The notes under the pieces were generated by a model that saw nothing but the letters and a program-made list of their open reading frames with translations, did no database searches and was not told the DNA's origin. The position numbers and the translations under genes are program-made. A stretch of DNA of 36,916 nucleotides. Source: Opitutia bacterium. Lineage in GTDB: Bacteria; Verrucomicrobiota; Verrucomicrobiia; Opitutales; Seribacteraceae. This document shows positions 1-36,916 of this stretch, piece after piece; position 1 is the first letter of the stretch, and each line of letters starts with the position of its first letter. Location of the stretch: positions 1 to 36,916 of the forward strand of contig PBSV01000066.1 of NCBI GenBank assembly GCA_002726435.1, given 5' to 3'.

Positions 1-2
1 CA

Positions 3-503
3 AACAACGGGATTATCGAACTGGTGGCGGACAAAAAATTCTTCCTCGCCTATGACCGCCAGATTGCCGACTTTATCATGACGGCTGAAATTAAATTGCC
101 AGCGGGCAAAGCGAATTCTGGCATTTTGTTTCGTTCCCAAAAAAAAGAAGACGGTTCAATGTTCGGGTATCAGGCGGAAGTCGATGGATCTGACAGGAAA
201 TGGTCGGGGGGACTGTACGATGAAGGGCGACGTGGTTGGATTCACCCAAAAAAGCCAATTGAGAATGCTTACAATGAAAAACATTGGACACCCAATCGAA
301 AAGATGCATTCAACCGCGATGACTGGAACCATTATAAAATTAAATGCCTGGCGGATCATATTCAAATCTGGGTAAATGGAGTAAAAACCACTGATTTAAA
401 GGACGATACTGACGACAAAGGATTCATTGCCATTCAGCACCATGGGGAAAAAGGACAAGTTTATCAATTCCGCAACCTCAGACTCAAGGAAATCACTCCT
501 TAA
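3..503 (+). CDS. DUF1080 (3-keto-disaccharide hydrolase / LamG-like) domain protein, 5'-truncated by window edge
   Basis: Frame is open to the left edge (NNGIIELVADKKFF...); 'SGILFRSQKKEDGSMFGYQAEVDGS...GGLYDEGRRGW...WNHYKIKCLADHIQIWVNGVKTTDL' is typical of DUF1080. The track start at 24 is an internal GTG. Confidence 0.85.
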   Translation, partial: NNGIIELVADKKFFLAYDRQIADFIMTAEIKLPAGKANSGILFRSQKKEDGSMFGYQAEVDGSDRKWSGGLYDEGRRGWIHPKKPIENAYNEKHWTPNRKDAFNRDDWNHYKIKCLADHIQIWVNGVKTTDLKDDTDDKGFIAIQHHGEKGQVYQFRNLRLKEITP

Positions 504-521
504 TTTCTGATACATTCTAAG

Positions 522-1583
522 ATGCCTGAAAAAAATTTTAAAGTTGGAATCATAGGAGCAGGGGTAATCGCCGACTTTCACGCACTGGCACTTCAGGCAA
601 TGGAGGGGACCGAATTAGTTGCGGCTTACGCGAGGAATCAAGAAAAATCTGACGCATTCAGCCAAAAGTATGGATGTACTGGCTACTCCGACCTGAAAGA
701 ATTCTTGCTGCACGAAGAATTGGAAGTTGTTACAATCGCTTCGGTAAGCGGAATCCATCTGGAGCATGTTTGCGCTTCTGCCCGGGCCGGCAAACATGTG
801 ATTTGTGAAAAACCCCTAGAAGTCACTACCGAGCGGATCGATGAAATGATTCAAGCATGCCAGGAAAACGGTGTAATTTTATCCGGTATTTTTCCGCGCC
901 GGTTCAATGATTCAACCGCTATTTTCAAGCAGGCGGTCGAAACCGGAAGGCTGGGTAAGATCGTGCTCTGCGAGGTTTCCGTCAAATGGTGGAGGACCCA
1001 GGAATATTACGATAGTGGAGCTTGGCGGGGCACCTGGAAATTGGACGGTGGCGGAGCATTAATGAATCAATCCATTCATACCATTGACTTGATGCTTTAT
1101 TTGATGGGCGGTGTCCACTCGGTCTGTGCATTCGGAGGCCTGGAAGCTCACCATGGTATTGAAGTCGAAGATATTGCCGTGGCCATTGTCGAATTTTATT
1201 CGGGTGCCCGTGGAGTGATTCAGGCGTCTACTGCGTGCTACTCAAATTCTGGACTTCCTGCTTCCATTCACTTGTGCGGCGACCAAGGATCGATCATGAT
1301 GGCGGATGATAAGTTCAGTCTCTGGGACTTAAAGAATGCACAACCAGAAGATGAGGAAATCATGACACATTACGGGATTCAAGAACAGGCTACAGGTGCT
1401 GGTGCTGCGGACCCGAAGGCGATTGATTTTCAGTGGCATCAAAGAAATTTCGAAGATTCCATTGACTCCCTGCGACGAGGGTCCAAACCCAAGGTCGACG
1501 GAGTCGAAGGCAGAAGAGCAGTCGAATTAATCAATGCGATTTATCGCTCCATCGATCAGGACGGAGCTAAAATAATTTTGTAA
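522..1583 (+). CDS. Gfo/Idh/MocA family NAD(P)-dependent oxidoreductase
   Basis: N-terminal Rossmann 'VGIIGAGVIADFHALAL', 'GKHVICEKPLEVT', and 'GGGALMNQSIHTIDLMLYLMG' are characteristic of the family. Confidence 0.95.
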   Translation: MPEKNFKVGIIGAGVIADFHALALQAMEGTELVAAYARNQEKSDAFSQKYGCTGYSDLKEFLLHEELEVVTIASVSGIHLEHVCASARAGKHVICEKPLEVTTERIDEMIQACQENGVILSGIFPRRFNDSTAIFKQAVETGRLGKIVLCEVSVKWWRTQEYYDSGAWRGTWKLDGGGALMNQSIHTIDLMLYLMGGVHSVCAFGGLEAHHGIEVEDIAVAIVEFYSGARGVIQASTACYSNSGLPASIHLCGDQGSIMMADDKFSLWDLKNAQPEDEEIMTHYGIQEQATGAGAADPKAIDFQWHQRNFEDSIDSLRRGSKPKVDGVEGRRAVELINAIYRSIDQDGAKIIL

Positions 1584-1612
1584 AATCCTCCATTTAATCA
1601 ATCTATTCAATT

Positions 1613-2503
1613 ATGTATCTCACTGGAATTGCCGACGAAGCTTCGCAAAAAATAGAAGAACAAATCAGAGCCACCAAGGAATTGGGTTGGAACGCAATCG
1701 AATCGCGTTTCATTGACGGAAAAAATATTCACGACCTTGAAGAGGACCACTTTGAACGGGTATGCGAAGTGCTTGAAGGATCTGGAGTTTTTGTCAATGC
1801 ATTCGGTTCCGCGATCGGGAACTGGGGCAAGGATGTTCGGGATGATTTTTCCATCACCGAAAACGAAATTGCCCGGGCAATCCCAAGAATGAAAAGATTG
1901 GGTGCTAAGTTTGTAAGAATTATGAGTTACAAAGTTTTGGAACAGGAAGACCAACTGGTTGAAGAAAGGATCATGCGGCTACGTTTGATCGTGGATGCAT
2001 TCATGTCTGAGGGCATTACTTCCTTGCATGAAAACTGTATGAACTATGGGGGCATGAGCGGGCAGCATACGATGGAATTATTGGAAGCCGTTCCGGGAAT
2101 GAGATTAGTCTACGATACAGGTAACCCAGCCTTTAATCGAGATCGGTCCAAAGAAGGATTACCTTGGCAGGACTCTTGGGATTTTTATCAACAGGTTAAA
2201 GATCACATCGCCTATGTTCATGTCAAGGATTGCAACAACCCATCCCCGGAAAACAACAACAGGGAAACCTATGTCTATCCCGGAGAAGGCCAGGGCTATG
2301 TTCGAGAAATCATGTGCGATCTGAAGGATCGCGGATTCGAAGGAGGCATCTCAATTGAACCACATCTAGCCGCAGTCTTTCATCAGGGTGACTCTCAAAA
2401 CCAAACTGAAGAAGACCCGAAAGATATCTATTTACGGTATGGTAGAAAATTAATCGAAATTCTTGATTCAATCGGTTTTGTGAGCACTCCCTACCAACCA
2501 TAA
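1613..2503 (+). CDS. Sugar phosphate isomerase/epimerase family (xylose isomerase-like TIM barrel)
   Basis: Protein pattern 'GIADEASQKIEEQIRATKELGWNAIESR', 'LHENCMNYGG', 'YDTGNPAFN', 'HVKDC', 'GFEGGISIEPH'. Confidence 0.9.
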   Translation: MYLTGIADEASQKIEEQIRATKELGWNAIESRFIDGKNIHDLEEDHFERVCEVLEGSGVFVNAFGSAIGNWGKDVRDDFSITENEIARAIPRMKRLGAKFVRIMSYKVLEQEDQLVEERIMRLRLIVDAFMSEGITSLHENCMNYGGMSGQHTMELLEAVPGMRLVYDTGNPAFNRDRSKEGLPWQDSWDFYQQVKDHIAYVHVKDCNNPSPENNNRETYVYPGEGQGYVREIMCDLKDRGFEGGISIEPHLAAVFHQGDSQNQTEEDPKDIYLRYGRKLIEILDSIGFVSTPYQP

Positions 2504-2542
2504 ATGAATTGTCTCGAGCGGACTTACCGATAAAATATATCC

Positions 2543-2854
2543 ATGGCTCGTATAACTTACATCACAAAAGATGGAAATGAAACTATTGTAGAGGATGCCA
2601 TTGGCAACCTCATGGAAATCGCACTTGATAACGATATCGATGGCATCATAGGAGCGTGCAACGGATGTTGTTCTTGCGCCACCTGTCACGTTCGCGTCAA
2701 ACCGGAGTGGTTAGAAAAAACCGGTAAGGCGACTGAATCGGAGCTTGATCTACTCGACTTGGAAAGCGGCTCCGATGAACGCAGTCGATTAAGCTGTCAG
2801 ATTGAAATGACTGATGAATTAGATGGCCTTGTTGTAGAGGTCTCTCCTTTCTAA
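2543..2854 (+). CDS. Adrenodoxin-type 2Fe-2S ferredoxin
   Basis: 'GACNGCCSCATCHVRV...LSCQIEMTDELDGLVVEV' gives the C-x5-C-x2-C...C ligand pattern; the length (103 aa) fits. Confidence 0.92.
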   Translation: MARITYITKDGNETIVEDAIGNLMEIALDNDIDGIIGACNGCCSCATCHVRVKPEWLEKTGKATESELDLLDLESGSDERSRLSCQIEMTDELDGLVVEVSPF

Positions 2855-3059
2855 AGTTTGCCAAGATTTTGTAGTTTCGATCCGAGAACACGATCCGTTT
2901 AATTTTACGGGGATCGATAATTAGTTGCTTAACCGAATATAATTTACCTTTGGTCTCCTGAGAGGTTTCCTTCTCTCTTATTAATCGCCGAGCCATGGCT
3001 GGGATGATCTCAATCGGGGAGAATCTTCGTCTAGAATACTTATTTTCGATATCACCGAT

Positions 3060-3896
3060 CTAAAGCCCGAGTAGTTCATCCATCAACCGAGCGGTTTCTT
3101 CAATAGTTCCATCACTTCCCTCGCGCGTGGCCCAACCATTAAATTTAATCTTCTCGAGTTCACTCCGTACTTTCTTCCATTCAACATCTCCCTGGCCAAG
3201 CGGGCAAAATCCGTTTTTTGAGCCCCAGTCTTTAATGTCCAACTTCAGGGTTCTTCTCCCTAAGATCCGAATCCATTCATGACTGGGTCCATATTTCTGC
3301 ATATTGCCAATGTCGTAATAAGCTTGTACCCAGGGGCTATCGATTTCATCGATGTAATCCCTGAACTGCTCAGGCTGGTAACAAAATCCATTCCATACCG
3401 TTTCGATTAAAATATGTATTTTTAAATCTTCCGCCAAAGGTAGTAACTTTCTAATCTGTTCAATCGAGCGGTTCCATACATGCTGATGAGTTTCCTCGTC
3501 CCCCTTTACTCGACCAGGCACCAAAAGAACCGAAGTCCCTCCCACTTGCTTCGCTTCCCGCATGGCCTGGGCTAACCCCTTTCGACTCCTCTTCCGCAAC
3601 TCGGGGTCAGGATCAGACAAACGTACCTTCCAGTGTTTGCTGTAGACCACACCATGCATGGGCAGGCCAATTTTAGAACAAGCTTGCTTCATTGAATCAA
3701 CCTCCAAGTCCGGAGCGGATCCCTCGATTCCGTCAAATCCCAGTTCCTTTAATTTTTTCATTCTCGCCAAATCCGGCTTGGTCCCGAATTTGACCGCCTT
3801 ACGCACAATTCCTCGAAAGGACTTGGTTTCGGCCTGAACAATCGGAGCGAGTCCCACACTTACCCCACCCGAGGCTAAAAATTGACGTCTGTTCAT
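3060..3896 (-). CDS. Exported sugar phosphate isomerase/epimerase (TIM barrel) with Tat-like signal
   Basis: 'MNRRQFLASGGVSVGLAP' Tat-like signal; 'LKELGFDGIEG', 'LIETVWNGFCYQPEQFRDYIDEIDSPWVQAYYDIGNM', 'LDIKDWG'. Confidence 0.88.
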   Translation of the reverse strand: MNRRQFLASGGVSVGLAPIVQAETKSFRGIVRKAVKFGTKPDLARMKKLKELGFDGIEGSAPDLEVDSMKQACSKIGLPMHGVVYSKHWKVRLSDPDPELRKRSRKGLAQAMREAKQVGGTSVLLVPGRVKGDEETHQHVWNRSIEQIRKLLPLAEDLKIHILIETVWNGFCYQPEQFRDYIDEIDSPWVQAYYDIGNMQKYGPSHEWIRILGRRTLKLDIKDWGSKNGFCPLGQGDVEWKKVRSELEKIKFNGWATREGSDGTIEETARLMDELLGL

Positions 3897-4040
3897 GAAC
3901 GGATCATGGTCGACTAATTCTCCCTATGTCGAATATATTTTTCGGTTTAACCGGAAGTAACTTGGCATTTAAAAACCTACAACCAATCATCCAATTAATC
4001 CTGACATACACATTCCTTTTCGAAAAAATTTCATCCATTC

Positions 4041-4688
4041 ATGAATTATACAAGCATCGTCTTCTCTCTGCTAGCACTTGGCTCATGGAACTCGGCTTTT
4101 TCAAAATCCGAAAGACAATTCATTGATCTTTTTGCTTCTAATGATTTTTCCCAATGGACAAAGGTCGACGGTGGAACGGTTGGATATGGCTGGAGGGGAA
4201 AAGAGGGAATTATTCATCGGTGGATGCTCAGCGGCGATATTATCACCAAAGAAAAATACAAGGACTTTGAATTGTCCTTCGAGTGGAAGATTTCTGTGGC
4301 CGGGAATAGTGGAATCAAGTACCGCAGTCGTGGACGACTAGGGTTGGAATATCAAATTCTGGATGATAAAAATCACCGGGATAACAAGAACCCGACTCAT
4401 CGGGCTGGTTCGCTTTATGAACTAGTGGCTGCCCCGGATTCAAAAATTTTAAATCCACTGGATGAATGGAATAAAGGTCGGATTCTTGCCAAAGGAAATC
4501 AAATCAAGCACTGGTTAAATGGAGAAAAAGTGGTTGAAATAACATGGGCTTCTCAAGTTTGGAATAATCAATTCCAAAAAAGTAAATATGCAAAACACTA
4601 TGGATTTGGGAATTGGGAAGGTCCAATTCTTTTGCAGGACCACATGGACCCTGTCTGGTTTCGAAACTTGAAAATCCGCAGACTCTAA
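4041..4688 (+). CDS. Secreted DUF1080 domain protein (3-keto-disaccharide hydrolase family)
   Basis: Signal peptide, then 'FIDLFASNDFSQWTKVDGG...GDIITKEKYKDFELSFEWKISVAGNSGIKYRSR...GLEYQILDD' typical of DUF1080. Confidence 0.93.
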   Translation: MNYTSIVFSLLALGSWNSAFSKSERQFIDLFASNDFSQWTKVDGGTVGYGWRGKEGIIHRWMLSGDIITKEKYKDFELSFEWKISVAGNSGIKYRSRGRLGLEYQILDDKNHRDNKNPTHRAGSLYELVAAPDSKILNPLDEWNKGRILAKGNQIKHWLNGEKVVEITWASQVWNNQFQKSKYAKHYGFGNWEGPILLQDHMDPVWFRNLKIRRL

Positions 4689-4719
4689 ATTCAACTACCT
4701 TTTGGGTAGACCTTGGAAA

Positions 4720-5355
4720 TTATCTGTCAGTGAAGAGAAATTGAGTGGGAAAAAGAGTTCGAAGTTCCGAAAACCAACCCTCCAAGAGTCGCACGGGTAA
4801 TCCAATTATATTGGTCCTGGACCCGGAATATTTTTCAATGATTAAATCCGGTCTAGTTTGCATCGCATAGGCTCCAGCTTTGTCAAGGGGATCAATTTCC
4901 TCGAAATAAAGATCAATGGTTGAACCACTGATTTCCTTGAACTTGACTGAACTGGTTTCCACCTTTGTTTCAATGTAACCTAGTCTTTGATGACTCAGAC
5001 AAACTCCGGTACTTACATCATGTGTTTTGCCCGATAAACCGAAGAGCATTTCACGGGCTTCCTCAAGGTCTGATGGTTTTCCAAAAATCTGATTTTTCAG
5101 GGAGACGGTTGTGTCTGCCCCTAAAATAAAACGATCGGGAAATTTCTTCGACACTTCGAGGCATTTAATTTTTGCATTTTCCTTCACCATTGCAAGGGGG
5201 CCCTCAACATGGGAAGTAATTTCATCCGCTCCGGAGCAATGAACTTCAAAACTCACTCCCATTTGGTACAACAGATCTCGCCGACGCGGGGAACCAGATG
5301 CTAAAATCAGGAAACTCTTCTCGTTCGTGTTCGCTTTTCCGGTCCGTCTTTGCAT
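4720..5355 (-). CDS. maf: Maf family nucleotide pyrophosphatase
   Basis: 'LILASGSPRRRDLLYQMG', 'ILGADTTVSLKNQIFGKP', 'DKAGAYAMQ'. Start moved to internal Met (MQRRTG) because the track start overlaps nadE. Confidence 0.92.
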   Translation of the reverse strand: MQRRTGKANTNEKSFLILASGSPRRRDLLYQMGVSFEVHCSGADEITSHVEGPLAMVKENAKIKCLEVSKKFPDRFILGADTTVSLKNQIFGKPSDLEEAREMLFGLSGKTHDVSTGVCLSHQRLGYIETKVETSSVKFKEISGSTIDLYFEEIDPLDKAGAYAMQTRPDLIIEKYSGSRTNIIGLPVRLLEGWFSELRTLFPTQFLFTDR

Positions 5356-5399
5356 AATAGAACATGTCTTATGAACACATTTTCTATAAATGCAACGAC

Positions 5400-7022
5400 A
5401 TGAGAATTGGGGTTGCACAAATAAATTCCACGGTTGGCGATTTGGAGGGTAATTTATCCTTGGCCATCGACGCTTATGATCAGTTGGTTGGTCAAGGGAC
5501 GGATTTAATTGTTTATCCTGAACTATTTCTTAGCGGTTATCCGCCACGCGACTTGCTTAACAAGGAAAAATTTCTCGACGACATTGATTGCCAACTCCAA
5601 AAATTTGCTCAACTAACTGGCCCCACCCCGGCACTTATTGGATTTCCTGAAAAATCACAGGGTACAAAACCAGCAACTTTCAATTCGGCGGCTTGGTGCA
5701 TGGAGGGAAAAGTCATTCAGGTTTTTCGTAAGAGACTGCTTCCAACCTATGATGTATTTGATGAAACCCGTTATTTTAGTTCGGGAGAATGTAGTCTTTT
5801 CATCGAGTACAAAGAAAAAAAGTTGGCGATCACAATCTGCGAAGACCTGTGGATTATGAGCGACCCACGCTACACCACCAATCCGCTTGATGAAATTTCC
5901 TCCCACAAACCAGACCTCTTGATTAATTTATCCGCCAGCCCATGGTACTTGGGAAAAGAACAAAAACGAATTGATCTTTTACAAAATGTTGCCCGACAAG
6001 CCTCTTGCCCATTGATCTACGTGAATTCAGTTGGTGGTAATGATGAATTAATTTTCGATGGACTTTCGATTTCAATGGACGCCACTGGAAAATTGGTTGA
6101 AATTTCCAAAGCCTTTGAGGAATGTATTGAAATTCATGACCTCGAGGATTCTTCGGACAAAGATACTATTTCCATACTTAATCAAAAAGAAAGTTTAAGA
6201 AAGGCTCTGGTTCTTGGACTCCGTGATTACACAATGAAAAGTGGATTTTCCAAGGGACTGGTTGGATTGAGCGGAGGGATTGATTCAGCAGTGACCGCGG
6301 CACTGGCAGTGGAAGCACTTGGATCACAAAATGTAATTGGGGTTAGCCTGCCCTCTTCCATCTCAAGTGAACATAGCAAAGACGATGCTCAGGAATTAGC
6401 CGAACATTTGGGAATTGAATTTCATACCCTTCCCATTCAATCGATCGTGGATGCTGCTGCTCATGAGTTGAGCCCTTTATTTAAAGACTTTCCCCCTGAT
6501 GTCACCGAGGAAAACATCCAAGCCCGTAGTCGTGGACTTCTGCTGATGGCGATCTCAAATAAGTTCGGAGCCTTGCTCCTGACGACCGGAAATAAAAGCG
6601 AACTCGCGGTGGGATACTGTACTTTATACGGGGACATGTGCGGCGGACTGGCGGTCATCTCGGATGTTCCTAAAACCCAGGTTTTTTCGCTGGCCCGCCA
6701 CATTAATCATGAGAAAGTAGTTATTCCCACCAATACGATTGATAAACCACCTTCCGCCGAACTACGGCCCGATCAAAAAGACAGCGACTCTTTGCCTGAT
6801 TACGAGGTCCTTGATGCCATCCTTCAATCCTATGTCGAAGAAAGCCGTTCAATTTCAAGCATTATAGAATCTGGATTCGAAGAGGAACTGGTTCGCAAAG
6901 TGGTTCGTTTGGTTGATTTAAACGAATACAAAAGAAACCAGGCCGCTCCCGGACTCAAGACTACTCCTTTAGCCTTTGGAGTGGGAAGAAGAATTCCAAT
7001 CGTTCAAAAATACCCAAACTAA
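5400..7022 (+). CDS. nadE: Glutamine-dependent NAD+ synthetase
   Basis: N-terminal nitrilase/amidase domain 'MRIGVAQINSTVGDLEGN', 'TICEDLW', C-terminal 'GLSGGIDSAVTAALAVEALG' PP-loop and 'TTGNKSELAVGYCTLYGDMCGG'. Start placed at MRIGVAQ. Confidence 0.97.
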   Translation: MRIGVAQINSTVGDLEGNLSLAIDAYDQLVGQGTDLIVYPELFLSGYPPRDLLNKEKFLDDIDCQLQKFAQLTGPTPALIGFPEKSQGTKPATFNSAAWCMEGKVIQVFRKRLLPTYDVFDETRYFSSGECSLFIEYKEKKLAITICEDLWIMSDPRYTTNPLDEISSHKPDLLINLSASPWYLGKEQKRIDLLQNVARQASCPLIYVNSVGGNDELIFDGLSISMDATGKLVEISKAFEECIEIHDLEDSSDKDTISILNQKESLRKALVLGLRDYTMKSGFSKGLVGLSGGIDSAVTAALAVEALGSQNVIGVSLPSSISSEHSKDDAQELAEHLGIEFHTLPIQSIVDAAAHELSPLFKDFPPDVTEENIQARSRGLLLMAISNKFGALLLTTGNKSELAVGYCTLYGDMCGGLAVISDVPKTQVFSLARHINHEKVVIPTNTIDKPPSAELRPDQKDSDSLPDYEVLDAILQSYVEESRSISSIIESGFEEELVRKVVRLVDLNEYKRNQAAPGLKTTPLAFGVGRRIPIVQKYPN

Positions 7023-7035
7023 TTAATATTTTCAT

Positions 7036-8316
7036 ATGAGTAGTGAATCCCTAAATCTTTTTGAAAAAGCAAAAAAATTGATTCCGGGAGGAGTAAATTC
7101 TCCGGTCCGTGCATTTCGGGGAGTGGGGGGGACTCCATTCTTTACCAAAAGGGCGGATGGATGTCACCTGACTACTGCCGACGACCAGGAACTGATTGAC
7201 TATGTTTGTACTTGGGGTCCGGCAATTCACGGTCACAATCACCCAATGATTCACGAGGCAATTGCAAATGCCTTGAAAAATGGTACCAGTTTTGGAACGC
7301 CGGGTCCTGCAGAAGTGGAAATGGCGGAATTAATTGTCGAAGTCGTTCCTTCCGTCGAAAAAGTACGGATGTGCAACAGTGGAACTGAAGCAACAATGTC
7401 CTGCATCAGGCTTGCAAGGGGATTCACTGGTCGATCAAAAATTATCAAGTTTGCCGGATGTTACCATGGTCATGTTGATAGTTTATTGGTGAAAGCTGGA
7501 TCCGGAGCCTTGACTTTAGGAAATCCGGACAGTGCCGGCATACCTCCGAGCTTTGCTCAGGAAACCATTGTTTTACCATTCAACGATGTTGATGCGGTCC
7601 GTCACGCATTTTTCGAAGCTCGTGATGAAATAGCCGCCATTATTGTTGAGCCATATCCCGCCAATTGCGGACTTATTCTTCCCCAACCAGGATACCTTAA
7701 TTCCTTGCGTGAAATCGCAACTGAGTATCACGCAGTTCTTATTTTCGATGAAGTAATGACCGGTTTTCGTCTTGGGATAGGAGGGGTTCAGGAAATGACC
7801 GGGGTCACTCCTGATCTTACCGCCATGGGGAAAATTATCGGAGGTGGCTTGCCGGTTGGGGCACTCGGAGGAAAAGCGGAAATTATGGATCATCTCGCCC
7901 CGCTCGGCCCGGTCTACCAAGCGGGGACATTAAGTGGGAATCCACTGGCTATGGCTGCGGGGATTCAATCCCTGCGAATGCTCCGTGATTTATCGCCCTA
8001 CCCTGCGCTGGAAACAAGCGGTTCTACTCTGGCCGCCGGAATCCGTTCGATTGCCCATGATCGTGGAATTCCGCTTCAAGTTCCTCAAGCAGGCTCAATG
8101 CTCAGTCTTTTTTTTACGGAGGAAACGGTTTTAAATTTCGAGCAGGCACTTGCCTGTAAGCACGATCGCTTCAATTCAATTTTCCATCATCTGCTTGAAA
8201 GTGGAGTCTATCTTCCACCCTCTTCCTATGAAACCTGCTTCATTAGCACAGCCCATGAACAACCTGTAATCGAGCAAACCTTGGACAAAGTAAATTCCGC
8301 ATTTTCCTCGATTTAA
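7036..8316 (+). CDS. hemL: Glutamate-1-semialdehyde 2,1-aminomutase
   Basis: '[22 protein letters not shown]', '[20 protein letters not shown]', '[12 protein letters not shown]', '[16 protein letters not shown]'. Confidence 0.97.
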
Positions 8317-8367
8317 TCGTGTTGCGGTTGACAATTTGTAAAATTCATCAAGCAAATATCAATCGAT

Positions 8368-10077
8368 ATGTATAATCTCACGCGAATCATTCTGCTTTGC
8401 TTAGGCATGCAATTTCAATCTTTCGGCAGCCCCGACGACCGTATACCTTTTTACGAAGATTACCTGAAAAATGGTGACCTCGATGGATTTTTGAAAGTTG
8501 CGGAAGAATTTCTGGTTAAAAATCCAGATAGGGTTGAAGCTCCAAGACTTGCTTTTGATTTCCTCCTTGTAGCGAAGGCGGCACAGGACCTCGAAGCGAT
8601 TGACCTGGCAACCAGTTCCCTGCTCTTTCAATTTTCCAACAGCCTCCCCACTCTGCATCTGCTGAGTTCCTTTGAAAAAGGATCCCCCGCATTAGTGAAG
8701 TTACTCAAAAACAAAGTCGATAAAAGTGACCTAAAAACTAATAAATTTGCGGTGAATTTTTGTAGGGCGATTGTTCTAATTGCTCGCATTCAGGGGCCTG
8801 ATTTACTGAGGGACCCAGGCCTGCGTCTGCGGGCATATTTAATGGCAAAGAAAGCGGGAGTTGAATCAATCATCGAAAGCACGCAAAGTGCCCTTGCCAA
8901 AGGATCAACGGGAAACAATTCGACTGACAAGATTTTTTCCATTGTTTTATCCGATGCATCTGCGATGGAAAAAATTCCTCAGTTGTCTGATCTTTCGGGA
9001 AACGAGGTCAATTTTTGTCTATCCTACTATCTTTCGGAATTATCCGAGAAAGAAAGGGAATCTGAAAATATTAAAGCCATCCGTATCAAAAATGCTCTTT
9101 TTGGAGGCGAACGGAATTCTCGTTTTGCCAAGGAATTGATTAATTCACTACCCGCTAAATCGAGATCCAGTCCAAAATACCAAGTTCTACTCGCCCATGC
9201 CAAGTATATGGACGGTCAAAAAGATGAATGTATTCTTGGACTCAAGAAAATTTCGAAAAATTCTGATTGGGGAAAAACAGCCCGTCTCTATGCAGATGGG
9301 CTTGAATTTTCGGAGAATCGTAAAAAAATGCTTCTTGAAGCCCTTGGAAAAGCGATCGATAAGCTTGAGAAAGAAGGGGACACCTTTTTCATTGCTGCGA
9401 AATGGAAAAAAAAATCCGGTTCGGAAAAAACCAAGAATTTCAACCTCTATCTTGGAATCTCCAACTTTCTAAAACAATTTGAAATACAATTACATGCTGA
9501 CAAGAAACTTAAATTCTCTTACCGAACGAATAAAGATGAATCGGCCTTATTTCTGGATTCAGCCAATAAAATATTAGCCTTTGAAACTCCAGGGGCTATC
9601 CCCACGCCCAAAGTTTCTATTTTACGGGACGCAGAGTCAGGCTCCTTTAAATATAATTTTAACCTAAATTTCTCACCTTCTTTTGAGAGCTTACTTACAG
9701 AAGCCAAATCAATTTTACAAAATGCTTACATTGGAACGCCAACCGGTCGTGAAGTTCTGCTGACACACCTGCTTAGTCAAAAAGCAATCTGGCTTGGGGT
9801 TCCCACGCCAACACCGGAGGGAACATCGTTCCCGGTTCTGTCTCTCCAAGCCGACCGGTCAGAGCCCTTAAAATCCTCTCTGGTCTTTGATTTAACCGGC
9901 AATTTATCTTCTTTTCAAATCGACGGATTCGAAGTTACAAGGTTAAAAAAAGGCGATCAAAATCTTCTCTCCGAGCTACCCAAGTGGCCAAAATTAGAAA
10001 TTGAAACGGAAGAAAAATTCGACTTCAAACTTCTGATGAGCGTTCTCAGTGAAGCCACGACATTTGGAAATAAATAA
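8368..10077 (+). CDS. Secreted hypothetical protein, 569 aa
   Basis: Long ORF with N-terminal hydrophobic signal ('MYNLTRIILLCLGMQFQSFGS'); no family recognised. Confidence 0.85.
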   Translation: MYNLTRIILLCLGMQFQSFGSPDDRIPFYEDYLKNGDLDGFLKVAEEFLVKNPDRVEAPRLAFDFLLVAKAAQDLEAIDLATSSLLFQFSNSLPTLHLLSSFEKGSPALVKLLKNKVDKSDLKTNKFAVNFCRAIVLIARIQGPDLLRDPGLRLRAYLMAKKAGVESIIESTQSALAKGSTGNNSTDKIFSIVLSDASAMEKIPQLSDLSGNEVNFCLSYYLSELSEKERESENIKAIRIKNALFGGERNSRFAKELINSLPAKSRSSPKYQVLLAHAKYMDGQKDECILGLKKISKNSDWGKTARLYADGLEFSENRKKMLLEALGKAIDKLEKEGDTFFIAAKWKKKSGSEKTKNFNLYLGISNFLKQFEIQLHADKKLKFSYRTNKDESALFLDSANKILAFETPGAIPTPKVSILRDAESGSFKYNFNLNFSPSFESLLTEAKSILQNAYIGTPTGREVLLTHLLSQKAIWLGVPTPTPEGTSFPVLSLQADRSEPLKSSLVFDLTGNLSSFQIDGFEVTRLKKGDQNLLSELPKWPKLEIETEEKFDFKLLMSVLSEATTFGNK

Positions 10078-10101
10078 CATAGTTTATTAAATAATGTCTT
10101 C

Positions 10102-11031
10102 ATGATTACGAAGATTACTTATCTTTTTATAATTGCACATCTTTCTGGAATCTATGCCCGTGCTGCTCCTAAGTTCGAGACTTTACTGATTAAAGATCTC
10201 CCTTATGCCGATTCAAACAATCCGAAACAAGAACTTGATCTTTTACTTCCTTTGGGCACAACAGGAAACTCCACCAAGCCTCTGGTCGTATGGATACATG
10301 GTGGTGGGTGGAAAAGTGGGGATCGAAAGAGCGGAATGCGTTCAAATCGTCTGCCCCAAATTGTAAGCACCGGAAAATTTATCGGTGCCTCCATTTCCTA
10401 CCGGTTGAGCGGGCAATCAAGATGGCCCGCCCAAATCCATGATTGCAAGGCTGCGATTCGATGGCTCCGGGGAAATGCATTAAAGTACGGCATCGATACC
10501 GAGCGAATTGCTGTTTGGGGTTCTTCTGCGGGAGGGCATTTGGCTGCAATGCTTGGACTTACCTCCGGAGTTCAGGAACTTGAGGGAGGGATCGGAAATC
10601 ATCGGATGCAATCCACTCGCATTCATGCGGTCGTAAATTACTACGGACCCAGTTCATTTCTTACCATGGACGATTTTCCCGGCAAGATCATCCATAATAG
10701 TTCACATTCTCCAGAAAGTATGCTTATTGGCGGGCCCGTTCAAAAAAGAAAGAAAATAGCGAGGCAAGCCTCACCCATCAGTCATGTGAGTCCCGATGAC
10801 TGCCCCCACTTACTCTTTCATGGAATTCAAGACCCACTGGTCCCTTCTAACCAATCTGAAATCCTTCGCCAATCACTCGCCAAGAATCGGGTAGCTCATG
10901 CATTAATTTCCGTACGACCGGGAAAACATTCCATGCCATCATCCTTTACTAATCAATTTGTCCTGCCCTTTCTCCTTCACCAATTCTTTGGAGTTGGAGA
11001 CTTTCCCAAAGATCAAGTCATTCAAAACTAA
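10102..11031 (+). CDS. Secreted alpha/beta hydrolase (esterase/lipase, BD-FAE-like)
   Basis: 'KPLVVWIHGGGWKSGDRKSG' oxyanion HGGG motif and 'IAVWGSSAGGHLAAMLG' nucleophile elbow; signal peptide. Confidence 0.93.
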   Translation: MITKITYLFIIAHLSGIYARAAPKFETLLIKDLPYADSNNPKQELDLLLPLGTTGNSTKPLVVWIHGGGWKSGDRKSGMRSNRLPQIVSTGKFIGASISYRLSGQSRWPAQIHDCKAAIRWLRGNALKYGIDTERIAVWGSSAGGHLAAMLGLTSGVQELEGGIGNHRMQSTRIHAVVNYYGPSSFLTMDDFPGKIIHNSSHSPESMLIGGPVQKRKKIARQASPISHVSPDDCPHLLFHGIQDPLVPSNQSEILRQSLAKNRVAHALISVRPGKHSMPSSFTNQFVLPFLLHQFFGVGDFPKDQVIQN

Positions 11032-11069
11032 AACCTGGACTTTCTTTTAGTGGGTTGAATAAAAAAATT

Positions 11070-11903
11070 ATGAATTCAAAGAAAGCAGAGAGCATCAGAA
11101 AAGAACTGGAAGAAAATTCAGGAATGATACTATTAAAAAATTTCTCTCAAGAATCCGTCCCAACTGATCCAATTTCCTGGTTCTTGGAATTCTCCAGGCA
11201 TATCGGAACTCCGGTTTCGCAAAGTGAAAAAGGAGAATTTATTTTAAGCATCCGCAACCTGGGCTTTGAAATCGACGACCCGCGAACACGTGGTCCAAAC
11301 ACCAATCGAAAATTGGGATTTCATACCGATCGATGCGATGTCATCGGATTTCTTTGTCTGCAGGAAGCAAAAAAAGGCGGAGAGAATCAAGTCGTAAAAA
11401 GTCAGGAAGTGGAGGCAATCATTCGCGTCGAGCGTCCGGACTTACATCAGACTTTATGCCTTCCATTCCCCTACAAAAGACATGTCGTGGACCAAGGCAA
11501 TCCACTGCCCTTTTGTATGCAACCTGTTTTTTCATGGAAAAAGAACTACTTCGCTTGTTCCTACTTAAGGGTTCTGATAGATCGTGCAGACGCCGATCCG
11601 GAATGCCCGAAACTTTCAGCCATCCAGAAGGAAGCGATTAATTTTTTTGATGAAGTATGCGGACGAAAGGAAATTCAGGATCGCTTTACCCTTTCTCGGG
11701 GGGATCTCCTCTTTCTTAATAACTGGACCACTCTGCACCGGCGAACTTCGTTTGAAGACTGGGAGGAGCCAGGACGAAAGCGCCACCTTCTTCGGGTCTG
11801 GCTTTCGATGCCTAATAGCCGTCCACTGGATGAGTCCTTTCGGCCAAACTTTGGAGCGGTCGAAGCGGGAGTTCTGCGTGGAGGAATGCCTCCAAGTAAA
11901 TGA
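11070..11903 (+). CDS. TauD/TfdA family Fe(II)/2-oxoglutarate-dependent dioxygenase
   Basis: 'LGFHTDRCDVIGFLCLQEAKKGGENQVV' (HxD) and 'LFLNNWTTLHRRTSFED' (distal His). ATG at 11070 preferred over the TTG at 11055. Confidence 0.88.
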   Translation: MNSKKAESIRKELEENSGMILLKNFSQESVPTDPISWFLEFSRHIGTPVSQSEKGEFILSIRNLGFEIDDPRTRGPNTNRKLGFHTDRCDVIGFLCLQEAKKGGENQVVKSQEVEAIIRVERPDLHQTLCLPFPYKRHVVDQGNPLPFCMQPVFSWKKNYFACSYLRVLIDRADADPECPKLSAIQKEAINFFDEVCGRKEIQDRFTLSRGDLLFLNNWTTLHRRTSFEDWEEPGRKRHLLRVWLSMPNSRPLDESFRPNFGAVEAGVLRGGMPPSK

Positions 11904-11975
11904 TTCAAAAAAAGGAATGTTCACCCTCACATCAAGCTTGCCTAGAATAGTAGTTGAGTGTGGTTTGGTGTGGTA

Positions 11976-13580
11976 ATGAAGCACCCTGTTTTATGCATTC
12001 CCCTACTTCTTTTATTACCTTTCTTAGTATTCAGTAAGAAGGAAATTGACTTTATTCCCGATCCATTTGACCCGACTGAATCAGATACTTTCAACCTTTT
12101 GGTTTGGGGAGGTGGATATTCCCCAAGCGGAAATCAACTCTCACTCGAAAGCAACATTCAATACTTTCGTAAAATACGTCCCATTCTCGGCCTTGAAAAT
12201 TCTTCCATGTGGACACTTTTTGCAGATGGTAAGGACCTCGCCAGAGACCTTCAATTCAACGACTCAAATCAACCAATCCCGCTCATCAATGAAATACTCT
12301 CCGAGCTTCTGGGTACCAGTGAAGATATAGGTAACCGCTACCGCAACAATCGACTTAACCCAGATGATAACTCCTCCAATGCCTCACTTTCGAATTGGTT
12401 GGGCAAAAGTACAAATCAGATAGGTCCAAGGACCAACCTTATTTACTTCACCGGTCATGGTGGTAAAGGAACTAAGAAACATCCCGAAAACACCCACGCA
12501 TGCCTCTGGAATAATCAAATCATCAAGGTATCCGAGCTTACTTCCAAACTCGATGAATTACCAGAAGACCAAGCCTGTATCATGGTAATGGTGCAATGTT
12601 ACAGCGGTGGTTTTGCCAACTTTATTTTTAATGACGGTAATTTCAGTAAGGGCCCCTCCGGTCATGCAAGAGCAGGTTTTTTTGCCACTACCTTCGACCG
12701 GGTTGCCGCTGGTTGTACTCCCGACATTCAAGAAGGAGACTACAAGGAATACAGCACACATTTCTGGGAAGCCCTCTGTGGTAAAAGTCGAACGGGGAAG
12801 AGCATTTTACGGCCCGACTACAATGGCAACGGGCGTACTTCATTGTCCGAGGCTCACGCCTATGTGGTAATCCACTCAGACACCATTGACCTGCCAATCA
12901 AGACCTCGGAAGTCTTCCTTCGAAACCTTTACCCCACTTCTCGCAAGGTGGAAAAAGAAAATAGGAATAAGAGTTTGGAATCCATGGAATATGGTCGATT
13001 GCTTGAGGTCGGCTCCTCTGAAAATCGTGCAGTCTTTATTCAACTCTCGAATCAAATCGGAATAGAAGAGGAATTCCCCTATACCCAAACCAAAAAGAAA
13101 ATCTCGGGTTGGAAATCTCAAAGAGAAAAAGTTGTCAAAGAGAAGAAGATACATTCAGACCGTCTTAAGAAATCAAAAGATTTGCTAAAAAAACGCATCA
13201 AAAAGGCCTATCCCGAATTACAAAACCCTTACCATCCTCTTGTCTTAAGCATTCTTAACGGCGAAGAAAAAGAATCATTAATCAGCTTGGTCAACCAAGA
13301 ATCGGAATGGAGAAATTATATAAGCACAAAGAAAAAAGTATCTTTAAGCGAAGCTCGTAGATTCGCTTTGGAAAAGAAAGAGGTGAAAGCAATGCGTTTG
13401 CTGAATTGTATGGAAACTATTTTCCTCGAAGATCAACTCTTCAGGGGTAAAGGAGTCGATTCAACCGAAGAAAATATAGATTCCGTGGAAACAGAAAAAA
13501 GGAACGAAGACAACATTGAGCTCTTACCCGCATATTACCGGGTTTTGGGGTTGGAAAATTCTTACCTTCCTGGTTCTTAA
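11976..13580 (+). CDS. Secreted clan-CD (C13/C14-like) cysteine peptidase with EF-hand-like Ca-binding loop and charged coiled-coil C-terminus
   Basis: Signal peptide 'MKHPVLCIPLLLLLPFLVFS'; His motif 'IYFTGHGGKG' (His codon 12456-12458); Cys motif 'CIMVMVQCYSGGF' (Cys codon 12597-12599); loop 'DYNGNGRTSLSE' at 12816-12851. Confidence 0.8.
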   Translation: MKHPVLCIPLLLLLPFLVFSKKEIDFIPDPFDPTESDTFNLLVWGGGYSPSGNQLSLESNIQYFRKIRPILGLENSSMWTLFADGKDLARDLQFNDSNQPIPLINEILSELLGTSEDIGNRYRNNRLNPDDNSSNASLSNWLGKSTNQIGPRTNLIYFTGHGGKGTKKHPENTHACLWNNQIIKVSELTSKLDELPEDQACIMVMVQCYSGGFANFIFNDGNFSKGPSGHARAGFFATTFDRVAAGCTPDIQEGDYKEYSTHFWEALCGKSRTGKSILRPDYNGNGRTSLSEAHAYVVIHSDTIDLPIKTSEVFLRNLYPTSRKVEKENRNKSLESMEYGRLLEVGSSENRAVFIQLSNQIGIEEEFPYTQTKKKISGWKSQREKVVKEKKIHSDRLKKSKDLLKKRIKKAYPELQNPYHPLVLSILNGEEKESLISLVNQESEWRNYISTKKKVSLSEARRFALEKKEVKAMRLLNCMETIFLEDQLFRGKGVDSTEENIDSVETEKRNEDNIELLPAYYRVLGLENSYLPGS

Positions 13581-13593
13581 TTCAGGCCGATAC

Positions 13594-14145
13594 CTAAAAA
13601 CCTTTGCCTCTCAAGGCAGAATCAAGCTGTTTCTGAAATTCCGCGACATCTTCGTCCGACGGTTTGTATCCCTCATCTCCCCCTAAAAGTCCGAGCCTGC
13701 CGAACTGATCAAGGGTCCATTTTTTTTGCTGTCCATCTGAAAAAGTTACTGATCCACTTGCCATTGCACCCGGCGGGGTGACCGGATCGACTTCCACTGA
13801 TACTCCACCCTCTCCGACAAGTGGACTCTCGGGGGTAACTTCTCCCGTAACTCCCGCATTTGTATCCTGTGCAGAGTCATCTGCTTGCTTTGCTACTGGC
13901 TCTTCTTCATCCACTAAAGTCAGGTCTAAATCATCAACCAAAAAACGTACATCCATGTAAGTCATTACGATTCCAAAATCATCATCGATTTTCTTCTGGA
14001 CTTCCGATAAGCCCATGCCATCAGCCACCCACTTGGAAATTTCTCGCTTTTGCAACTCATCAGGTTGTCCCGGAACCGAATTGCCTTGGTTGACATCCTC
14101 GTTCGAACTTTCATTCGTAGAATCTGTTGAATCATTACTTATCAT
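13594..14145 (-). CDS. Hypothetical acidic protein downstream of dnaA
   Basis: 183 aa ORF, starts 'MISNDSTDSTNESSNEDVNQGN'; collinear with dnaA; no family recognised. Confidence 0.75.
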   Translation of the reverse strand: MISNDSTDSTNESSNEDVNQGNSVPGQPDELQKREISKWVADGMGLSEVQKKIDDDFGIVMTYMDVRFLVDDLDLTLVDEEEPVAKQADDSAQDTNAGVTGEVTPESPLVGEGGVSVEVDPVTPPGAMASGSVTFSDGQQKKWTLDQFGRLGLLGGDEGYKPSDEDVAEFQKQLDSALRGKGF

Positions 14146-14209
14146 AGAGAAATAAGTAGTAACATTTTAATCAGCGATGACAAGGTTGGAACACAATGCC
14201 AATGGGGAA

Positions 14210-15598
14210 CTATTCCATCGACTGAGACAATTGCTCATTCAGGAATTCAACCGAATGTTTGATAGAGTTATCCTGGTCCATCATATTCTCAACTGTTTTG
14301 CATGCATGAATGACAGTGCCATGGTCACGACCTCCAAATGCTCCTCCAATCTCCTGCAATGAGTGTTCAGTCAGCAGTCGGGACAGATACATCGCAACTT
14401 GTCGGGGAAAAGCTATATTTGCGGGTCTTCTTCGCGATAGCATGTCGGCCATTCGCAAGTGGTAATAATCGACCACTTTTTTCTGGATTGTCTCAATGGT
14501 TATTCGACTAAGGTTTTCTTCCCGTAAAATATCGCGTAAGAGTCTTTGCACGGTGTCAAGGTCAGCCTTTTTTCGGGTCAGGCCGACATAACCGGCGACA
14601 CGCGTGAGTGCTCCCTCCATCCGACGAACATTGCGGGCGATATTTTTCGCCAAAAACTCAATGATTTCCGGTTCAACTGTAATTCCCATTGCATCTGCCT
14701 TCCGGGTAAGAATAGCCACACGGGTTTCCCAGTCCGGGGCTTGTATGTCTGCAACTAATCCCCATTGAAAACGTGAAAGGAGACGGCTTTCAATTTTGTC
14801 GATTTCACCTGCAGGTCGGTCACTCGTTAAAAAGATTTGACGCTGAGACTCATAAATATCGTTAAAAGTATGAAAAAATTCTTCTTGGATTCGTTCTTTG
14901 CCGGCTAAGAATTGAATATCATCGATCAATAAATAATCAACACTTCGGTAGCGTGAACGGAATTTAGTGAGCGTATTTTCTTGAATGGCTCGAATAAATT
15001 CATTGGTGAATTTTTCGCATGACACATAAGTGATCCGGCAGGATGGATTACGGTTTAATGCCTGGTGGGCAACTGCATGCATCAAGTGCGTCTTTCCCAG
15101 TCCTGTCTCGCCGTATAAAAATAGTGGATTGTATGCATGTGCTGGAGCGTTTGAAACTGCCACACACGCAGCATGGGCAAGTTCGCTGCCGGCTCCGACA
15201 ATGAAATTCGAAAAAGTATTCTTTGGATTAATCCCCAATGATCTTCCTTTGAGTGCAGGTCCTTTCATGCGGGATCCCGTGCTGACCTTCTTTGAAAGGT
15301 CAAAGCGGTCGCTGTTTTGCTTGTTGGCTTCTTCCTCGTTCAAATCACCGAGTAATTCAACGGTAAATGGATGCCCGACTAATCGATCAGCTTCTTGCCT
15401 GATAACATCCAAATAATTGTCTCTTATCCAAATGGCTGAAAATTCATTGGGAGTGATTAATTCACAGCCGTCTTCATCCAGATGACCAACACGCATGTTG
15501 TCGAACCAGACACGAAATGTATCTGCGGGGATGACTTCCAGGAGTTGCTCACGGAGAGAACTCCAAAATAATTCAGGGGATGTTAATTCAAGAGGCAT
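14210..15598 (-). CDS. dnaA: Chromosomal replication initiator protein DnaA
   Basis: 'NPLFLYGETGLGKTHLMHAVAHQAL', 'YLLIDDIQFLAGKERIQEEFFHTFN', 'FGGRDHGTVIHACKTVE' (DnaA signature). Confidence 0.98.
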   Translation of the reverse strand: MPLELTSPELFWSSLREQLLEVIPADTFRVWFDNMRVGHLDEDGCELITPNEFSAIWIRDNYLDVIRQEADRLVGHPFTVELLGDLNEEEANKQNSDRFDLSKKVSTGSRMKGPALKGRSLGINPKNTFSNFIVGAGSELAHAACVAVSNAPAHAYNPLFLYGETGLGKTHLMHAVAHQALNRNPSCRITYVSCEKFTNEFIRAIQENTLTKFRSRYRSVDYLLIDDIQFLAGKERIQEEFFHTFNDIYESQRQIFLTSDRPAGEIDKIESRLLSRFQWGLVADIQAPDWETRVAILTRKADAMGITVEPEIIEFLAKNIARNVRRMEGALTRVAGYVGLTRKKADLDTVQRLLRDILREENLSRITIETIQKKVVDYYHLRMADMLSRRRPANIAFPRQVAMYLSRLLTEHSLQEIGGAFGGRDHGTVIHACKTVENMMDQDNSIKHSVEFLNEQLSQSME

Positions 15599-15615
15599 GA
15601 GGGAATTAGGAAAAT

Positions 15616-15624
15616 TTATTCACA
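15616..15624 (+). promoter_or_regulatory. Putative DnaA box (TTATTCACA) upstream of dnaA
   Basis: Exact match to TTATNCACA in the AT-rich dnaA/hprK intergenic region, 18 bp upstream of the dnaA start. Confidence 0.5.
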
Positions 15625-16024
15625 GCCATTAAAACCGCCCGCAGGGAGCAATAAAAAAGGGTTTTTGGCAGTGTGGAACATTAGAAAAAAGTGATTTATA
15701 AACAATACTGAAAAAATCTGGTAAAATCCCCTTAGTAACTACCAATTAGAGATTTGTGTAAGAATAGAGGGATTTAATTATTGGGTTATAGTGTAGTGGT
15801 GGTACAAAAGGGATACAATATGTTTGAAGAAGATTCTCGATGAAACCAAGAAAAAAAATCAATCATGAGCGGAAACTTTCTCACAAGTTATTAACACTGT
15901 TTAGTCCATAAGTTTTCTGATATTTTTTTAGTTGCATACTCATGGAATTTTGCTCATCTGCGAAGCTTGCTGATTATTCGACACTTATAAAAAAGATTTG
16001 TTCCTAAAATCAGATAAAATAATC

Positions 16025-16993
16025 TCAGGAATTCATCTTTTTCAAAAGTTTTTCATTAAAATCAACTGCTGAATCATAATCAAATTGTCGGGCAGCTTCT
16101 ACCATCGCAGCAACTTCTACCAAACGTGCCATGTCACGGCCCGTGCGAACCGGGATTTCCATGTGCGGAATTGGAACGCCAAGAATATCAAAATATTTCC
16201 TCTCCAACCCGGTTCTCTCCAACTCATTGTCACTGGTCTCCTCCAGTAAAGTGACGACTAATTCGATTTTCTTTTCCAGTCTGACGAATCGAATTCCAAA
16301 TAATTTCTCAACATTTATGATTCCAATGCCACGGCATTCCATAAAACCTCGGCTGATGTCGTCGCAAAAACCAACGGGTGAGTGGTCGCTAAGAAGTTTA
16401 ACGCGCACGACATCATCAGCCACTAAACTATGCCCACGTTCAATCAAGGCTAGAGCGGCTTCACTTTTCCCTGCCCCACTGTCCCCCTTAATCAAGGTTC
16501 CGATTCCTCGAATTTCAATCAAAGTACCATGCAAGGATGTCCGGGGGGCAAAGCGCTCCTCAAGCAAGACAGTTACCTCGGTGGTGAATGCTTTGGAACT
16601 CAATGAAGTCCTAAAAAGAGGCACTCCGAATTCTTCGAGTACCTCAATCATTTCCGGAGTTGGTACTAAATTTCTTGAAACTACCACGCATGGAATCCTC
16701 TTGGATGCCATCGCCGACATTACATTTTTTCTTCTGGCCGAAGATTGCTCACGAAAAAATCCCATTTCCCCTGCTCCAAAAAGCTGAATTCTTTTGTGGG
16801 CAAAATATTTATAGTAGCCAGTCACTGCGAGGGCTGGACGATTCACGCTTTTTTCCCGAATCGTGCTTCGTGAAAGGGATCGTTTTGAGGTCACCAATCG
16901 GAGCTGGAGCTGCTCACCGTATGCTTGGAAAAATTCCTTTACCGCAATACTTTCGATAAGTTGTGGAGGATTTGCTTCGTTTCTTTTCATCAT
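16025..16993 (-). CDS. hprK: HPr kinase/phosphorylase
   Basis: P-loop 'IKGDSGAGKSEAALALIERGHSLVADD' and signature 'MECRGIGIINVEKLFG'. Confidence 0.96.
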   Translation of the reverse strand: MMKRNEANPPQLIESIAVKEFFQAYGEQLQLRLVTSKRSLSRSTIREKSVNRPALAVTGYYKYFAHKRIQLFGAGEMGFFREQSSARRKNVMSAMASKRIPCVVVSRNLVPTPEMIEVLEEFGVPLFRTSLSSKAFTTEVTVLLEERFAPRTSLHGTLIEIRGIGTLIKGDSGAGKSEAALALIERGHSLVADDVVRVKLLSDHSPVGFCDDISRGFMECRGIGIINVEKLFGIRFVRLEKKIELVVTLLEETSDNELERTGLERKYFDILGVPIPHMEIPVRTGRDMARLVEVAAMVEAARQFDYDSAVDFNEKLLKKMNS

Positions 16994-17007
16994 TGGTAAA
17001 GTTTTGA

Positions 17008-17745
17008 TTAGGCGACAAAATCATGTCCGAGGTACTTTTCTCTGGTCTTCGGATCATTCAACAGAAAACTGGAATCTCCGTGAGCAAGAACCTTTCCGTC
17101 GTAAAGCAAGTAAGCACGATCAACGATTCTCAACGTTTCACGAACATTGTGGTCGGTAATAAATATCCCAATTCCTTTTTTCTTAAGAGAAAGAATTATT
17201 TTCATCACCTCGCTTACACTGATTGGATCCACTCCGCCAAAAGGCTCATCAAGTAAAAGAAAAAGCGGATCAAGAAGCAACGCCCGCGTAATTTCAAGTC
17301 TTCTTCTTTCTCCTCCACTCAAAGTAAAAGCTTTTTGAGAAGCCAGATGATTCAAGTTAAGTTCCTCGAGTCGCCGCTGAACAAGTTCATTTTGTTCGGT
17401 TGCGGAAATTCCAAGAGTTTCTGCGATGACTTTTAAATTATCTTCTACGCTCAATTTTCTAATAATCGAAGATTCCTGGGGAAGATAGACCAAGCCCAGT
17501 CTCGCTCTTTTATAAGCGGGAAGGGAAGAAATTTCTTTCTGATTGAGTTTGAGGGAACCACTGGTTGGTCGGGTGAAACCGGCAACCATTGAAAAGGTGG
17601 TGGTTTTCCCTGCTCCATTCGGTCCAAGCAGACCCACTACTTCACCTCCTTTAGCCTCCATATTTACGGAATTTACCACTTGCCTGCGACCGTAACTTTT
17701 ACAGAGTTCCAACACAGAGAGCAGGTTTTTTGAAGGTTCACTCAT
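17008..17745 (-). CDS. lptB: LPS export ABC transporter ATP-binding protein
   Basis: 'GLLGPNGAGKTTTFSMVAGFTRPTSG', 'LPQESSIIRKLSVEDNL', 'LSGGERRRLEITRALLLDPLFLLLDEPFGGVDPISV'. Start set at MSEPSK. Confidence 0.95.
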   Translation of the reverse strand: MSEPSKNLLSVLELCKSYGRRQVVNSVNMEAKGGEVVGLLGPNGAGKTTTFSMVAGFTRPTSGSLKLNQKEISSLPAYKRARLGLVYLPQESSIIRKLSVEDNLKVIAETLGISATEQNELVQRRLEELNLNHLASQKAFTLSGGERRRLEITRALLLDPLFLLLDEPFGGVDPISVSEVMKIILSLKKKGIGIFITDHNVRETLRIVDRAYLLYDGKVLAHGDSSFLLNDPKTREKYLGHDFVA

Positions 17746-18685
17746 CCTCTTCCTTTTTTCTTCCAAGTGGAAATCCAAGACTGGGCAGCGAGGGCAGTTC
17801 AATTCTCGGACGATTTCCTTCGCTTCCCATCACCTGTGCTCTACGGGTTCCTTTCTGAAGAAGAATCTTTTCGCCTCGAACCACCCCCCATTCATTGTCT
17901 TCCACCCGTGCGTTCCCTTCCAGCACAGCCTCACCATCCATCGAATCAATGGTGAGTGAATCACAAAAGGATTTCCTGCCTGGTTGCTCAAGTTCCACTG
18001 CACTTTTAGCAAAAACTTTTGAAATCTTTCCGAGGGAGGATTGGTTTTGATCTTTCTCAAAAAGAAGCTCCATTTCTTCACATTGAATTTTCATCTCCTC
18101 TGAGCTGATTGATACTTTTCCACGAAGCAGAAATCGATTCGATTCTTTGGAAAGTTCGAGTAATTCAATGTATTCAGCCACAGCAAAAGTACTAAATTTC
18201 TTGTCGGGAGAAATTTTCCTATCGGAAGAAGTAATTCCAAGATTTAAGTCCTCTTCGAATAAAACTTTTCCGTTTTCCTTAAAGGCCATCAAGTGCTGTC
18301 CTTCATCCGTCCGCTCCCTCCAAATCCATTGCTCGCCCTCCGCGGAAAAACCCTTCCCTTCCACAGTGAGTAGACTATCCCCATTCGCTTCCCCGCTTTT
18401 TGGTTTAAAAAGCCCATTGCTACTTCTGGCATTGGATTGATTAAATCCGGTCATTGTTTCAAGGGTTAAATCAGAAGCCTCGTACAAGCCCTCGCCCATA
18501 AAGTTGACTTCATTGGCGGATAATTTCCAAGACAACCGACCGTTTTCCTCGAACCCCGGGATCGTTACATTCTTGACTCCAGAAAGTCCCTCCTTGTGCT
18601 CTTCACCACCCCATAAAAAGCCTGGAGAAATAACCGTGCACACAAAGTCCGAAAGTAAGAAAAAAATCGGCGTGCACAGTTTCAC
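17738..18685 (-). CDS. OstA/LptA-like periplasmic LPS-transport protein
   Basis: Signal peptide; beta-rich repeats 'LTVEGKGFSAEGEQWIW', 'MKIQCEEMELLFEK', 'GEAVLEGNARVED'; overlaps the start of lptB by 8 bp. Confidence 0.75.
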   Translation of the reverse strand: MKLCTPIFFLLSDFVCTVISPGFLWGGEEHKEGLSGVKNVTIPGFEENGRLSWKLSANEVNFMGEGLYEASDLTLETMTGFNQSNARSSNGLFKPKSGEANGDSLLTVEGKGFSAEGEQWIWRERTDEGQHLMAFKENGKVLFEEDLNLGITSSDRKISPDKKFSTFAVAEYIELLELSKESNRFLLRGKVSISSEEMKIQCEEMELLFEKDQNQSSLGKISKVFAKSAVELEQPGRKSFCDSLTIDSMDGEAVLEGNARVEDNEWGVVRGEKILLQKGTRRAQVMGSEGNRPRIELPSLPSLGFPLGRKKEEDE

Positions 18686-18743
18686 GGCTATTTATTTCGA
18701 GAACCTGTGGCTCTGCTCGCATCTAAGATCTCCATAGATCCAA

Positions 18744-19331
18744 TCACTTCAAGCTCTTTTTCTCGCTTGGCATAGATTCACTTGTTTCAAAGGGAACAAA
18801 TTTCAAAACCGTCCCATTTATGCAGTAACGCTTGTCCGTCGGAGTATCAAAGCCCTCACCGGTAAAAACATGCCCCAAGTGACCCTCACAAATGGCACAA
18901 AGTACTTCTGTTCTTGGATACCCCATCAAGTAGTCAACCGAGGTTATTACATTCTTTGCTTCCGAAGGATCATAAAAGGAAGGCCATCCACATCGGGAGT
19001 CAAATTTTTCCTTGGATGAAAAAAGTTCAGAGTCGCATCCGGCACAAAAATAGGTACCTCCCCCTTGTTTTTTAAACTTTTCATAAACCGGTCCATTTGG
19101 TCTCTCCGTCCCCGCTTTTCTTAAAATCGCGTATTGTTCCGGAGTTAAATCTTCCTTCCATTCTGCATCGGTTTTCACAACTTTTCCGGGGTGGTTAAGG
19201 ATGTTTTTAGATCGGGTGTCATTTTTATCTTTCTCGTCTCGGACGGATTTAGAATTTAAGTGAATGGTTACCACCAAGACTAGAAACCCGACCAGTGAAA
19301 ACCATAGTCGTTTGCTGATTAGAAACTTCAT
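18744..19331 (-). CDS. msrB: Peptide-methionine (R)-S-oxide reductase, membrane-anchored or exported
   Basis: 'GTYFCAGCDSELFSSKEKFDSRCGWPSFYDP', 'VLCAICEGHLGHVF', 'RYCINGTVLKF'; N-terminal hydrophobic segment. Confidence 0.96.
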   Translation of the reverse strand: MKFLISKRLWFSLVGFLVLVVTIHLNSKSVRDEKDKNDTRSKNILNHPGKVVKTDAEWKEDLTPEQYAILRKAGTERPNGPVYEKFKKQGGGTYFCAGCDSELFSSKEKFDSRCGWPSFYDPSEAKNVITSVDYLMGYPRTEVLCAICEGHLGHVFTGEGFDTPTDKRYCINGTVLKFVPFETSESMPSEKKSLK

Positions 19332-19389
19332 TCAATGAAAGGTTTAAAAAAATATTCATTCGTAATCAAGGAATTCGTGCAGTCGGCCC

Positions 19390-20538
19390 TCAGCCCAAAC
19401 GCTCGAGTAAACTGGCTTCATTGGTGTAGGTGATCGCAGATTCCTTCGTAATTACTCCATGTTGATAAAGATGAAGTAAGTGTTGCTCCATCGTCATCAT
19501 CCCCTCCTTAGCTTGTGTTTCCATGGTTGAATATACCTGCTGCCAATTCCCGGTTCGAATTAAATTCCCAAGCGCCGGTAAATTTTTCAATACTTCCATC
19601 ACGAGAATTCGGCCATTGCCATCAGCCCGTGGGACCAGTTTTTGACTCAGTACAAAAGAAAGGCTGAATGAAAGTTGCAGGCATAGACTTTTTGTCTGCT
19701 CCGAGGGAAACATGTCTACAATCCGACTCAGTGCACCTTTTGCGTCTCTGGTGTGCAAAGTTGAAAAAACCAGGTGACCGGTCTCCGCCGCACTCAGTGC
19801 TAGGGAAGCAGTCTCCGTATCCCGTATTTCTCCCACGAAAATAACATCTGGATTTTCCCGCAAAGCACTGCGCAAACCTTCTGCAAAGGTCGGAACATCT
19901 TGCCCGATCTGTCTTTGTGAAACCATCGAACTTTCGCTTTTGAAAAGAAATTCAACCGGGTCCTCCAAGGTAATTATTCTGGTCTTTCGGTGCAAATTAA
20001 CATGGTTAATCAGCGAAGAAATGGTCGTCGACTTTCCACTCCCGGTCACTCCGGTGACTAAAACCAATCCCCGTTTTAGTGAAGTAATATCCTGCCAAAT
20101 TTTCTCCGAGGGCAACCCAACCTCTTGTATCGACGGAATATTCGATGCTAATACCCGCATTACAAAGGCCAGTCCATCGCGATCATGAAAAACATTAAGT
20201 CGAAAATTTACTCCTTGATCCTTCCATTCAAAAGCGGTGTCCAAATCATTCGGATTTTCCTCATCCAATACAAACTCCAAGTGTCTTTCACTTAACAACA
20301 CACCCAACATATATCGAATGACTTCATCACTTACCCCGGTTCCTTCAGGAAGTGGAGTTAAATCATCATCGATTCGAAAACTTACCGGACGTCCTGTTTT
20401 GACATGCATGTCTGAAATTCTGGAGAGATTTCCTCTCTGGTAGGAAGGATCGATAAAGTAATTGAGCATTTGAGTAAAACTCATGGTTGCCTGACCGACT
20501 TGATAAATGGGTTGGTTGATGTCGTATTTTTCTTCCAT
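19390..20538 (-). CDS. PilT/PilU-like type IV pilus retraction ATPase
   Basis: 'GLVLVTGVTGSGKSTTISSLINHVN', 'RIITLEDPVEFLF', 'LRSALRENPDVIFVGEIRDTETASLALSAAETGHLVFSTLHT'. Confidence 0.95.
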   Translation of the reverse strand: MEEKYDINQPIYQVGQATMSFTQMLNYFIDPSYQRGNLSRISDMHVKTGRPVSFRIDDDLTPLPEGTGVSDEVIRYMLGVLLSERHLEFVLDEENPNDLDTAFEWKDQGVNFRLNVFHDRDGLAFVMRVLASNIPSIQEVGLPSEKIWQDITSLKRGLVLVTGVTGSGKSTTISSLINHVNLHRKTRIITLEDPVEFLFKSESSMVSQRQIGQDVPTFAEGLRSALRENPDVIFVGEIRDTETASLALSAAETGHLVFSTLHTRDAKGALSRIVDMFPSEQTKSLCLQLSFSLSFVLSQKLVPRADGNGRILVMEVLKNLPALGNLIRTGNWQQVYSTMETQAKEGMMTMEQHLLHLYQHGVITKESAITYTNEASLLERLG

Positions 20539-20674
20539 CCCAAGAAAATGAGGTGAAGAATCAAATTCTTCAAGCCAAGACGAACACGAATGAATAACTT
20601 TTCACTCTTTCCTAAAAAATTAATTTTGAATTGCCTTATTCATCGGAAAGAAAGAAAACAACTGCTTCTAATTC

Positions 20675-21676
20675 ATGAAGGTTCATTTCAAAGGCACACG
20701 GGGATCGATTCCCACCGCGTATTCCGCGAATGATATAAAAGACAAGGTGGTCGCCGCTCTTCTTGCCGCACGTGGAAAAGAACTTCGATCAGAAAGACAA
20801 ATCCGCGAATTCGTAGAGAAGAAACTTCCCTTTCAAGTTGGTTCAGGATGGGGGGGAAATACTCCCTGTGTATATGTCGAGACCGGATCGGAGGAAAAAT
20901 TAATTTTTGATGGAGGGTCTGGAATGCGGGTCCTCGGTCAGGAGTTTGCCAGTCAAGGAATTTCAAACACCACCTTTCATGTTTTTATCTCTCATCTTCA
21001 CTACGACCATATACAGGGCATTCCTTTTTTTATCCCTGCCTACGATCCCTCCAATCACATTGTGTTTCACGGTGGGCACGAAATCATCGAAGATTCATTA
21101 ACCCGGCAGATGTCTGCTCCTTTTTTCCCCATTGGAATGGACGCATTTAATGCAAAAATATCTTTTGAAACTCATAAACCCGGGGATGTGCTCGAACACT
21201 GTGATGCAAAAATAACTTTAATTGAACAGGCTCATCCAGGTGTGTCCTACGGCTATCGAGTAGACTCACAGGAAAAATCCATGGTCTACTCCACCGATGC
21301 GGAACATACCAATGAGGCACACTCTTCCAGTTATCCATTTCTCGATTTCATTCGTGGTGCAAATCTTCTTATTTTCGACGCCCCCTACACTCATTCTCAA
21401 TCAATCAGCATTCGCGAACACTGGGGACACTCCAGTAATATCATGGGGGTTGAACTGGCTGCCCGTGGAGAGGTTGAGACTCTGGCCATTTTTCATCATG
21501 ACCCGGGATCTTCCGACCATGAAATTGAAAGTCTCCAGGCACACACGAAAAAATTCCTGCAGACTTCGCGCTCCGCAATCAAGGAAACAAGGCCCGGAAT
21601 TCCCGGTGCTCCCTCCACTCGGAAGTTCCCCACTGAAATCCTTCACTCCCATGACGGATTAGTCCTCGCTTTATAA
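20675..21676 (+). CDS. MBL-fold metallo-hydrolase
   Basis: 'MKVHFKGTRGSIPTAY', 'FDGGSGMRVLG', 'FISHLHYDHIQGIPFF' (HxHxDH), 'YSTDAEH', 'EHWGHSS'. Confidence 0.92.
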   Translation: MKVHFKGTRGSIPTAYSANDIKDKVVAALLAARGKELRSERQIREFVEKKLPFQVGSGWGGNTPCVYVETGSEEKLIFDGGSGMRVLGQEFASQGISNTTFHVFISHLHYDHIQGIPFFIPAYDPSNHIVFHGGHEIIEDSLTRQMSAPFFPIGMDAFNAKISFETHKPGDVLEHCDAKITLIEQAHPGVSYGYRVDSQEKSMVYSTDAEHTNEAHSSSYPFLDFIRGANLLIFDAPYTHSQSISIREHWGHSSNIMGVELAARGEVETLAIFHHDPGSSDHEIESLQAHTKKFLQTSRSAIKETRPGIPGAPSTRKFPTEILHSHDGLVLAL

Positions 21677-21685
21677 TTTTTCTTC

Positions 21686-22300
21686 ATGGATCCTATTCTC
21701 ACCGAAGCAGAGGAATTCCCCAAAAGATTAGAGAAAGAAATCATCAACGAACTCCCCATGATTCGCTTCCACGGAGCAATCAAAGTGGCCGAGGATTTAA
21801 AATCATTCAACCTCCTTGCCGCTCAAATCGAAAATCATCCGATTCTTGGATTCGACATTGAGTGTAAACCAAATTTCAAGCGCGGGCCTAACAATCCACC
21901 CGCTCTTCTGCAACTCGCCACCGCCGACCAAGCCTTCCTATTCCGTCTCTATCCGGCCTTCAAACTTGGTCCTTTGAAAAAAATTCTGGAAGATCCAAAA
22001 ATCATAAAAACCGGGGTCGCCCTGAAAGATGACTTGCACAACCTCCAAAAAATTGAGGAATTTTCCCCGCAGGGATTCGAAGACCTCGCCAGCCTCGCAC
22101 AGTCCTTGAAAATTGAACAAACTGGATTGCGGAATTTAACCGCGATCTTTTTCAAGCACCGCCTGTCCAAATCTTCTCAATTATCCAACTGGCAAAAAAT
22201 TCCTCTTTCCAAGTCCCAAAAGATCTACGCCGCCACCGATGCCTGGATTAGCCGTGAGCTTTTTTTGATCATGAAAACAACGCTCGAAAAAAAGACCTGA
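21686..22300 (+). CDS. RNase D-like 3'-5' exonuclease domain protein
   Basis: 'ILGFDIECKPNFKRG...PALLQLAT' (DxE), 'IKTGVALKDDLHNL', 'YAATDAWISRELF' (YxxxD). Confidence 0.9.
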   Translation: MDPILTEAEEFPKRLEKEIINELPMIRFHGAIKVAEDLKSFNLLAAQIENHPILGFDIECKPNFKRGPNNPPALLQLATADQAFLFRLYPAFKLGPLKKILEDPKIIKTGVALKDDLHNLQKIEEFSPQGFEDLASLAQSLKIEQTGLRNLTAIFFKHRLSKSSQLSNWQKIPLSKSQKIYAATDAWISRELFLIMKTTLEKKT

Positions 22301-22302
22301 GT

Positions 22303-23646
22303 TTATTCCTGTAATTTCCAGCCTCTTTTTTTCAGCATATCGAGGAGCACCGCCGCCAGTAAAACCATTCCGAGGACCACTTTTTGTGTGTAACTTTGCA
22401 CCCCGGTCAAATTCATCCCGTTTTGAATCACTGCAATAATAAAAGCACCGATCAAAGTACCGAATATTTTTCCCCGCCCCCCTGACAGTGAGGTTCCCCC
22501 CACCACCACTGCGGCAATGACATACAATTCATACATCAGGCCATATTTCGGATCGCCACTTCGAAATTGGGAGGCCATGACAATCCCCCCCAGTCCCGCC
22601 AATACTCCCGAGCTCGCATAAACCCAGAGTAAAATTCTTTTCACTGGCACACCTGACAACCTGGCTGCCTCCGGATTTCCACCCACCGCATATACATGTC
22701 TTCCAATTGTCGTCCGGCTCATCAGTAAATGAGCGGCGATATAGAGGACCGCCATCAGGGTGACCGCATTGGGAATTCCCCCGAGATCATCTCCCCTGCC
22801 CAACCAGTCAAAAGAGGCAGGCAACTGATAAATCGACAAGCCCCCGGACAACATGTAGGCCAATCCACTTGCCACCATCATCATCCCCAGGCTGGCGACA
22901 AACGGGGGCACATTAAAATAAGCCACCATCGCACCCGAAAAAAGGCCCAGTCCGCCACTGGCAAGCATTGCCAACGCGCACCCCACGGTCATGCCAAAGA
23001 CCGACGCATCCACCCCACCGGTCCATTCCCGGATTGTCCAGGTTGCCAGAACCGCTGAAAACGCAATTAAACTACCGACGGAAAGATCAATTCCCGCGGT
23101 TATAATTACGAGGGTCATTCCAATTGCAAGTATTGCAATTACCGCAATTTGATTGGCAACATTCAACAAATTCGAAGCCTTTAGAAAATTCGGCCATCCA
23201 TAACTTTTTGGGGTCATCACCCGCATCTCACTGCTTGCAGGATTTAATTTTCTTAAATTTTCAACCACTGGTAATTGCGCAAAAAATTGTTCGCAAGCAA
23301 CCAGGTCGAGGCTCGAATTTGTCTCAAATACATTTCTTAGTGCCCGCCCAAATTCCGGTGGTCCACCCGTGAGTGCCCCTTTTATTTCCCATCCCTCCCG
23401 GGTCAATCTTTTACGTATTCCTTCCACGAATGCATTTCCATCCACCCCTTTTTTCCCGACTATCAATACAGTGCCAGCCACCGGAAATTTTTCGATTATT
23501 TCCTCGGACAATTGATTGGCCCCCTCCTCTCCAACTGGTTGCTGCTGTTCATAGGTGATCGAACTGAAAAAAACACACAGAAAAAGCAAGGCCCCGAGCA
23601 TTCCATAATCGGAAGAAAAAAGTGCTTTCAGAATTTTCATCATCAA
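22303..23646 (-). CDS. Ribose-type sugar ABC transporter permease with N-terminal extracytoplasmic insertion
   Basis: Permease core 'IGMTLVIITAGIDLSVGSLIAFSAV', 'YAVGGNPEAARLSGVPVKRI', 'VVVGGTSLSGGRGKIFGTLIGAFII'; about 118 aa soluble segment between TM1 and the core. Confidence 0.95.
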   Translation of the reverse strand: MMMKILKALFSSDYGMLGALLFLCVFFSSITYEQQQPVGEEGANQLSEEIIEKFPVAGTVLIVGKKGVDGNAFVEGIRKRLTREGWEIKGALTGGPPEFGRALRNVFETNSSLDLVACEQFFAQLPVVENLRKLNPASSEMRVMTPKSYGWPNFLKASNLLNVANQIAVIAILAIGMTLVIITAGIDLSVGSLIAFSAVLATWTIREWTGGVDASVFGMTVGCALAMLASGGLGLFSGAMVAYFNVPPFVASLGMMMVASGLAYMLSGGLSIYQLPASFDWLGRGDDLGGIPNAVTLMAVLYIAAHLLMSRTTIGRHVYAVGGNPEAARLSGVPVKRILLWVYASSGVLAGLGGIVMASQFRSGDPKYGLMYELYVIAAVVVGGTSLSGGRGKIFGTLIGAFIIAVIQNGMNLTGVQSYTQKVVLGMVLLAAVLLDMLKKRGWKLQE

Positions 23647-23647
23647 T

Positions 23648-25159
23648 TCAGGCAGCTCGTTCTTTCTCTCCTATTGCCAGAGCGATTAATTTTTCCTGAG
23701 TAATCCCCTCTCCATTTTCAACTTCTCCCCTCACTTCTCCCTCTTTCATCACGAGGATGCGATCACTCATTCCAAGAACTTCGGGTAATTCAGAACTGAT
23801 CATCAAAATTGCCTTTCCCTGATCCGCCAACCGGTTCATCCATTGATAAATTTCAAACTTTGCCCCGACATCAATTCCCCGGGTGGGTTCATCAAAGATC
23901 AAGACCTCCGCATTTCGTTCGAGCCACTTTGCCAGCACAACTTTTTGCTGGTTCCCTCCGGATAATTGGCCGGCCAACTGGGCAGGTCCCGAAATTTTGA
24001 TCCTTATTTGCTCAACGAATCTGGAAAACGATGCCCGTTCCCTCTTTTGATCAATCCATCCCGATCGGGAAAACCTTTCCAAATTTGGTAACCCAAAATT
24101 TTCCTGCACCGAAAGTCCAAGAATTAATCCCTGTTCCTTTCGATCCTCAGTCAATAAACAAATTCCCTCTTTGATTGCATCGCTCGGATTTCTAAGTTCC
24201 AACTTCCGTCCGTCCAATTCAATCTCTCCCCCCTCGCGTGAATCCGCCCCAAATATCAAGCGTCCGGTCTCGGTTCTTCCCGCACCCACCAACCCGGTGA
24301 GGGCGACAATTTCTCCCGCCCGCACTTCCAGGGATACACCCCGTACTTTTTTTCCACGCCTCAAGGAATTCACCCGTAATCGGACCTTGCCAATATTTCT
24401 GGTGTGACTTGGAAATTCACGGTCCATCGATCGACCCACCATCAACTCGATGATTTTCCCCCTGCTTAATTCCTCCCTGCTTAATTCCCCGACTCTCTCT
24501 CCGTCGCGCATCACCACTGCCCGGTCGGCCAGACGCTCGACTTCCTCGAGCCGATGACTGACGTAAACAATTCCAATCCCCTTACTTTTTAAATCATCGA
24601 CCAACAAATAGAGTTGCTCGACTTCTTTTTTGGTCAGGGCAGCACTTGGTTCATCCATCACCAAAATTTTTGCATCCCTGACCAAGGCCTTGGCAATTTC
24701 CACTAATTGCTTCTGGGCAATCGTTAATTGATCACATAAAATTTTTGGGTCAATTTCCGCCCCAATCCGCTGAAACGTTTCCATGGCCCGAATATTTTGT
24801 TCGGACTTCCGGACCCATCCATAATTACTTGGCTCGATCCCGAGGAATATATTTTCCGCGGCGGATAATCCCGGAACCAAATTAAATTCCTGATAAATAA
24901 TTGCCACCCCTGCCTCCAGAGAATCCAGCGGTCCGGAAAATCGTCTCTCTTTTCCCTCCACCTCAATCATTCCCTCCTCCGGTTCATGAGCCCCGCCCAG
25001 TACCTTTATTAATGTACTCTTTCCCGCCCCGTTCTCTCCGAGCAAGGCAACACATTCTCCTGTATTTAAATCAAAATCCACTCCCTTCAATGCATGCACT
25101 CCGGGAAATCTCTTGTGAATTGAAGACAATCGGAGCAGTTCGGTGGACTTCGGTTTCAA
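23648..25159 (-). CDS. Ribose-type sugar ABC transporter ATP-binding protein (two ATPase domains)
   Basis: 'ALLGENGAGKSTLIKVLGGAHEPEEG', 'LTIAQKQLVEIAKALVRDAKILVMDEPSAALT', second domain 'LSGGNQQKVVLAKWLERNAEVLIFDEPTRGIDVGAK'. Confidence 0.96.
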   Translation of the reverse strand: MKPKSTELLRLSSIHKRFPGVHALKGVDFDLNTGECVALLGENGAGKSTLIKVLGGAHEPEEGMIEVEGKERRFSGPLDSLEAGVAIIYQEFNLVPGLSAAENIFLGIEPSNYGWVRKSEQNIRAMETFQRIGAEIDPKILCDQLTIAQKQLVEIAKALVRDAKILVMDEPSAALTKKEVEQLYLLVDDLKSKGIGIVYVSHRLEEVERLADRAVVMRDGERVGELSREELSRGKIIELMVGRSMDREFPSHTRNIGKVRLRVNSLRRGKKVRGVSLEVRAGEIVALTGLVGAGRTETGRLIFGADSREGGEIELDGRKLELRNPSDAIKEGICLLTEDRKEQGLILGLSVQENFGLPNLERFSRSGWIDQKRERASFSRFVEQIRIKISGPAQLAGQLSGGNQQKVVLAKWLERNAEVLIFDEPTRGIDVGAKFEIYQWMNRLADQGKAILMISSELPEVLGMSDRILVMKEGEVRGEVENGEGITQEKLIALAIGEKERAA

Positions 25160-25405
25160 AATTTGCTCACTCTATCCGGCAAGGATTATAACTTTTTTAA
25201 CACCAGATTTTTTCCCGGAATTGACTGGCAGTATCGATACAGATTCGACCGACTGTATTGACCGGCAAGCCAAGGGCCCGGTAATGGCCGGGACAATTCA
25301 TAATTGCCAGCGTTTTTTCCGTCCCCCTTGCCGAGTCTTCTGTGCTTACTGTTCTTGTATCGCTCCAATTAATAAAAGTACTTGTTTGTAATTCACACCG
25401 TCGGT

Positions 25406-26404
25406 TTATTCGAGTTCAGGATCATTTAATCCATCCGCCTGGGTATACAAGGCAGTGGGAATTAATACCTCGCTTGGAACATCCTCCCCGCTGAAGTAGG
25501 AAATGATTAATTCCACCGTCTTTTTTCCAATTTGATCGGGAAATTGTACCGGGTCGGCAAAAATTTTGCCTTCCTTTATCGCCTGCTTCCCCTCGGGCTG
25601 GCCGTCAAATGCGACAATTTTTACCTGGTCCTGCTTGCCAGCTTTTTCCAGTGCCGCCCGTGCCCCGAGTGCGGAGGGATCATTAATCGCAAAAATTCCC
25701 GCAAGGTCAGGATGTGCCTGCATCGTGTCCTCCGCCACCTTGTATCCTTCATCCCGCACTCCGCCCCCGTCCAATTCCGCCACCACTTCAATTTTCCCGA
25801 CTTCACGTCCCCGGTTGTGGGCATTTATGACCTCCTTAAATCCCTGCACCCGCAACTGGCAGGAATTTGCCTGCGGAAAATGGATCACCAATACTTTCCC
25901 CCCGGTCTCGCCCAATGCATCTACCATTGCATCCCCGGCCAATTTCCCACCCTGCAGGTTGTCCGATCCGACATGGCTGACTACTTCCGCTCCTTCCGCG
26001 ACGCATTTTAAATCACATGTAAAGACCGGCACCCCCGCTGCATTTGCTTTTTTCACCGCCGCTCCGATCGAAATTCGATCACATGGATTCAAAATGATTG
26101 CGGATACACCCTTGGTCAGAAAATCATCAATTTGATTCGCCTGTTTCTGCACATCGCGGTCACCATCGACAACGATTACCTCATACCCATGCTTGGCCGC
26201 TTCACTGGTAATATTTTCTGCGATTACCGAAAAAAATGGATTCCCCAGGGTCAGGACGGACACTCCGATCATTCCCTTTTTTTCACTTCCTGAATCCTCT
26301 TTGGATTGCATCCCGGCCCCTTCATCTCCCCCTCCGCAACCTGCCAGAAAAAGAATAAATAGTGAAAAAAATGTCCGTACGGAAAATAAAATTCGTGTTT
26401 TCAT
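25406..26404 (-). CDS. Ribose-type sugar ABC transporter substrate-binding lipoprotein
   Basis: Lipobox 'LFLAGC'; 'IGVSVLTLGNPFFSVIAENITSEAAKHGYEV', 'DDFLTKGVSAIILNPCD', 'GIFAINDPSALGARAALEKAG'. Confidence 0.96.
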   Translation of the reverse strand: MKTRILFSVRTFFSLFILFLAGCGGGDEGAGMQSKEDSGSEKKGMIGVSVLTLGNPFFSVIAENITSEAAKHGYEVIVVDGDRDVQKQANQIDDFLTKGVSAIILNPCDRISIGAAVKKANAAGVPVFTCDLKCVAEGAEVVSHVGSDNLQGGKLAGDAMVDALGETGGKVLVIHFPQANSCQLRVQGFKEVINAHNRGREVGKIEVVAELDGGGVRDEGYKVAEDTMQAHPDLAGIFAINDPSALGARAALEKAGKQDQVKIVAFDGQPEGKQAIKEGKIFADPVQFPDQIGKKTVELIISYFSGEDVPSEVLIPTALYTQADGLNDPELE

Positions 26405-26463
26405 GGCTGGTGAGGATTAGGGTTGATTTCTAAATTTGGAAACCTATCCATAATTGGAAATAC

Positions 26464-27315
26464 ATGAAAGAATTAAACTTCAAGCAAGAACTTACCGCGG
26501 CCTTTGGACAGCCAATTTCTGAAAATCCCACCCAGGTCATGGTCGAAGCCGCCTACCGCCATCATCAACTCGACTGGCGCTACCTCACCATAGAAGTCGG
26601 GCCGGAGGATTTGGAATCCGCGGTTCAGGGTGCCAAGGTCATGGGCTTCCAGGGTTTCAACTGCACCATTCCGCACAAGGTAAAAGTAATTGACTACCTG
26701 GACGGCCTGGGAGAATCCGCTTCTTTGATGGGAGCAGTCAACTGCGTGGTTCGAAAGGACGGGCAATGGATTGGAGAAAATACTGACGGCAAGGGTTTTG
26801 TTTCTTCCCTTCGCGAACTCACTGATCCCCAAGATAAAAAGGTGGTGATTTTCGGGGCCGGCGGGGCCGCCCGTGCAATCAGTGTGGAAGTTGCCCTTGC
26901 CGGTGCTTCCTCGATCACCATTGTCAATCGTTCCCCTTCCCGGGGGGAAGAATTAACCGCCTTACTCACCGACAAACTTCCCTGCTCCGCTGACTTTGCA
27001 TCCTGGGAGGATACCTATTCCATTCCCTCCGATACCGAGGTCGTGATCAATGCCACTTCAATCGGGCTTTTTCCCGACCTCGATGCCCGGCTTGATTTCG
27101 ACCCTGATTCCCTCCTTTCCAGCATGGTGGTTGCCGATGTCATTCCCAACCCACCGGTCACCCATCTCGTACGAGACGCCCGGGCCAAAGGATGCAAGGT
27201 AATTGACGGCCTTGGCATGCTCGTCAATCAGGGAGTCATTGGAATCAAGCACTGGACCGGTGTCGACCCCGACCCCTCGGTCATGCGGGCCGCACTCGAA
27301 GAAGTATTCGGTTGA
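26464..27315 (+). CDS. aroE: Shikimate dehydrogenase
   Basis: 'MGFQGFNCTIPHKVKVIDYLD', 'GAVNCVVRKDGQWIGENTDGKGFV', 'VVIFGAGGAARAISVEVAL', 'INATSIGLFPD'. Confidence 0.95.
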   Translation: MKELNFKQELTAAFGQPISENPTQVMVEAAYRHHQLDWRYLTIEVGPEDLESAVQGAKVMGFQGFNCTIPHKVKVIDYLDGLGESASLMGAVNCVVRKDGQWIGENTDGKGFVSSLRELTDPQDKKVVIFGAGGAARAISVEVALAGASSITIVNRSPSRGEELTALLTDKLPCSADFASWEDTYSIPSDTEVVINATSIGLFPDLDARLDFDPDSLLSSMVVADVIPNPPVTHLVRDARAKGCKVIDGLGMLVNQGVIGIKHWTGVDPDPSVMRAALEEVFG

Positions 27316-27346
27316 TCGATCCGACCTGCTAATCTTCAATTCTGTT

Positions 27347-28591
27347 GTGAAATTATTTTTTCCCTTCTACATCCCGTTGGTTCTTTTGCTTGCTTCCTGT
27401 TCCGACCTCCCGGAACCAGTTGGCGACTCCCCTCCCCCGGTCCACGGAAATGAAATCAATACCCTCACCGATTCCACTTCCCATCCCGACAAATCATTTT
27501 CCTCTCCCTGGTCAGTCTCCCGCAAACTGCTCAAAGGAGGCAAGCAGGAAGGAGTCGAACTCCTCACCCTCGACAATGGAAAATTAAAAATTGTCGTCAT
27601 TCCCACCCGGGGGATGGGCATTTTGGAAGTCACCCTTGGAAATCTCCGCCTCGGATGGAATTCACCGGTCAAGGAAGTGGTTCATCCCTCTTTCATCCAC
27701 CTCGAGAGTCGGGGTGGTCTCGGCTGGCTCGAGGGATTTAATGAATGGATGGTTCGATGCGGGCTCGAATTTGCGGGTCATCCCGGAACCGATGAATTCA
27801 TCACCAACACCGGGGAAAAAGGTACCCTCAACCTTACCCTTCATGGAAAGATTCAAAATATACCCGCCTCCTCCTACGAAGTAATTGTCGACCCCGACCC
27901 TCCCCACCGCATTCGCATCCGTGGAATTGTTCACGAAAGTTTTTTCTACGGTCCCAAACTTTCCATGGTCACGGAAATTTCCACCGTTCCGGGTTCCGAC
28001 TCTTTTCAAATTTCCGACAAAGTGACAAATTCCGGTCCTTCTCCCCAGGAATTTCAATTGATTTATCACGGGAACTATGGCTCCTCCATTCTCGAGGAAG
28101 GAGCCCTCGTTTACGCCCCCGCCAGGAGCGTCACTCCAATGAATGAACACGCCGCCAAATACCTTGATTCCTGGAACACCTACCGTGGACCCACGCCCGA
28201 CTTCATTGAAGAAGTCTACCTCCTCGATCCGCTCCCCGGGGAGGATTCCTCCGCCCTTGCCCTCCTCACCAACCGCAGTGCCTCCCTTGCCACCTCCGTT
28301 CGTTGGAACCTCAATGAATTGCCCTTCCTCACAATCTGGAAAAACACCGCCGCCCGGGAAGACGGATATGTCACCGGTATCGAGCCCGCCACCGGCTACC
28401 CCTTCAACCGTCTGGTCGAGCGAAAATACGGACGCGTCCCCATGCTCGCCCCCGGGGAGGCCCGTTCCTTCACCCTTGATTTCGGAATTCATCTCGGCGA
28501 GGACGCGGTGGGCGAATTAATTGAAGAAGCCACCAACCGCCAGATGCAGGCCAGTTTACAACTCATCCCCCAACCCCCCGCCACCAAATAA
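27347..28591 (+). CDS. DUF4432 (aldose 1-epimerase-like) lipoprotein
   Basis: Probable GTG start at 27347 giving 'VKLFFPFYIPLVLLLASC' lipobox; 'PTRGMGILEVTLGNLRLGWNSPVKEVVHP', 'GWLEGFNEWMVRCGLEFAGHPG', 'LTLHGKIQNIPA' fit DUF4432. Confidence 0.85.
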   Translation: MKLFFPFYIPLVLLLASCSDLPEPVGDSPPPVHGNEINTLTDSTSHPDKSFSSPWSVSRKLLKGGKQEGVELLTLDNGKLKIVVIPTRGMGILEVTLGNLRLGWNSPVKEVVHPSFIHLESRGGLGWLEGFNEWMVRCGLEFAGHPGTDEFITNTGEKGTLNLTLHGKIQNIPASSYEVIVDPDPPHRIRIRGIVHESFFYGPKLSMVTEISTVPGSDSFQISDKVTNSGPSPQEFQLIYHGNYGSSILEEGALVYAPARSVTPMNEHAAKYLDSWNTYRGPTPDFIEEVYLLDPLPGEDSSALALLTNRSASLATSVRWNLNELPFLTIWKNTAAREDGYVTGIEPATGYPFNRLVERKYGRVPMLAPGEARSFTLDFGIHLGEDAVGELIEEATNRQMQASLQLIPQPPATK

Positions 28592-28597
28592 TTTGCC

Positions 28598-29812
28598 GTG
28601 ATTAAAATCCCCCCCGCATTTCTTCTATTCCTTCCATTCATTCTATCCGGCTCCGACTGGGCCACTTGGCTTGGTCCAATGGGAGACGGCACCAGCTCCG
28701 AATCGAACTGGAAGGCGGAAATTGAAGACCCGCTCTGGAAATCAAAAATCGGGGTCGGATTTTCCGCGGTCTCCGTGGCCGATGGAAAACTCTATGCGAT
28801 GGGCCACGATGGAAAAAAGAACCGGGGCATGGAAACCGTTTTTTGTTTCGACGCCGGTACCGGGAATCCAGTCTGGAAAAATTCTTATCCCGCCCCCCTC
28901 GTCGACTATCTCCACGAGGGCGGTCCCTGCTCCACCCCGGTCGTGGACGACTCCATTGTTTTCTCAATCAGCAAGCACGGCCTGCTTCATGCCTGCGACG
29001 CAAAGGATGGAAAAATCCTGTGGAAACGGGATATGCAGGAGGCAGCGGGCATGAAAAAACTCCCACACTGGGGCTTTGCCGCATCTCCCCTGGTCGTGGG
29101 GGATCAACTCATTATTGAGTCCGGGGCGACCTATTCCCTCGACAAGCGGACCGGTTCAATTCTTTGGAAAAGCCGCCCCTACCAGCCCGCCTATGGCACA
29201 CCGGCTCTGTTCTCTCCCGGAGGAGGGGCTTCCATAATTGCCGTCCTCAAGACTGATGGACTCGTACTCCTCGACTCTAAAAATGGAAAAACCCTCGACT
29301 TTGTTCCCTGGGAAACCAGTTACCAGACCAATGCCTCCACTCCAATCGTCCGTGGAAATAATCTTTTTTTATCCACCGGGTACCAGCGCGGATGTGCCCT
29401 GTTTCAATGGAACGGAAAAAAACTGGTCAAAAAATACGAAAACAAAAACCTCTCCACCCACATGAACCATGCAATTCTTGTCGATAATTTCCTTTATGGA
29501 TTCGATGGAAATGTTCACATGGCCGGCCCCAAGGATTTCGTCTGCCTGAATTTTTCCACCGGAAATGTTGAGTGGCGGGTCACCGACCGCGGACTACAGG
29601 TCGGGTCCCTGCTGGTTGCGGGCGACCGGATGATTGTGCTTGGCCAGCGGGGAGAACTTGTATTTGCCCGGGTCAATCCCGACAAATTCGACGAACTCTT
29701 CCGGGAACAGGCAATGGGTGGTCGCTGTTGGACCATGCCCGTGTTGTCCAACGGCCTGCTGTATTTGAGAAACTCCCGGGGCGACCTCTTCGCATACAAC
29801 CTCCGGTCTTAA
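28598..29812 (+). CDS. PQQ-binding-like beta-propeller repeat protein, secreted
   Basis: GTG start with signal peptide; 'WATWLGPMGDGTSSE', 'VFCFDAGTGNPVWKNSY', 'LHACDAKDGKILWKRD', 'YSLDKRTGSILWKS' repeats. Confidence 0.92.
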   Translation: MIKIPPAFLLFLPFILSGSDWATWLGPMGDGTSSESNWKAEIEDPLWKSKIGVGFSAVSVADGKLYAMGHDGKKNRGMETVFCFDAGTGNPVWKNSYPAPLVDYLHEGGPCSTPVVDDSIVFSISKHGLLHACDAKDGKILWKRDMQEAAGMKKLPHWGFAASPLVVGDQLIIESGATYSLDKRTGSILWKSRPYQPAYGTPALFSPGGGASIIAVLKTDGLVLLDSKNGKTLDFVPWETSYQTNASTPIVRGNNLFLSTGYQRGCALFQWNGKKLVKKYENKNLSTHMNHAILVDNFLYGFDGNVHMAGPKDFVCLNFSTGNVEWRVTDRGLQVGSLLVAGDRMIVLGQRGELVFARVNPDKFDELFREQAMGGRCWTMPVLSNGLLYLRNSRGDLFAYNLRS

Positions 29813-30480
29813 CCGCCTGCCTGTACGAGGGCCTCAATTTTTTGCCCGTATTTTTCATATGCCTCCGCCCCCCCGTGCAAGCGCAACCGGTCCAGCACCC
29901 GTGGATTTGAGGGCCGGGGGAAATTAATTTCCATACTCTTTAAATCCAGAGGGTATAAATCACTGTGTGAGCTCAGAAAAAAAGCATCCTTTTCTAACAC
30001 CCTGCATAATTCGCCCTCCACTTTTTTTCGATAGTCCAATCCCGGTAAGATACAGTCCTCAATCCCACAAGCCAGCACGCAGAGTAATTCATCCGGTTCC
30101 CGTTGCAAATATTCCAACATGTCCACTGCTTCCACCTTGTAGGGAATACGGTTTAAATTTTCTCCCCGCTCCTCAATTAATCCAGTCACTGAATTTTTCT
30201 GCAAGTCGGAGTAAAAAGGTTCCACCGCCACAAAATTTTTCGCTCCGCAAGCCGCGGCCAGTGCATACCCATGGGGCATCATTCCCGCTCCCAGTTCGAC
30301 TACCCTTCGATCCCTCAATATATCCTTCAAAAAATTCCCCCGGTCGGTCAGTGCCCACTCATACAACGCCCGGGTAAATTCTCCTCCGGGGGCCGCAAAT
30401 CCAGTCCCCAAATCCCGTGAAGCCGATAGTCTTTCCCGCCAGTCGCGGGAATTTAATTCAGATTTCATCTCCCCGCTCAA
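29809..30480 (-). CDS. SAM-dependent methyltransferase-like Rossmann protein
   Basis: 'RRVVELGAGMMPHGYALAAACGAKNFVAVEPFYSDLQ' resembles class I MTase motif I; specific function unknown. Confidence 0.75.
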   Translation of the reverse strand: MSGEMKSELNSRDWRERLSASRDLGTGFAAPGGEFTRALYEWALTDRGNFLKDILRDRRVVELGAGMMPHGYALAAACGAKNFVAVEPFYSDLQKNSVTGLIEERGENLNRIPYKVEAVDMLEYLQREPDELLCVLACGIEDCILPGLDYRKKVEGELCRVLEKDAFFLSSHSDLYPLDLKSMEINFPRPSNPRVLDRLRLHGGAEAYEKYGQKIEALVQAGG

Positions 30481-30487
30481 AATAAAC

Positions 30488-31372
30488 TCAGCTCGTTCTT
30501 TCGAGCATATAAGTGGTCAGGTCCAGTAGAAATTCTCCCTCACCGCCCACCTCTTGCAGTGCTTCCCGTGCCCACTGTGTATGTTCAGTGGCCAATTTTC
30601 GGGCTCCCTCCTCCCCCTTCAAGGTCACCCAGGTCACTTTCCCATGCTCGGCATCATGCTCCGCATTCTTGCCCAGTTCCTCACTCGAACTGGTAACATC
30701 CAACAAATCATCCACCGCCTGAAAAGCAAGGCCGAGAGATTTTCCCGCCCGTTTCATTGCCTCCATTTTTTCGGTGTCCTCTCCCCGGCTCCCAATTCGC
30801 AGGCCCATCAACAGGGAGGCCTGAATCATGGCCGCAGTCTTATTTTCATGGATGTATTGTAAATTGTCTTCGTCGGGAATTTTCCCCTCCGAGAGCAGGT
30901 CCTGCATCTGTCCACCCACCAGCCGTTGGCTCCCTGCGGTCGCGGATAATATTTTCACCAGGTCAATTCCCAGCCCGGGCATCCGGCCGTATCCATCGGC
31001 GAGAATTTCAAACGCCCTGGGTTGCAGGGCATCCCCCGCGAGGATTGCGGTCGCCTCATCAAACGCGAGGTGGCAGGAGGGCCGACCACGACGGAGGTCG
31101 GAATCATCCATTGCGGGCAAATCATCATGAATCAAACTGTATGTATGTATGCACTCGATCGCCAGGGCCGCGGGCATTGGATCTACAGGGCCCGGAAATA
31201 AATCATTGGCTGCAAGCACCAGAATTGGACGCAGGCGCTTGCCCCCCGCTTCCATACTGTACCGCATCGCCTCGTGCAAACGGGCGGGGTGTTCCTTCCC
31301 GCCGGGTAGGCAATCCTCGAGGGATTGATTCACTTGAGACTGCCAACTTTTTAGTTTTTCTGAAAAATTCAT
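30488..31372 (-). CDS. Polyprenyl (geranyl/farnesyl) diphosphate synthase
   Basis: 'GGKRLRPILVLAA', first Asp-rich motif 'HDDLPAMDDSDLRRGRPSCH', second 'AFQAVDDLLDVTSSSEELGK'. Confidence 0.95.
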   Translation of the reverse strand: MNFSEKLKSWQSQVNQSLEDCLPGGKEHPARLHEAMRYSMEAGGKRLRPILVLAANDLFPGPVDPMPAALAIECIHTYSLIHDDLPAMDDSDLRRGRPSCHLAFDEATAILAGDALQPRAFEILADGYGRMPGLGIDLVKILSATAGSQRLVGGQMQDLLSEGKIPDEDNLQYIHENKTAAMIQASLLMGLRIGSRGEDTEKMEAMKRAGKSLGLAFQAVDDLLDVTSSSEELGKNAEHDAEHGKVTWVTLKGEEGARKLATEHTQWAREALQEVGGEGEFLLDLTTYMLERTS

Positions 31373-31412
31373 GACTTGCGGAATTTTTTAACTATGTCAT
31401 GATTCATGGGCT

Positions 31413-32003
31413 ATGCCAAGTTTGGAAGCCGTTTGTGGAAGGCTGTTCAGCCGACCGGGTTGGATACCGAAGGTTTTATGGGGAGGTGGACTTTGTTTCA
31501 TTCCCATTCTTAACTTGTTTGCATTTGGATACCTGCTTGAATTCACCCGCCGGCTCCGCCGGTCCAATCATTGGGAACTCCCCGAATGGAACGAAATGGA
31601 AATCCCCCGTCTCTTTGTGGAGGGCCTGCGGATGTTTCTTTTATTACTTGGATATGTCGGAGTTCCCATGCTCCTCGCCTGGCTGCTGAGTTTTGTTCTG
31701 CTCTTTCTTTCCTTTGGTCTATTGGGAGTCGTTAGTTTCTTTCCGATCGCGGTCGCCGGCTTCTTTGGCCCCTTTCTTTTTCTTTCCGCCATGCATGCGT
31801 ATTTACAGGACCAACTTTTTTCCGACGCCTGGAATATCCGGGAAGTATTTAAATCCGCACTTCCTTTCTGGCCCAGACTCGCAATTCCCGTCGTTGCATT
31901 TTGGGGAATCTTTTTGCTCGCTCTTCCCCTCTATGGAATTTCCTTTTTCATCGGTATCTGGGTCCTGCTTGCTTACTCGACCGCCTTGCAATTCGAGAGA
32001 TAA
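31413..32003 (+). CDS. DUF4013-like integral membrane protein
   Basis: Several hydrophobic helices; 'GWIPKVLWGGGLCFIPILNLFAFGYLLEFTRRL' resembles DUF4013 proteins. Confidence 0.8.
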   Translation: MPSLEAVCGRLFSRPGWIPKVLWGGGLCFIPILNLFAFGYLLEFTRRLRRSNHWELPEWNEMEIPRLFVEGLRMFLLLLGYVGVPMLLAWLLSFVLLFLSFGLLGVVSFFPIAVAGFFGPFLFLSAMHAYLQDQLFSDAWNIREVFKSALPFWPRLAIPVVAFWGIFLLALPLYGISFFIGIWVLLAYSTALQFER

Positions 32004-32047
32004 TCGAGTAGAACCACTCGCTTACCAATTTTTGCCACCGAATCACT

Positions 32048-32425
32048 ATGCCAACTTACGACTATCAATGCTCCGCCTGCGGACACGAATGGGAACTCTT
32101 TCAATCCATGAACGACTCCCCCGTAAAGTCCTGTCCAAAATGTCCCAAGCGCAAAGCCAAGCGTCTGCTGGGAATCGGGGCCGGTGTAATTTTTAAAGGC
32201 ACCGGATTTTACGAGACTGATTACAAGAAAAAGACAGGGGGAGAAAAAGAAGGATCGGACAACTCCGAGTCCAAATCCACCGGTGATTCAAAATCCGGCG
32301 ATTCAAAATCTTCTGATTCCGGATCCTCCTCCTCGGAATCCAAAAAAGAATCGAAGAAGGAATCCAAAAAAGAATCCAAACCAAAGTCCGAATCCAAGCC
32401 CAAGAAGGACACCAAAAAATCCTGA
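32048..32425 (+). CDS. FmdB-family zinc ribbon protein with Ser/Lys/Glu-rich repetitive tail
   Basis: 'MPTYDYQCSACGHEWELFQSMND...SCPKCPKRKAKRLLGIGAGVIFKGTGFYETDY' is characteristic; tail 'SESKKESKKESKKESKPKSESKPKKDTKKS'. Confidence 0.93.
   Translation: MPTYDYQCSACGHEWELFQSMNDSPVKSCPKCPKRKAKRLLGIGAGVIFKGTGFYETDYKKKTGGEKEGSDNSESKSTGDSKSGDSKSSDSGSSSSESKKESKKESKKESKPKSESKPKKDTKKS
32282..32383 (+). repeat. Short in-frame tandem repeats in the FmdB tail (15-bp GDSKS-coding units and 12-bp ESKK-coding units)
   Basis: ggtgattcaaaatcc / ggcgattcaaaatct at 32282-32311; gaatccaaaaaa / gaatcgaagaag / gaatccaaaaaa / gaatccaaacca at 32336-32383. Confidence 0.85.
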
Positions 32426-32427
32426 CC

Positions 32428-32970
32428 ATGGGCCGGCGTTGCCTCGTACTGCTTGCCCCCGGGTTCGAAGAAATAGAAGCCACCTGTCCCATCGACCTGC
32501 TCCGTCGTGCCGAGGTCGAGGTTTTAGTTGCCTCCGTATCCACCGGGTTATTGGTTCGCGGACGGTCCGGAATTTCCCTGCAGGCAGATTGCCTGCTCTC
32601 GGATGTCTCGGAGGAATCCTTCGATCTTCTGGTTCTGCCCGGTGGCCCCGCGGTTTATGACCTGCGCAAACAGCCCGAAATTCTCGCCCTCATTTCCCGC
32701 TTTCATAATGCCTCGGTTCCAATCGGGGCAATTTGTGCCGCCCCCCTCCTTTTGCTCGACGCCGGCATTCTTCCCGGTCCCGCATTCACCGCACATGGTT
32801 CCACCGTGGATGAACTCCCCGATTTACAATCCGGTCAGGAAACCCTCGTATCCGGTTCCCTGGTCACCTCACGCGGGGCGGGCACCGCAGTATCTTTTGG
32901 CCTGGCTCTGGTGGAAATTTTAAAGGGTGCGGATATTGCCCGGCAAATTCGGGAATCAATTCACGCCTGA
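32428..32970 (+). CDS. DJ-1/PfpI family protein (YajL-like)
   Basis: 'CLVLLAPGFEEIEATCPIDLLRRA', 'DLLVLPGGPAVYDLR', nucleophile elbow 'IGAICAAPLLLLDAGIL'. Confidence 0.93.
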   Translation: MGRRCLVLLAPGFEEIEATCPIDLLRRAEVEVLVASVSTGLLVRGRSGISLQADCLLSDVSEESFDLLVLPGGPAVYDLRKQPEILALISRFHNASVPIGAICAAPLLLLDAGILPGPAFTAHGSTVDELPDLQSGQETLVSGSLVTSRGAGTAVSFGLALVEILKGADIARQIRESIHA

Positions 32971-32979
32971 GCCAATGAA

Positions 32980-34272
32980 TTACTCGGTGGAATTTTCTTC
33001 CACCGGTTCGGTCCGTTCCGGCTTGGGAAGTGGCTTGGGGACTTCCACATTGGTCGGTTCAATCATTTTAGCGGGCACCGGTACCAAAGTTTGATTGGTC
33101 TCCCCCTGTGGATCAACTGTCTGGTTAACATCCGTAAGTAAACTTTCCGGTTCTTCCTCCGGCGTAATTCCCAAAAGCTCGACCTCAAATATCAGCACCT
33201 CATTTGGCCCGATTGAATTATTTCCCCGTTCCCCATAGGCCAGGTCGGAAGGAATATATAATTTCCACTTCGCTCCCACCTTCATTAATTGCAGGGCCTC
33301 GGTCCATCCCTTGATTACACCGCCCACCCGGAATTTGGACGGCTCTCCCCGGTCCACCGAGGAATCAAACACCTCCCCATTGATCAGGGATCCGTGGTAG
33401 TGCACTTCGACCTCATCCTCCGCGGTCGGCATTTCTCCCGTGCCTTCTTTCAATGCCTCATACAACAATCCACTCTCGGTTTCGGTCACACCCTTTTTGG
33501 TTTTAATTTCAGAGAGAAATTTTGCTCCATTGTCCGCATTCACCGCGGGCAATGACTTGGCCACCGCCAATAAATTCTTCGTTCTCTTCAACTCTTCCAG
33601 CCGGACCAGGAAATAACTCGCATTTTGATCCTCTCCCAATTCAGTCCGGTACTTTTCATAGTTGAGTTCATCCTCCTCCCCGATCGCCTGCAGGGCCAGT
33701 AAAAATCGTGCTTCCGCCCGGTCCGTGGGCAGGACTTCTTCGTTTCCCGCCAGGGCAACCAGTGCCTGTTTTCCCTGCCCGATTGATCCCCCCCCCTTGA
33801 TCAGGGAAACTGCGTGGCCTAGCGCCACCCGTCCATACAGTGGATTTCCTTCCAACCGTTCCATCGCCGCCTTAAAATTTTCCGCCGCCTCCGAGTACCG
33901 CTTATCCCGGTATTGAATCACCCCCGCCTGATACTGGGCAACCCCGCCCAATTCATCCTGGTAGTCTCCGGAAAAGGAGAGAAATCTTTCCTCCGCCCCC
34001 TCGGTTTCAGAGAGTGCGGTTAAAAACCGCAGACTTCGATCGGTCTGTTCCACCTCCTCCGAATGATTCATGTAGGACACTCCCGCCACCACCAGTGCGA
34101 TTGATCCGAGCAGAATGAGCAGTGGATTCAGGCTCTTCTTAAATACCTCCTCCTCATTGTACGGACGTTCCGCCGCCTCCTCCGCGGTCAACCCATCGGG
34201 CGGATTGGGAGAACTTGGTTCCTTCTGTGGATCTTGGTCTTCGGGTGAATTGTTTTTATCGTCGTTGGCCAT
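32980..34272 (-). CDS. Membrane-anchored FKBP-type peptidyl-prolyl isomerase with N-terminal TPR-like (YfgM-like) region
   Basis: TM helix 'LLILLGSIALVVAGVSYM', helical repeat-like region, C-terminal FKBP 'VEVHYHGSLINGEVFDSSVDRGEPSKFRVGGVIKGWTEALQLMKVGAKWKLYIPSDLAYGERG'. Confidence 0.92.
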   Translation of the reverse strand: MANDDKNNSPEDQDPQKEPSSPNPPDGLTAEEAAERPYNEEEVFKKSLNPLLILLGSIALVVAGVSYMNHSEEVEQTDRSLRFLTALSETEGAEERFLSFSGDYQDELGGVAQYQAGVIQYRDKRYSEAAENFKAAMERLEGNPLYGRVALGHAVSLIKGGGSIGQGKQALVALAGNEEVLPTDRAEARFLLALQAIGEEDELNYEKYRTELGEDQNASYFLVRLEELKRTKNLLAVAKSLPAVNADNGAKFLSEIKTKKGVTETESGLLYEALKEGTGEMPTAEDEVEVHYHGSLINGEVFDSSVDRGEPSKFRVGGVIKGWTEALQLMKVGAKWKLYIPSDLAYGERGNNSIGPNEVLIFEVELLGITPEEEPESLLTDVNQTVDPQGETNQTLVPVPAKMIEPTNVEVPKPLPKPERTEPVEENSTE

Positions 34273-34523
34273 CGGGCTGATTGGGAAAAGCGATTTATCA
34301 TCGTCATTTTCCTTCCAAAGTCAATGGCGGGTTTGTCAACTGCCCGTCCTGATTGATTTCATTGCTTCTCTGTTCATTGAATTGACAAATTTCGCAAAAA
34401 ACCAGTAAAAGATAACATTCTGGTGCGTCGTTTAGCAGATTGGTATACAATTATTCACAAAATTTTCATCTTTTGTACACTTTCCATCATTTTTGCTAAT
34501 ACCCATAGATTCAACATTCAACC

Positions 34524-35783
34524 ATGAAAACATTCCTTTCCCATTCACTCGCTCTTTTGAGCCTCGGCCTTGGCATCGCCCACGGGGCGGTGGTTGCAGT
34601 CGATCCTTCACAAAATCTTCAAACCGTGATCAATAATGCAAATTCTGGGGATGATATTATTTTAGCTGATGGCGTTTATCAATCTGTTCTCATCAATAAC
34701 AAGAGCATAAATATCAGTGGAATCAGCGGGACTCCTCAAATTGCCTTCTTACAAGTCTCAAACTCACCATCAGTTTCTCAAATAAAAAATATCCGAATAA
34801 CTTCTGACATAAATTCTACCACTGGATTAATTCAATTAAATAATTGTCGAGTGGATGGAAATATCAATGCTTTCGTCTCCTCTATCAAGTTAGTGAACAC
34901 CACGGTAGTTGGGAATGCTAACTTCTCTGGTGGAGAAGTTGGAGCAAAAACAATAATTCTGAGATCTTCGATTGGAGAAAAACTTTCTTGTGATACGGAA
35001 AATTTAAAAATTTTCTATTCCCAAATCCGTTACGCTACAATGACTGGTAGTTCTGAAATCGTTGGCAATGTATTTGATGGTAGAGGCATCAAAGAAATTG
35101 GGATCGATTTGGCGGGAGCCACAACTTTTTCCGATATTTATAACAACAGAATTCATAATTACCGCTTTAATTCGTTGGATGACGACATTGAGAAATTCAT
35201 TGGTATTCGAATCAAACAAAATGCAAGTGCTAATATTGTCAACAACCTGATCTATGATATTCAAGATACTGCACAGACCGGTACGGAAAGTAAAATTGCT
35301 ATGGGAATATTTGTTGAAAAGACACAGGGTACCAAAATTCTAGGGAATATTTTTTGGGGGATCTATGCAAATAACCTACCAAGTTCAGTCATTGGAAATA
35401 CTATGATTTATGCTCCGAATGAAAAGGTAAGTATTGCCAATAATGCATTTTGGAGAAGCAGTAATTATGACACAATGAACTGGGTATCAGGAGGGGCAAT
35501 CAACACCGACCCAATAATAGGTGATCCAAAATTTACCGATTTCAACAACGAGGACTTTACCCTTGCAATGAACTCTCCATGCATTGACGCCGGTCCACCT
35601 GCCTCCCAGTACAACGATCACAATGGCTCCCGCAATGACATCGGCATGTTTGGCGGGCACAATTTTATTCCCGATGGTCGGACCACCAATAAACCGATCG
35701 TGCTGGGATTGGATGTTGCCCCCATTGCCGTGCCCGTCGGAGGCACCGTCACCATTGAATCCACCGGAGCCACCGTGAAGTAA
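34524..35783 (+). CDS. Secreted right-handed beta-helix protein (choice-of-anchor-Q-like C-terminus), paralog 1
   Basis: Signal peptide; 'VDPSQNLQTVINNANSGDDIILADGVYQSVLINNKSINISG', N-rich helix rungs, C-terminal 'SPCIDAGPPASQYNDHNGSRNDIGMFGG'. Confidence 0.88.
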   Translation: MKTFLSHSLALLSLGLGIAHGAVVAVDPSQNLQTVINNANSGDDIILADGVYQSVLINNKSINISGISGTPQIAFLQVSNSPSVSQIKNIRITSDINSTTGLIQLNNCRVDGNINAFVSSIKLVNTTVVGNANFSGGEVGAKTIILRSSIGEKLSCDTENLKIFYSQIRYATMTGSSEIVGNVFDGRGIKEIGIDLAGATTFSDIYNNRIHNYRFNSLDDDIEKFIGIRIKQNASANIVNNLIYDIQDTAQTGTESKIAMGIFVEKTQGTKILGNIFWGIYANNLPSSVIGNTMIYAPNEKVSIANNAFWRSSNYDTMNWVSGGAINTDPIIGDPKFTDFNNEDFTLAMNSPCIDAGPPASQYNDHNGSRNDIGMFGGHNFIPDGRTTNKPIVLGLDVAPIAVPVGGTVTIESTGATVK

Positions 35784-35796
35784 ATTTTTTTTGATC

Positions 35797-36916
35797 ATGA
35801 AATCTTCCATCCTCACCTTTTTCCTCAGCCTAATTCTCGGAACCACCCTCGCCCACGGGGCGGTAATCATGGTTAGCCCCGGACAGAGTGTCCAGTCGGC
35901 AATCGATCAAGCCAGCACGGGGGACGAAATTGTCCTACAAGCCGGTTCCTACAATGAAGATTTGAATGTGACCGGAAAGGGACTGACTCTAAGGGCATTT
36001 AGTCTCCCATGGGTAGTAAACAGCATTTCCGTTTCTAATTCTTCTACCCCATCGAAATTTGAGAATTTTCAATTATTTGGTGATATCAATGCTACTGGCT
36101 CAGACTTGGAAATTAGAAATGCCAACATAGCTGGCAACATAAAGGTAAACCAAGGCGGTTTGAAACTTACAAAATCAACCATCGACAAGAGTGTTTCCAT
36201 TAACCACTCCGCAAATGCATCCGGTTTGGATACTCAGGCAGTCATTTTACAATCCACGATAAGGGAAAAACTCACCTGCAAAGCGAAAAGATCATGGATT
36301 TGCTACAACGAAATCCGATATTCTACCGTATCGGGAACTTCGGAAATTACCGGAAATATTTTCAACGGCCGGTCCAAAGCAACGATTGGCATAGAACTCC
36401 TTGCTGGACAAACCCAGTCTGTAATTCGAAATAATAAGATTCATAATTATAAAAATTCTTCAATTGAAGACTTAAATAATTCGTGTATTGGAATTGCGGT
36501 ACTTGAAAATGTAAAAGCCGAAATTTTAAACAATGTGATTCACGACTGTATCGACTATTCTGACAAAGGTGAGGAAATTAATGTTGGTATTGGAATTTAT
36601 GTCGAATCAATCGTGGGTACCAAAATCTTTGGAAATATAATTTTTAGCTGTTATGTTGAAAAAAAGACTACTTATGGTAGTTGCCTAGTTTTGGCACCCA
36701 ACCAAGGAGTTCTTTTGCACAACAATTGTCTTCGTTTAACTCACCATGATATTGTGGAACTTAAGGGAGGGGTAGTCAAAAAAGACTGCATAGACACCGA
36801 CCCCAAACTGAACACAAACGGCACCCTCGCCTCCGATTCCCCCGCCATCAATGCCGGCCCGCCCGATCCGCAATACAATGACCGGGATGGATCCCGTAAT
36901 GACATTGGTATGTTTG
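35797..36916 (+). CDS. Secreted right-handed beta-helix protein, paralog 2, truncated by right window edge
   Basis: ATG at 35797: 'MKSSILTFFLSLILGTTLAHGAVIMVSPGQSVQSAIDQASTGDEIVLQAGSYNEDLNVTGKGLTLRAF...'; frame open to the edge and ends '...SPAINAGPPDPQYNDRDGSRNDIGMF'. Absent from the supplied ORF track because no stop lies in the window. Confidence 0.88.
   Translation, partial: MKSSILTFFLSLILGTTLAHGAVIMVSPGQSVQSAIDQASTGDEIVLQAGSYNEDLNVTGKGLTLRAFSLPWVVNSISVSNSSTPSKFENFQLFGDINATGSDLEIRNANIAGNIKVNQGGLKLTKSTIDKSVSINHSANASGLDTQAVILQSTIREKLTCKAKRSWICYNEIRYSTVSGTSEITGNIFNGRSKATIGIELLAGQTQSVIRNNKIHNYKNSSIEDLNNSCIGIAVLENVKAEILNNVIHDCIDYSDKGEEINVGIGIYVESIVGTKIFGNIIFSCYVEKKTTYGSCLVLAPNQGVLLHNNCLRLTHHDIVELKGGVVKKDCIDTDPKLNTNGTLASDSPAINAGPPDPQYNDRDGSRNDIGMF

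Follow-up and report, generated by a model that had tools for sequence, protein, structure and literature searches.

A probable clan CD cysteine peptidase of a divergent C13-like branch, with a candidate calcium loop, in Opitutia and other bacteria

Cysteine peptidases of family C13 have been studied mostly in eukaryotes, in which legumain is switched on by acid; the clan CD fold is already known in bacteria. The described systems closest to the gene reported here are legumain (MEROPS C13, PF01650), the GPI transamidase subunit PIGK/GPI8 (also C13), the bacterial and archaeal orthocaspases and metacaspases (C14B), and other C13-like proteins of Verrucomicrobiota (among them L071, L075, and L076). 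Calcium dependence occurs in several clan CD families, and the S1 residues of legumain are Arg44, His45, Ser216, and Asp231 (PMC4357240). EF-hand motifs have been reported in seven archaeal orthocaspases (PMC6426788). What is new here is a divergent bacterial branch of this known enzyme class.

The window analyzed is a stretch of 36,916 nucleotides, contig C66 of a 1.6 Mb genome that is 62% complete, in which the gene is single-copy. Like legumain, the encoded protein has a predicted caspase-hemoglobinase fold with an HG...C dyad after strands 3 and 4, an export signal, a helical C-terminal domain, and a cysteine at the Cys247 position. At about 12% identity, it differs from legumain in carrying a DxDxDG loop, in lacking recognizable S1 residues, and in having a tail of predicted long helices, whereas the legumain tail is a compact five-helix LSAM domain. 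PIGK/GPI8 is the best Foldseek match (E 2.6e-6, about 13% identity), but the window protein has no visible membrane segment or complex partners. The orthocaspases and metacaspases have the fold and dyad in common with it, and EF-hand motifs in the archaeal cases cited above, but their sequence match is weaker and few C14 proteins of this phylum have the loop. The other Verrucomicrobiota proteins match PF01650 and carry, 51-82 residues past the Cys, a DxNxDG-type loop, but are different and often much longer chains; of these, only L071 and L075 (as L101 and L102) match the profile of the window family at E <= 1e-4. We consider it likely that the window protein is an exported clan CD cysteine peptidase of a divergent, C13-like (legumain/GPI8) branch, with a probable one-calcium loop and a probable regulatory or targeting tail. 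Such a conserved bacterial branch, with its calcium-type loop and different tail, would make a simple, soluble system in which to study legumain/GPI8-type regulation, and it gives unannotated genes of marine Verrucomicrobia and Planctomycetes a testable function.

Reading frame and putative export signal

The gene is a single stop-free frame, and all sequence features quoted in the initial annotation were found at their positions in the translation. The ATG at 11976 is a likelier start than the in-frame GTG upstream at 11958.

11976..13580, + strand: predicted exported C13-like clan CD cysteine peptidase of 534 aa (single ORF; matches in 24/134 genomes; clan CD fold)
11976..12035, + strand: putative N-terminal signal peptide, residues 1-20, with an approximate cleavage site (hydrophobic N-terminus, also in orthologs; predicted helix 7-18)

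The N-terminus is hydrophobic (MKHPVLCIPLLLLLPFLVFS) in the window protein and in its orthologs, as expected from the signal peptide first proposed for it. A lipoprotein signal was considered as a family-wide trait and rejected, since a Cys occupies the probable cleavage site in about nine Opitutia members and is absent there from the window protein and most others. The sequences recorded with such a Cys are L002, L010, L011, L014, L015, L020, L004, L006, and L100 (for example, LTSC in L100 and LTAC in L010). These sequences suggest that L100 and several Opitutia orthologs are lipoproteins and that the window protein is not.

Predicted catalytic domain and placement within clan CD

The features of the catalytic region are as follows.

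12078..12935, + strand: predicted catalytic caspase-hemoglobinase domain, residues 35-320 (AlphaFold2 and Foldseek)
12456..12458, + strand: predicted catalytic His161 (YFTGHGG), 38/38 homologs, directly after predicted strand 3, aligned with the legumain catalytic His
12597..12599, + strand: predicted catalytic Cys208 (MVQCYSGGF), 38/38, directly after predicted strand 4, aligned with the legumain catalytic Cys
12714..12716, + strand: second invariant Cys247 (AAGCTPD), 38/38, aligned with a legumain Cys (YAC) in the profile alignment

His161 lies in IYFTGHGGKG and Cys208, 47 residues on, in VMVQCYSGGF. The initial annotation had read these as a His-Gly...Cys dyad and had named loss of the residues across orthologs as grounds for doubting it; H161, G162, and C208 are invariant in all 38 homologs compared. 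In the full-length model, the preceding strands are residues 152-159 and 199-206, which is the clan CD arrangement. From these strand positions and the legumain match, we infer that His161 and Cys208 would lie within contact distance.

The caspase-hemoglobinase fold expected of such a protein is predicted with AlphaFold2 for the catalytic domain alone at pLDDT 88.1 and pTM 0.87 (38 alignment rows), and for the full-length protein at pLDDT 78.9 and pTM 0.81 (21 rows). Searched against the PDB with Foldseek, the catalytic domain has 53 matches at E <= 0.001, and the best 50 of the 53 are all clan CD proteins. PIGK leads, followed by legumain (E 3.7e-6), with peptide asparaginyl ligases, metacaspases, GSU0716, MALT1, and caspases among further matches. 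Clan CD proteins also lead the matches of the full-length model, at a weak best E of 3.2e-3. Identity to the solved structures is 8-15% and TM-scores are about 0.4-0.6, and the relationship is therefore remote. Among PDB sequences, Phmmer and the full-length profile return only coiled-coil noise, and the catalytic-domain profile returns weak but sensible clan CD matches. Taken together, the case for the catalytic assignment of the window protein is strong.

The structural ranking also bears on whether the protein is instead a transpeptidase, which would join exported proteins to an acceptor in the manner of GPI8/PIGK or the plant asparaginyl ligases. The GPI transamidase PIGK is the best single structural match, the peptide asparaginyl ligases match too, the protein is putatively exported, and the Cys-His chemistry is common to both reactions. 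We nevertheless regard this alternative as very improbable: legumain gives the same E-values, the fold cannot tell ligases from hydrolases, the sequence beyond the signal peptide shows no apparent transmembrane helix, and no partner gene conserved across phyla was found in the neighborhoods of the 38 loci.

The window protein falls nearer to C13 than to C14, which narrows the C13/C14-like clan CD class first assigned to it. This holds for both the fold ranking and the profile matches of the family. Against PF01650 (C13), the window protein itself scores E 0.006 and 16.6 bits, below the cut-off of 22.8, which is exceeded by L057 (31.2 bits) and L068 (23.7 bits) when members are scored singly. 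It has no NCBIfam match above cut-off. At E <= 1, PF01650 matches 35 of the 38 members (best 2.1e-7). In hhalign, the family alignment (A2) matches human legumain, a sequence first verified against the PDB, at a probability of 66% and E 5.6e-5, and the His and Cys residues of the two align with each other (20 shuffled controls gave a probability of at most 0.7%). The family is thus best described as a divergent C13-like clan CD peptidase, and not as an accepted C13 member.

A C14-type peptidase (caspase, orthocaspase, or metacaspase) in which the acidic loop described below takes the role of the calcium site of metacaspases would fit the weak matches to PF00656 in 11 of the 38 members (best 9.1e-4) and to the EACC1-associated caspase model in 15 (best 6.5e-5, weaker than PF01650). 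Metacaspases, which are calcium-activated (PMC4357240), are also present among the Foldseek matches. This reading is unlikely in our view. PF01650 matches more members and more strongly, and legumain and GPI8 rank above the C14 structures. The window protein has no PF00656 match, and L068 reaches 17.3 bits against a PF00656 cut-off of 21.4. Moreover, the residue two before the Cys is V, A, or S, whereas it is Asp in most caspase-like proteins scored here, and of 24 C14 proteins from the phylum only one has the strict loop, a protein that also matches PF01650.

Within the C13-like placement, an Asn-specific S1 pocket was not recognized. In a low-confidence stretch of the alignment, legumain Arg44 and His45 correspond to Gly52 and Asn53, Ser216 and Asp231 correspond to gaps, and E258 (E or D in all members) lies beside the Asp231 position. 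Asn specificity is therefore not to be assumed.

The acidic loop and the C-terminal tail

Two further features follow the dyad.

12816..12851, + strand: EF-hand-type candidate calcium loop DYNGNGRTSLSE, residues 281-292 (strict pattern 33/38, relaxed 38/38; high model confidence; exiting helix 290-300)
12948..13577, + strand: predicted C-terminal helical domain, residues 325-534 (from the model; conserved residues in Opitutia; kept in Planctomycetes)

The loop begins 73 residues after Cys208. The strict pattern D.[DN].[DN]G..[ST]..E is present in 33 of the 38 homologs, the window protein included, and a relaxed form in all of them, with Asp281 and Glu292 invariant. A strict loop was found anywhere in shuffled homologs only 13 times in 76,000, and judged from these sequences the conservation is not due to chance. 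The likeness to an EF-hand claimed at the outset stands in part. The 12-residue loop and its exiting helix 290-300 are there, but the preceding helix ends at residue 268, 12 residues earlier, and the single loop is unpaired. As modeled, the element is a calcium-loop-plus-helix and not a full EF-hand. Placed on legumain, it falls at low confidence on an acidic stretch before the last helix.

Calcium binding by residues 281-292 is likely on the sequence pattern, and calcium activation of the window protein is speculative. A purely structural loop, or one that binds another cation, without regulating the enzyme is a possibility of some weight, though not the one we favor. It would suit a single unpaired loop with a distant preceding helix, as well as the three members in which the Gly at loop position 6 gives way to Q, K, or H. 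However, every one of the 38 members, which come from three phyla, has Asp, Asn, or Glu at loop positions 1, 3, 5, and 12, and other C13-like proteins carry the same loop at similar spacing.

Of the 19 C13-like proteins of the phylum that were scored, 5 have the loop no more than 130 residues downstream of the Cys, and it is absent elsewhere in the same ORFs (13,066 aa); the single C14 carrier is the same gene as one of these five. This scoring leaves aside 10 C13-like and 3 C14 loci, and the Cys may have been mis-picked in a few. Given this recurrence, the notion that the loop is unique to the family of the window protein was rejected. The Verrucomicrobiota C13-like proteins with a DxNxDG-type loop after the catalytic Cys are L071, L075, L076, L082, and L085, pointing to a wider calcium-loop group at the sequence level.

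The Lys/Glu-rich helical C-terminus of about 200 aa, noted from the sequence alone, is borne out by the full-length model, which predicts it to be mostly helical with long helices at 368-411, 441-490, and 503-527. A conserved [YW]PExxNPxHP turn lies between the first two, and P413, E414, N417, H420, R474, and E480 are invariant in Opitutia. The tail is kept in Planctomycetes and mostly missing in the two cyanobacterial proteins. The weak PDB matches of this model include coiled-coil proteins, and the helices probably pack as a coiled coil. In legumain, the C-terminal helical domain blocks the active site (PMC4357240). The tail of the window protein may serve in autoinhibition or in anchoring, and the two roles have equal standing.

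For the exported C13-like peptidase that we favor, we infer that it acts as a protease, binds calcium, and is regulated by its tail. His161 would activate Cys208, which would attack the peptide bond. The acidic loop would probably bind one calcium ion and hold in place the N-terminus of helix 290-300 as well as the substrate-groove edge; outside the cytoplasm, the enzyme would then depend on calcium for stability or activity. The tail, from about residue 340 to 534, would probably be regulatory or targeting, a part played in prolegumain by a different helical C-terminal domain. A bolder extension, which we think improbable, is a class of calcium-gated C13-like cell-envelope enzymes. In these, external calcium would lock the loop and free the active site from the tail, such that surface proteins would be cleaved (or transpeptidated) only after export.

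Distribution and gene neighborhood

The gene is present in 24 of the 134 genomes searched, the window's own counted. The named relatives are metagenome-assembled and single-cell genomes of Opitutia (Verrucomicrobiota), and judged by isolate names their sources look marine. A scan of one genome per species, which depends on conserved short patterns and misses more distant members, added Planctomycetota (Rhodopirellula, Fuerstiella, Phycisphaeraceae, and others) and two cyanobacteria. G346 is the sole further clear member in a broad sample of the phylum, and the gene is therefore patchy. In the tree, cyanobacterial, planctomycete, and Opitutia rows separate broadly by phylum, with several open forks. 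On these sequences, the distribution is compatible with old vertical descent and loss. The members make up a divergent, largely unannotated enzyme family of Verrucomicrobia, Planctomycetes, and a few cyanobacteria.

Directly upstream of the peptidase gene, on the same strand and across a gap of 72 bases, lies a TauD-type dioxygenase gene (11055-11903). Downstream and convergent are a gene for a 183-aa protein and then dnaA. This order is kept in about 20 of the 38 loci compared, all Opitutia, and was not seen in a more distant Opitutia lineage, Planctomycetes, or cyanobacteria among the same loci. The neighbors were considered as functional partners and rejected, since the order is confined to the window's own family-level lineage; it is therefore best taken as gene order of the lineage and is given no functional weight. 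No homologs were found in a search of plasmids.

Several neighboring genes were also recorded. The 183-aa acidic protein (13594-14145, - strand), beside dnaA, has no match in Pfam or NCBIfam, and 20 further loci of Opitutia conserve it (cluster c1). A protein of 569 aa (8368-10077, + strand) has an apparent signal peptide and matches no family of Pfam or NCBIfam above cut-off; it is conserved close to these same genes at six further Opitutia loci (cluster c9). In ten Opitutia loci (e.g., L032:64-4785, - strand), the dioxygenase-peptidase pair adjoins a large metalloprotease of the Reprolysin type, which carries beta-helix and cadherin domains and is absent from the corresponding spot in the window.
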